DNA of 64,000 nt from Paralichthys olivaceus (Eukaryota > Chordata > Actinopteri > Pleuronectiformes > Paralichthyidae): assembly GCF_024713975.1 (NCBI RefSeq), contig NC_091115.1, positions 175,001-239,000 of the forward strand, in the 5' to 3' direction. Made by a program: the position numbers and the translations under genes. The first letter of the stretch is position 1. Every line of letters starts with the position of its first letter. Below are positions 1 to 64,000 of the stretch, piece by piece. The notes below the pieces were generated by a model. That model was given only the letters and a program-made list of their open reading frames with translations. It searched no databases and was not told the origin of the DNA.

Positions 1-143
1 GCAGCGGCGGCGGCGGAGCAGCATCCCGGCCTCCGCTCACATCACCGCCGGGCCGAGCCTCATGTCCATCGGCCTCAGCGCGGTCCTCGGCCCGGTCCTC
101 GGCCCGGTCCTCTCTGGTTCTGGTGTGGAGAGCGAGCTCCTTC
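1..143 (-). other. GC-rich left edge; possible 5' end of a leftward gene (cped1 expected by synteny)
   Basis: This segment is much more GC-rich than the following 3 kb. On the minus strand an ATG at 24-22 opens a short frame, MLLRRRRC, that runs off the window. A basic N-terminus would suit a type II membrane protein. In human the neighbour beyond ING3 on this side is CPED1, transcribed in the same direction as ING3, which would be leftward here. The identification rests on gene order alone; eight residues cannot prove it. Confidence 0.2.
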
Positions 144-651
144 AACTCGACTGTTTGAAAAGATGTTAAAAATGAAATAGAACTTTATGATGAGTTATTT
201 TTTCCCGAATTTACCATCAGACGCAGAGGTCTCTGTATATGAATAAACAATGATATTAACTCAAAGAACTTCAATACAGAACCAGATACAATTTTAAATC
301 TGTATATTTTCAGAGGAGTCTGGTGGTAAAACGCTTTTCTACTGAAGCGGCAGAAAGTTCCAAGACTCTTTGATTTGACCAAAGATCAGTGTTGGATGAT
401 TTATGATTTATGATTATGAGGAATTCAAACGTTATTAAATCAGGTTTCACTTTTCACAAAGTCTCTTCAGGATTCAATCTCAAGTTAAACTTGTTTTAAA
501 CTGGACTTCATCTGTTCTTAATACATTTAAAGAAGAACACGGAGAACATTAACCAGGTTCCACCGAGAACACACAGAACCTCCGCTCAGCTGATTCCACT
601 CACCCGACCTGGACCCATGACGGAACCGAGGAGAAGCACCGGAGAGCTGAC

Positions 652-929
652 GTTAGAGTCCAGACAAAGTCCAGACAAAGTCCCGTTAGAGTCCAGACAA
701 AGTCCAAAGTCCCGTTAGAGTCCAGACAAAGTCCAGACAAAGTCCCGTTAGAGTCCAGACAAAGTCCAGACAAAGTCCCGTTAGAGTCCAGACAAAGTCC
801 AGACAAAGTCCAGACAAAGTCCAGACAAAGTCCAAAGTCCCGTTAGAGTCCAGACAAAGTCCAAAGTCCCGTTAGAGTCCAGACAAAGTCCCGTTAGAGT
901 CCAGACAAAGTCCAAAGTCCCGTTAGAGT
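652..929. repeat. Minisatellite, GTCCAGACAAAGTCC-type units
   Basis: Imperfect tandem copies built from gtccagacaaagtcc alternate with a short cgttagagt spacer. Copies differ mainly in how many times the 12-bp gtccagacaaa core is reiterated. Open frames across it are repeat artefacts. Confidence 0.9.
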
Positions 930-970
930 GAAATTGATCGGCCGTCAATCTCCGGTTCAGGTGTGAGGGC

Positions 971-1011
971 AGAAGAAGAAGAAGAAGAAGAAGAAGAAGA
1001 AGAAGAAGAAG
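971..1011. repeat. (AAG)n microsatellite
   Basis: About 13 near-perfect AAG triplets. Confidence 0.95.
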
Positions 1012-1230
1012 CGGAGGTTTGGTTCGTTCAGTTAAAAACAGACGCAGCAGCATCTGGTTCCAGTTAAATCAGAGAAGAAGAAAACAGTCTCTCCCTCCTC
1101 CTCCTCAGGACTCCACCTCTTCTTCACCTCCTCCATTCTCTTCACCTCCTTCCTTCTGTTCTTCACATGAAGTTAAACTGTTCTGTAGGTCAGCACCTCC
1201 CCCTCCCCAAGGCCGGGTTATTTCAGGAAC

Positions 1231-1300
1231 ACACACACACACACACAGAGACACACACGCACAGAGACACACACACACACACACAGACACACACATACAG

Positions 1301-1331
<31 letters not shown>

Positions 1332-1484
1332 GAGACAAACACACACACAGACAAACACACACGTACAGAGACACACACACACACACAGAAACACACACAC
1401 ACACACACACAGACACACACATACAGAGACACACACACACACACACACAGACACACAGACACACACAGACACACACAGAGACAC
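1231..1484. repeat. (CA)n-rich microsatellite with CAGA interruptions
   Basis: A 250-bp CA tract is interrupted by agag, agac and acat motifs. The His/Thr-rich and Cys/Val-rich frames across it are artefacts. Confidence 0.95.
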
Positions 1485-1551
1485 ATGTTTCTTCCACGTT
1501 CGATCTTCAGCTTCTTATCTGTCTGGACGAACCTGATTCTGTTCAACGTGT

Positions 1552-1609
1552 TTCTGTTTGTTTGTTTGTTTGTTTGCTTGTTTGTTTGTTTGCTTGTTTG
1601 TTTGTTTGT
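1552..1609. repeat. (GTTT)n microsatellite
   Basis: gtttgttt units with occasional gctt variants lie directly upstream of a retroposon-like tail. Confidence 0.9.
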
Positions 1610-1639
1610 CCTCTCTTTGGAGTTAAATCTTGTGCTACT

Positions 1640-1702
1640 GCTGTAACATGTGAATTTCCCCACTGAGGGACAATAAAGGAAATCTAATCTAATCTAATCT
1701 AG
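1640..1702 (+). mobile_element. 3' tail of a teleost non-LTR retroposon ending in (TAATC)n
   Basis: The sequence reads gaatttccccactgagggac, then caataaagg, then reiterated taatc. Fish LINE and SINE 3' ends commonly have this form: a gaatttcccc...gggat caataaag block followed by a short self-replicating tail. The upstream body is not recognisable, so this is probably a 5'-truncated copy. Confidence 0.55.
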
Positions 1703-3980
1703 TGTTCAGATTCACGTTCTTTCACAGGAACTTGTGGAACACGACTGATCTTCTATGAAATAAAACAGAACATCACTCATGATCCATAAATCCTGAGAGA
1801 CGTGGACGAGAACCTGCAACAGAGATCTTTCAACATTGCTCCTGAGGGTTCTACTTGGGCCGGAGGAGAACGTCTCCCAACAGAACACTGTTAGTGTTTA
1901 TGTGGGGAACATGAGGAGAACATCTGTCTTTAATTCACTGTTTTTAGAACCAATAGCCTTCCTGTTGCTCAGTCCAGACCTCCCCCGGTGGTCACATCTG
2001 AGTTTGAGCTTCAGACACTGAAGGGATTGGGTCGTGTTCTGTGAGAACCATCGTTCCGTCTGTTTCTATATCACTAATAATTCATACTAATAAACTTTAA
2101 TAACATATTAATGATTCTGTCTCATATAAAACCAAGATAAACTTATTTACCTATGTTCGACCTGTGGTGACATCATCATTCGCAGATCTGATTGGTCGAT
2201 AGTCTTCCTCCACATGTTCTCTGGACCCTGTCATGTGTTCAGTACGTTACCATGGAGACGTACCTCAGTCAGAAACACATCACCATGGTAACCACCAGAT
2301 TTGAAATAAAGAAAAAAAACTGCTTTGTTGTTCAGACGTTAAATTTGTTTCATAATATTGATCTATTATCTTTAATTGAACCATTAACAGGGAAATCATT
2401 GGCTGCTGTTTCCAGCCAATCACATGACTTTTTCTGTTGTACATAAGCCTATAGTCACGTTTATATACTGAACTAAATATACGTGTAGAAAGTTAACTCT
2501 CTGTCCGAAATGTTTACATATGACACAAATTATTAATGGAGAAAACAGTTATCTAAGTTATCTAATGCATCGATAATAAAATAATGTTATCGTTGTTCAG
2601 AGTCAGAATATTAAATTATTTCTGGTATTCAAATGTAAAAAAAGACTTTAAATCTCAAAACTTAGAAACAAATCGACCATTTTATTGGACTTTTTCTTTG
2701 AACATCCCTGGAAACAGACGCGCGTCAGTGCGACTGAACACGCACGCACACAGACACACACGCACACAGACACACGCACACAGACACACACACACAGACA
2801 CACACGCACACACACAGACTGTACATTCCGAAACTTGTTGCAGAGGTCACTGTCTTTAATCCTGTTTAAACTTCTAGTTCATCAGGTCACTCAGGCTCCT
2901 GTAGTTGTACATAAACACTTCCTGTAGTTTTTCAGATCTGAGATTCACGTGAAGATTAAGATTTAGAAGATTACAGCCAGATAAAAAACATCTGACACGT
3001 CAACATCTGGACGTTAAAGATCTAAATCTGAGATGAACATTTAAAAAAGAGAAACTAATCACGAGTATTAATCAATTAAGTAGAGTGAAGTCTGAGTTTG
3101 TGTTTTAAGGGAGAATTTAAACAATTCAAATAAAATAAAGTCAGGATAATTAGATCTAGTTTAATTAAATCTGAATATTTTTAACTTCATTAAAATAGTC
3201 AGAAACTGAATCTGGTCAGTGTGAATTATTTCAATCTGGATTAATAAAATATGAATCTGGATTAGAGACGGGTTTCATCATTAAAGTTTTAATAATCCTG
3301 GTTTAATTAAGTCAAATCTTGTTTTTGAGTTTAAGTCTAAATTCAGAGGAAAAACAAAGATTTAAGTTTTGTGGATGAATCTCAGAACCGAGCTGGTTCC
3401 ATTTCTAACTCATGTTCAACCTTTTCTCAACAGAAGGTAAAATGTTCCTCCTCCTCTATGAACTACCTAAATGTTAAACCGACCTTCGTCCTGACCAGGT
3501 GATCTGTGTGCGGGGTCTTCGTCAGTCAACCTAAAACTGTCCCATAAAGAAAATCTAGAAATTGATTTTGGAGAGAAAATCTGATCAGATGGAAATCTGA
3601 CATAAAGAGTCTGATTTTCATTCATCAGGTGAAGGAGTGAAACTTGTCATCCAGCAAATATTTCTACTTTTCCACATTTAAACATTTAATTGTATTTTTC
3701 ATGAAAACTGCAGATTGTTTGTTTGTTCGTCGTTAAAATGTCTTTAATCAATCGATGGATTGATGGATGGACGGGAGGTGGAGATTTAACTTAAGCCTCC
3801 GACATGGAATGATCAAATGAATGATGAATGAGTTTAATGTGGTCAAATCATGTCAGGATTATTGAAGTCAGATTTGATCAGATTAAACCTTAATCTTGAT
3901 AATTAAGTTGGAAATCTGAAAATAAATTTGGTCTTCAAAGATAAATGATCTTAGTTTTTGGGTCAAACAAAAACATTTGA
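1703..3980. other. AT-rich non-coding stretch downstream of ing3
   Basis: I see no exon with a coherent frame here. The only clear structure is a CA-rich microsatellite at about 2741-2818 (cacacgcacacagacac-like). The remainder is unremarkable AT-rich sequence. Confidence 0.5.
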
Positions 3981-3986
3981 TTTATT
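3981..3986 (-). terminator. ing3: Candidate polyadenylation signal of ing3
   Basis: TTTATT on the plus strand reads AATAAA on the minus strand, about 146 nt downstream of the ing3 stop codon. The spacing gives a short, plausible 3' UTR. Confidence 0.55.
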
Positions 3987-4131
3987 TTCCTTCTTGTGGC
4001 TTCGATCCGTTTGTTGGCACAAAGATTTGAACGTGTCAGCCGCTGTGTGAGCAGCCCGTTGACCTCTGACCTCTATGGTTCTGCAGTGTGTTACAAGGTT
4101 AAAATCCAACATGGCAGACAGAGCAGTGAGT

Positions 4132-5358
4132 CTATTTGTGGCGGCTGCCTCTCCTCTTCATGGCGGCCGTACACTGAGGACAGTACCACTTCCCCTTGGG
4201 AGCCTCGGTCAGTCCGACGCAGCCGTAGTGGAACCACTCGATTGGACACTGAGCAGAAAGTAAAGATTAATAAACTGATTGGATAAAATGTCTATTAATC
4301 AAATGTCAGTCAACCTACGACTCAATGTGTTCAGTCACTGATGGAAACAGGTTCAATTTGATTTTCTTCTTCCAGTTTGTTAAACACAAAATAAATTAAT
4401 ATTAAACTTTAACCTTTAAGAAATAACATGACACTTACATCTGTGTTATCGCAGCCGACCATTTCTCCATAAGAAACCTGGAAAAGGACAAACAACAGTT
4501 TTACTGTTTTTACTTATTTAAATTATTCTCATGTTGGGTTTATCAGATGTTCTGGTGGTCAAACGTCACAACAATTAACCAGCAACACAAACTCCGGATG
4601 TTATGTTCGATTAAAAAGTAAAGAAGTTTAACTGTGTTCCAGGGACGTCAGGATTAACAGATTTGACCATAACCGTGGTTTCATAACCGTAAGAATTGTA
4701 CAAACTAAGATATCCAAATATAATGTCCTGCCTCGCTCTCCCTCTTTGAGTGTGCGCTTGTTTGAGTGTGCGAGCCACTGAAACGTTGAGAAGAGGGAAG
4801 TAACTTATTTCCACCAACGCTGATCAAAAAACTACATCAGAAGAGTTCAATGGTAGAAATCCTTGTGTGTGTGTGTCTGTCTGTCTGTCTCTGTGTGTCT
4901 GTCTGTCTGTCTCTGTGTGTCTGTCTGTCTGTCTGTCTGTCTCTGTGTGTCTGTCTGTCTGTCTCTGTGTGTCTGTCTGTCTGTCTGTCTGTCTCTGTGT
5001 GTCTGTCTGTCTGTCTCTGTGTGTGTGTGTCTGTCTGTCTGTCTCTGTGTGTGTGTCTGTCTGTCTGTCTCTGTGTGTCTGTCTGTCTGTCTCTGTGTGT
5101 GTGTGTCTGTCTGTCTGTCTCTGTGTGTGTGTCTGTCTGTCTGTCTCTGTGTGTCTGTCTGTCTGTCTCTGTGTGTGTGTGTCTGTCTGTCTGTCTCTGT
5201 GTGTCTGTCTGTCTGTCTGTCTCTGTGTGTGCGTGTGTGTGTCTGTCTGTCTGTCTGTCTCTGTGTGTCTGGCTGTCTCTGTGTGTGTGTGTGTGTGTCT
5301 GTCTGTCTCTGTGTGTGTGTCTGTCTGTCTGTCTGTCTCTGTGTGTCTGTCTGTCTGT

Positions 5359-5403
<45 letters not shown>

Positions 5404-5829
5404 TGTCTGTCTGTCTGTCTCTGTGTGTGTGTCTGTCTGTCTGTCTGTGTGTGTGCGTGTGTGTGTCTGTCTCTGTGTGTGTGTGTCTGTCTGTCTGTCT
5501 GTCTCTGTGTGTGTGTCTGTCTGTCTGTCTCTGTGTGTGCGTGTGTGTGTCTGTCTGTCTGTCTCTGTGTGTGTGTGTGTCTGTCTGTCTGTCTGTCTCT
5601 GTGTGTGTGTGTGTCTGTCTGTCTGTCTCTGTGTGTGCGTGTGTGTGTCTGTCTCTGTGTGTGTGTGTCTGTCTGTCTGTCTGTCTCTGTGTGTCTGTCT
5701 GTCTCTGTGTGTGTGTCTGTCTGTCTGTCTCTGTGTGTGTGTGTGTGTGTGTGTGTCTGTCTGTCTGTCTCTGTGTGTGTGTGTCTGTCTGTCTGTCTCT
5801 CTCTGTGTGTGTCTGTCTCTCTGTGTGTG

Positions 5830-5860
<31 letters not shown>

Positions 5861-8800
5861 GTGTGTGTCTGTCTGTCTCTGTGTGTGTGTGTGTGTCTGT
5901 CTGTCTGTCTCTCTGTGTGTGTGTCTGTCTGTCTCTCTGTGTGTGTCTGTCTCTCTCTCTCTGTGTGTCTGTCTGTCTCTCTGTGTGTGTCTGTCTGTCT
6001 CTCTGTGTGTGTCTGTCTCTCTCTCTCTCTGTGTGTGTGTGTACCTGGTTACAGATGCAGTATCGGGGCTCGTTGGGGTCGTAGGTCCAGTCCACCTGAC
6101 TGTTGGCTTCAGCCTCAGGTAGCGCTGAGGCCTGCTGGGAAAGCTCCTGGGCCAGCGCTGACGATGACGAGCACGATGACAGAGAGGAAGAGGAGGACGA
6201 TGAAGACGACTGATGATTAGAAGACTTGATGCTGCTTCTGGAAAACAGAAGACTCAGATTTAAAGGTCATTTGAATAGAGACATGTTTCTGTGTCTTATA
6301 GATCTGAACCTGCAGGATGACTTCAACACATGCTGATGAAAAGTACAGGTGGGGGTGTGGAGGTCTTACTTGGACTTGCGCCCCCTGGAGTCAGAGGCGG
6401 TGGTGGGGGTGAGGGTCTGGGTGAGAGTGGAGGCCAGAGCAGAGGAGGAGTATCCAGTGCTGTCCCGGGACAGAGAGAACTCTCTGCCGAGCTGGAAGTC
6501 GTTGTTCTTGATGGCTTCGTAACTCGCTTTGAGACTGGACGTCCTCCTGCCCTCCTTCATCTGGAACCACAATCGCACGTCAACACAGAGACAGACACAG
6601 GGACAAGTCTTCACAGCAGCACTGTCTTAATAACACATATTACAAAGGACATAGCGTTGGACCCGGTCCAACCCAGAAGCACTCTTGTGATATCAGCTGA
6701 TGTAACCTCTGAGGAGAACGGTACTCAACCTGTGCTGTCGCCTGAACAGCCTGAGCAGCTGCCATGGTGATGGCCCCGGCTCCGGCCCCAGGCCCCGCAG
6801 GCAGGGAGCTCAGGTTGTAAGAGGCCAGAGGCTGAGACGAGTTCACACTGTACACGTTGTTGGTGGATGAGGACGTGCTGTTGGTGCGACAGCCTGCAGG
6901 GGGCAGAGTGAACACGTCAAATGAGAGAACTGCTATTTTTATTATGATGTATTGTCCTTTCACGTGTTTGTCAGAGATCAGTGTAAAGGTCAGAGGTCAA
7001 GTGGAAGTCAGGTATTACCTGGCGTGTTTTCTTTTGAAGCGTCTGACGTGAGGGTCGACAGCAGAGCTTCAGATTTAAACTTCTTCTCTGGAACGTGCTC
7101 TGTCGTGTGATGAGTCGGAGCGCTGTACTTCCTCTCTGCTCCCAAACACAGCATACATGTGAAGAGCATGTTAAATCAGTGTCATGTGGCTGATCCCTGA
7201 TCAGATTGATTATGTCAGTATTGATCAGCAGACTCAGGACGGCTGGTACTTACTCTCAGTGGTGGTGTGAGAGTGGACGTGATGGTTGTTGACTGGTTGA
7301 GACGGACTGTCCATCTCTAACGACCCTGAGAAGAAAAAAAACATCGAGTTAAACAACTTCTGCTTCCTCGTGTTTATCAGTTAAGTTTGACATCAATCAT
7401 TTGTGAGTCTGTGAGTGACGCACGTCTCTCCAGGATCTCAGTGATGCCGGCGTTGTCTGCCTCCAGCTCCATCTTGAACTTGGCCAGTTCCTGGTCCAGT
7501 TTGCGCAGATGACGGTCGACCTGAAGGAACATGAACCAAGAGCATCACTTAAATAAGATCTACTCCCTCTGTGACAGCATGATTGACAGGTTCAACTTCC
7601 TCTGTTGCACAGATGTTTCTAGAGACCACATCTGTATCATCATCATCATCATGTTTCCTGTGGCTGAATAAACGGAACATGTACTAATGTTGTGTGAAAT
7701 GTATAATGTTCTGTAATAGAGACGTCACGATATGAAAATTTGGTGCCACGATTATTGTCAGAGGAAATATCAGTTTCACGATTTATAGTTTAGGAGGAAA
7801 AAGATACGGAACAAACAATATATCTTGAATATATATAACTAAGATGTTTTACTTAGTTGCCTTATTGTGGAAGGTTGGTCAGTGAATTTGTGTTTCCTGT
7901 CATCATAAGCAGTATATCTGTATGGGACTTTTATTGTGAAGGGTCACAGACGGAAGTTGTTCTGTTTTGGGAGCGAGGTGTTGACTAGTTTTCGTATTTT
8001 CCTGGTTCACGCCTCATTCTTCATATTCTGAAGGACACCAAAGTTAGATATCGTACTTTTTACAATTATGAAATCGTGACGTTATCAAACCACGGTTATC
8101 GTAAAATCAGTTAATCTTGACATCCCTGTTCTGTGATAACCATGTTTGTGTGACGTGTTGGTTGTCTACCTCAGAATGACTCATCTTTAAGCATCTCCTA
8201 CTCACCAGATCATAAATCTGATTGGCCAGCTGAACTTTTTCATCTGCATCTTCCAGAGCTTTGTAATAATCCTGAAACAACAACAAAGTGATCGCACACG
8301 AGTTTTAATGAAAACATCACCATTCACTGCAGATACATAATCAATGATCAGCTGACTGATCACCATGACAGAAGTCGTATATGAAGAAACAGAATTACCA
8401 CACGAAGGTTGTATGCCTCTGCCAAAAAGTGCAGTTTGTGTGTACATACTTCTACGTACTTTTTTCTTCTAGATTCATATAAAGGTCACTGTAACCTCTG
8501 ACAACTGAAACATAATCACTTCATCTTGGAGTCCAAGTGACAACTGATCAAAAGATTGGATATCCATCTTCTGTCATGATGCCCTGGTCACTTCTTCGAT
8601 AACCAAAATGCTCCCACGCTGCAGATTTAAAGCTCCAGTGTAGGATTCAGGTGAAAGGATCTATTGTCAGAAATTTAATGTAGAATCATCCTCATGATGT
8701 TTTCACTAGTTCGTTTCATCTAAATTGTATGAATTGTAGTTTTCTTTACCCCAGAAAAGGCCCTTTATATTTAAATACTTTATATTTACATGGAGGGGAC

Positions 8801-11529
8801 ACTCTCTACAGAGGCCGCCATGTTTTTTCATTAGTCCAGACTGGACAGACTAAAACCTTTTGAGTTTTTATAACAACTGAAGCTGCCACAGGTTCTTCTT
8901 CATGTTTGGAAGGAGAGGGGGGAGGGGTGTTCAGCTGCAACATGACACTTCAACACTAGATGTCACTAAATTCCTCACACTGTAACTTAAGGCATTTTAT
9001 TGCGTTGCTTCTGCCATTTTTAAAGCATGTCTCTATCAACCAACGTTCATGTAAGTGGCCTGCACACACAAACAAAAGTCTGTTTCTGTTCGTCCAGACT
9101 AAAACACAACCTGAGTTTTCAATCTAAAAGGAAGCCAGGATGAGGCCACAATAACCATAGTTCAGCAGAAGAGTACGATCTAAACATCTGTTGAACAAGT
9201 TTACTTAGGGTCTGGTTTCAGTCGTGTTTTCTGACCTTTTTAATGACCTCCATCTGTTCCTCTCTCCACTCAGGTTTGTTCTTCTTTGCGTTGACAAAGA
9301 ACTCGATCACTTTGTGCTCCAGCTGATCGGTGGCGTCTGTAACCGGAAGAGAAGGAAAAACAACAAGCTCTCAGAACTTCAACCATACACACAGAGTTAC
9401 TGTGAGTTCTCTTCAACAACACAATGATCTGTAATCATCAGCCTGTGAAAACACTAGGAACGTTCCTGTCTGGTCAGCAGCTCCTCACTGATTGGTCTGA
9501 TTTTGTGACATCATTGTGGATATTGCATACTATCTATGTGTCAATAAAGTGCAGCGGGAATATTTCACAGGTTGATGCCACATTAAAACTGATAATGATG
9601 ATTTGAATATCACAATAATCACCACGACACCTTGTCATAGCTCGTTCCTGTTGTTTGTGATTCTACATTAAATCTGTTGTTTTATGACTTCATTAAAAAC
9701 GATCTCCTACTTTTCACCTGTTTTAGTTCCACACGTGTTCAGATGTGGCAGATTGAACATTTGATTAAAGACTACGACTGAAAATCAATCTGACAACGTG
9801 ACATGTCCTGAAAATAAATAAATAAAAACAATTTGGTTTGGTTCAGAATCTAAAATCACACCCTGACATTAAATGTGACAAAATGTGTAACAGTGAAAAT
9901 AAAGCTCAGTTTCACAGGACACGTGTAAACATGTGTGTGTATACTGCATGTACTGTGTGTGTGTATACTGCATGTACTGTGTGTATACTGCATGTACTGT
10001 GTGTATACTATATGTACAGTGTGTGTGTATACTGTATGTACTGTGTGTACAGTGTGTGTATACTGCATGTACTGTGTGTATACTGCATGTACTGTGTGTA
10101 TACTGCATGTACTGTGTGTATACTATATGTACAGTGTGTGTGTATACTGTATGTACTGTGTGTATACTATATGTACAGTGTGTGTATACTGTATGTACTG
10201 TGTGTATACTATATGTACAGTGTGTGTATACTGCATGTACTGTATGTGCAGTGTGTGTGTATACTGCATGTACTGTGTGTATACTATATGTACAGTGTGT
10301 GTGTATACTGTATGTACTGTGTGTACAGTGTGTGTATACTGCATGTACTGTGTGTATACTATATGTACAGTGTGTGTGTATACTGTATGTACAGTGTGTG
10401 TATACTGCATGTACTGTGTGTGTATACTGTATGTACTGTGTGTATACTGCATGTACTGTGTGTATACTGCATGTACTGTGTGTATACTATATGTACAGTG
10501 TGTGTGTATACTGTATGTACTGTGTGTACAGTGTGTGTATACTGCATGTACTGTGTGTGTGTATACTGTATGTACAGTGTGTGTATACTGCATGTACTGT
10601 GTGTGTATACTGTATGTACAGTGTGTGTATATACTGCATGTACTGTGTGTCTACTATATGTACAGTGTGTGTATACTGTATGTACAGTGTGTGTATACTG
10701 CATGTACTGTGTGTGTATACTGTATGTACAGTGTGTGTATATACTGCATGTACTGTGTGTATACTATATGTACAGTGTGTGTGTATACTGCATGTACTGT
10801 GTGTACAGTGTGTGTATACTGCATGTACTGTGTGTATACTATATGTAAAGTGTGTGTATACTATATGTACTGTGTGTGTATACTGTATGTACAGTGTGTG
10901 TATATACTGCATGCACTGTGTGTACAGTGTGTGTATACTGCATGTACTGTGTGTATACTATATGTACAGTGTGTGTATACTGTATGTGCAGTGTGTGTGT
11001 ATACTGCATGTACAGTGTGTGTATACTGCATGTACTGTGTGTGTGTACATTGTGTGTACAGTGTGTATACCGTATGTGTCTCTCTATGCACTGTGTATGT
11101 ACATTATGTGTACTGTCTGTGTGTACAGTGTGTATACTGTATGTGTACTGTGTGTGTACTGTGTGTGTACTGTGTGTGTCTCTCTATGCACTGTGTGTGT
11201 GTACATTGTGTGTACAGTGTGTGTGTTCTGTATGTGTTTAATGTGTGTGAGCATTGTGTGTGTTCTGTGTGTACTTTGTGTAACATACTCTGAACCTGCA
11301 GGTCCATCTCCCTCATTTCCGTAAACCTGTCGCGGAGATCCATGGGAAGCTGCTCGATCACTGCCAGGAGAAGAACAAGCCGTTACGTGCTAATGCTGCT
11401 ATGCTAACGGCCGGGGCGGCACAGGCCGGAAAACACCGCACATTAAACGCAGAAAACGCACAAACAGCCCCCCCACCGCAGAGTCCTGGTCCCATACTCA
11501 CTCTCCAGGTAATCCTCCAGGTACAACAT
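4132..11529 (-). CDS. ing3: Inhibitor of growth protein 3, 12 coding exons, 418 aa
   Basis: ING3 is the PHD-finger subunit of the TIP60/NuA4 histone acetyltransferase complex; the family PHD finger reads H3K4me3 in the nucleus. Exons (minus): 11502-11529, 11289-11360, 9236-9336, 8206-8271, 7424-7520, 7254-7325, 7019-7135, 6730-6893, 6370-6560, 6045-6237, 4439-4477, 4132-4248. Every junction keeps frame with GT-AG sites. The spliced frame is 418 aa, the length I recall for human ING3. The N-terminus, starting MLYLEDYLE, forms the ING coiled-coil domain. The middle is Ser-rich with a [12 protein letters not shown] segment. The PHD finger begins at RYCICNQ and continues through [11 protein letters not shown] and WYCPQC to a basic end, RRGSRHK. 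The start is the first ATG and overlaps a GCCATGTT motif. Introns 2 and 10 hold kilobase repeat arrays, and introns 3 and 4 hold MITEs. Confidence 0.97.
4864..6042. repeat. 1.18-kb compound (TCTG)n/(TG)n microsatellite in ing3 intron 10
   Basis: Blocks of (tctg)3-5 alternate with (tg)3-15 almost without interruption. On the ing3 sense strand this is a CA/CAGA tract that starts 2 nt after the exon 10 splice junction. It supports 400-codon frames on both strands, all of them artefacts of low complexity. Confidence 0.97.
7717..8128. mobile_element. hAT-like MITE in ing3 intron 4
   Basis: A 412-bp non-coding element. The left end tagagacgtcacgatatga is an imperfect inverted copy of the right end, which read inward starts cagggatgtcaagat. 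It is flanked by 8-bp direct repeats with one mismatch, TTCTGTAA at 7709-7716 and TTCTGTGA at 8129-8136. An 8-bp target duplication with CAGGG-type ends fits the hAT superfamily. It ends 78 bp from exon 4. Confidence 0.7.
8627..8990. mobile_element. TTAA-flanked MITE in ing3 intron 3
   Basis: A 364-bp element is bounded by TTAA at each end. The left terminus (agctccagtgtaggattc) and the inverted right terminus (gttacagtgtgaggaattta) form imperfect terminal inverted repeats of about 28 bp. The internal motif ctagatgtcactaaa next to the right end is familiar from a dispersed teleost repeat. The TTAA ends would suit a piggyBac-type non-autonomous element; that family call is inference. Confidence 0.6.
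9930..11285. repeat. 1.35-kb minisatellite in ing3 intron 2 (GTGTGTATACTGCATGTACT units)
   Basis: Units of about 20-22 bp are built from gtgtgtatac, tgcatgtact and variants (tatatgtaca). The last 200 bp degenerate into gtgtgtact and gtgtacatt. The array stops only a few bases beyond the exon 2 donor at 11288. The Cys/Val/Tyr frames across it are artefacts. Confidence 0.95.
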
Positions 11530-11670
11530 GGCGCCAAATCCGAGGTTTCACGCGTTTTAGGGAACAATTCTTTTCTTCCAATATGGCGCCGTCAGCCGCT
11601 GCGTCTCTGAGAAAAACACTGAGGTCACACCTGCTGACGTCAGCGGGGCGCTGTCTTCTGATTGGTTTAA
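11530..11670 (-). promoter_or_regulatory. ing3: TATA-less ing3 promoter region with CRE, CCAAT, YY1-like and E2F-like motifs
   Basis: Immediately upstream of the ing3 ATG the sense strand carries TTTGGCGCC (E2F-like), two GCCATNTT sequences (YY1-like, one overlapping the start codon), a perfect palindromic CRE TGACGTCA at 11635-11642 and an inverted CCAAT box (ATTGG at 11661-11665). I see no TATA box. This is the usual make-up of housekeeping vertebrate promoters. The motifs are direct sequence matches; promoter activity is inferred. Confidence 0.6.
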
Positions 11671-12839
11671 ACGCACACGGTCGTTGACGTACGTCTCCAG
11701 AACAGATGCTTCATGGGAGTTGGAGTTCAAAACGAATTATTAAAATAATTGGAAAATGGTTATAATCAGATATTTATACGTGTTAATGTCACATGTTCTG
11801 CTCAATGAACAGAAACTAACCAGGGTATTAAATATATATTATGTACATTGTATGATGAAACATCATAATGCTGAACTTTATACTAAAAGATGATTTGTTT
11901 GTTTTGATGACGTTACATCAGAAGCATAAAAACCTGTGGTGGTTTTAATGATTTCATCCTGAGGAATAAAAATCTTCTTTAACCTCAGATCAGTTAAAAC
12001 ACAAAATGATGAAGATGATTGAGGTTATTCTTTTATTCATTCTCCTGTTTGACTGCAACAAAACAATGAAGAGTTTGTGTGTGGGTGTGGCTTGTGTTCA
12101 GGTAAATTCATTTAAATTAGCTATTCAATCTTATACTATGAGTCAGACAGATTTTTATTTTAACGAGACAATTTTCTGTGACCACACGTCATACATTTGA
12201 TAGATTACATTGACTATATGGCCAAAAATATTTGGACAATAGTCCCTGCAGCCACCAGAGGCCTCCACGTGTCTGCGTCCTGTCCTCAGCCTCATGACGT
12301 CTGTGACCCCGAGTCTGAGGCTGGAGGCGGACACATTCCTCTGTCCTCCCCCAGGACCAGAGAGGGAGGGAGGACACAGAGAGAGAGAGACAGAGAGAGA
12401 GACAGAGAGAGGAGCTGCTGCTCAGAGAGTTTAATTAGTGACGAGGAAAGAAGAAGAAGCAGCAGGAGACAGTTGAAAAGTTAAACAGTTGCAGTTTCTG
12501 CTTCAGGTCACTGTCTCAGTCCTCAGTGACACAGATTTGGTTTTACAGCAGGTCACTGAGGATTTACATCAGCTGGACTCTGGTCTATGTCTGGTCCTGG
12601 TCTCTGTCTCTGCCTGGACTTTGGTTCTGGTCCTGGTCTGAGGTGAGTGTAGTTCTGTGGTTCTGCAGAATCTAGATCAGTCCAGAACCAGGTGTGAGTT
12701 TGGTGCTGAGTGATTGGTGAACCACCTGTCGTTAAAGTTTCCTCTAACGGAAAAACCAGAGCACGAGGCTCGAGCCTGAGAAGCATGTTGCCATGGTGAC
12801 CCGGGCTCAGATGAGCGGCGTGCACGAGCTACGGTTGGG
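11671..12839. promoter_or_regulatory. ing3-tspan12 divergent intergenic region, including the probable tspan12 5' UTR
   Basis: The two genes start 1.3 kb apart and point away from each other, as TSPAN12 and ING3 do in human. A GA-rich run (gagagagacagagagagaga) lies at 12379-12415 and GC content rises towards the tspan12 start. Human TSPAN12 has a non-coding first exon; I cannot place its equivalent here with confidence. Confidence 0.45.
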
Positions 12840-13741
12840 ATGGCTCGTGAGGACGCGGTGAAATGTCTGAGGTGTCTGCTGTACGCACTCAACGTTCTCT
12901 TCTGGGTGAGACTTTCATCTTCATCATCACCACTCTACTAACATCATCTTCATCATTATTATGGCTGTATTATGGTATGTGCTCATCTAATCATCTCTTA
13001 CGTCATCATCTTTATTTACATGTTTGTCAGATCAGTCACATGTGAATTGAATTCACATGTCATCAGTTTAACATGTGACTGAGTCTGATTCCAGCTGTTA
13101 TATGTCATCACATGTCATCACATGTCATTTAGCTGACTTACAATTAGTGCATCATCAGCTATGAGGGGCCATTTTTTAGGGAGGTTCAGCATCTTGCCCA
13201 GGGACACTTCGGCATGGGCTGGGATTTCACCTCCTGACCTTCTGGTTGGAGGACAACTGCTCTACTCCCTCAGCCACAGCCGCCCAGGACATTGTACAAG
13301 TGAAAGAACAAACATGTTTGTCTTTACATGTGATGACTGAACTTCATATCAAAGAGATCCAAAGGGTCAAAGGTCAAAGTCACTTTACAGTTTGCATTAA
13401 TGAAATCTACTCTATGTAACAACAAAAAAACAAAGTCTATCCATGTGTTGAACAGAAGTCGTAAAGTCAAGTATAGCTCGGACTTAGAGCGCGCCTGAGC
13501 CTGATGCAAGCCCCACGTCTCCCCTGATGATAAACCTGATTAAATGATATATCCATATTGGATTTATAATATTTATATCTGTATTCACACCCTGACAACA
13601 GTTCTGCTCACCTGAAACACACCTGAACACTGGATATTACCCATGATCCCCGGCTGAGGACTGAGAATAAAAGAGGAAACTAATTTTAATCAAACTGCTG
13701 CTTTAAAGTGAAGTTGATTTAAAGTTTGAAGTGAGAGCAGG

Positions 13742-13779
<38 letters not shown>

Positions 13780-15024
13780 ACATGTCTCACATTCCGACAT
13801 GTTATTTGTAGGCAGCAGAAACTGATCTGTTTATATCTGTGTGTTTATTTGTGTGTGTTCAGCTGATGTCAGTGTGTGTGTTGGGAGTGGCAGCGTGGAT
13901 CAGAGACTCTCTGAACGCCGTCCTGACGCTGACGGCTCACACCAGGTGAGTTCAGGGAAACAGTGACGCATCATAAACACATGTCACTGCTCCAGTGGTA
14001 GAAAGTTACTCATTTACTAGTACTACTGTACCGTCTGTTGCTGTGTGCATTTGCATCTTACACGTTAGTCTGACACGTTAGCCTGACACGTTAGTCTGAG
14101 ACGTTAGTCTGACACGTTAGCCTGAGGCGTTAGTCTGACATGTAAGCCTGACACGTTAGCCTGACACGTTAGTCTGACACGTTAGCCTGACCGATAGTCT
14201 GAGACGTTAGTCTGACACGTAAGCCTGACACGTTAGTCTGACACGTTAGTCTGAGACGTTAGTCTGAGACGTTAGTCTGACACGTTAGTCTGAGACGTTA
14301 GTCTGAGACGTTAGTCTGACACGTTAGCCTGACACGTTAGCCTGAGACGTTAGTCTGAGACGTTAGTCTGAGACGTTAGCCTGACACGTTAGTCTGAGGT
14401 GTTAGTTTGACACGTTAGTCTGACACGTTAGTCTGACACGTTAGTCTGACACGTTAGTCTGACACGTTAGCCTGACACGTTAGTCTGACACGTTAGCCTG
14501 ACATGTTAGTCTGACACGTTAGCCTGACACGTTAGCCTGACACGTTAGTCTGAGGTGTTAGTTTGACACGTTAGTCTGACACGTTAGCCTGACACGTTAG
14601 TCTGACACGTTAGCCTGACATGTTAGTCTGACACGTTAGCCTGACACGTTAGTCTGAGGTGTTAGTTTGACACGTTAGTCTGACACGTTAGTCTGACACG
14701 TTAGTCTGACACGTTAGTCTGAGGCGTTAGTTTGACACGTTAGCCTGACACGTTAGCCTGACACGTTAGCCTGACACTTTAGTCTGACACGTTAGTCTGA
14801 CACGTTAGTCTGACACGTTAGCCTGACACGTTAGTCTGACACGTTAGTCTGACACATACGTGTGTGCAGGTTGGAGGAAGCGGCCATCCTCACATACTCT
14901 CCAGCTGTTCATCCCGTCATCATCGCCGTGTGCTGCTTCCTCGTCATTGTGGCGATGGTGGGATACTGTGGAACACTCAGGTGTAACCTGCTGCTGCTCT
15001 CCTGGGTATGTCTCACCTGTCGTT

Positions 15025-15056
<32 letters not shown>

Positions 15057-15680
15057 CTGTCGCCAGGACATCAGGGCTGAGTGTGATCCATGTCACCTGG
15101 GGGGGCGGGGCCTGGTACCAGGTGTGTGTATGTATTGGAGGAGTTCGTCTCCTTGGTCCGTCCCTGAAAGACGAGCTATCAGGACACCCAGAGAGCATGA
15201 TGGGAAAACATCAGGGTATTAAAAACATGATGTTGTATCACATTACAGTGCATCACATCAAATTACTTTCCACATGTATCACATCATCTGGAGCCTGAGT
15301 GTGTGTTTCAGTACCTGTGCAGTCTGTTGGTGATCTTCTGCATTGAACTGGCCAGCGCAGTGTGGACGTATGACCAGGTGAGAAAACTCGACAGCGCCCC
15401 CGGTGTCTGAACACAGTGAATAACACTGCAGACTGTCGCATAATTAGAATATATAATTATATTCAAACTTGATCTTATTGTGTCTGGATACAGTTTAATA
15501 CTCACAACACTCTACTGTGTAGTACATGTGCACAGTGTGTGGAGTGTTAAGAGAGTGTTGTGTGGTAGTGTGTAGCAAAGTGTGTGTTGGTGTGTGAGCA
15601 GCTGCAGGTTCATTTATTTTCAGCTGCTGATACAAACTGAAAGTAAAAATAAAATGAAATGTGAAACATGTCTGGATCTC

Positions 15681-15719
<39 letters not shown>

Positions 15720-16182
15720 ACTTCTATCTTCGTGAGGACACTCATTGACATAATCATTCCCTAACTTTAACCTATTCTAACCTAAACCTCATTCTAACCC
15801 TCAAACAGTCCATTAAAGGGGGGTCACAAAGTGAGGACCAGACATTTTGTCCTCACTCTGCAGGTTGTGTTGGATCAAACTGGTCCTCACGAAGATAGCT
15901 GTTCAAGAGCACTCAGACTGACACACACACACACACACACTGATTCTGTGAGTTCACCTGCAGCTTCGGTTGTATAACCTCACTGAGTCTGTGTGTGTGT
16001 GTGTGTGTGTGTGTGTTATCTGAGCTCAGGTCTCACCTGCCTGCAGGGGATTGTGGGTATTGTAGTAAGGACAGATTGTTATCAGCTGGTTATCAGAGGG
16101 GGAGGGGTCTTCAGGATGATCCATCATCAGGACTGATAGGAGGGGGGGTTGTCATGACAACTCACCTGTTACAGCTGAGTCT

Positions 16183-16223
<41 letters not shown>

Positions 16224-16971
16224 CGTGTGTGTGTGTGTGAGCAGCCGTCAGTGCAGCGCTCTGATATGATCAGTCTGAAGTCTCGGATGTCAAACTACGG
16301 CCTGCAGAGATACCAGTGGCTCACACACACCTGGAACAGCTTCCAGACACAGGTAACACCCTAACCCACAAACACACACACACGCACACACACACACACA
16401 GTGGTCATGTGACCTGTGTGTGTTGACCAGTTTAAATGCTGCGGAGTGATCTACTTCACTGATTGGCTGGAGATGACAGAGATGGAGTGGCCTCCTGACT
16501 CCTGCTGCTCCAATCAGTATCCAGGCTGCGCTCGCCACGCCCACTACCACGACCTGAGTGACCTCCACCAAGAGGTGAGACACGGCCACCTCTCAATGGA
16601 AGAGACATGCCACGTGTTCACAGAGGTCAGAGGTCAAACTGACCATGTGTGTCTCCGGTGTGTTTCAGGGCTGCGGTCCAAAGATCTACAGTTTCATTCG
16701 TGGGACAAAGCAGTTGCAGGCATTGCGTTTCCTGGGTGTGTCCATTGGCGTAGCTCAGATCCTGGCGATGGCGCTCACCCTCACGCTGCTCTGGGCACTT
16801 TATTATGGACGAACGTCTCCAGGCCTGGACTCCATGACGCCCCCGATGGACTCCACCCCTGACACTGTGACGCATGGAGCCTCAGCTGAAGCTTCAGGCA
16901 GCAACAAAACTAACATGTCCGCTGCCTCCGTGCCGCAGGAACACCATTTTGAGATGGAGCGCCTGTCGTAG
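12840..16971 (+). CDS. tspan12: Tetraspanin-12, 7 coding exons, 301 aa
   Basis: TSPAN12 is a four-pass membrane protein that acts with FZD4 and LRP5 as co-receptor for Norrin in retinal vascular signalling. Exons: 12840-12905, 13863-13945, 14870-15005, 15312-15377, 16245-16352, 16431-16574, 16669-16971. All junctions are GT-AG and in frame; human is 305 aa. The protein starts [20 protein letters not shown]1 and TM2 to TM3 follow ([20 protein letters not shown], then [11 protein letters not shown]). The large extracellular loop has CCG, PDSCC and GC cysteine motifs ([20 protein letters not shown]). TM4 is [17 protein letters not shown] and the tail ends HFEMERLS. Introns 5 and 6 are only 78 and 94 bp. 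Introns 1 to 4 contain a SINE, a minisatellite, an inverted-repeat element and GT tracts. The exon 5 acceptor lies within a (GT)n tract. Confidence 0.97.
13122..13287 (-). mobile_element. tRNA-derived SINE in tspan12 intron 1
   Basis: On the minus strand it opens GGGCGGCTGTGGCTGAGGGA (A-box-like), continues with a degenerate B box (GGAGGTGAAATCCCA), then carries gccgaagtgtccctgggcaa and ends ATTGTAAGTC followed by AGCTAAATGACATG. The tRNA-like head, the GTGTCCCTGGGCAAG block and the TGTAAGTC...CTAAATGAC tail are widespread in teleost SINE/LINE families. Compared with the usual tail, about 19 nt between AAGTC and GCTAAATG are missing. Confidence 0.65.
13742..13778. repeat. (GT)n microsatellite, tspan12 intron 1
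   Basis: About 18 uninterrupted GT dinucleotides. Confidence 0.95.
14064..14856. repeat. 13-bp minisatellite (CACGTTAGTCTGA) in tspan12 intron 2
   Basis: About 60 copies of a 13-bp unit, cacgttagtctga, vary at a few positions (tct/cct, cac/gag, acgtt/aggtgtt). The array ends 13 bp before the exon 3 splice junction, replacing the usual distal intron sequence, so the acceptor has almost no upstream pyrimidine run. Confidence 0.95.
15689..15713. repeat. (CA)n microsatellite, tspan12 intron 4
   Basis: A CA tract abuts the left end of the inverted-repeat element that starts at 15724. Another CA tract lies at 15919-15940, just beyond its right end. Confidence 0.9.
15724..15898. mobile_element. 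Short inverted-repeat element in tspan12 intron 4
   Basis: A perfect 16-bp inverted repeat, CTATCTTCGTGAGGAC at 15724-15739 and its complement at 15883-15898, encloses 143 bp. The interior holds ccctaactttaacctattct-type TAACC-rich sequence and gtgaggaccagacattttgtc. I recognise this pattern as a dispersed teleost repeat often found beside CA microsatellites. I cannot name the family. Confidence 0.55.
16181..16240. repeat. (GT)n tract forming the 3' end of tspan12 intron 4
   Basis: About 60 bp of GT/GTGC repeats run straight into the gagcag acceptor of exon 5. A separate GT tract lies at 15988-16016. Confidence 0.95.
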
Positions 16972-17224
16972 CCGTGGGGACAAGCAGGAAGTGAAGTCTG
17001 AGATGTGTTAACATGTGACATCATCAGGTGACGAAACAGAAACTGAGGAAAACACGACGTGAGAAAAAACGTAAAAACCAATGAGGCATTAAAAATCAGT
17101 GAAATCAACGAGAGATTTAGAAACAACAACCTGTCACATGACGCTCCTCGTGAGTTTGAAATAAAGAACACGACTAAAAAAGACCAGAGGTGGAACAACC
17201 TTTACCATTAATGACACCTGCAGC

Positions 17225-17690
17225 TGTGAACACGCCAGGAACACGTTGTGAACACGCCAGGAACACGTTGTGAACACGCCAGGAATACGTGAACATGTCA
17301 GGAACACGTTGTGACTATATCAGGAAGATGTAAACATGTCAGGAACACGTGAACATGTCAGGAACACGTTGTGACTATATCAGGAACACGTTGTGAACAC
17401 GTCAGGAAGATGTAAACATGTCAGGAACACGTGAACACGCCAGGAACACGTGAACACGTCAGGAACACGAGAACACGTCAGGAACACGTCCGGAACACGT
17501 TGTGAGCACGTTGTGAACAAGTCAGGAACACGTGAACACGTCAGGAACACGTGAACACGTCCGGAACACGTTGTGAACACGTGAGCACGTTGTGAACACG
17601 TCAGGAACACGTGAACACGTCCAGAACACATTGTGAACACGTCAGGAACACGTGAGCACGTTGTGAACAAGTCAGGAACACCAGCACTGT
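17225..17690. repeat. Minisatellite in the tspan12 3' UTR (AGGAACACGTGAACACGTC-like units)
   Basis: Reiterated gaacacg, tcaggaacacg and ttgtgaacacg modules in irregular order lie between the stop codon and the poly(A) signal. They should therefore be transcribed in the mature mRNA. Confidence 0.9.
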
Positions 17691-17815
17691 TCTCCAGACG
17701 TTCTCCGGAACCTGAGCGGTTCCTATGCAAGGATCCCCAGAACTATGTTTTATATGAGAACATGTGTGATTTTGATGTTTTATACTTTTGTGTCTGAGTT
17801 ATTTTCTCACTGGAA

Positions 17816-17821
17816 AATAAA
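17816..17821 (+). terminator. tspan12: Polyadenylation signal of tspan12
   Basis: AATAAA lies 845 nt after the tspan12 stop and is followed by a GT-containing segment. It is the first canonical hexamer on the plus strand that I see after the repeat-bearing 3' UTR. Confidence 0.55.
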
Positions 17822-18647
17822 ACAAAGTTTGAAGCAGAACGACTCTGATCTGTCTTAGTTGATCAATTATTGACAGAATCCAATGAATAATAAGTAAATA
17901 TATAAATATGGATGTGATTCAATAATGTTTTATAAATTCAGGTCAGAGTTTGTTGATTCAATTAAGACACAAAATTTAAGATTAAATATTTTGACTGTGA
18001 AGAATCAGAAACATAAAATTGTAAGAAACTGTATAACTAAAAAACTGAATTATAAACTATAAACAATAAAATTAGGTCCTGAAGAATATCCAGACGGGTT
18101 AGGGTTAGTTTCAGGGACTGAATTGTGTTTTCATGGAACGATGTTTAATTTAGTTTTCACTCAATAATTAATATTTTATCAATACAACAAATCTCATGCA
18201 ACTTGTCCTGCTTTAATAAAAGAAACAGTAAGAAATGATTCACACCAAAGAACAATGACAGCACATGTGCACGTGATCATCCCACAGAAAAAGATAAAGA
18301 GACAGAAATACGATGTTTTCATAATTCAGTTTTGGACGTCGATAACATTTGTGTGGAGCAGTAACAGTGACGGGACGCTAACGGCAGCGAGCAGGGTCGG
18401 ACATTCCAGCTTTGACCTGAACAGTCCAGGGTTATGGTTAACCCTAAACTAACCCCGAATAAAAACAAATATTTTATAAGACTCCAGCACTGAGACGTGA
18501 TCTTTTTATCCAGATGTGACGTAGAAAAGTTCAGAAGGTCACATGGTTCAAGTTTCAGAGAATTGTGACCTGGTTCAACCTCTGAGGACAAAGATTGAAG
18601 ATTGAGACAAAGGCCCCTCCCCTTCATTTTGCATGTTCGGGTGAAGG

Positions 18648-19443
18648 GCCAGGCTGTCCCAATACCTGTTGGGATGGAGGGGTGGGGCTAAGTGTTCGGG
18701 CTTTATAGCCCTCGAAACGGACATTTTGAAGACCCTCACTTGAAATGAAGGGGTACCCAGAATGCCTTGCGAATCACCAGCAAGCTGGGAGAGAGACCCA
18801 CAAATATAATATTTTCCTCATTAATAAGGATTTAAAAATTACGATAAAGATTTTAATATCTTAGTGTAGTAACGTTTCAATGTATTATTGTCATTTCTTC
18901 CACAACAACCTGAAAAAAAGATTGTGAGCGCATTAGTATGCTGGCGTTAGCATGCTAGTGATCTTAATTTGCATGAGAATCCTGTACTTTCACGTATATT
19001 CATACCCCACCCCCTCTCTGAAGACACACGATGCTCTTGGTTGACCCAGCGTGTAGCAGCGATGTTACTGAACTAAACTGCTGATGACACAGCGTCCTGC
19101 AGGTTTCATACAGAGCATGCTAGCAGCCGTTGCTTTGATTCAAACGTGAAATAATGACGAGCATCCGAGCTTTTCAACTTCAAATGTCATAGATTCACCT
19201 GCGTTAGAACAGACGTTACTTGGATATTAAAGGTTCGTCACTTTAGTAACTGCAAACAACAGCTTTGGTTTATTTAAGATCTCAACAACGTTATTACAAT
19301 GACGTCTCTCGTCTGTTTACATCCACGACCACTGATGATGTAACGGCTTCTTGAAGCGCTGTCCCAATTCGTAGGAGAAGATTTCAACCACTAACAAAAC
19401 AACCCTCGAAAACAAGGGGCGGGGGTCAAATGGGATTGGGCCT
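18648..19443. mobile_element. Probable DNA-transposon-derived element (ggctgtcccaat ends)
   Basis: The left end ggctgtcccaatacctg and the right end caaatgggattgggcct are imperfect inverse complements. Internal ccctcgaaac and ccctcgaaaac motifs and ggggcggggg-type GC runs lie near both ends. It includes acccagaatgccttgcg, common in a teleost non-autonomous element with GCTGTCCCAAT termini. Boundaries are approximate and no coding capacity is seen. Confidence 0.45.
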
Positions 19444-20902
19444 AAATATTAAACAAGTTTCATTAAAATACTTTCACTCATTCATCTGTTCACTCACTCA
19501 TTCATTCATTCCTTTATTTATTCATTCACTCATTAAACAAGTTCCATCATGAGAGAACAGGATCCGCCCGACGTCATATAAACCTAAAAAACAACATGAT
19601 GCAACATGTGCTTTAGGTACATAACATTTAAACAAACAAAGATAAACAAAGATGAGCAGCAGCTCTTTTTTAAAAACTAAAATCGTTTAGTCTGACATCA
19701 TTGTTTGTGTTGATCAGAGTGGAAGACCATTGGCTGCGACTGAAATCTCAGGTACAAACTGCATAAAACAGAGTCAGGACGGATGATGTCACAGCACGCA
19801 CACACACACGCACACATTGTTATTAACCATGTTAATACTTGAACACACAAACATGTAAATAAGTTAACATGTTAACACCATAACACGTTAAGGCCCTGAT
19901 CCAGAACTCTTTATAACATATGTAACGTATATTAAAACCACTTTGTGATTCAGTCAAATATTGAGAAAGAAATTAAACATAAATATAAACAAATACATAA
20001 GAATGTTTAAAAAGTGCATAAATTAATATCAAAAATAATAAATAGTAGAATTAAAATTAAATAAATACAAATAAAAAATGGTGAAAGAGATTAAATATCA
20101 AATTTAGAATAAATTGTATACATGAAAAAAGAAAATGTATATTTCAATGTTTCATATTTAATTCATTAAGTTAAATTTCTATCACAACCACACATGTTTT
20201 AAACGTAATTTAAAATGTTATGTATGTATTCTTATAATAATAGAATAAATCCAGTTTTCAAGGCCGTACAACATGTTGACTTCCTGTCTGAAGGTATTTT
20301 TCACGCGTCGTATGTTCACCTGAGACTGAAACAGATGAATCACGAAAACATGAAACACAAAACACACAAAATTCTGACTTGACCTGTTAAAATCATCATC
20401 GTGACCATGACAACAAATGAAAAGACTGACTTTGTTATTAGCTTTGAATTGTTGAGCGAGGCTAGGCTTGCAGTTTCTTTGTGCTATGCTAGCTGACACA
20501 CGGCTAACAGTGAACTTCCTATAATGTCTGTCGTCTCCTTTAAACTGTCTAAAACTAAGTCTCTACACTAGAATCAAGTTTCTTTGAGTAGAAAATAACG
20601 ACGATAACGATTTTAAAAAGAAACAATTTATCAGCCGTGCTACGATTCCTCCTCTGTGATGTTGCACAGCTGGAGAAACACTCCGTCCTCAAATGTGTGA
20701 TCGGAGGCGGAGTCCGCCGAGTGCTTTCAGTTTCACGTTTCCCTCTGCATGGATAACGTTGAGCTAACCCGTCACTTCCAGTGTGGACACCAAACCTGTC
20801 GTCTGAGTCTGTTGTGGTTCCGAGGCCGTCGACCCCCGACTCAGCCCGTCGTCCTTCTGCTGGCTGGATCGTTTTTCCATGTTGGAGGGGAGGCGGAGTT
20901 AT
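19444..20902. other. AT-rich tspan12-kcnd2 convergent spacer
   Basis: The two genes converge here. A (cattcatt)n-like stretch lies at about 19480-19535. TTTATT at 19513-19518 is an AATAAA on the minus strand and is a distant candidate poly(A) signal for kcnd2. No exon is recognisable. Confidence 0.4.
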
Positions 20903-23900
20903 CTAGAGCGCTGACACCCGGACAATGTTGGCCTGGGAGGAGTTGATCGAGGCAGTTGGTCCGTCGCCTCCAGGCATGGTGCCAGGAGGTGCTGGCACGC
21001 CGATGACGGCGGCGGTGATGTGCGGCCGGCCGCAGTTCAAAGGAACCGTCTCCTCGAAATCTGCGTTCAGACTGGAACGACTACAAGAGAGGAAACAAAA
21101 ATATTGATCTTTATATCGTCAAACATGTTCAGAGTCACTGTGACGAGGATTCTTTGAAAAGTTTCATCGGTGGAAGAACTTTTAAGAACACGTGGACGTT
21201 AAGTCAGCAAACATGAAACTTCAGAACTGATCTTTTCAGTCTCTTAACAAAACCATTGAACTGATTCAGTGTAAATCAGTGATTTCAATCATTTTCTGTG
21301 AAACATGAAGCAGCAACACGGTCGATCATAACGATGATAATGTATTAAGTCTTCAGAATGAAGGAGAGTTGTGGATTCAGTTTGAGAGGAACGGCCAAAG
21401 GAAATTCTGTGTGAACACACTGTGTTGAGTCACGTGACCAAGGGTGTAACTTTATCAGTGAGTCAGAGAGATTCAAGTTTAAAAAGCTGATTGATGAAGA
21501 AAATAACCTGCAGTCGTCCTTATTTAACTAACTAGCATCAGCTCAATAAAATGAAATGTACCATCATCAGAAGTGTGTAACAGATGACTGACTGCAGTAC
21601 CTGTTCTCTCCAGATGGATCACTGTGGCCCAGTGTGTGTGTGTGTGTATATATATATACACTGCAGGGGGCAGTAGAGCAGTGTGACACCTTTAAAGTAA
21701 AGCAGGCATTAATCCTGAGACTCTGTTTGTTTTCTTTTAGAATTGTGTTGTCCAGTCTCAGATCAGTGAGAGTTCCAATAAAGTTTAAAAGTTTGAAGTT
21801 TGACGGAGATGGTCTGTCCAGATGTTTATGTTCCCACAGCTGGACATTCTCTGGATTCCTGCTCCGTCACATGATCTGTGCTGTTTATAGACGAGCGAGC
21901 GACTCGTCCTGTTTCACTCACTTTTATTTAAGTTCAGCAAAAGTTTCAGCTAAACTTACTCAAGTTCCTCCAAGACCTCCTCAAGACCATCAAACATCTC
22001 TCTAAGACTTCTACATCCCTTTGCTTTCACACCCAGACCTTTGGACCATCTCAAACCTTATCATCCAGTTCCAGAAGATTCCCATGGCCATCGAAGAGTT
22101 TCTTCAGAATCTCTGCAGAATCCTCAATGAGCCCATGATACCTCTTCTAAGAATCCTGGGACAAAGAGTTTCCTCAGGGTCAACTAAAACCTTCTCAATG
22201 AATCCTGGAACCTTTTAAAATCTCTACAACTTTCAGAAGGAACTTCCTCAGATATATTCAGAACCTTCTCAGTGACTCCTCCAACCTCTTTAAACACCTT
22301 GATTCTAGAACCTCAGGAACCTCTTCAGGGACACGCTCCTCAACATGTGTCCTCCTCAGATCACCTGATTATTTACCTGACAACACTCGGCCTCTCTCTG
22401 ATCTGGATGGTGCTCAGCTCCTGGACGCTGCTCTGCAGACCCACAGACATGTTGGAGTTTGGGACGGTGAAGGTCTTCCTCTTCCTGCGGGCGCAGCAGG
22501 ACGTGAGGCCGCGAGGTGAAGACGAGATGGAGGAGGAACGAGAAACCGGCTTCACCAGCGTCACCTCCCTGCAGCTCTCCTCCATCGTCTTCTCGTCCAC
22601 AACCTTGTGGTTCTGAGGGACGTCATAGGACGGAGAGTCTCATGTGAGTCAATCAATAAATGTCTTGATCTTATCAAGTGTAACATTTGAGACTCTGGGT
22701 TAGGGTTGTGATCCGACTGTCACTGTCACACACCAGTCTGTGTTGTGTGTCTGTGTTGTGTGTCACTCACTGTGGTGTGTTCCAGACACTGCTGCAGGTG
22801 ATGTCTGTGTTGTGTGTCTGTGTCTTGTGTCTGTGTTGTGTGTCACTCACTGTGGTGTGTTCCAGACACTGCTGCAGGTGATGTTGGTGAACTTCGTAGT
22901 TTGGGTTGATCTTGCACACCAGCGCTTGTCCCGCCTCCTTGGACGCCTTCACAAACAGAAGTCACATGACCACAGAGTGAATGACAGGACTACCACTCGA
23001 CTTTAAGAACGTTAACTGCTGTCCCGTTTTTTTACCCATAATCCCCTCTTTAAAATGACTCAGGCCTCATTTGATCCAGAGCCGGACCAGGATGATGAAT
23101 GTCACCGGTCACAGTGATGCCTGACCTTGAAGATCAGAGTCCTCACCTCGATCCTCACGACCTCTGAGGGTCACGAACCTTATTCTCTCACAGACTCCAG
23201 AAAAGGACGATGATGAAAATAAAGAAACGAGTGAATCTTACTCCTGAAGGTCACAAACTTTATTCTTCCTCATTGTTCTAACTCCTGAGGATCCTCATGA
23301 GGACACAAGAGTAAATCCTGAACCTCAGTCCCTTTAGGTTACTTTCATGAAAATCCCATAGGTCACTGCTGAAGACACTAAAAGAAGGTGTGGATGGCCC
23401 GAGGCTACAGAAGACACACCCCTGACTCCAGCACAATTAAATATAAGAACCTTAAAGGAACCGACAGAAGGTCACAAGGCTCACGTTGGGGATTCAGGTC
23501 TAAAGAAGGTCATCCTCTTCTATCGAGGATCTTTAGGACCTTTAGGTCAATCATGGACCTCCTGCACACCTTAAGACTGAGGTAGTGAGGACACACCTCC
23601 TTCTGGTGTCACCTGTTCTGAGCGTCTCTATGTTTTCTCTTCTCACTACAAACAAGATGTTTCTTATTTCTGTAAAGTTCACGTTTGTCACCTCGGGTCG
23701 CATTACGCCACCCCCCCCCTGCATGGCGCCGGGCGCCAAGACGCAACGTGTCATGAAACGTCGGTCGGTAGTCGAGCCACAGGGCCAATCAAAACACAGA
23801 AGAAGAGGAGGCGGAGCTTGAGATGGAGAACGGGGCTGAAAGGTTCTGTTGGTGCGTTGGAGAACCTCAGACAGGATGGAGGGAAAATACATCATCTGTT

Positions 23901-24019
23901 GTTTTACCACGAAGCTTTGTCTCCAGCTACTTACAGACGCCCCCACCCCCCCACCCCCCCACCCAATGAGGAGGAGATAACGAGGGAAGTTGTATTTTTG
24001 GGTGAACTATCCCTTTAAA

Positions 24020-24080
<61 letters not shown>

Positions 24081-24138
24081 TGAGTGAGTGTGTGTGAGTC
24101 TGTGTGTGTGAGTCTGTATGTGAGTCTGTATGTGAGTC

Positions 24139-24170
<32 letters not shown>

Positions 24171-24654
24171 AGTGTGAGACGTCATGGTGCGTTCAGGGAC
24201 CTTCTGAGCCCGTCTCTTCTCCGCTCTCTGACTCTGGTGGTAGATTCTGCTGAAGTTGGAGACAATGACGGGGACGGGCAGCGCAATGACCAGAACTCCA
24301 CTCAGAGAGCAGACGGAACCGACGATCTTCCCCATGATCGTCTTCGGAACCATGTCGCCGTACCTGAGAGGAAGAGGAGGAGGAGGAGGAAGAGTTAGAA
24401 ACTAATCCTATATACTTAAATAATGTATTTGATTGTATTGAAAATAACGCATTAGCTATAATAAATAATATAAGAAATAATGTCACGTATGATTTGTAAA
24501 AGTTTAGTTTTTATATTAAAGTGAAGAATGTTCAACATGAATTTAATTTTCAGTCTTTGTCCACACGAGGGAGCCATAGCTCCACCTCCTGTTTATAAAC
24601 ATTCATTCATGTTCCCCCGAGATCAAAGTGTCTCTGAAGGCTCCGCCTCCTCCT

Positions 24655-24692
<38 letters not shown>

Positions 24693-25383
24693 GTGTGAGG
24701 CCTCAACCATGATGACACACACAACAGAAGCACCAACGAAGAAGAGACGGTGGATCATGTGACTGTGCAGCAGGTTTATGTTCAAAAAAAGTTTCTAAAA
24801 TTCTGATTAGAGTGAGACATCTCCACAGATCCTCTCAGGGCACAGATATAAACACACTTTCAAATCTCAATATTTTCTTCACACATCTCGGCGTCACCTT
24901 GGCGATGGTCTCTGAGCGGTACCATCTGGTCGACGTGGTGACACAAGAGAGCGAGGCGTTTACAGTTCACGCTCTGCTGCTCTACACACACACACGCTAA
25001 AGGCCACAACACGCTACATGTGATGTGTTTCCACACAGACAGGTGATGATGATACAACAACAGAAAACAACGTGTCCGAACCATAAACAGACCAGGTCGT
25101 CATGGAAACACGTCGTACTGTAATTCACACTCATGTCATCACACGTCTTCATCAAAACAACATGTTTACATCACGTGTTAATGGAGACAAGTCACGAGAC
25201 TGGGTCAGAAACAAGTTTCTTACAGAGCGTCAACAACAACAACAACTTAACAACAAGTTGTCAGCTAACGAGTCAGCAGTGTGTTTGTGTTACTGTGTGT
25301 GTGTCACTCTATCCTCTGGTACAAGGTGAGTGTCTCAGCTCCACACCTGCTGCTGTAATTACACTCAGGGACCAACAGATTAT

Positions 25384-25456
<73 letters not shown>

Positions 25457-26395
25457 ACACACGTCTTTTTGTCATGTGGAACAACACACCATGTTGTGGG
25501 GGTGTCGGCTGATCATGTGTCTGTTCATCATGATGTAAATACTACATTACCCATAAGCCTCAGTGACATCACAGGTGCATTAGTTTCCTGGTCACATGAC
25601 AGATGTTCAGTAAACGCGTGCGAAGATGTTTGTCCTCACGTTGCAGCAGCGTGTTCGTCCAGGTGGAAGAGGGGAGGGGCCAACGGTCACATGTTGTGCA
25701 GGTGGGGACAGTCACCTGTGCAGCCACCGGATCCCCTCGTGGTCAACTGACTGGAGATCAGGTCACAGCAAGCAGACAGAAACTTGATCACAGAGCGAGG
25801 AGTTGGACACGCCCCTGGGGGCCGGATTCCTCGAGAGGGTGGGACGACACGCGGCGAAGGGTCATATGGAAGCGACGAGTCACACGTGTGACGAGTTTAA
25901 CCAGATAAAAACTCTTACGATGACATAATGAAACACTGCGAGTTTAAAAAATTAAAGGTCAGGAGCAGAAACGATTGAAACTGTTCAAAAGATCATTTTA
26001 TGATCTAAATAATTAACGACCAATCACACGTCTGAATCTGTTTTCTGACCGTTTTACTCTTAGTCAAGCTCCACCCCCCGACTCCTCCAGATATGGTTAC
26101 TTCTGGTTTTATTAAACCAAGATGGCGCTGGAGGAAACATCAGACTGAGGCTTCACATCAGCTTCACGAACCAACAGTGAAGTCAAGGTGACGGAGACAA
26201 ACTGGTCACATGAACCTATCACAGGTCGGATTCCAGAGGACGAACATGTGTCGTACGTGAAGAACAAACTCAACAGCTTCAGTTCTAACTGAAACATTAG
26301 AAGTGTTAAAAACTTTATCAGAAACAATCTCTCTCTCTCTCTCTCTCAGGTCAAATGGCTAAATAATAAATGTGTTTGTGTTTGTACTGTAACAT

Positions 26396-26456
<61 letters not shown>

Positions 26457-27763
26457 TCGCTTGTCTGAAATAAAGTTTCAATCCTGTAAAACTTTAATAA
26501 AAACTTGAACAAACGTCTGAAACTAAACCAAAGTTCTGACGAAGTTTTAAATCGAGACTGAAAATGTCTCTTCATCCTCAGTTAACCACGCCCAATTCCT
26601 CAGCCACGCCCCCAAACACCGACTCTCACTTGCAGCATCAGCATCACTTACCCTAGCGTTGTCATGGTGACGATGGTGTACCAGAAGGCTGCAGGGATGC
26701 TCGTGAACTTGCTGCCGCTGGATCCTTTCTCTGCGTAGAACATGACGGTGGCGAAGATGATGATGGCCATGGTGAGGGAGAAGAGCAGGAAGCCGAGCTC
26801 TGACGCGCAGCTCTTCAGCGTGTAGCCCAGGATGCGAAGTCCCGCAGAGTGTCGCGAGAACTTAAAGATCCGAAACACCCGGAAGACGCGCAGCGTGACG
26901 AAGGCGCCGCTCACGTCCTCGTTGTCCGTCATGACGAGGCCGATGTAGTACGGCATGATGGCCACCACGTCGATGACGCTCATCACGCTCTTTACAAACT
27001 TGTAGCGGCTCGGCGCCGCCAGGAGGCGCAGCAGGTACTCCACCGTGAAGATCATGACGCACGCGGTGTCCAGGCAGAAGAACGCGAGCGCGTACCGCTC
27101 ACCGCACGACTCCTGCTTGAAGCGGTTCGGTGCCGCGCCGCACGGAACCGTCTCCGCCACGTTGGCCATCACCGACACCGCGATGAAGAAGCCGGTGACG
27201 TAGTAGAGGACCAGCGCAATGGTGGAGGTGTGCGGGTTCTCGAATGCGCGCCAAATGGTCTCTCTGAAGCTCAGGTCCGCGGGCACGAGCTCGTGGCTCT
27301 GCTCCATCTCCTCGTCGTCCTGGATCCGCTCCTGGTTCTCCCGCCGCCGGTCCTTGTACTCCTCGTAGCAGCAGTCACCGATGATCTCCGGGATGATGCC
27401 GAAGAACGCCAGCTCCTCGTCGTACGCGGAGATGCACTCCTGCCGCGGGAAGTGCAGCTTCCCGGTGCGGTAGAAGTTGAGGATGTGGCGGAAAATGTCC
27501 GGGTCCCGGTCGAAGAAGAACTCGTTGCTCTCCTCGTGGAAGAAGAAGTCTCTCTCGGTGGAGCCCAGCAGTGTGTCGGGGTACCGCTCCAGCGTGTCCC
27601 GCCACGTCTGGAACTTTGTTCCGCTCAAGTTCAAGACGATGAGTCCGTCCCGTCCGCGCCGCTTCTCCTGCGGCGGCACCGGCATCGGTGCGCTCGCCAC
27701 CGGCATCCAGCCGATGGCCGCCGCGCGAGCGAAAGGCAGCCACGCTGCGACTCCCGCTGCCAT
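20903..27763 (-). CDS. kcnd2: Kv4-family (Shal) voltage-gated potassium channel, kcnd2-type, 594 aa
   Basis: Kv4 channels carry the somatodendritic and cardiac A-type K+ current with KChIP and DPP partners. Exons (minus): 26652-27763, 24201-24363, 22851-22946, 22377-22612, 20903-21080, all in frame. The N-terminus [20 protein letters not shown] is the KChIP-binding, inactivating segment. The T1 domain has H...C...CC zinc residues ([10 protein letters not shown]). The S4 segment is [20 protein letters not shown] and the filter TMTTLGYGD is split by intron 1. The C-terminus NIVRVSAL is KCND2-like rather than KCND3-like (VVKVSAL). The selectivity and gating regions are intact. Oddities: no counterpart of mammalian exon 3 (KARLARIR...) is visible, so exon 2 joins exon 4 in phase 0. 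The dileucine region reads [13 protein letters not shown], and the 3' end of exon 4 is tandemly duplicated. The human protein is 630 aa. Confidence 0.93.
22749..22885. repeat. 80-bp tandem duplication covering the 3' end and donor of kcnd2 exon 4
   Basis: The segment tgtcactcactgtggtgtgt plus the following tccagacact and gctgcaggtgatgt occurs at 22761-22804 and again at 22841-22884. The period is exactly 80 bp. The copy at 22841 holds the last codons of exon 4 and its GTGAGT donor. The other copy repeats both downstream in the intron. Confidence 0.9.
23820..24017. mobile_element. Dispersed-repeat remnant ending gggtgaactatccctttaa
   Basis: The terminal motif tttgggtgaactatcccttt is a very common end of dispersed repeats in teleost genomes. 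The body includes gacaggatggagggaaaata and a C-rich tract. The family and the left boundary are uncertain. Confidence 0.35.
24021..24175. repeat. (GT)n/(GTGA)n microsatellite next to kcnd2 exon 2
   Basis: GT runs with gagt and ctgt interruptions lie about 25 nt inside intron 2. On the kcnd2 sense strand this is a CA tract. Confidence 0.95.
24658..24691. repeat. (CA)n microsatellite, kcnd2 intron 1
   Basis: About 17 CA dinucleotides. Confidence 0.9.
25388..25462. repeat. (CA)n microsatellite, kcnd2 intron 1
   Basis: Over 30 CA dinucleotides, with one interruption near the end. Confidence 0.95.
26394..26455. repeat. (CA)n microsatellite, kcnd2 intron 1
   Basis: About 30 CA dinucleotides; a short (CT)n run precedes it at 26329-26347. 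Confidence 0.95.
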
Positions 27764-28262
27764 GCTGCGGCTGGAGGTCTGCGGAGGTCCCGGGGGTCAG
27801 AGAGCACCGGAGCACCGGCAGCACATCCAGGGGGAGAGGAGACGCAGAACCGGAAAACAGATGGAGCTAAAGCACGAGTTCTTCCGGGAGAAAATCAACT
27901 TTACGCACGAAATCGATGCGTAAAACCAGAGAAGAGGTTCCAGAATCAGCGTAAAACAAACAGATCCACATGTGGTGAGAGTCCGGATTCTCAATCACTT
28001 CAGGTCCGGGTCTCAGGTAGAATCCGGATCCTGCAGCAACAAGTTCCTGATAATCCGGATCCGCACCGGGTCACGGAGCTGCCACAGACCCGCTGCAGGC
28101 ACGCTGTCCCCGGCTCTGCCCCCCGAAGTATCCCGGTGTCCGCTGCAACTCGCGGGTTCTCTCCGCCGATGCTCCGGTTCCGCTACCGAACCGATCCGGT
28201 CTGAACCGAACCGAACTGAACCTCAGCAGGAGAAGATGTTCAGCTGGAAACACGAGGAGACT
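27764..28262 (-). promoter_or_regulatory. kcnd2: GC-rich 5' UTR/promoter region of kcnd2
   Basis: The 500 bp upstream of the kcnd2 ATG are GC-rich and CpG-containing, with reiterated cggaacc/gaaccgaacc sequence at 28165-28220. No TATA box or splice acceptor is obvious, so the 5' UTR is probably continuous with exon 1. The transcription start is not placed. Confidence 0.4.
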
Positions 28263-28289
28263 GAGGAGGTGTGATCACACTCAGGTGCT

Positions 28290-28392
28290 GCTGGAGAGAG
28301 AGAGGGAGGGAGGGTGAGAGGGGGGGGGGGAGAAAGAGAGAGAGAGAGAGAGGGGGGAGGGAGGGAGGGAGAGAAAGAGAAGAGGGAGAAGA
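28290..28392. repeat. GA/GGGA-rich purine tract upstream of kcnd2
   Basis: gagaga and gggaggga runs include an uninterrupted G run of 10 or more around 28320-28331. Confidence 0.9.
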
Positions 28393-28478
28393 CATGTTAC
28401 CTCTGCACTCTCTCTCTCTGGAAAGGGGCGTGTCTGTTTATCTGTCCTTCACGTGTTTCTCTTTTGACCAGTTTATAT

Positions 28479-28650
28479 AATGATGATAATATAATGATGA
28501 TACTGGTGATAATCATAATAATAATGATAATAACAATAAATATGATGATGATCAGAATAATGATGATGATCAGAATAATGATGATAATAACAATAAATAT
28601 GATGATGATCAGAATAATGATGATGATCAGAATAATAATAACAATAATAC
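28479..28650. repeat. AT-rich tandem repeat (ATGATGATCAGAATA units)
   Basis: Reiterated ataatgatgatgatcagaat and ataacaataaata modules, about 170 bp. Confidence 0.85.
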
Positions 28651-28709
28651 ATTTGAGTGCAGCTTTATGTTTATGGAGGTGTGGGGGGGCACAGGTAAAA
28701 GTCCTTTGA

Positions 28710-30985
28710 CCTCTGAACAACCTTGTTCAGTTCCAGTGACTGAGATCAGTCTGTTTGACCTTTGACCCACGAGTTACCGCCTCCCTCATTATCAGCCAAT
28801 TAGAGACGGAGAGGGAGGGCCTGAGCTGTCAATCATTAGTATTGACTAACCTGTTCATATAAATTCACTTCCTCTCATCTGAGGTGAATCTTCATCAAAC
28901 TGAGAACTTTAACTTTTATCAATCTTTCACAACCAATCAGAGCAGAGAACCTTTTACTCTGAAGCTTTGGAAACCAGACGTCAGGTGATTGATGTGAAGG
29001 TCACAGAGACGTTCACGTCCAAATCTGCCTCCGGCTCTGATTGGCTTAACGTTCGGAGCTCGGCAGGCGGCGGCTCAGAGGCCGGAGGTCTCTTCCGTTT
29101 ATCGGAGATCAAAGGGATTCGAACACTTCAGTAAATGAAAAAAACTGAGCGAAGCCTCAGGACAAATCTGGACAAGGCTTTGATCTTCACATCATCTGAC
29201 CTTGGTCATGTTAAGTAAAGTTAAGTTAAGTAAAGTTAAGTAAAGTTAAGATAAGAAAAGTTAAGATTAGAAGAGATAAGTTAAGATAAGGCTTCTCCTG
29301 GAGAGAGAGCTCTCTGTGTTGGAGGAAGAGAAAAAGACTCAGATTGAGCGAGAGCTGCTGCAACCGGCAGCCACTGAGGGGGCGCTATATTACAGTCTTC
29401 ACATCTGTTTGTTCACGTCCTCAGAGAAGGACCACCTTAGGTTTTTTTCCCACAAGGCCGTGGGACACATCTCGACACATCTAGCATTTTTTTTTCCCAA
29501 CAGACTGCTGCTGACAGAGAAAAACCTTCAGAATAAAAGCAGCAGCTTCAGTCGAGTCAATTTTCAAAAACAGAAAAGGTGTGACGTGAGCCCCTCCCCC
29601 TCATCCCCCACCCTCCCATCAGCCCCCGAGGCCTGCGGCAGCTCGAGCTGCAGAGCTGCTGCTTTGACCTCGGAGAGAAACTCACAGAGTCCTGACACTT
29701 ATTAATCTGTTTACTTCTTCACACCAACACAGACGGAGCTCACGATTGGTCCGTTCACTTTTTACTCTCCTCCCCTTCGCACGCGTCAGCCACAGGACGC
29801 CGTCAGTCTGATTCAGGGAAACTATTTAGATACTAAACGTTTTGTCACGAATCAAAAACAAACAGCACAGAAATATCAAATAATTAGATAATACAATTAT
29901 TAAATAATACAATTCTAAAGGTGAAGTTAGAAAAAGAAATACAGTCGTCACCAAGACGAGGAAACAAACCATCTTCTGCCAGTAGAGGTCGCTGTGTTCA
30001 GAAACTAAAACGCTCTCAGTTTTAATCCTCGTCATCACATGATCTGAAAACAGCTGATATTAAAACACAAAGATGACAGCGTCATGTTGTGTTCTACAGG
30101 AGTCATGTGACCTGGGCCCGACCAATCAGAGAGACTGAAAAATATTTTTCAAAATAAAATGAGACCAGCAGCGTTTACAAACTCCTGTGTTGGACACCAG
30201 ACGTATCCATAGCAACAGTGATGTGTTTTAACAGTAGGAACGTCACATGACAGTTGATCAGTTTCTTCACGTGTTGTCAGAGATGATGATGACATCAGGC
30301 AGCCGTCATCTGTCAGGAGATTTCTTAAATCTGTCTGAGAGGAAGAGGAGGAAGATGAAGGAGAAATGACAAGATGGAGGCGTCGCCGTGGTTACTGTCA
30401 GCTTCCTGTTAAACAGCTGGAATGAAGTTAAGTTGATGAAGACAATGATTCACTGAAACATGATGAAGTCTGATCATAGTCAAGATGTGTCCCAGGCTCC
30501 GCCCCTCTGGTCTCAGGATTTAAAGCTACATTTAAACTCGTCTCAACCTTCAGGTTCTCTCACGTGTTTTAATTCAACTCATGATTAGGACACAGTGAAG
30601 GTGGATGGACACAGTGAAGGTGGATGGACACTCTGAGGGCAGAAGGACACTTTGGAGGTGGACTCATGTCCACAGCGTCCTCAGATACCATCAGTCCTTC
30701 AGGCCTCTTCATGTCTTTGATCGGCAGTAGCAAAAGCCCAACTGCTTTGTCTTTCGTGAAGGATGTGTCCTCTGTCCAGAGGACACCCGTCCCCTCAGGA
30801 GGATTCTGTGCAATAGAGCTGGCGATGCGTTCAGGTGCTTCTCATCTTCATCCGTCCTGAAACTAAACCAACATTTATACAAAATTAATTTATGAATAGT
30901 TCAAAAATAATTAGAGTGAAACATTAAATCATTTGTTTGTTTCTAAACAAAAACAAACGTTTGAGTCTTTAGACATTATACAAGT
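28710..30985. other. Gene-free interval upstream of kcnd2
   Basis: Recognisable structure is limited. A (gttaagtaaa)n-like repeat lies at 29214-29290. A duplicated ggacacagtgaaggtggat lies at 30589-30628. A perfect 10-bp stem with a 2-nt loop, gtgtcctctg/cagaggacac, lies at 30765-30786. The 129-codon frame at 29316-29705 and the 78-codon frame at 30624-30860 have no recognisable domain. Confidence 0.45.
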
Positions 30986-30989
30986 TAAT

Positions 30990-32178
30990 CTACTTACTTT
31001 ACATCTACTAACTTTATATCTACTAACTTTATATCTACTTACTTTACATCTACTAACTTTACATCTACTAACTTTACATCTACTAACTTTACATCTACTA
31101 ACTTTACATCTACTTACTTTACATCTACTAACTTTACATCTACTTACTTCACATCTACTAACTTTACATCTACTAACTTTACATCTACTAACTTTACATC
31201 TACTTACTTCACATCTACTAACTTTATATCTACTTACTTTACATCTACTAACTTTACATCTACTTACTTTACATCTACTAACTTTACATCTACTAACTTT
31301 ACATCTACTAACTTCACATCTACTAACTTTACATCTACTTACTTCACATCTACTAACTGTACACCTACTTACTTTACATCTACTTACTTCACATCTACTA
31401 ACTTTACATCTACTAACTTTACATCTACTTACTTTACATCTACTAACTTTACATCTACTTACTTCACATCTACTTACTTTACATCTACTAACTTTACATC
31501 TACTTACTTCACATCTACTAACTTTACACCTACTTACTTTACATCTACTAACTTTACATCTACTAACTTTACATCTACTAACTTTACATCTACTTACTTC
31601 ACATCTACTAACTTTACATCTACTTACTTTACATCTACTAACTTTACATCTACTAACTTTACATCTACTTACTTCACATCTACTAACTTTATATCTACTA
31701 ACTTTACATCTACTAACTTTACATCTACTAACTTTACATCTACTTACTTTACATCTACTAACTTCACATCTACTAACTTTACATCTACTTACTTCACATC
31801 TACTAACTTTACACCTACTTACTTTACATCTACTTACTTCACATCTACTAACTTTACATCTACTAACTTTACATCTACTTACTTTACATCTACTAACTTT
31901 ACATCAACTTACTTCACATCTACTAACTTTACATCTACTAACTTTACATCTACTTACTTCACATCTACTAACTTTACATCTACTTACTTTACATCTACTA
32001 ACTTTACATCTACTATAACTTTACATCTACTAACTTTACATCTACTATAACTTTACATCTACTTACTTCACATCTACTTACTTTACATCTACTTACTTTA
32101 CATCTACTAACTTTACATCTACTTACTTTACATCTACTTACTTTACATCTACTAACTTTACATCTACTTACTTCACAT
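30990..32178. repeat. 1.19-kb minisatellite, 15-bp unit ACTTTACATCTACTA
   Basis: About 78 copies of a 15-bp unit occur, mainly with two alternatives, ctacta and ctactt. Because 15 is a multiple of 3 and the unit lacks a stop in one plus-strand frame, it makes a 361-codon (LLTLH)n frame that is not a gene. Confidence 0.97.
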
Positions 32179-32317
32179 TTCTTTGTATAAGTTGATTTAT
32201 TTATATTGTGACATCATCACATGATATGAAATTAATTCAAAGAAATTAAACTTCAACAATCTAAATTATTCATTTTACAAATTAAATACTTGAAAAACTC
32301 AAATGTATTTACAACTC

Positions 32318-32729
32318 AACTCAGAAGAAGTTGGACAGTGTGGAAAATGCAAATAAAAAAGATGGGATGAACTATAACCCAGTGGAAACGTGTTTCGTGG
32401 TCAGGCGAGTCAGTAATTCAAAGAAACGGACGCCGCGTGCTCCAGAATAAAGACGACTCGTCATCCAGACTGTTATCAACAAGTCCAAAAGCCAGGGTCT
32501 GTCAGACAACTGCAACTTCTGTGATGGAAACAAGACAACACAAAACCACGTTCTGCACACATGACAAAGACTGCTGAAGAGGGGGGTGGGGGGTGCTGGA
32601 CAGAGACAGAGACTGTTGCACACATTTAGACTTGTTTGCAGGAAGAATAGGACAAAATGAGACTGAGACACGTCATCACCTAAACGTCTTTATAGTGTGA
32701 AAATGAACAACTTTACAAAGTGGTAAAAA

Positions 32730-32735
<6 letters not shown>
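32318..32735 (+). pseudogene. Degraded Tc1/mariner-like transposon with transposase fragment
   Basis: The plus strand at about 32378-32510 reads QWKRVSWSGES, then RNGRRVLQNKDDSSSRLL, resembling the Tc1-like block WKRVLWSDES...GRRVLR with many substitutions. The left end (aagttggacagtgtggaaaa) and right part (gagacacgtcatcacctaaa, then tttacaaagtggtaaa) resemble a common teleost element of this kind. Stops and deletions remove most of the catalytic domain, so it is a dead copy. Confidence 0.55.

Positions 32736-32770
<35 letters not shown>
32732..32770. repeat. (GT)n microsatellite
   Basis: About 19 GT dinucleotides immediately follow the Tc1-like fossil. Confidence 0.95.
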
Positions 32771-33100
32771 GGATTACAAAACAGGACGACTTCTCGTCTC
32801 CTGGGGACAATACTGATTATCACCATCTGTCAGCAACAATAAAGGATTGTGGGAAAGTAGAGGAGACGTGGTGCACACACACACAGTAACTCAACGTGAT
32901 GTAATAAAGTGCAGCTGAGACGTATTTATTTATTTGTTGTTGTCGTCGTTTATCATGTGACCTGTGTCATTAATGTGATTGGAGCTCCTCGGGCTCTGAT
33001 TGGCTGCCTGAACGTCTCTGCATCACATTATTCATCTGACTCTGTGTCAGGTGACATCACAGCGTGTGTATTTCTACATTCTGAACGTTACACATGAAGT

Positions 33101-33893
33101 CTGTCCAACAGTCTGTCCATCAACAGTCTGTCCATCAACAGTCTGTCCAACAGTCTGTCCAACAGTCTGTCCAACAGTCTGTCCAACAGTCTGTCCAACA
33201 TCAGTCTGTCCAACAGCCTGTCCATCAACAGTCTGTCCATCAACAGTCTGTCCAACAGTCTGTCCAACAGTCTGTCCAACATCAGTCTGTCCAACAGCCT
33301 GTCCATCAACAGTCTGTCCATCATCAGTCTGTCCATCATCAGTCTGTCCAACAGTCTGTCCATCAACAGTCTGTCCAACAGCCTGTCCATCAACAGTCTG
33401 TCCATCATCAGTCTGTCCATCAACAGTCTGTCCATCATCAGTCTGTCCAACAGTCTGTCCATCAACAGTCTGTCCAACATCAGTCTGTCCATCATCAGTC
33501 TGTCCAACAGTCTGTCCATCAACAGTCTGTCCAACAGTCTGTCCAACAGCCTGTCCATCAACAGCCTGTCCATCAACAGTCTGTCCATCAACAGTCTGTC
33601 CATCAACAGTCTGTCCATCATCAGTCTGTCCAACAGTCTGTCCATCAACAGTCTGTCCAACAGTCTGTCCATCAACAGTCTGTCCAACATCAGTCAGTCC
33701 AACAGTCTGTCCATCAACAGTCTGTCCAACAGTCTGTCCATCAACAGTCTGTCCATCAACAGTCTGTCCATCATCAGTCTGTCCAACAGTCTGTCCATCA
33801 ACAGTCTGTCCAACAGTCTGTCCAACAGTCTGTCCAACAGTCTGTCCAACAGTCTGTCCATCAACAGTCTGTCCATCAACAGTCTGTCCATCA
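33101..33893. repeat. 0.8-kb minisatellite of 12- and 15-bp units (CTGTCCAACAGT / CTGTCCATCAACAGT)
   Basis: Two interchangeable units, ctgtccaacagt (12 bp) and ctgtccatcaacagt (15 bp) plus a catcatcagt variant, alternate irregularly. Both lengths are multiples of 3, so several frames stay open on both strands for 200-300 codons. None resembles a gene. Confidence 0.97.
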
Positions 33894-34196
33894 GAGACAG
33901 AGACACAGACCATTTCACGTGTTTCGTTTCTGCTGCAGCTCTGAGGTGAAACAACATTAATGCCCCCCCCCCTCCCAGGGGCCTCAGACTCACTGAGGCT
34001 TTATCTTTATCCTGCTCTTTCTATTTATAGAGTCACGACAGAAAAGATTGTTTTCTAATGTGCTCATAAGGGGGGGGGGGGGCTGCAGAGTCAGACCTGT
34101 CCTCCGTCCTATGTGTCTCTGTGGACCAGCAGTTGTGTCGTTGCAGCACTGCGACACACAGACTCTCATCGTGGACAAACCAGAGCATAATGAACA

Positions 34197-34323
34197 TAAC
34201 GAGTCCTCGCTGAGGACAGAGGACAGAACATAACGAGTCCTCACTGAGGACAGAGGACAGAACATAACGAGTCCTCGCTGAGGACAGAGGACAGAACATA
34301 ACGAGTCCTCGCTGAGGACAGAT
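34197..34323. repeat. 34-bp tandem repeat with internal palindrome
   Basis: About 3.7 copies of a unit containing acataacgagtcctcgctga and ggacagaggacag. The core gtcctcgctgaggac is self-complementary, so each unit can fold. Confidence 0.85.
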
Positions 34324-34823
34324 GAGTCCTGATGTGAATATTATTTAATATTTTATTATGAAACTATGACTTTACTTCCTGTTAGCGTGTGTTTTCTCTC
34401 TCTGACTCTGATGATGAAACATGTTGTGAGTTCTTCTTCTGCTGCTTCATTGAACTTCAGTCGTCTTCATCAGTAACAATGATGATGATGATGAAGTCAC
34501 ATCTTCATGGGTTCGGAGCAGAGAAGCCTCGGGCTCTTCAGACTCTATAGAAACAGCTCCAGTGAACTAACGTCTTTATGCTCCATGTAAATAATGATGT
34601 TCCGTCAACCGTTAATATTCACATTCATGTCAGCGTCTCTTCTTCTGTTACAACCTCTTATGTAAACAATCTGCTCCGAACCATCGGTCAGAACTTTGTC
34701 TTCAGGAGACGACGTTCATCAGCAATAAAATATTCAAATGTTAATTTATCAAACAAAGAACAAACAGCTGTGATGAAACTAGTTGATGTATTTATCACAG
34801 ATCCTTGTTTTCAGACACACACT

Positions 34824-34858
<35 letters not shown>

Positions 34859-35047
34859 AGGTGAACATCATCCATCATACCAGCGTCTGTGGACTCCTCA
34901 GGTCAAAGGTCGAGATCGTCTGTGACGTCAGGTTGCAATGACCTCATTATGACAGCCATTGAGTGTGGGTCGCTGCAGGGTGTTGAGGCCACGCCCCCTC
35001 CTGCACGGCCTGATGGGAAGAAAAGGACAAGGTCCAATTCCCAGAGA

Positions 35048-35082
<35 letters not shown>

Positions 35083-35379
35083 TCTGCTCACCTGACCAAG
35101 GACACACAAACACACACACACACACACAGTGTTAGAACATCATTCATCACACGAGACAGAGGACAAACTGCTGCTACACACACAGACACACAGACAGACG
35201 GACAGACACACACGCACACACACACACGTTGGACTGAGGCAGTAAAAAGGAAACAAAAATAAAAAGGAAAAGTATTGAAGTACTAGAAATACTGCTGATT
35301 GTATTCAGAGTGAGTCACAACCAGTTCATCAGCTTCAAGACAAATTATTTGTATTTTTAATTTACACACCAGAGTAGAT
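34324..35379. other. Non-coding stretch with several CA/GT microsatellites
   Basis: CA tracts lie at about 34817-34856 and 35108-35128, a GT tract at 35049-35080, and a mixed (CACAGACA)n stretch at 35177-35229. No exon is recognised. Confidence 0.5.
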
Positions 35380-35816
35380 GATGACATCATCTACTTCAGC
35401 GAGGTGCAGTCTGAAGACACGTGTCTTTAGTCTGTGGTGGAAGACGTGGAGACTTTCTGTCCTGATGTCGATGTGGAGCTCGTTCCATCATTTAGGAGCC
35501 GGGACAGAAACATGATTCTGTTGAGTGTTAGCGCTCAGTGAGGGAGCAGCTGATTGGTCGATGCAGAGCGGAGTGGACGAGCTGGGTGGAATGTTGGACC
35601 ATGTCCTGGATGTGGACTGGACCCGACCCGTTCACAGCACGGAACCAGTACCAGTGTTGTGAAAGGGATGCAGCCGCTGGTCACCAGTGAAGAGCGCAGG
35701 AGTGAACTGAGGTTGAAGACCAGTCGAGCTGCTGCGTTCTGGAAGAGCTGCAGCGGTCAGAGACACTAGGTACAGGTAGACCAGCCGGGGGGGAGGGGCA
35801 GTAGTCTACACGTGAG
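35380..35816 (+). mobile_element. Dispersed teleost repeat fragment, family not named
   Basis: Phrases such as gatgtcgatgtggagctcgt, tctggaagagctgcagcggt and ggcagtagtctacacgtgag followed by gaccagagcctgga match my recollection of a widespread teleost retroelement-derived repeat. Its last recognisable motif, gaccagagcctggacc, is the unit of the adjacent minisatellite. Confidence 0.45.
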
Positions 35817-36276
35817 ATGACCAGAGCCTGGACCAGAGCCTGGACCAGAGCCTGGACCAGAGCCTGGACCAGAACCTGGACCAGAGCCTGAACCAGAGCC
35901 TGGACCAGAGCCTGAACCAGAGCCTGGACCAGAACCTGAACCAGAGCCTGAACCAGAGCCTGAACCAAAACCTGAACCAGAGCCTGAACCAGAGCCTGAA
36001 CCAGAGCCTGGACCAGAGCCTGAACCAGAGCCTGGACCAGAACCTGAACCAGAGCCTGAACCAGAGCCTGGACCAGAACCTGAACCAGAGCCTGAACCAG
36101 AGCCTGAACCAAAACCTGAACCAGAGCCTGAACCAGAGCCTGAACCAGAGCCTGCACCAGAACCTGGACCAGATTCTGGACCAGAGCCTGAACCAGAGCC
36201 TGAACCAGAGCCTGGACCAGAACCTGGACCAGAACCTGAACCAGATTCTGGACCAGAGCCTGAACCAGAGCCTGAA
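35817..36276. repeat. 12-bp minisatellite ACCAGAGCCTGR
   Basis: About 38 copies of accagagcctgg or accagagcctga with occasional acc/aaa changes. Because the unit is 12 bp, minus-strand frames stay open for up to 199 codons (VQALVQAL-type); these are artefacts. Confidence 0.97.
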
Positions 36277-36457
36277 CCACTCCACTGAGAGATGGAGTAC
36301 TACATTTCTGCAGGACACTTTTTGTACACTAGTACAAGTACTGTAGTTTATATTTTGCAGTACATATATATGTAATGTGTGTGTAACAGTACATATATGT
36401 AATGTGTGTAACAGTAACTGATCATGTGACTGATTAAAGATCTGCTGCTCACATTAA

Positions 36458-36503
36458 GAGGAGGAGCTAAATTTAGATCGTCCTCTAAATTTAGCTCCTC
36501 CTC
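36458..36503. repeat. Perfect 20-bp inverted repeat with 6-nt loop
   Basis: Arm gaggaggagctaaatttaga at 36458-36477, loop tcgtcc, and the exact complement at 36484-36503. No transposon ends are seen around it. Confidence 0.9.
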
Positions 36504-36550
36504 CTCCATTAATTACATCGATGATGTCTCAGACTAAAATTAACTTACTG

Positions 36551-36742
36551 ATGCTGGAGGAGGAGGAGGAGGAGGAAGAGGAGGAGGAAGGAACAGGAGG
36601 AGAAGGAGGAAGAGGAGGAGGAAGAGGAGTTGGAGGAGGAGGAAGAGGAGGAAAAAGGAACAGGAGGAGAAGGAGGAGGAGGAGGAGGAGGAGGAAGGAA
36701 CAGGAGGTGGAGGAAGAAGAGGAGGAGGAAGAGGAAACCTTT
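36551..36742. repeat. (GGA)n polypurine tract
   Basis: About 190 bp of almost pure purine, gga and gaa triplets. Polyglutamate and polyserine frames are artefacts. Mirror symmetry makes it a candidate triplex former. Confidence 0.95.
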
Positions 36743-36769
36743 TTTTCTCCACATTAAAATTCAAAATCT

Positions 36770-38018
36770 ATAAGTTTCTTCTTCTCGATGAAACCTTCAC
36801 GTGAGTGAATATCTACTGCCTCCTGCTGGATCCTGCTGGTAACTGCAGCGTTTCACTGACAAAATCTAAAAGTTTATTTTTATTTGTTTTATTTCTGAAA
36901 TTATTTATTATTATTTGTATCCTCTCATGTCCTGTTGAAGATAATTGTGATCAATTGTTATTTTTCTAATTATCACAATAAAATATAAATATTTGATTCT
37001 TTTTTTATTGAAACGTAAACTTCATGAATTTGCATTTTTTAATTTCTGCTTCAAAATGATCTAAATAAAACATACTGCATTTCTTCATTAGCATAATATT
37101 TATTTATCCAATTTACTTTATTAGACACATTAAAATGTATAATTTCGTATTTCTTACGAATTTGTTGATGTGTTTTGTGTCTGGATGCTTTATATGAATC
37201 TTATTTTTCTTGCAGATTAAATCTGAAGTTATTTCTTGTTGCTAGGCGTCTACTTCAAATCTGTCGACGTTAAATCAACCTCCGATTTAATGTTGATCTT
37301 AAATGTAAATATAATGTATCTCAGATTTATGTTTATCCATTTATACACTAAACACAAATGCTGGCATAAGAATCTGAGTGTAGCAGCTTTAACTTGCAGT
37401 AAGATGTTTATCATAATACAATTAATATAAGTTATTTAATTAATAACTCATATTTTTGTCAGCAGAACACAAACTCATCAAAATGAAAAGTGACAAGAAA
37501 TTATAGGAGAATGAGTCAGTAACCGAGCTGTCAGCTGACTTGTCAAGTGAGAACAGAGTCCTGCGTTCTGATTGGACGGAGATAAACTTCCTGTTTAGCC
37601 ACATGTTCATGTGGAAAGCCAAAAGTGTCGTAATTTTTCGCGTACCTCCTGTGTACTTTGTATGTTACTGGAGTATTCCCCACAAGGGGAAACCATAGAA
37701 CTCACATTGAATAAAACGTAAATTAAAAAAACATGGAGACCCTGGAGGTCATGTTCTGCCTCTACACTGCCCCCTACTGTTCATTTGTGTAAAATTGCAG
37801 ACACCATTAATTTCCGAGGATGTGCCCACCCGCCGCAGGATACGTCAGTTTGTCTCCGACCTATGGAAATAAGAACATTCTGTGGTTAACACCTGAATTC
37901 TGAGCCAGTGACGAAAAAACTGAAAAACCTGAAAACAAATTGTTAGAATTCATCCATCGAACCACTGGTTAGTTTTCATGAACTCAGAGAAAAGAGTTGG
38001 ATTGACGAGCAGCAGAAC
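36770..38018. other. AT-rich spacer downstream of flnc
   Basis: The sequence is low in GC with scattered short open frames. At 37680-37700 ttccccacaaggggaa is a short palindrome. No exon or known element is identified with confidence. Confidence 0.4.
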
Positions 38019-38024
38019 TTTAAT
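38019..38024 (-). terminator. flnc: Candidate polyadenylation signal of flnc (ATTAAA)
   Basis: TTTAAT on the plus strand reads ATTAAA, the commonest variant hexamer, on the minus strand about 445 nt after the flnc stop. I saw no AATAAA between it and the stop on that strand. Confidence 0.4.
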
Positions 38025-38468
38025 TCTTCCTGAAAACTGAACAAATCAAACTCATTCATATAAAATCACTAGAAAATCTCTTCACTCTGTAAATACGATG
38101 TTTTCATCATTCACACATTAAAGCGACTTCTCATGTGGTAAAAAACAAAAGTCTGTTTCTCGAAGATTCTCCTCGACAATAAGACCATTTTCTGTCAAAG
38201 AAAAAAAACGTCAGAGAATAAATAAAGCAGAGGATCAGGTTGTGTGAAGCTAACGCAGGTTCTCGTTGTTCACGCCAACACCAACCTCAACTGCTGATTC
38301 ATAATGACACAGTTGCCATAGAGACGTGAAGGTGAAACTGATGTGTTGCCATAGAGAGGGTAAAGGCAAAACTGTTACTGTAGCAACAGGAGACAGGACA
38401 GCGTAAATGAGTGTGAGACAGTCTCAGTGCATCGTGGCCGTTGGGAGACAGATGTGGCGAGTCCAGGT

Positions 38469-38940
38469 TCAGGGGACGGTGAAGTGGAACGGGCTCCCGG
38501 GGACGTTCTCGTCGCCCCACTTAACGATGAGGATGTAGCTGCCCTGTTCTTTGATGGTGTACGTGACGTTGTACATCCTGTTGCCCATGTGTTTGACGTA
38601 CACCTCTTCACAGGGCGTCTTCGGTCCGTGGACACCGACCATCAACATGTTGGTTCCTGCAGAGACAAAGTAGCAGCGTACCATGAACAGTTCTTACTTT
38701 GTATTTTGTTCCTCAGTTTTTTTCCGCCCTCACCTGCTTTACTGCAGTCGACCGTGAACGTGTTCTTCTGACCAACGAAGGCCTTCGATAGCCCGGCGCC
38801 TCTGGACACGACTTTAGTGGCATCTGAGGAGAATTTGGGTAAAGAGGCGAAGGCCCCGCCCATCATTGACGACTTGGTGACGGTTTCCACGAGAACGGAC
38901 GACGTCTCATGAAGACTGTGGCCGCCGGACAGACGAGGTC
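38469..38940 (-). other. flnc: flnc exons 45-46: hinge 2 and dimerisation repeat Ig24
   Basis: Exons 38734-38940 and 38469-38656. Hinge 2 reads [20 protein letters not shown], then [17 protein letters not shown]. Ig24 follows ([39 protein letters not shown]). The stop is TGA at 38471-38469. Confidence 0.95.
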
Positions 38941-41900
38941 CTAAAGAGAGATTTCAAAATCATGAGCATCAGAAGAACATGGAGGAGGTTCTGTGGTTTC
39001 TCAAGTTCTCAGGATTGTTTACAAAGTTCAACTGGTTCCTGATGTTGAATTCTTTTAGGAACATTTTGTGATGTGAAAATTGGGAACAAATTAAATACAG
39101 TGCTACGAGCTGCGTTCAGGTACGTGCTGCGTTCAGGTACGTGCTGCGTTCAGGTACTTGCTGCGTTCAGGTACGTGCTGCGATCAGGTAAGAGCTGCAT
39201 TCAGGTACGTGCTACGTTCAGGTACGTTCTGCGTTCAGGTACGTGCTACATTCAGGTACGTGCTGCGTTCAGGTACGAGCTGCGTTCAGGTACGTGCTAC
39301 GTTCAGGTACGTGCTGCGATCAGGTAAGAGATGCATTCAAGTACGTGCTGCGTTCAGGTACGAGCTGCGATCAGGTAAGAGATGCATTCAGGTACGTGCT
39401 GAGTTCAGGTACGTGCTACGTTCAGGTACGTGCTGCGATCAGGTAAGAGATGCATTCAAGTACGTGCTGCGTTCAGGTACGAGCTGCGATCAGGTAAGAG
39501 ATGCATTGAAGTACGTGCTGCGTTCAGGTACGAGCTGCGATCAGGTAAGAGATGCATTCAGGTACGAGCTGCATTCAGGTACGTGCTACGTTCAGGTACG
39601 TGCTGCGATCAGGTACGTGCTGCGTTCAGGTAAGAGCTGCATTCAGGTACGTGCTACGTTCAGGTACGTGCTGCGATCAGGTACGTGCTGCGTTCAGGTA
39701 CGTTCTGCGTTCAGGTACGTGCTACATTCAGGTACGTGCTGCGTTCAGGTACGAGCTGCGATCAGGTACGTGCTGCGTTCAGGTACGTGCTACGTTCAGG
39801 TACGTGCTGCGATCAGGTACGTGCTACGTTCAGGTACGTGCTGCGATCAGGTACGTGCTACGTTCAGGTACGTGCTGCGTTCAGGTACGTGCTACGTTCA
39901 GGTACGTGCTACGTTCAGGTACGTGCTGCGATCAGGTACGTGCTACGTTCAGGTACGAGCTGCGATCAGGTACGTGCTGCGTTCAGGTACGTGCTACGTT
40001 CAGGTACGTGCTGCGTTCAGGTACGTGCTACGTTCAGGTACGTGCTGCGATCAGGTACGTGCTACGTTCAGGTACGTGCTGCGTTCAGGTACGTGCTACG
40101 TTCAGGTACGTGCTGCGTTCAGGTACGTGCTACGTTCAGGTACGTGCTGCGATCAGGTATGTGCTGCGTTCAGGTAAGTGCTGCTTGATCCACCTGAGAC
40201 TTTGGCCTTGAAGGGACTTCCGACCACGTGACCACCTCCGTACTTGATGGAGATCAGGTAGTTTCCGGGGGCCATGGGTGTGTATGAGACCTTGTAGCCC
40301 TCAGCACTTTCCTGACAGTCCATCTTCACTTTGGACGGTCCGTCCACGGTCACCGACAGAGCTCCTGAGCCGGCGTTACATGTGTTCACGATAAACTCTG
40401 ATGCCACACCTGAGGGAGGAAACCAACACTGTTAAATATTCCTCACCAGCTAATCCAAGCTTTTAAAGTGAAGGAGGTTAAGGATCAAGTTTACCTGTGA
40501 CTCCTCCCTCCAGTCCCGGTCCGAAGGCAGACACCATACCAGGATCTCCCACCTGTCCCGGTTCTCCCACTCGGATCTTGAAGGGGCTGCCGGGGACGTG
40601 GCTGCCGTTAAAACGCACATCGATGGAGTGAACGCCGTTTTCTCTCGGGATGAACCTGATGGCGTGTTGATCTGTAGAAACAAAGACTGATTGTTCAAGA
40701 CTGAAGACAAATGTTCACACTGATTATTAACGTATCAGCGTTTTGTGTCGTCTGCATAGAGATGAACAGGATTCAGAGATGACGACATGTGACAGAACAG
40801 AAGTGGACTCAGACTGGAGCCTTGTGGAACTCCAGGTGGATTTTAAAAGGTTTCACCACTGTCCAGCTCGGTGATGTAACACTCCTCAACGGCTCCTGAC
40901 GGCGAGTGGATCTTAGCATCGATCAGACCTCTGGCTCCGTTCAGCTGCACAGAGAACGAGGCTTCCTGTCCGACCTTCAGACCCATTTCCTGAGAAACGT
41001 AAACGAGCAGGTTCAGATCAACAGAATCTCAGAGGGAACACATTTCATCTGGATCTATATGAATAATATCTGGAATCAATGAAGATGGACACAACATGAA
41101 TGAAAGATTTATTTTACAGCAAATATATATGAAAGTATTAAGTGAATATATTAGCTGTATATGAAAATGTAGATCATGTTTCTATATATTAATGATGGAT
41201 AAATATTATTAGACCTGGTGTAATAACTGTTTTTGTAGTTTGTGCGTGTGTGAGTTTAATAATTAGTCAAACCTTTGTCACTATCTTTACTAACACTAAC
41301 AAATATTAATCTTGATTTTTTAGTCTCATGAAGTTTTTCCATTCACCTCATGAATCTTTCATTAATAGTTTATCAGCCTTTTCATTTTTAGATGAAGCAC
41401 TTTGACATTTCGCTGAATAAATCAAGTTTGTGTGAATGTGGTTGAAATAGATAAAAGGTTTTTAATCGTCAGAGGTTAATTAAAGTTATAATACTTTAAT
41501 ATATTAAAGTTCGAGCAGATTCATTTACACACGCTCACAGAAACACTCATAAAAATCTATTCATAGAAAATCTGAATGTGGTGATTTAAAATAGCAGCTG
41601 ACGCATTCTCACCTGCAGGCTGGTGATGGTGAGGCGGCGAGCGTCGTCCGACAAAGTGGCAACGGGGACGATGAATGGAGAATCTGGGATGTGCTCGTCA
41701 TTGAATTTAATAGAAACCTCATAATCACCTGGAGAGACGAGAGAAAACTGTTGAATAACTTTGATATCGTTGTTATTTAATGACATTAAACCAGTCTTTG
41801 TTAACTAATGATGATAAATCATATGACATCATAATAACTGGACCAGTAACAAAAAATAATCTTAAAGTTGAAGGAAGATTTACTGCAAGTGAAGAACATT

Positions 41901-44900
41901 GTTCAGTCGTTTCATCTTGAATAAATTGTGTTATAATAGTAAGATTTTGTTTCTGCTGTTTTAAAGGCACAAATTATAAATAAAATATATATCATGAATT
42001 TAATGATCGGACTCTTTACTCTTATTAGTTTGGTTGTTTTTCAGAGAAGATTCAGATCAGATCACTGTGATGAACATTAGAGTTGGTTTTAAAATAAAAC
42101 TCAAACTCTGACTGTTTAAAGGAAATCAAACCTGAACGACTTGATTCTCACCAGGTTCCTGAACCACATAGGCGACGCCACAGGATCCGTCCTTCCTGTC
42201 TTCAAACGTGATCTCAGCTTTACTGGGTCCTTCAACAGCGATGGACAAACCTCCAGCTCCAGCTTCTCTGGTCCAGATACTGAACTCAGCTGAAACACAT
42301 TTAACCTCCGTCTTTATGTTCATGACACTTATTTTAACACATTATCCACCGTCTGCATCTAAGCCAACATAGAGAAGAAAGACAAAGTGGAGATGAATAG
42401 AAGACGAGATGTCTCCAGCTCACCTGGGATCCCGGCCACTCCTCGGTCCAGTCCGGTTCCTCCCGCTCGGACCTTGTGGGCCCCTCCCTCTCCCAGGGGC
42501 CCCACAGTGAACTGGAAGGGGCTCCCAGGAACATGTTGGCCCCGGTACTTAACGTTAACGGTGTGAGGGCCCATCTCCTGAGGGATGAACCGGACGCTGT
42601 AGGTGCTGTCTTCTCCTCTAATGATCTCCGCCTCCTCCGTCTTTCCTGCGGGACTCGTCACCTGAGCCGTCATTTCCTGGTTACCTGCCTCACCTGAGGG
42701 GGGAGGAGCCACAAAGAGAGACATGGGTCAGAAGACATGTTCGAAGCGACAGGACTCACACACTGGTTAATATCTTAAAGTGCAGTTCACAACGTCCATG
42801 AATAATAATAATAAACTTTATTTATAAAGCACCTTTCATACATAACATGCAAAATAAAATCAGAGAGGTGAAATAATAAAACACGTCAGCAATGAAACAA
42901 AGACTTTAAAATCTAAAAAATGTGAAGGGTATAAAAAGTGAGAAGATGAGATCAGATGAAGGAAAAGAGTCCAAGTACAAAATAGAATAAAAATAGGGAA
43001 TTAAATATATAAACTATAGATGTGTACAAATATATAAAATATAAGCTCTGGAATGAAAACATGAATGTGAAAACTAACAGAATCTTATATGATGAGGAAC
43101 CGTCCATGTTGGTTCAGAGGAAACAGAGGTCAGAGGTCACGCTGAGTTCAGGATGAACTGAAACAATCGTGGAGATAAAAGCTGGATTAAACGTGTCTCC
43201 GTTTCAGGATCTAACTTTTCAAACTGAGTATTCCAGGATAAAAACTTTTCTTTGTCTCAGACACAGTTTACACTCGTAAAGACGTTTTCAGAAACACATG
43301 TTCATTTCTCGTATTTGAGGAATGTTGCCTCCTCATTGGTCGACACACGTTTTTATGTATCGTCATGTTTCTTCTGCTGCAGCTGAAACTTTAGTGACGT
43401 TTACATCATGTGATTCTTTCTTCACTGAATCTGTTTCCTCTGAAACATTTAATTCTATTTGACAAGTTTTTAATCAACAACACATCAGATGAGAGAAAAT
43501 CAAACATGTTAAAATCACATGTTAATAAACCTGCATCAACAACATGTTAACGTGAGAAACGTTTCTACATGCAACACACACACTCACTCACACACTCACT
43601 CACTCACACACACACACACACACACTCACTCACACACTCACACACACACACACTCACACACACACACACACACACACCGTCCTGCAGTGGCGGTCTGCTG
43701 CCGCTGAACCCGCTCAGACTCTCGCGTCCCAGGAAGTCTCCGAACACGTCTCTGAAGGGGTCTCTTCCAACCTGCGTGCTCTCCTCCACACGGACCTCCC
43801 TCTTTGTCTCTCCTCCTCGGGTTTTGCTGATCTCCGTCCTCTCGGTGCGAGTGTACGTGTGACTGCTGCGGGTGAACGTCTGCGTCAGATGCTCCTGGTT
43901 CGACACCATCTGAAACCAGTTCCCTGTGACCAGCAGGAGGCAGCGTCGAGGAAACGAGGGGCAAACAGAAGGAGGTGAAGAGGAGGAAGAGATGGAGTGC
44001 ACAGGTTACAGATAGGAAGAGGAGGTTGATGTCACAGCTCACCTGGTATTTTCAGGTTGAGGTCACAGGTGCTGCCGACGGTGGCGATGGAGGACGCCTG
44101 GCGTTTCCTGGTGATGCTCTCCTTCATCCGCCCCTCACCAAACATCTTCACTGTGAACGGACTTCCTGTCGGGAAAGTTCACACTTCACCTGTCAATCAA
44201 AGTTCTCATGTCCGGAAAATAAACAAGGATTTCAAACTGAATCTGAGGAGAAATATTTCAATGAAGAAAAGTTTGAAGAACTCAAAAAGTTGAGTTTAAA
44301 CCAACGTCAACCTGGAAACAGAGAAAGTTGAAGCTTCTTTGTAAATTACACAGAAGTGACACCGGTACGTTTCCATGGAGACGTCATCGCTCCGTCTGTA
44401 CCTGGAACGTGTTGATCTGCGAACTTGATGTTGATGATGTAGTTTCCAGGTTCCGTGGGACAGTAGGTGACTTTACAGGTTCCGTCCTCCACGTCCTCAC
44501 AGTTAATGTCCACTTTACTGGGACCCTCGATGGACAGACCCAGACCTCCGTAACCTGCGAGACACAGAAGAAGAAAATGACTGACAGCTCCAGTGAACCT
44601 TGGACCAGTGGACGTGAGCAAACATCTGGAACAAGGTTTGACTGGTCACCTGCGTTCCTGGTGTCCACGATGAACTCGGACACCTCGAAGGTGTGTCCCT
44701 CCAGCAGCCCCTGACCGAAGACCTTCACCTTACTGGCGTCTCCGATCTCAGACTGACCCACCATGATCTTAAAGGGGCTGTTGGTCACATGTTTCCCGTT
44801 CTTCTTCACGCTGACCACATGTTCGCCCACTTCCTTTGGCGTGAACGAGATCCCTGCAGGAGAAAATCAAATGCACGAAGAGTCTTGAAAAGTTCCGAAT

Positions 44901-47900
44901 GACCACAGTTAACATGTGTATCGTTGTTTGTGTACTTTATGTTCACTGCTGACAACAAAAGATAACAACTTTACGTTCAGATTTCTCGGCAGCCTCATGA
45001 CCTGTTATGGGCATTGGTGGGCGTTTACAATGCTAACTAGGAAAAACCGACACGGTTTCAGCTTACGACCACGTGGTCTGCATCGACATAGAAGAACATA
45101 TGAGCGAACAAGTCTGCAGTTTGAGAACGTGTCATGAATCTGACAAAGGGTTTTCTTAGAAAGCTTCTTAAGAACAAAGTTTACTGAAACTTGGAAGAAG
45201 TTATTAGTGAATGAGGCCCAGCAACGTTAGCATAACCTGACCTCTGTGTCCAGTCTGTGTCCTGACCTCTGTGTGTCCAGTCTGTGTCCTGACCTCTGTG
45301 TCCTGACCTCTGTGTCCAGTCTGTGTCCTGACCTCTGTGTGTCCAGTCTGTGTCCTGACCTCTGTGTCCAGTCTGTGTCCTGACCTCTGTGTGTCCAGTC
45401 TGTGTCCTGACCTCTGTGTCCAGTCTGTGTCCTGACCTCTGTGTCCAGTCTGTGTCCAGTCTGTGTCCTGACCTCTGTGTCCTAACCTCTGTGTCCAGTC
45501 TGTGTCCTGACCTCTGTGTCCTGACCTCTGTGTGTCCAGTCTGTGTCCTGACCTCTGTGTCCTGACCTCTGTGTGTCCAGTCTGTGTCCTGACCTCTGTG
45601 TCCTGACCTCTGTGTGTCCAGTCTGTGTCCTGACCTCTGTGTCCTGACCTCTGTGTGTCCAGTCTGTGTCCTGACCTCTGTGTCCAGTCTGTGTCCTGAC
45701 CTCTGTGTGTCCAGTCTGTGTCCTGACCTCTGTGTCCAGTCTGTGTCCTGACCTCTGTGTGTCCAGTCTGTGTCCTGACCTCTGTGTGTCCAGTCTGTGT
45801 CCTGACCTCTGTGTGTCCAGTCTGTGTCCTGACCTGTGTCCAGTCTGTGTCCTGACCTCTAAAATGTTTAATGTGAAGGAAGTTGAATATTAAATCTAAA
45901 GCTGTCGGATGGTGATGATTCCTGATTCTATAAACCTGAGAAGCTAAAACCTGAAGGACAAATATCTGGACACATGAATATACGTCGTAGTCTCAGTCTT
46001 TGGAATCCTGGAGCGTGAGCAGGACGACTGACCGATGTGTCTGTTCGGAAGCCGCTTCAGCAAACACGGCTCCTCGTTTCCAGAAGGTGCTCCGATGGTC
46101 GCCGTCAGACTGCTCAGGTCCGTCTCCGTGATCTTCAATGAAACGTCTGTTGCCGTGCCAACGTTGAGTTGAGAAGTCCTCATAGAGTCGTCGCCTGTTG
46201 GTCAAACGCAGTTAATTTTAGTTTGTTGAAGAATTAATAAAGAAAAAAACTGAACCCTGAGGAACTCTGGGAAATACTTCAGTTGGGTTTCAGGATCAAA
46301 AGTGACGTCATGGATCATATCAGGTATCAAACAGACGTGTTGTTGATCATTCTTTTCAAAATTAAAGTGTTTTAATGTGATAGGAGTGAGAAGCTTTTAC
46401 TTTGAAACCTCACACAAAAGAACTTCTGAAAAGGACAAAATAAAGTTGATGGAACAAGAAAACACAGGAAGTGTTATAACCGGTGATCTTGGCGGTGAAG
46501 GGACTGCCGGGGATGTGTTTGTCGTCAAACTTGACGATGATGTTGTAGTCTCCAGGTGCAGTCGGCAGGTAGGACACGGTGCACGTCCCGTCTTTGTTGT
46601 CTTTACAGCTGATCTCAGCTTTAGACGGACCCTCCACAGCCAGAGAGAGACCCCCTGCAGAGACAGACTTCGTACATTCAGTCCAACGTTTCTCCTTCAA
46701 ACAGACTCTGTTAATGTGACGTCACCTTCGCCGGCGTCTTTAGTGACGATCGTGAACGTGGACGGTCGGTTCACGGTGCCATGGCTCAGACCCGGGCCGT
46801 ACGCTGTCACATGACCGCTGTTGATGGCATCAACGTAGAACTGAAGAGGACTTCCTGTGAAAACACCGGAACGAACACCAACAGTTTTATTCAAATGAAA
46901 ACACGACAGAGCTGAAGTCTGTTTTCATCCGGAGACAGAAACTGATTTGACTCGTGTGTTTCCACGTTATTTTTACCGGGGATGTGGTTTCTGTCGTATT
47001 TAATGTCCATCTCGTGCAGACCTCGTTCAGTTGGCGAGTATTTCACGGTGACGGTTCCGTCCTTGTTATCGGTGATGTGAGGGCAGGCGGTTCGACCAGA
47101 CGGCATCCGCACCTCACCTAAATAAAAAAAAATGAAAACACCACAGTTCCATCACGGTTGTTTTGTTCATTCAATAAAAACTTTATTAGTTTCTGATTTT
47201 GAAGTTTTCTGAAACAACACGTGGAACTGATTCTGTTACCAGGAGACTCATTTACATACAAATATATACATACATGTACAAATACATAAAAATCATTCTA
47301 ATGGACTACATTTTATTATCGTCAATATTACTCTTTAACAAATAATAACTTTTCTACTGTGATCTGATGAAGAAAAGATCGTATTTCTGCTCCATTCTGT
47401 AGGAAAGTGAAGCAAACTGTAGTAAAGTGAAGCGAGCTGCAGTAAAGTGAGCTGCAGTAAAGTGAAGCGAGCTAGCTGCAGTAAAGTGAGCTGCAGTAAA
47501 GTAGTAAAGTGAAGCGAGCTAGCTGCAGTAAAGTGAGCTGCAGTAAAGTGAAGCAAGCTAGCTGCAGTAAAGTGAAGCGAGCTAGCTGCAGTAAAGTGAG
47601 CTGCAGTAAAGTGAAGCGAGCTAGCTGCAGTAAAGTGAAGCGAGCTAGCTGCAGTAAAGTGAATCGAGCTAGCTGCAGTAAAGTGAAGCGAGCTAGCTGC
47701 AGTAAAGTGAAGCGAGCAAGCTGCAGTAAAGTGAAGCGAGCTAGCTGCAGTAAAGTGAAGCGAGCTGCAGTAAAAACGTTTGTTCTTCAGTGAACTGTTG
47801 AAGAGTCTCACCTGTGATTTCTCCTTTCTGCACCGTGAAGGGAATGACCAGACTGAAGGGGCGGAGCACCGGCTCCATCCTGTCCACAGGGCTGATGGGA

Positions 47901-50900
47901 TCATCGGTCGCCTGGAGCAACAGAAACAGAGGAGGGGGGGGGGTTGTTTAACCTTATTTATCTGTTAATGATGGTGTTGCTATAGAAACAGATGATTGAT
48001 ACGGTATACTATACAGTATAAACGTTATCGTATACAGTTAATACTAAATACTACACAGAATAAACTGTGTATGATACAGCATAATATGATGTAGTATAAT
48101 ATACCGTATAGAATAGTAGAGTACAGAGTACAGTAATGTAGTATAATATACTGTATAGTAGAGTACAGAGTACAGTAATGTAGTATAATATACTGTATAG
48201 TAGAGTACAGAGTACAGTAATGTAGTATAATATACCGTATAGTAGAGTACAGAGTACAGTATAAAATACAGTATAGCATAGTACACATACTATACTAGTC
48301 CCTGAGGCCCTTTAGGTCCCTGCAGCTGTGGGACTCACCACCACGTGGAAGGGGCTGTTGGGAATGTGTTCCCCTCCGAACCGGATGGTGATGACGTACT
48401 TCCCGGGCTCCGGGGCCGTGTAGTAGATATCAAACGTCCCGTCTGCGTTCTCCACCACGTCCACGTCCAGCTCCGCTCCGTCAGGAGTCGATACCTTACA
48501 GGTGACTTTACCTTTCCCAGCAGCCTTTGCGTCCACAGTGATGACGGTCTCCTCGCCGATCTGGATGGTCGGGCCGATCCCTGATCCTGATGAGATCAAG
48601 ACAACAAATCAGTCACGAGTCACAAACATCCTGAATGAAAACTTACTGAATCGCAGCTGAATTTAATTTATATAGAAAACATTTTTTCACGTAACTGAAC
48701 AAAGTTTAGGTTTTATTACAACTCACCGAGACCGTGTCCTCCAATCGACACTGTGGGAAAACAACAGTTTCAGGAGAAGAAATCCAATTGGTTGATAGAG
48801 CAGTGATGGGCGGAGACTGACCTGTGACCAGACACTTGCTGGCGTCCCCGGTGGGCAGGGCGTGGATTCTGTACGGCGAGTACGGGATCTCGTCTCCTCC
48901 GTATTTGATGGTGATGGTGTAGCGTCCCGTCATGTCGGGGACGTACGACACCGTGTACGTACCGTCCCGGTTGTCTCGGATGTTCGCCTTCTTAGGTTTT
49001 CCCTCTGGATCCTGGACATGTGCCGACATGATGTTTGTGAACACGTATGACAAACAGGAACATTCTAAAGTGAAGCTGCACATCAATGGTCTCCTCCCAT
49101 GAGCCACACGACCAGAGACAAACTGATTTTGTGAGAGGTCAATTCTTCGTCTGTCTTCTACGTGAGTCAGCACTTTGTCTCCAGAGACATTTGTTTGTGT
49201 TTCTTCATGTTTGTGTCACGTGTTAGAAGCTCATCACCCCCCCACTCCCTCAGTGGATCAGTGGAGGACGCTCTGCTGTGTCCTCACTTGGATTTAGACT
49301 TTATACAGGAGTGAAGGAGGAGACAGACAAACTGAGTCTCACTCTCACATTCGTGTTCGTCCTCCAGAGAAGATCCAGAGACCTGAGGAGTTCAGGTCTA
49401 GTGGATTCTGGACAGCGGCTGGTTTGAGACCAGTGGTGTTGGCAGCGTTTATCAGCATGTTTGTCACACAGGGTCTAAATCTACTGGAGCAGCAGGAGGA
49501 TGGATGGAGGCACTCTGGTTAGTGGAGAACTGATGGGAGACCAACGAGGAGAACACAGGGACAGAGGAGAGAGGACAGAGGAGTGAAGACATAGGAGAGA
49601 AGACAGAGGAGAGTAAAGAGAGGAGAGAGGACAGAAGACAGGAGAGAGGACAGAGGAGTGAAGACAGAGGAGGAGGCATAAAACACAAACTAATTAAAAA
49701 CGTAAAAACAGTTGATGTTTCCGTCTTCAGTCTCGTTCTTGAGGAGATTCTCAGACTGAAGTTAAAGTTTCTGTGAACACGAGGTTTCAGGAATCAGTTT
49801 TTTAACTTTTCAAACTTCCCTGAATTTACTTGTTAGAGAAACTTTATGTACTTGCAGCTAAAATGTTTTGGTTCTGAACCATAAAATCACTTTTAAACTC
49901 TTAATCTGTACAGATGTATATAATATTAATCCTGATCATGACCTGGACTCCACTCTGCTTCTCTGAGGGGGAGACAAGGGGTGAGACGAGGGGTGAGACG
50001 AGGGGAGAGGGAGGGTGAGGTGATGCCTTACACAGCCTCTCCTCAGAATACTGAAGGGGATGGTTTTCTTTACTATATGAGTCTCCCACACCCTCCGGGC
50101 CCAGTCCTCCACAAACACAGAGGCCTCTCGCCTGCTTCCATCCGGACCCTGCAGCACGCAGCGCCACCCAGAGGCCGCCAGAGGCCCGACGGGCCCCGGC
50201 AGGACATCACATGGAGAGTTTGAATCAGGGTTAAAGAGTCAGTGACACAGAAACTGTTCAGATTATTGACGACTCATGAAGGAATATGAAAAAGTGTTTC
50301 AGGACACGCCCACACGTCAGTGTTTTAATAAATAATGGAAACTTTATTTTACAGGTTCTGTTTATCTGCAAATTAATGATGTCATCTGGTTTAAATCGTC
50401 ATGGAAACAGAGAAACTGTTTCCAACTATAATTAAGTTCCTGGAAAACAGTTAAACGAGGCGACAAACGACTGGTAAACTCTCGTCAGCGCTACCAGACA
50501 AACAACAAACTTATTCAATGTTAACGAAACAGAAAAATGTTTCACAGCTCTGAGACGAGAGTTTTGAACCTGAAGTTTGATTTTTCCATCATTGTTTAAA
50601 AATCAACAAGCAGCAGAAATATGAGTGAAATGAATCTGGTTTAATCTACGATATCCTGCAGCTCAAAGTCAAACAGAATCAACATGAAGATCTGTTTCTC
50701 AAACATTTCTCAAACCAGGTTTTACTACACAGCAGGTTTGAAGGAACCATTTTAGTTGGAACCTTTTATTCTGTCCTTGTGTCTGTCAGGACGCTGAGAC
50801 TCACCAGGATCTGGACGGTGAGCAGTCCCTCTCCAGCGTCCCGAGCATCGATGGTGAACTCCACCGGCAGACTTGCTGGGACCCCGGATGCGTCCAGGCC

Positions 50901-53900
50901 GGGACCGCTGGCTCGAACTTTACTGGCATCGTGAGCCGGTAAAGTCTTGATCTTGAATGGACTGAGAGGAGACATTTGAGACATTAGACCTTGACCATGA
51001 AGACGAAGAAGACGGAATCACAAATTGATCTGTGCAGTACTGACCTGCGAGGAACCTCCTGGTCAGCGTACTTTACACACACCGTGTACGGGCCATCGTT
51101 GGCAGGAGTGTAGTTCACCGTGTGAGTTCCGTCACCGTTGTCGCTGATGCTGATGGGTTCGGTCACACCTGAGGAGATCAGTCATTGAGGCTGAGGTCTG
51201 AGTCCATGGACGCATCTCTCAGGAATCAGAGGAAGAAGAACCAGTATGCCGTTCATGGTCTCACCTGTCGGACCGTAGAGCTGAACCTCCAGCGGAGCAA
51301 TGCCAGCCTTGCTGCTGTCGACAGAGAACGTCTGAGGGACGTGAGCTCTGACTCCACTTCCCAGTCCAGGACCTGAACATCTCACCTTACTGGGATCCAC
51401 CAGCTCTCGCACCGGGACCCTGAAAGGACTTCCTGTGACACCAACATTCAGTTGAGTTTCACCCTGCTGAACTTTTGAAGACCTAAATTCTGGATTTAAT
51501 GAAGTGGATCCGTCACCTGGGATAGGGAGACCCCCGAACGTGATGTTGACGTCATACTCTCCTGGAGTGAAGGGGATGTACTCCACGCTGCAGCTGCCGT
51601 CTTTGTTGTCTTTACACGACATCTTTGCCTCAGACGGTCCTTCAATGGCCAAACCCAGACCCCCGGTGCCGGCTCCCCTGAGGAACAATCAGACGATGAG
51701 AAACCAGACGGAGACCGAAGCAGTCGGACATCTTCAGATGTGTGTCATGTTGGACGTAGCCAAAAGGTGAACTGACCTGGTCTCTACAGTGAAACGGTTC
51801 GGTTTGTTGACCAGTCCTTCCTCCAGACCTGGACCGTATGCTCGCACTCGACTGGGATCACAACCCTCCGTCACCGTCACTCTGAACGGACTCTTCGGCA
51901 GAGAGACGTCGTCAAACAGAACCTCAATCAGATGTAAACCTGACGACAGAAAGAGCCGAGAGAAGAATCACATCCTCTTCTCCAGATGTGTCACCTGACA
52001 CTTGGACGCCACACAGACAGGAGGTGGGGTCGTGATGTCATGTGAATTAGAGAAATATGACCGGAGGGACTACATATCCCATCAGGCCGTGTCCGACTCT
52101 AAGTTCAAGTTCAAGTCACAGGACGTTAAAATAAGAACCAGAGTCGTGGTGTTAGATATAAAAAACCGTGACAGCGCCACCTGTTGTCCAAATACATAAT
52201 CATTTTGTTTGGCACCTTATGGCTGAGTTCGTACGTAAATAACACAAGAAAACGTTTTTATCCAAACCAGGTGTTGTATGTTCAAATGAACGTGACGTCA
52301 CAGGTGACGCTGTTGTAACTGAGGTTACTCATCGTAACCTCAGTTCTCAGCTGACGTCAGTGAGCAGCTGTTGCTCAAAGATTCCTGAGAATCATTCAGG
52401 TTTAGAACCAACAACCTTTCACACACACACACACAATGTGTGGTTTCTGTGTGTGTGACACTGACAGAAGACCACACGCCTTTCTGAGTATTCCTGTCCC
52501 ACAATGCACTGGGCTCCAGCATGTCACAGGTTACTATCAGTGGAAAACCATCTGTCTGCAGCTATTTATACCCAGAGTTCATCACTGCTGCTCTCGACTC
52601 GTTAGAGACTCGACTCACTTCACTTTCACTCAAACACTTTCATATAATAATCACAAAATTCACATTATAAAATAATAAAGTGAACTTCACTCAGTTTGAT
52701 TATCGCTTTTAAACTTTTAAACATGAGGATTTTTTTTAAACCACGAACACTTTGTCTCTTTACTGTGACTGTTTAAAACCCAGCAGTTTAACGACGTGTT
52801 GCTCTGGAAGAAACACATCTATAAACCAGCAGCAGCTCTGCAACCTCCTGCAAACACAGAAGTGTGTGAGGCTGCTCACCGTCCTCATAGGGCGTGTACT
52901 CCACCCTGTACGTCCCGTCGCCCTTGTCTGTGATGTAGGCATCTGTGTTGCCGCCTAACGGGTTGGAAATGCAGGTTTTGATTTGGCTGCCACTTTTGTA
53001 GAGAGACCGAGCATCGACGATGAAATGTGTGGTCACTTCCCTCAGGACGCCTGCAGGCGAGAAACAAATCAAACTCTCATTAGTGAGGATGCAGCAGATG
53101 TTTATCAGGAAACAGGAAGCAGTCGTCATGTTATTCAGCCTCCGTGCAGACTTTTCATGAATTAGTTTTAAAAGAGAAGGAAACATAATGAGGAAAGTTT
53201 AAATGAGCTGCAGACTTTATTACGTGTCAGTAAATAAACCAATGAGAGCTGACGTCAACAAACAGACGTGGAAACTTTGGACCAGAGACTAAAAACATGA
53301 AGCTCGCTCTACCAACTTTAATATTTACCACAACATAAAAATAGGTTTTTATAAATGTTCATAGACTCCTGTGTCTGTAACCTGGGTTCTGACCACTGGT
53401 GGTTTCTATAGAAAATGTCTCTTCTCACTTTATAACGTCAGTAAACTTTGTCCTCAGGAGTTAATTCTAACCCCAAGATGGCGCTGGAGAAAACGGCGGC
53501 TCACAAACCAACGGGTGGCGTCATGGTGGGTCAAACGTTTCATTAATTAAGGAGGAATCTATAAAACCATCATGTTGGTAAAGTTTCAGTTGGATAATTT
53601 AGTTTCTAATGAGCACATTTAAATTTCCCGAAAAAGTAAAAGTGAACAGATCTGATGACGTTTGAATGATTCAGGTTCCCTGTAGCTCTGAACAGTTTCT
53701 TCTCACCTCTGGGTTCGACTCCAGGTCCGTAGACCTTGACTCCGCTGGTGTCGACAGCCGGTTCCACCTGCAGGCGGACAGGGAACTTGGGCACGGCGTG
53801 TCCTCCATATTTGATGGTGATGGTGTACATGCCCTGGAACTGTGGGATGTAGGTGATGGAGTACGTCCCGTCGCTGTTGTTCTGGACGTGAACTTCAGCT

Positions 53901-56254
53901 TTGGCTCCAGAGTCTGAGATAATCTCAATGGTGAGCTTCGCCTCTCCGGCTTTGGAGCAGTCCACCGTGAACGATCCATCCTCGTTGACTTTGCCTCGCT
54001 CCAGGCCGGGGCCGCTCGCCGTCACCTTGCTGGGGTCGAACGCGGACTGGACCATGGCCTTGAAGGGGGAGCCGGGGATGTGCTGGTCAGCGAACAGGAT
54101 GTTTATGGCGTACTCACCGGGCTCGGTGGGCAGGTAGGAGACCGAGCAGGAGCCATCACCATTATCCTGACATTCGATCTTTGCTTCACATGGCCCCTCC
54201 ACCGTCAGGCCCAAACCACCGGTGCCCGCTCCCTTTGTGTCAATGGCAAAGGGGGCGGGTTTACCCACAATGCCTCCCTGAAGACCTGGACCATAGGCAC
54301 GCACCTGGAGGGATGAAACAGACCACATCAGAATCAGATGAAACAGATCACATGTTTCAGGCTGAGGTTGAAACTGAGCACTTAACTGATCTCAGCCTGC
54401 AGGGGGCGTTTAACTAATCTCAGCCTGCAGGGGGCGTTTAACTAATCTCAGCCTGCAGGGCGTTTAACTAATCTCAGCCTGCAGGGGGCGTTTAACTAAT
54501 CTCAGCCTGCAGGGGGCGTTTAACTAATCTCAGCCTGCAGGAAGCGTTTAACTAATCTCAGCCTGCAGGGCGTTTAACTAATCTCAGCCTGCAGGGGGCG
54601 TTTAACTAATCTCAGCCTGCAGGGGGCGTTTAACTGATCTCAGCCTGCAGGGGGCGTTTAACTGATCTCAGCCTGCAGGAAGCGTATAACTGATCTCAGC
54701 CTGCAGGAAGCGTTTAACTAATCTCAGCCTGCAGGGGGCGTTTAACTAATCTCAGCCTGCAGGAAGCGTTTAACTAATCTCAGCCTGCAGGGGGCGTTTA
54801 ACTGATCTCAGCCTGCAGGAAGCGTTTAACTAATCCCAGCCTGCAGGGGGCGTTTAACTAATCTCAGCCTGCAGGGGGTGTTTAACTAATCCCAGCCAGC
54901 AGGAAGCGTTTAACTAATCTCAGCCTCCAGGGGGCGTTTAAAAAAAAAGATTGAAATGAATTAGTTAAATTTTTATTTAAAAAGTTTTATTTGATGAGTA
55001 AAAACATTAAGTTCAGGAGACTCAGATCTTTTCTGACGCACCTTGGTCGGGTCAGGCGGCATCACACTCTCCACAGTGAACGGACTTCCTGGGACAGGGT
55101 TTCCGTCATAGCCGATATCCACTCTGTACGGCCCCTCCTCGGGGGGGATGTATTTCACCGTGTGAAGCTCATTGGCTGTGCCGGACTCTAGCTTGCAGGG
55201 GATTGGTCGACGAGATGGGGAGGTGATCTTGACCTCCAGTTTTCCCTGACCTCCAGCTCCTCGTGTACTGATGGTGAACTCCTGATCTTTCCCAACATCC
55301 ACCTCTTCAGTTTGATCAAACAGACACGATGTCAGTACAGAGAAACCTCTTTGATTTCCATGATTTCAATCTTAATGATACTTTACTGTTTGATGTTTCA
55401 CTTACTGTTGTTCAGCCCTTGAACTTTGACCTTGTTCAGGTCCATAGGGGGCGCCACACTGATGTTAAAGGGACTTTTAGGGATGGGGTCTCCTCCGTGA
55501 CAAACTGTGACGGACATGTTTCCCTGAGAGAAACAGTGAACATGGTCAACTGAGCTCCACCGCTCGTCTTCACATTTGAACAGCAGAGAGGGCGTGGTCT
55601 CACCTGCTGGATGGCCGTGTAGCGAACGGTGTAGGAGTAGTCGTGGTTGTCGATGATCTCAAAGTCTCTGACGGCTTCACCTTTAGTGGCGGCAGTGAAA
55701 TGAACCTCAGGTTTGGCTTTTCCTGCTCCTTTCGTGTAAATAGTGAAGTGAGTTGGTTTTCCCACCTCAACACCTGAAGTAGAAGATATGACATCATGAG
55801 GCTCCGTTTTTACTTTTCTGTTTCTTTCTCTAAAGTTTCTCTCTCACCTGTTTTATTCAGTCCAGGTCCTTCTGCTCGGACTTTGGCTGCATCATGGGAA
55901 GGGTCCACCTTTATTCTGAAGGGGCTGATGGGTATTTCCTGTTGTAATATAAAAGGTGAGAGGTGCTTTCAGGTGCGTTCCGGTGAGCTCAGTGTTTCTT
56001 TCAGAGTTCGTTGACCTGCGTCTCACCTGATCAGCGAACAGAACCATGATGGTGTACTGTCCGGGACCCGGGGGCATGTACTTCACTGTGAAAGTGTCGT
56101 TGTCATTCTTGATGATGTCGAAGTCGATGTCGGCCTCGGCAGGTCCGACCACACCTGGAGCACATTTGATCCCGATGCTGACGTCACCTGCAGGAAAAAA
56201 CAAACCATCAGCAATGATGTGAAAATATCACATTATAAATATAAATATGTATAC

Positions 56255-56306
<52 letters not shown>

Positions 56307-59300
56307 GAGATAGCTGACCCTGTCCAGCCTCGCTGCAGTCCACGGTGAAGTACGTCGGCTCGTTGGCTTTCAGTCCCGTCTTCTCCACACCTGGACCGTA
56401 AACCTTCACGTTCTCCGGATGGCTGCCTTCACCGATCGTCACCTGGTCCGCGACATAACGTTTTATATGTATATATATTTCTTCTACATTTGTATTTGCT
56501 TTGATTATCTTAGTTTCAGAACAGTTTCTGTAATTTTAATTAAAATCATTAGCTCATCAACAAATAAACAAAAACAGATGAAGAAACATTTTATATTTTT
56601 ACATAATTTCATTTAAATCTGAGCCTGCGGAGAAACTCAGGGTTCTGACCTGGGTCCTCTTTGGTTCCGTCTCTGTGTCAAAATAAACATCGATAATTAT
56701 AATTTATATTGATATGTGGATGATGTACAACTGATCTATGAAATGATCCTTTAAATATGAAATATAACAGATTCCAGTTATTATCAGGATTTTTAAAAAT
56801 CAGTTTCGTTGTGTTTTAGTGAACGAGGCTTCGTACCCTGAACGGGCTGTTGGGCACGTTGACTTCGCCCCAGGTGACGATGATGGTGTGTTTGATGGGT
56901 TTGGTGGGAATATAAACACAGAGGAAGGTGCTGTCCTCGTTGTCTGTGATCTGTATGTCGATGGGGAAACCCTCGGCGTCCTGGACACACAAACACATTC
57001 GTCACGTCGCTGCATCACCACAGAACAACCATGTTTGATTAAAACCAGCTGAAGGTCACCTGAGCATAGAGCTTCAGTTCTCCTCGTCCGGCTCCGTGAG
57101 TATCGATGGTGAAATCAGCAGGTTTGTTGACGATGCAGCCGAGAGGCTCCAGACCAGGACCGTAACATTTCACCTGAGAACGTTCAACACGTGATTCACA
57201 GTAAATATACACGTGTGTGTTCAATCATCTGAAAGGTTGCGGTCAAACCTTCTCTGGGAAGACGTCGTTGACAGCAGAAACGATGTGAGCCATGAACGGA
57301 CTGTCCTTGATGTCCTCGTCGTCACATATGACGTGGACGGCAAAGTCGCCAGGTTCAGTTGGCCAATAACGAACGTCACATGATCCGTCACCTTTATCGT
57401 CACACTCGATCTTAGCTTGAGACGGGCCCTCGATGGAGAAACCTGAACAAAACACCGTGACTCAAACATCTAACTTCGAAATGAAATCTCAGCTCATATT
57501 TGCTGATGACACTGGTGTTTATCTGTTTCCCTGGAATAATGTGAAACTACAAACAACAGATTTCCAACTGCCTCAATATTCTGTGACAAAACAGAAAGTG
57601 TGTTTTACTTTCATTCCAAACTGTGCGGTTCCATCAGGAGTCCCGTTCAGTGTTCCCTTTAGTCATTTGTGTGCCGATGTTTCGTCTACACGTACCCAGC
57701 GTTCCCACCTCCGTCCCGATGGCCTCCACCACAAAGTCCGCACTCTTCCCGACCATTCCGGTCTCCAGACCCGGGCCCCAGGCCCTCACCTTCTGAGGCC
57801 CCGCCTCCTCACTCACCTGCACTTCAAACGGACTGAAAACAAAATGTGAAACATTATTAAACATTTAAAGATTTAACTGATTTAACTGAAAACTGTTTGT
57901 GCTTCATCCGCCGTTAGACATAAAGATATAAAATATATTTTAATACCAAAAACTATAAGTAAGTGCCAAACTGGTACTGTGCTTCATGAAAAGCTGCAGA
58001 ATATTATTCTTCACAATCTGAACCTCTGGAGTTCCTCAAGACTCCATCCCTTATTATTCAGTGTTTACATGGAGACGATCAGTAAATCACTAAAACATTT
58101 AGTTTAAACAGGATCTGCTGCTGAGTCGGTGGCTCAGGTGATAGAGTCTCACCTGCGTGGGATGCTGTGTCCTCCCCAGGTGATGGTGACGATGTATTTT
58201 CCCGTCACGATGGGATAATAATTACACTCAAACACACCGTTCTCCATCTCCAGGACCTTCACCGGCTCCTCCAGGCCGTCTGAGTTCAACATCAAAATAT
58301 CACTTTGACGGCAATGGTCAACAAATCAAAACTGATCAGTGAGCGGTGGCGTCTTACTTGGTCCCTTCACGGTGACCTCGAGTTCACCGCTGCCGCCTCC
58401 TTTAGTGTAAACTTTAAAATCTGCCACTTCTTTCACCCTCAGGCCTTTCGGCTGCAGACCGCGGCCCGACGCTCTGCAGGCGTTCGGGTTACAGGCTGTT
58501 GGACCAATCAGGAGGAGACGCAGCACACTGGTTAGACTGGAGGGGACGTTTACATGAAACTAACAAAAAGACCAAATCTTCAGGAGAAAACTTCAAACTG
58601 ATTCTAACTTCGTGAGCTGATGTTAAGAAGTGTAACTAAAACTCAATAAGATCAGATTTCAACAGTTTGAACTAACTTTCATGTTTAGCTTTTAAAAACC
58701 TGAGGTTCATTAAGTTTTACATTTTAGACTTTAACACACAAAAACAGTAAATGTTGGAATAATTCAGTTTCTCCAGACATTATTTTTGTATCAGCGTTTA
58801 CAAAATACAAAAATAAACATATATTTACTGACTCATATATTAATTTAGGGGATTTTATAGAATAATTTCATGATTTAATATTTAATCTGAATGTGTCATT
58901 AAGTAAAAAAACACACAAGACTGTGTTTAAATGCAAAATCTAAAGCTGAATTATTGAAACACTAAACTAACAACAGACAATAAATAAATAACAATCCTGA
59001 ATCCAGACTTAATCCTGAATTCAGTGTAAAAGTCCAGATTGAGATCATCAATGTAACAGTGAGTTTGTGTTAGTGAGCTGAGAGAAGCAGGTTTTACTGA
59101 GGCTGAAAGGAAAGAGCAGCAAAGATGAAATGAGATGAAGTGAGTCCAAAGGAGGAGGAGGAGGAAGAGGAGGAGGAGGAGGAAGAGGAGGAGGAGGAGG
59201 AGGAAGTTCAGAACTGAATCAAACCATCAAATTAAAATAAATAACATGTTCAGATGATAACAGTTTCACAAGGAGGCTGGTGTTAGATGGAGGAAGAAGA

Positions 59301-59563
59301 GTCACTGAAGCTGAAGCAGGTGATGAAGAACATTTCAATATATGAAATCATTATTCACATGTTAAGGTCACATACGGTTTAATTAGAGGTCACATGCTAA
59401 GTTAATTAAGAAAACAATAAGCCTTTTATAAAGGGGCGGGGCCTTAAAACAAAAACTGATAACTTATTCATATTCAAAATAAATGTTCAGAATCTATTCA
59501 GTGACGTCTTTGTTCAAATCTACAGAGCGTGCATGTGCGCAGGAGCGTGCACGTCCCCCCCCC

Positions 59564-59610
<47 letters not shown>

Positions 59611-62600
59611 GATGATAAAAACATAAACCTGTTTTTATAGAATGATGTCATCAGAGTTTCATGTTTCATGAATTATTGAATAACTGAAAGTGAATCTGAA
59701 CATTATGAAATATAACGTCTGAAATATTAAATTTAAAACCTGAAAGTTTGATCAGATTCACTTTTGTTGATCCTGATAAAAACGTAGGTGGAGTCTCGGT
59801 TCTCCGTCTCTTAGCAACCATTAAAAAGCTCTAACAACAGAGTTGATGACGTAGTATCAGCTAGAACTTGTAAAATACATATATTTGTACTCAAATTCAT
59901 AAACGTACCTAATCAGAATATTTGCAGATAAATGATTTCTCAACAGACGACCATGTTTAAAAACCTGATCATCAGCGTCGCTCATGTTTCTGAGCTGAAG
60001 CTTTCATGCGTCTTTATCCCTCAGAGAGGCTCCGCCCCCCCGCGGACTAGCAGTGAAGACGAAGCAGCTGCTGCACATGCTACAAACAGGAAACGCAGAG
60101 AGGCAGAGGCAGGATGTTTGAGTTCAGGTGGAAGGAAACCAGGTGAGCCTCCAGCCCCAGCCCCGCCCTCAACCCCGCCCCCTGGCCTCTACTAACTTGG
60201 TCGCCTGGGTTTGGGCGGTGTTGGAGGGGGGGCTCTCCGTGTCTTGTCTGAGGGAGGGGTGCGAGTGGACTGAGGTACCATCAGCACCGGAGAGCCGGCA
60301 GGTGGGACACTCTGTGGAACTGCAGGAGGGAACAACAGTGATGACACATGTGGACATAAGAGGACAGACACCTCAGCACCGGCAGGTGGCGCTGCAGCAA
60401 GACCAGAACCAGGAAGACAATCCAGACTCAACTCCAGAGTCAGATTCACACAAAGTAAATGAGATCCTCAGTTAATGACAAGAAACAAGTCAACAGTCAA
60501 ATCCAGAGTCATGAAAACTTCCAGGTGGAGTTCCTGAAAACGTTTCCTCTCCGAGTCTGAAGCTTCCTGTTTGTTCATGTTTCATCTCATCTGTTAGTTT
60601 TAGTTTCACTTTGTGATTCAGAGACTAAAGAATTCTGTCTCACGTACGTCCTGTCGTCACCACCTACCTGGGCGGAGTCTACCTATACTTGACTCTGATT
60701 GGTTTGTAGACGGAGTCTGATGTGGGCGTGTTGTAGTAGTCTTTCTGTCTGAATGGAGGAAATGAAGCGCTTTGGTTGCCATGGTAACACCATGATGTAT
60801 CACTAGTAGCATCAGCACCTTCAGGCGCAGTACTCCAAAGTACTACAGTACTGCACAGTACTACAGTACTCCACAGTACCACAGTACTACACAGTACTAC
60901 AGTACTCCAGTACTACACAGTACTCCAGTACTCCAGTACTACACAGTACTACAGTACTACAGTACTCCAGTACTCCACAGTACCACAGTACTACACAGTA
61001 CTACAGTACTCCAGTACCACACAGTACTACAGTACTACAGTACTCCAGTACTACAGTACTACACAGTACTACAGTACTACAGTACTACAGTACTCCAGTA
61101 CTACACAGTACTACAGTACTCCACAGTACCACAGTACTACAGTACTACAGTACTACAGTACTCCAGTACTACACAGTACTACAGTACTCCACAGTACCAC
61201 AGTACTGCACAGTACTACAGTACTCCACAGTACTACAGTACTACACAGTACTACAGTACTCCAGTACTACACAGTACTACAGTACTCCACAGTACCACAG
61301 TACTACAGTACTACAGTACTCCAGTACTACACAGTACCACAGTACTACACAGTACTACAGTACTCCAGTACCACACAGTACTACAGTACTCCACACTAGT
61401 TCAAATGCACCAAATGATCGTCCAAACATATCGTCGGAGGTGAAGACTGAAGTAATCAAAACAAGCTTCTGTCTCGAGTCAGGATTAGATGATCCAGACT
61501 CTCAACCTTAATCCTGACTGAGAGAACAAAGTCAACAGACGAGTACTGAATCAAAGAGAACCAAAGATCAAAGATCCTTTATCAAAACTTTACGTCAAAC
61601 TAAAGTCGATGCCGTCTGCACCTCTGCCGACCAATGAGGGAGGAGACATAGAAACCAATCAAACACAAGAACTGAGGCGCGACGATCCAGTCAGATCCAG
61701 ACTGAGCTTCATGTTTCATACGATCATTGAAAACCAGGATGTTACAGGAGGGGGGGGGGTCAACTTCAATCTTCTGAGTATTAGATGATGAAAAGAAAAT
61801 CTGAACGTCTCAGACATAAAATAAAAACTGTTTTTGAATGTGACCTGATAAAATCCTCCTGGTTTCAGTTTCAACATCAGAACCTTCAGACTCCTGCAGA
61901 ACTGAACCGGCGCTCTGTGACACCTACCCTCAGAAATGTGGACAGTGAAAGGGCTTGTGGGAATCTGCTGCCCGGCAAAGGTCACGTAGACGGTGTGCGC
62001 CCCCTCCAGGATGGGAACATAGGTACAGCGGAAAATACTGTCCCCTTTGTTTTCCAGGACAATCTCCACTGTGTCCCTGCGACCGTTAGAGTCCACAATG
62101 ATGACGCCCACGTCTCCGGCTCCCGCCCCTGGAGGACAGACAATGAGACATTTACACTTTGTCCTTGTTTGTTTCTCAGTTGAATCGAAGTCGTTTAAAG
62201 CAACAGTTCAGTTCGAGTGTTTACCTGCTGTGTAAATATCGAAGTACGTCGGCTTGTTGGCCACGTTCCCCATCGTCTGCAGCCCCGGCCCGCGGGCCTG
62301 GACTCTGCTCGGGTCGCCCATCGCCTTGGAAACGTTCACTATGAAGGGACTTCTATCAATGTCCTGCCCAGCGAACAGCACCTTCACCTGGTCAGAGAGG
62401 GAATCACAGGCCTGTCAGGTTTTTTTCTTACAGACGTAAAACGAGTTTGATCCTGAATCAAAATGACGTTCGATCAGATGATGTTAAATCTTCTTCTGTG
62501 TTTCTCACCTTATGAAGCCCCTCCACTTTGGGCAGGTAGACCACAGAGTAGGTTCTGTTCTTGTCGTTGTTGGGGATGACTCGAGCCTGACGGACACAGA

Positions 62601-64000
62601 CAAAATTTAACTGAATAAACTTATTGTGATTTAATGTTTGAATTTATTTAGGGGTGATGAGAGTTCCCACCTCCTCCGTGTGTCCCTCTGGATCCTCCAC
62701 GTAAACCAGAACCTCACCCAGTCCGGCCTCCACCGTCTCCACCAGGAACTCCGCCGGTTTCAGAACCGTGTTCCCTCGAGGTTCGATACCTGAGACACGA
62801 TGAAGGGTTAGCATTAGCCTCACCTAGCATTAGCCTCACCCTGAGGCGATTATTTCAGATGTTATTTTATAAAGAGTCAGGACGACTGAGACGTGTTATG
62901 TTTCCTGGATCTGCACCAAAATTGAACAAGTAATTTCCTGACTCATACAACAGGAGAAGAGTTGTTGTGCGATCCTGTAAACTGATGAACAAATTCACTA
63001 ATTCATTAATAAGTCACACTGAGCTAATTACTTATAAAATCCACCATTTCTGAATTAAACGAACAAATTAACTCCAATTCTTTGTAATGTGGGGCCGACA
63101 AAGTTCTGATCAATTTGTCAAAAAATATCAGTTCATCGTCAGCAGGAGAGAGAAACGTTCATTATGAATAACTCAGTTAAAACAGAGAGCCGAGAACAGA
63201 ACCCTGAGGAACCTCACGGGTAAAGTGTGATCATCTCACATGAGTTTGATCTGAAGAACCTTTTAAAACATCAGGAAACATGTCACTAAGAGAAGTGACG
63301 ATTGTTTCCTCACCAGGTCCGAAAGCTTTGGCTCTTTTCGGGTGCAGAGTCTTTGCCCTTAAGGGGGCGCCGGGCTTCAGTTTGGCTTTAGGGAACTGAG
63401 ACAGGTACGTCATCACAGAGTGCTCGTCCACGTTTGGGTCGACAATCTCCTCTGGAGCGATCACCTGAAGAAGACAACGAGCCGACAACATGACGACAAT
63501 GTTTAATCCTGACAATCTGAAGATGAACTCCTGAAAACAGGACGCAGTGACAGACACACACATGAATCCTGAGTGTGTGTCTTCGTGAGTTTGTTTGTTT
63601 GTGTGTTACCTGTGGAACTCCGAGCCAGTCGTCCGCCTGCTGCATGGCCTCTCTGGCGTTCTCCACCGGCTGACTGGGATCCCATGTTTCCCAGTCCGGA
63701 CACAAACCTGAATGATTCACAGATATTAGTTTCTCCTGAAGCTGATTATTGATTATCGATCGGTGTGTAACGGTATCAGCGCTCTGGTTCTCACCGGGGG
63801 CACAGTTGTCCACCAGCGCTCCGAGAGCCTTCCCGTCCCTCCAGTCTCGGTGGAAGTTGGTGATGGGGAGCTGAGGCACCTTGTTCTGGATCCAGCCCAG
63901 CAGACGCTGCTTCGGCGTCAGTTTCTTAGCGTCCTCGTCGTCCTCGTCCTCCCACATGGGCATGGAGATGGAGTAGTGGAGGATCAGGGTCCAGATCAGA
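38469..64000 (-). CDS. flnc: Filamin C, 46 exons, about 2558 aa in window (5' end beyond right edge)
   Basis: Filamin C is a dimeric actin cross-linker at the Z-disc, costamere and intercalated disc. The window starts inside CH2 ([20 protein letters not shown]) and runs through 24 filamin Ig repeats to the dimerising Ig24, ending [14 protein letters not shown]. All 46 exons I placed have GT-AG borders and join in frame without a stop; coordinates are listed block by block in the next entries. Human residues 133-2725 correspond. The difference of about 35 residues equals the missing hinge-1 exon. The Ser/Thr-rich Ig20 insert (NWFQMVS...[15 protein letters not shown]) is specific to filamin C among the paralogues, which excludes FLNA and FLNB. 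Teleosts may carry two flnc copies; which one this is cannot be told. CH1 and exon 1 lie outside the window. Confidence 0.97.
39099..40184. repeat. 1.09-kb minisatellite, 17-bp unit GGTACGTGCTGCGTTCA, in flnc intron 44
   Basis: About 63 copies of a 17-bp unit vary at tgctgcg/tgctacg/agctgcg and gtt/gat. The array fills almost the whole intron and its last copy is within 10 bp of exon 44. Each unit contains caggtacgt or caggtaaga on the plus strand. Confidence 0.97.
40735..40855. mobile_element. Dispersed retroelement-like fragment, flnc intron 42
   Basis: gtgtcgtctgcatagagatg and ggagccttgtggaactccag match phrases that I recall from a widespread teleost repeat (the usual form ends gagccctgaggaacccc). 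A similar phrase, gaaccctgaggaacctca, appears at about 63199-63216, and a shorter one at 46252-46268. Confidence 0.3.
42805..42855. mobile_element. Dispersed-repeat fragment (aaactttatttataaagcac), flnc intron 38
   Basis: taataaactttatttataaa followed by gcacctttcatacata matches a motif that recurs in many teleost interspersed repeats. It lies in the 754-bp intron between exons 38 and 39, whose remainder is AT-rich and featureless. Confidence 0.35.
43573..43677. repeat. (CA)n/(CACT)n microsatellite abutting the flnc exon 38 donor
   Basis: On the flnc sense strand this is a (GT)n/(GAGT)n tract of about 105 nt whose first GT is the splice donor of exon 38. Confidence 0.95.
44985..45222. mobile_element. 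Dispersed teleost DNA-repeat remnant, flnc intron 34
   Basis: Phrases gggcattggtgggcgtttac, gtctgcagtttgagaacgtg and tgaatgaggcccagc resemble a common fish repeat whose right end reads gtgaatgaggcccc. Family assignment is from memory and unverified. Confidence 0.4.
45236..45860. repeat. 0.62-kb minisatellite (CCTGACCTCTGTGTCCAGTCTGTGT) in flnc intron 34
   Basis: Modules tgtcctgacctctgtgtcc and agtctgtg in irregular order, some with an extra gt. Confidence 0.95.
47403..47775. repeat. 24-bp minisatellite (agctagctgcagtaaagtga-containing) in flnc intron 30
   Basis: Copies of gtaaagtgaagcgagc followed by tagctgca, with shorter deletion variants. The array lies about 40 bp from exon 30. The 24-bp unit keeps frames open on both strands. 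Confidence 0.95.
48100..48275. repeat. 42-bp tandem repeat, about 4 copies, at the flnc hinge-1 intron
   Basis: Unit built of gtagtataatatactgtata and gtagagtacagagtacagta plus at. It occupies the 427-bp intron 29 where the mammalian hinge-1 exon would be expected. Confidence 0.9.
49512..49682. repeat. Purine-rich (GAGAGGACAGA)n repeat, flnc intron 26
   Basis: Reiterated gagaggacagaggagtgaag and agacaggagagag modules. The rest of this 1.8-kb intron is non-repetitive. Confidence 0.85.
50032..50148 (-). other. Speculative 117-nt cassette exon in flnc intron 26
   Basis: A 39-codon phase-0 block lies between a CTGCAG acceptor and a strong GTAAGG donor, in phase with exons 26 and 27. It opens [16 protein letters not shown] and ends ILRRGC. 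The acceptor has a poor pyrimidine tract, and the insertion would fall inside the Ig14 fold, so this may be chance or a fossil. Confidence 0.2.
50805..54304 (-). other. flnc: flnc exons 20-26: Ig9 to Ig14
   Basis: Exons: 53707-54304 (598 nt, the largest), 52880-53050, 51777-51939, 51517-51677, 51265-51432, 51045-51168, 50805-50961. The large exon holds Ig9-Ig10 and the start of Ig11 ([37 protein letters not shown]). Ig12 ([18 protein letters not shown]), Ig13 ([13 protein letters not shown]) and Ig14 ([18 protein letters not shown]) follow. Confidence 0.95.
52317..52345. repeat. Perfect 12-bp inverted repeat with 5-nt loop, flnc intron 21
   Basis: aactgaggttac / tcatc / gtaacctcagtt. The 940-bp intron has no exon-like frame. 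Palindromic gaggttac...gtaacctc ends are familiar from dispersed fish repeats, so this may be the terminus of one. Confidence 0.6.
54388..54942. repeat. 28-bp minisatellite (CTCAGCCTGCAGGGGGCGTT...) in flnc intron 19
   Basis: About 20 copies of ctcagcctgcagggggcgtt followed by taactaat. Main variants are aggaagcg for agggggcg, and shorter agggcg copies. Confidence 0.95.
55042..58495 (-). other. flnc: flnc exons 8-19: Ig3 to the start of Ig9
   Basis: Exons: 58358-58495, 58153-58279, 57696-57832, 57249-57442, 57060-57173, 56837-56980, 56319-56442, 56027-56187, 55848-55938, 55604-55773, 55406-55523, 55042-55304. Landmarks are [17 protein letters not shown] (Ig3), [19 protein letters not shown] (Ig4), [12 protein letters not shown] (Ig5), [12 protein letters not shown] (Ig6), [13 protein letters not shown] (Ig7), VKVQGLNN (Ig8) and MPPDPTK (Ig9 start). 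Several introns are shorter than 200 bp. Confidence 0.95.
56250..56307. repeat. (AT)n/(ATGT)n microsatellite, flnc intron 14
   Basis: An alternating AT tract lies about a dozen bases from the exon 14 donor. Confidence 0.9.
59151..59205. repeat. (GGA)n tract
   Basis: gga/gaa triplet tract of 55 bp in flnc intron 7. Confidence 0.9.
59555..59608. repeat. Poly(C) followed by (CA)n
   Basis: About 12 C residues run directly into about 20 CA dinucleotides in flnc intron 7. Confidence 0.95.
60197..60319 (-). other. Candidate 123-nt proline-rich cassette exon of flnc
   Basis: It is preceded on the minus strand by TGTTGTTCCCTCCTGCAG, a strong acceptor, and followed by GTTAGT. The length is 41 codons. 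Entering in phase 1, as exon 7 leaves it, it is open throughout, exits in phase 1 as exon 8 requires, and two stops follow directly after the donor. The frame reads [17 protein letters not shown], then [12 protein letters not shown], then [12 protein letters not shown], with SH3-type PxxP motifs. No mammalian FLNC counterpart is known to me. A second frame is also open, so coding status needs RNA evidence. Confidence 0.45.
60683..60748 (-). other. Candidate 66-nt Ser/Thr-rich cassette exon of flnc
   Basis: The acceptor TTCATTTCCTCCATTCAG is strong and the donor is TATAG/GTAGAC. The 22-codon length is phase-compatible with exons 7 and 8 (phase 1 in and out). In that phase it reads [21 protein letters not shown] second frame ([18 protein letters not shown]) is also open, leaving some doubt. 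Confidence 0.35.
60829..61392. repeat. 0.56-kb array of AGTACT palindromes (ACAGTACTAC/ACAGTACTCC)
   Basis: Units of 8-10 bp, cagtactac, cagtactcc and cagtaccac, recur with few exceptions. The hexamer agtact is its own complement, so the array is a dense run of small palindromes. Confidence 0.95.
61928..64000 (-). other. flnc: flnc exons 1-7 in window: CH2 of the actin-binding domain, Ig1 and Ig2
   Basis: Exons: 63795-64000 (partial), 63610-63707, 63314-63464, 62671-62789, 62509-62586, 62225-62387, 61928-62128. The first three encode CH2 ([47 protein letters not shown]). The rest encode Ig1 ([25 protein letters not shown]) and Ig2 ([20 protein letters not shown]). The block ends phase 1 at the codon after HISE. 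Confidence 0.95.

Follow-up and report, generated by a model that had tools for sequence, protein, structure and literature searches.

A candidate proline-rich cassette exon between repeats Ig2 and Ig3 in two filamin C genes of Paralichthys olivaceus

The filamin C locus and its relatives in the genome

The stretch of DNA analysed here (the window) comprises 64,000 nucleotides, C23:175001-239000 of a 588-Mb genome in 25 contigs, and carries a filamin gene on its minus strand. A Pfam search of the genome returned 108 matches to PF00630, the majority of which fall into four clusters located on C23 (the window gene), C7, C6 and C2. In the window gene, the PF00630 matches are spread along its length, and an actin-binding domain is followed by filamin repeats. 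The first exon of the actin-binding domain lies outside the window, at about C23:245358-245762 and ~6.3 kb upstream of the first exon of the window, so that the gene is incomplete in the window. Starting at the actin-binding domain and ending with the last repeat, the exons of the C23 and C7 genes are collinear one by one. The motif of the Ig20 insert, which we take to be a mark of filamin C, is present in both of these genes (in the window, part of the insert is encoded by the exon at 43691..43942 on the minus strand, which is shared with C7) and was not found in the C2 and C6 loci, where the sole motif match, a TERTE on the opposite strand of C2, is unrelated. Since the insert is common to C23 and C7 and was not found in C2 or C6, the window gene is called filamin C (flnc), and by its sequence the C7 gene is a filamin C as well. 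The two flnc genes presumably descend from the teleost genome duplication. A search for filamin relatives elsewhere yielded 26 pattern stretches in a viral contig set and 129 in a genome contig set, none of which was confirmed.

Several other features of the window were noted. An in-frame open stretch of 84 nt (GTGAC...GTCACAG; 51433-51516, minus strand) interrupts an exon of an Ig repeat between PIPG and SPFRVPV; it occurs at a single place in the genome and is missing from the C7 gene, and it resembles a short intron, or else an insert of 28 residues, in one flnc gene of the two. The long open frames at 4800-6250 and 9850-11400 are translations of simple repeats (YTHSTCS-like among them) and belong to large minisatellite arrays, not to genes.

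The Ig2/Ig3 intron and its two candidate exons

The exon coding for the end of Ig2 (61928..62128, minus strand, donor AGG|gtaggt) and the exon coding for the start of Ig3 (58358..58495, minus strand, donor CAA|gtaaga) are separated by an intron of 3,432 nt, with the donor at 61928 and the acceptor at 58495. A preliminary description of the sequence had taken this for the largest flnc intron, which was not confirmed, as ~6.3 kb separate the exon ending near C23:245358 from the exon at window position 64047. When the flanking exons are joined directly, the junction reads HISE-A-CNPNAC, which is the normal filamin Ig2-Ig3 boundary; in the solved human filamin A Ig3-5 chains 4m9p and 6ew1, the match to Ig3 begins at chain residue 3 (CNPSACRA).

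Two candidate exons had been proposed within this intron, segment A (60683-60748, 66 nt) and segment B (60197-60319, 123 nt), both on the minus strand. Their places and their lengths in multiples of three were confirmed, and the reading frame bears out that both are open, are entered in phase 1 and are left in phase 1. The accompanying statement that their splice signals are good is true of the acceptors but not of the donors: when scored against a vertebrate splice-site matrix, ~1% of the AGs of the gene region score as high as the acceptors of A and B alike, whereas 15% of all GTs reach the score of A's donor and 9% that of B's. The donor of B is weak, an equally low score being found for 4 of 39 donors, the latter approximated near the conserved exon ends of the window gene. 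In dinucleotide shuffles made from the 2,833 intron bases outside the tandem array described below, at least one open phase-1-to-1 candidate equalling A appeared in 33 of 100 and at least one equalling B in 14 of 100. Neither A nor B stands out when judged by splice score and frame, and splice scores on their own were rejected as exon evidence because a shuffled intron attains them. It is conservation in the sister gene, and not its splice score, by which B exceeds chance. A scan for splicing-regulator motifs found TGCATG in neither the C23 nor the C7 intron and, among the other motifs, nothing usable in common.

Segment A is open and in phase; it lies within a dispersed repeat at 60545..61452 (ends approximate), which was delimited by blastn with 23 fetched copies, among the matches listed, and which also holds a TAGTACTG-type tandem array (60828..61390) with units of 8, 18 or 26 nt. 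A far stronger donor, CAG|gtaggt, is found at 60668, 15 nt downstream of the one proposed for A, and extends the segment to 81 nt (60668..60748, minus strand). The 26-residue peptide of this longer version has 88 genome matches at E <=10, including 87 non-self matches, 26 of them at E <= 0.001. At the DNA level, 40 of 430 first-look candidates for the 291 bases around A were scored, and all 40 (39 of them non-self) match at 75-86% and overlap at least part of A. In C7, only ~165 nt separate the Ig2 exon from the homologue of B described below, which leaves no room for A. Segment A, being neither single-copy nor conserved in the relative, was therefore rejected as a conserved exon or a part of a linker; at most it is an exonised repeat, and it may have been exonised in this species. 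As for the placement of the repeat, 32 of the 40 listed copies, the window's own among them, are on contigs of known length, and 26 of these 32 are no more than 2 Mb away from an end.

A homologue of segment B in the second flnc gene

Segment B (60197..60319, minus strand) combines an acceptor, a donor, an open frame and phases compatible with those of its neighbours, and it has a homologous exon in the Ig2/Ig3 intron of the C7 flnc gene; only these two places were returned by the genome searches described below. The C7 exon (L013:4968-5084, minus strand, 117 nt, phase 1 to 1) is bounded by the acceptor tcatttctag|CTCTGCC and the donor CCAA|gttagt, encodes ALPVAPPMGAPLHIIPQSVRTPPGVKGGKGPPPPKPGRP and joins into Ig3 as T-T-NPNAC. 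The donor, CAA|gttagt, is identical in the two exons. The alignment of the two peptides has the same residue at 22 of 39 positions (21 of 38 when the codon completed by the next exon is left aside, and 20 of 38 in a MAFFT alignment). The first ~10 residues of B are poorly conserved, and the best-kept parts are PQSxRTPP and PPKPxRP. No match to the B peptide was found among Pfam families or solved PDB chains.

The homology was examined by several comparisons, made with one relative, the second flnc gene on C7, which is a paralogue in the same genome. When the four filamin loci were searched by tblastn with B (its 40 full codons), one convincing non-self match emerged, located in C7 between the Ig2 and Ig3 exons; its E-value in this locus-level search, 1.6e-10, was obtained without low-complexity filtering or composition correction, under which unrelated proline-rich stretches reach 6e-4. 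The BLOSUM62 local score of the two peptides is 107. Shuffling the C7 peptide 20,000 times never gave as much (best 77), and in a set of 310 candidate exons drawn from the four filamin loci, 39 is the highest score of any exon that overlaps neither B nor its homologue. No B-like match was found in the corresponding C6 intron (~2.0 kb), and the C2 intron is only ~0.12 kb long. In six-frame searches of the 588-Mb genome, the B peptide has a single non-self hit, the C7 place (E 0.057), which is the one intron where a homologue had been predicted, and the C7 peptide likewise returns B and nothing else besides itself (E 0.96); these genome-wide E-values are weak when taken alone, and the case rests on position, phase and donor.

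The differences between the two exons fall mainly at the third codon position. They number 12, 10 and 24 at the first, second and third codon positions (one-sided binomial P for the third-position excess 0.006), the gaps are multiples of three, and the frame is kept in both copies. The dN/dS ratio, which the preliminary description had recommended computing, is ~0.35 for B (0.40/1.16) as compared with ~0.10 (0.195/1.87) for the Ig2 exon. When the exons are aligned locally as DNA together with their flanks, the best alignment starts inside the exon and ends at intron base +7; for the rest of the downstream intron, the comparison of C23 with C7 gives a score of 15, no better than that of 50 shuffles (mean 12.7, best 15). 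The preliminary description had named a lack of conserved frame and splice sites in related fish as a refuting result; in the C7 gene, such conservation was found for B, with a homologous exon in the same intron, the same phases and the identical donor, but not for A. Taken together, B is very probably a real, conserved coding exon of fish filamin C, as judged from sequence comparison.

Interpretation of segment B

It appears likely that B is a coding exon of flnc in both copies and that its likeliest use is that of a cassette exon providing a proline-rich linker of ~40 residues between Ig2 and Ig3. Cassette use is favoured because B, with phase 1 at both ends, is symmetric, because leaving it out keeps the frame intact, and because its weak donor is identical in the two copies. 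The preliminary description had joined A and B into a linker of 63 residues rich in Ser, Thr and Pro; since A is a dispersed repeat for which C7 has no room, the supported linker is one of ~41 residues, the proline-rich half with its SH3-like core, without the Ser/Thr-rich half.

Other readings of the locus were weighed against this one. B might serve as an alternative last exon, left unspliced at 60197, which would give a short filamin C made of the actin-binding domain, Ig1, Ig2 and a proline-rich tail ending in ...PRRPS, the conserved AGTTAG then being a Ser codon and a stop and not a donor. Such a protein is possible because, when the donor is unused, the frame of each gene continues as ...RPS into a stop codon; moreover, ATTAAA is found downstream at window position 59383 and at L013:4598 in C7, and passages of PMC3143143 describe short C. 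elegans filamins such as FLN-2B, in which two repeats accompany an actin-binding domain. However, neither gene contains AATAAA between B and the exon that follows, whose phase the donor fits in each of them, and the G at +5 and the T at +6 of the donor are conserved too, and this use of B is considered unlikely. The weakness of that donor could also mean that neither gene splices B any longer, B being either a relic of an exon in their common ancestor or a stretch of non-coding, regulatory sequence that has been conserved, but the kept frame, the gaps in threes, the third-position excess and the identical donor make this a distinctly unlikely explanation.

That A and B are both exons of one linker is conceivable insofar as the acceptor of A is strong, its frame is open and a strong donor is available at 60668, so that A could be an exonised repeat in this gene; nevertheless, the dispersed nature of A and the short distance between the Ig2 exon and the B homologue in C7 render the joint linker very improbable. 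Least credible is the notion that B is a chance exon-like sequence of the intron: a B-like candidate does turn up in 14 of 100 shuffled introns, yet this view is contradicted by the homologue of B that the sister gene carries in the corresponding intron, and hardly any weight is given to it.

If B is the cassette exon that we favour, its inclusion would change the junction from HISE-A-CNPNAC to HISE-[VPQSV...PPKPRRP]-T-CNPNAC with the frame unchanged. Inclusion or skipping could depend on cell type or stage, as in the hinge-1 exon of human FLNC. The added peptide, in which 14 of 41 residues are proline, is probably flexible, to judge from this composition, and when included it would uncouple the actin-binding end and Ig1-2 from Ig3 onwards. 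A core that fits the SH3-ligand consensus PxxPx[K/R] occurs as PPKPRR in the window and as PPKPGR in C7, and the included linker could offer a short SH3-type ligand, PPKPxRP, to adaptors of the Z-disc or costamere. It is from the sequence that we infer the splicing of B into mRNA, its regulated inclusion and the binding of SH3 domains. More tentatively, and with a good deal of doubt, teleost muscle filamin may be envisaged to possess a second switchable hinge in rod 1, encoded by a cassette older than the split of the flnc genes, the disordered, SH3-docking linker of which would tune stiffness and the recruitment of adaptors at Z-discs or costameres.

Known filamin features offer partial parallels. 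Exon 32 of human FLNC (hinge 1) is described in passages of PMC7216277 as a skipped linker exon, which the main muscle isoform lacks and other isoforms contain. Like B, it is an in-frame exon coding for a flexible linker between two filamin repeats, although hinge 1 lies between Ig15 and Ig16 and B between Ig2 and Ig3 in rod 1, and skipping is documented for hinge 1 whereas it is predicted for B. According to the same passages (PMC7216277), the Ig20 insert of filamin C, 82 residues long, is a docking site for muscle partners, myotilin among them; this filamin C-specific addition, found here in both flnc genes, sits inside a repeat, whereas B would stand exactly between two repeats. Nebulette, through its SH3 domain, and CAP (CAP/ponsin) are reported to bind filamin C in the relevant parts of PMC10017460 and PMC2777869, respectively. 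Both are SH3-containing proteins of Z-discs or costameres and plausible partners of the PPKPxRP core, although these reports of filamin C binding do not concern the B linker. A linker exon between Ig2 and Ig3 was not found described in the open-access papers searched, and exon B may already be present in automatic annotation.

Descriptions of filamin usually mention two hinges. Cassette linkers between filamin repeats are known, and the place of this one between Ig2 and Ig3 is apparently undescribed in the papers searched; if spliced, B would constitute a third interdomain linker, situated near the actin-binding end. The intron in which it lies would hold an ancient exon together with a repeat-derived look-alike, which the reading of the sequence alone cannot separate. 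Muscle filamin is the protein behind the human filaminopathies, and fish or isoforms with and without B would make it possible to probe the role of rod-1 flexibility in this protein.
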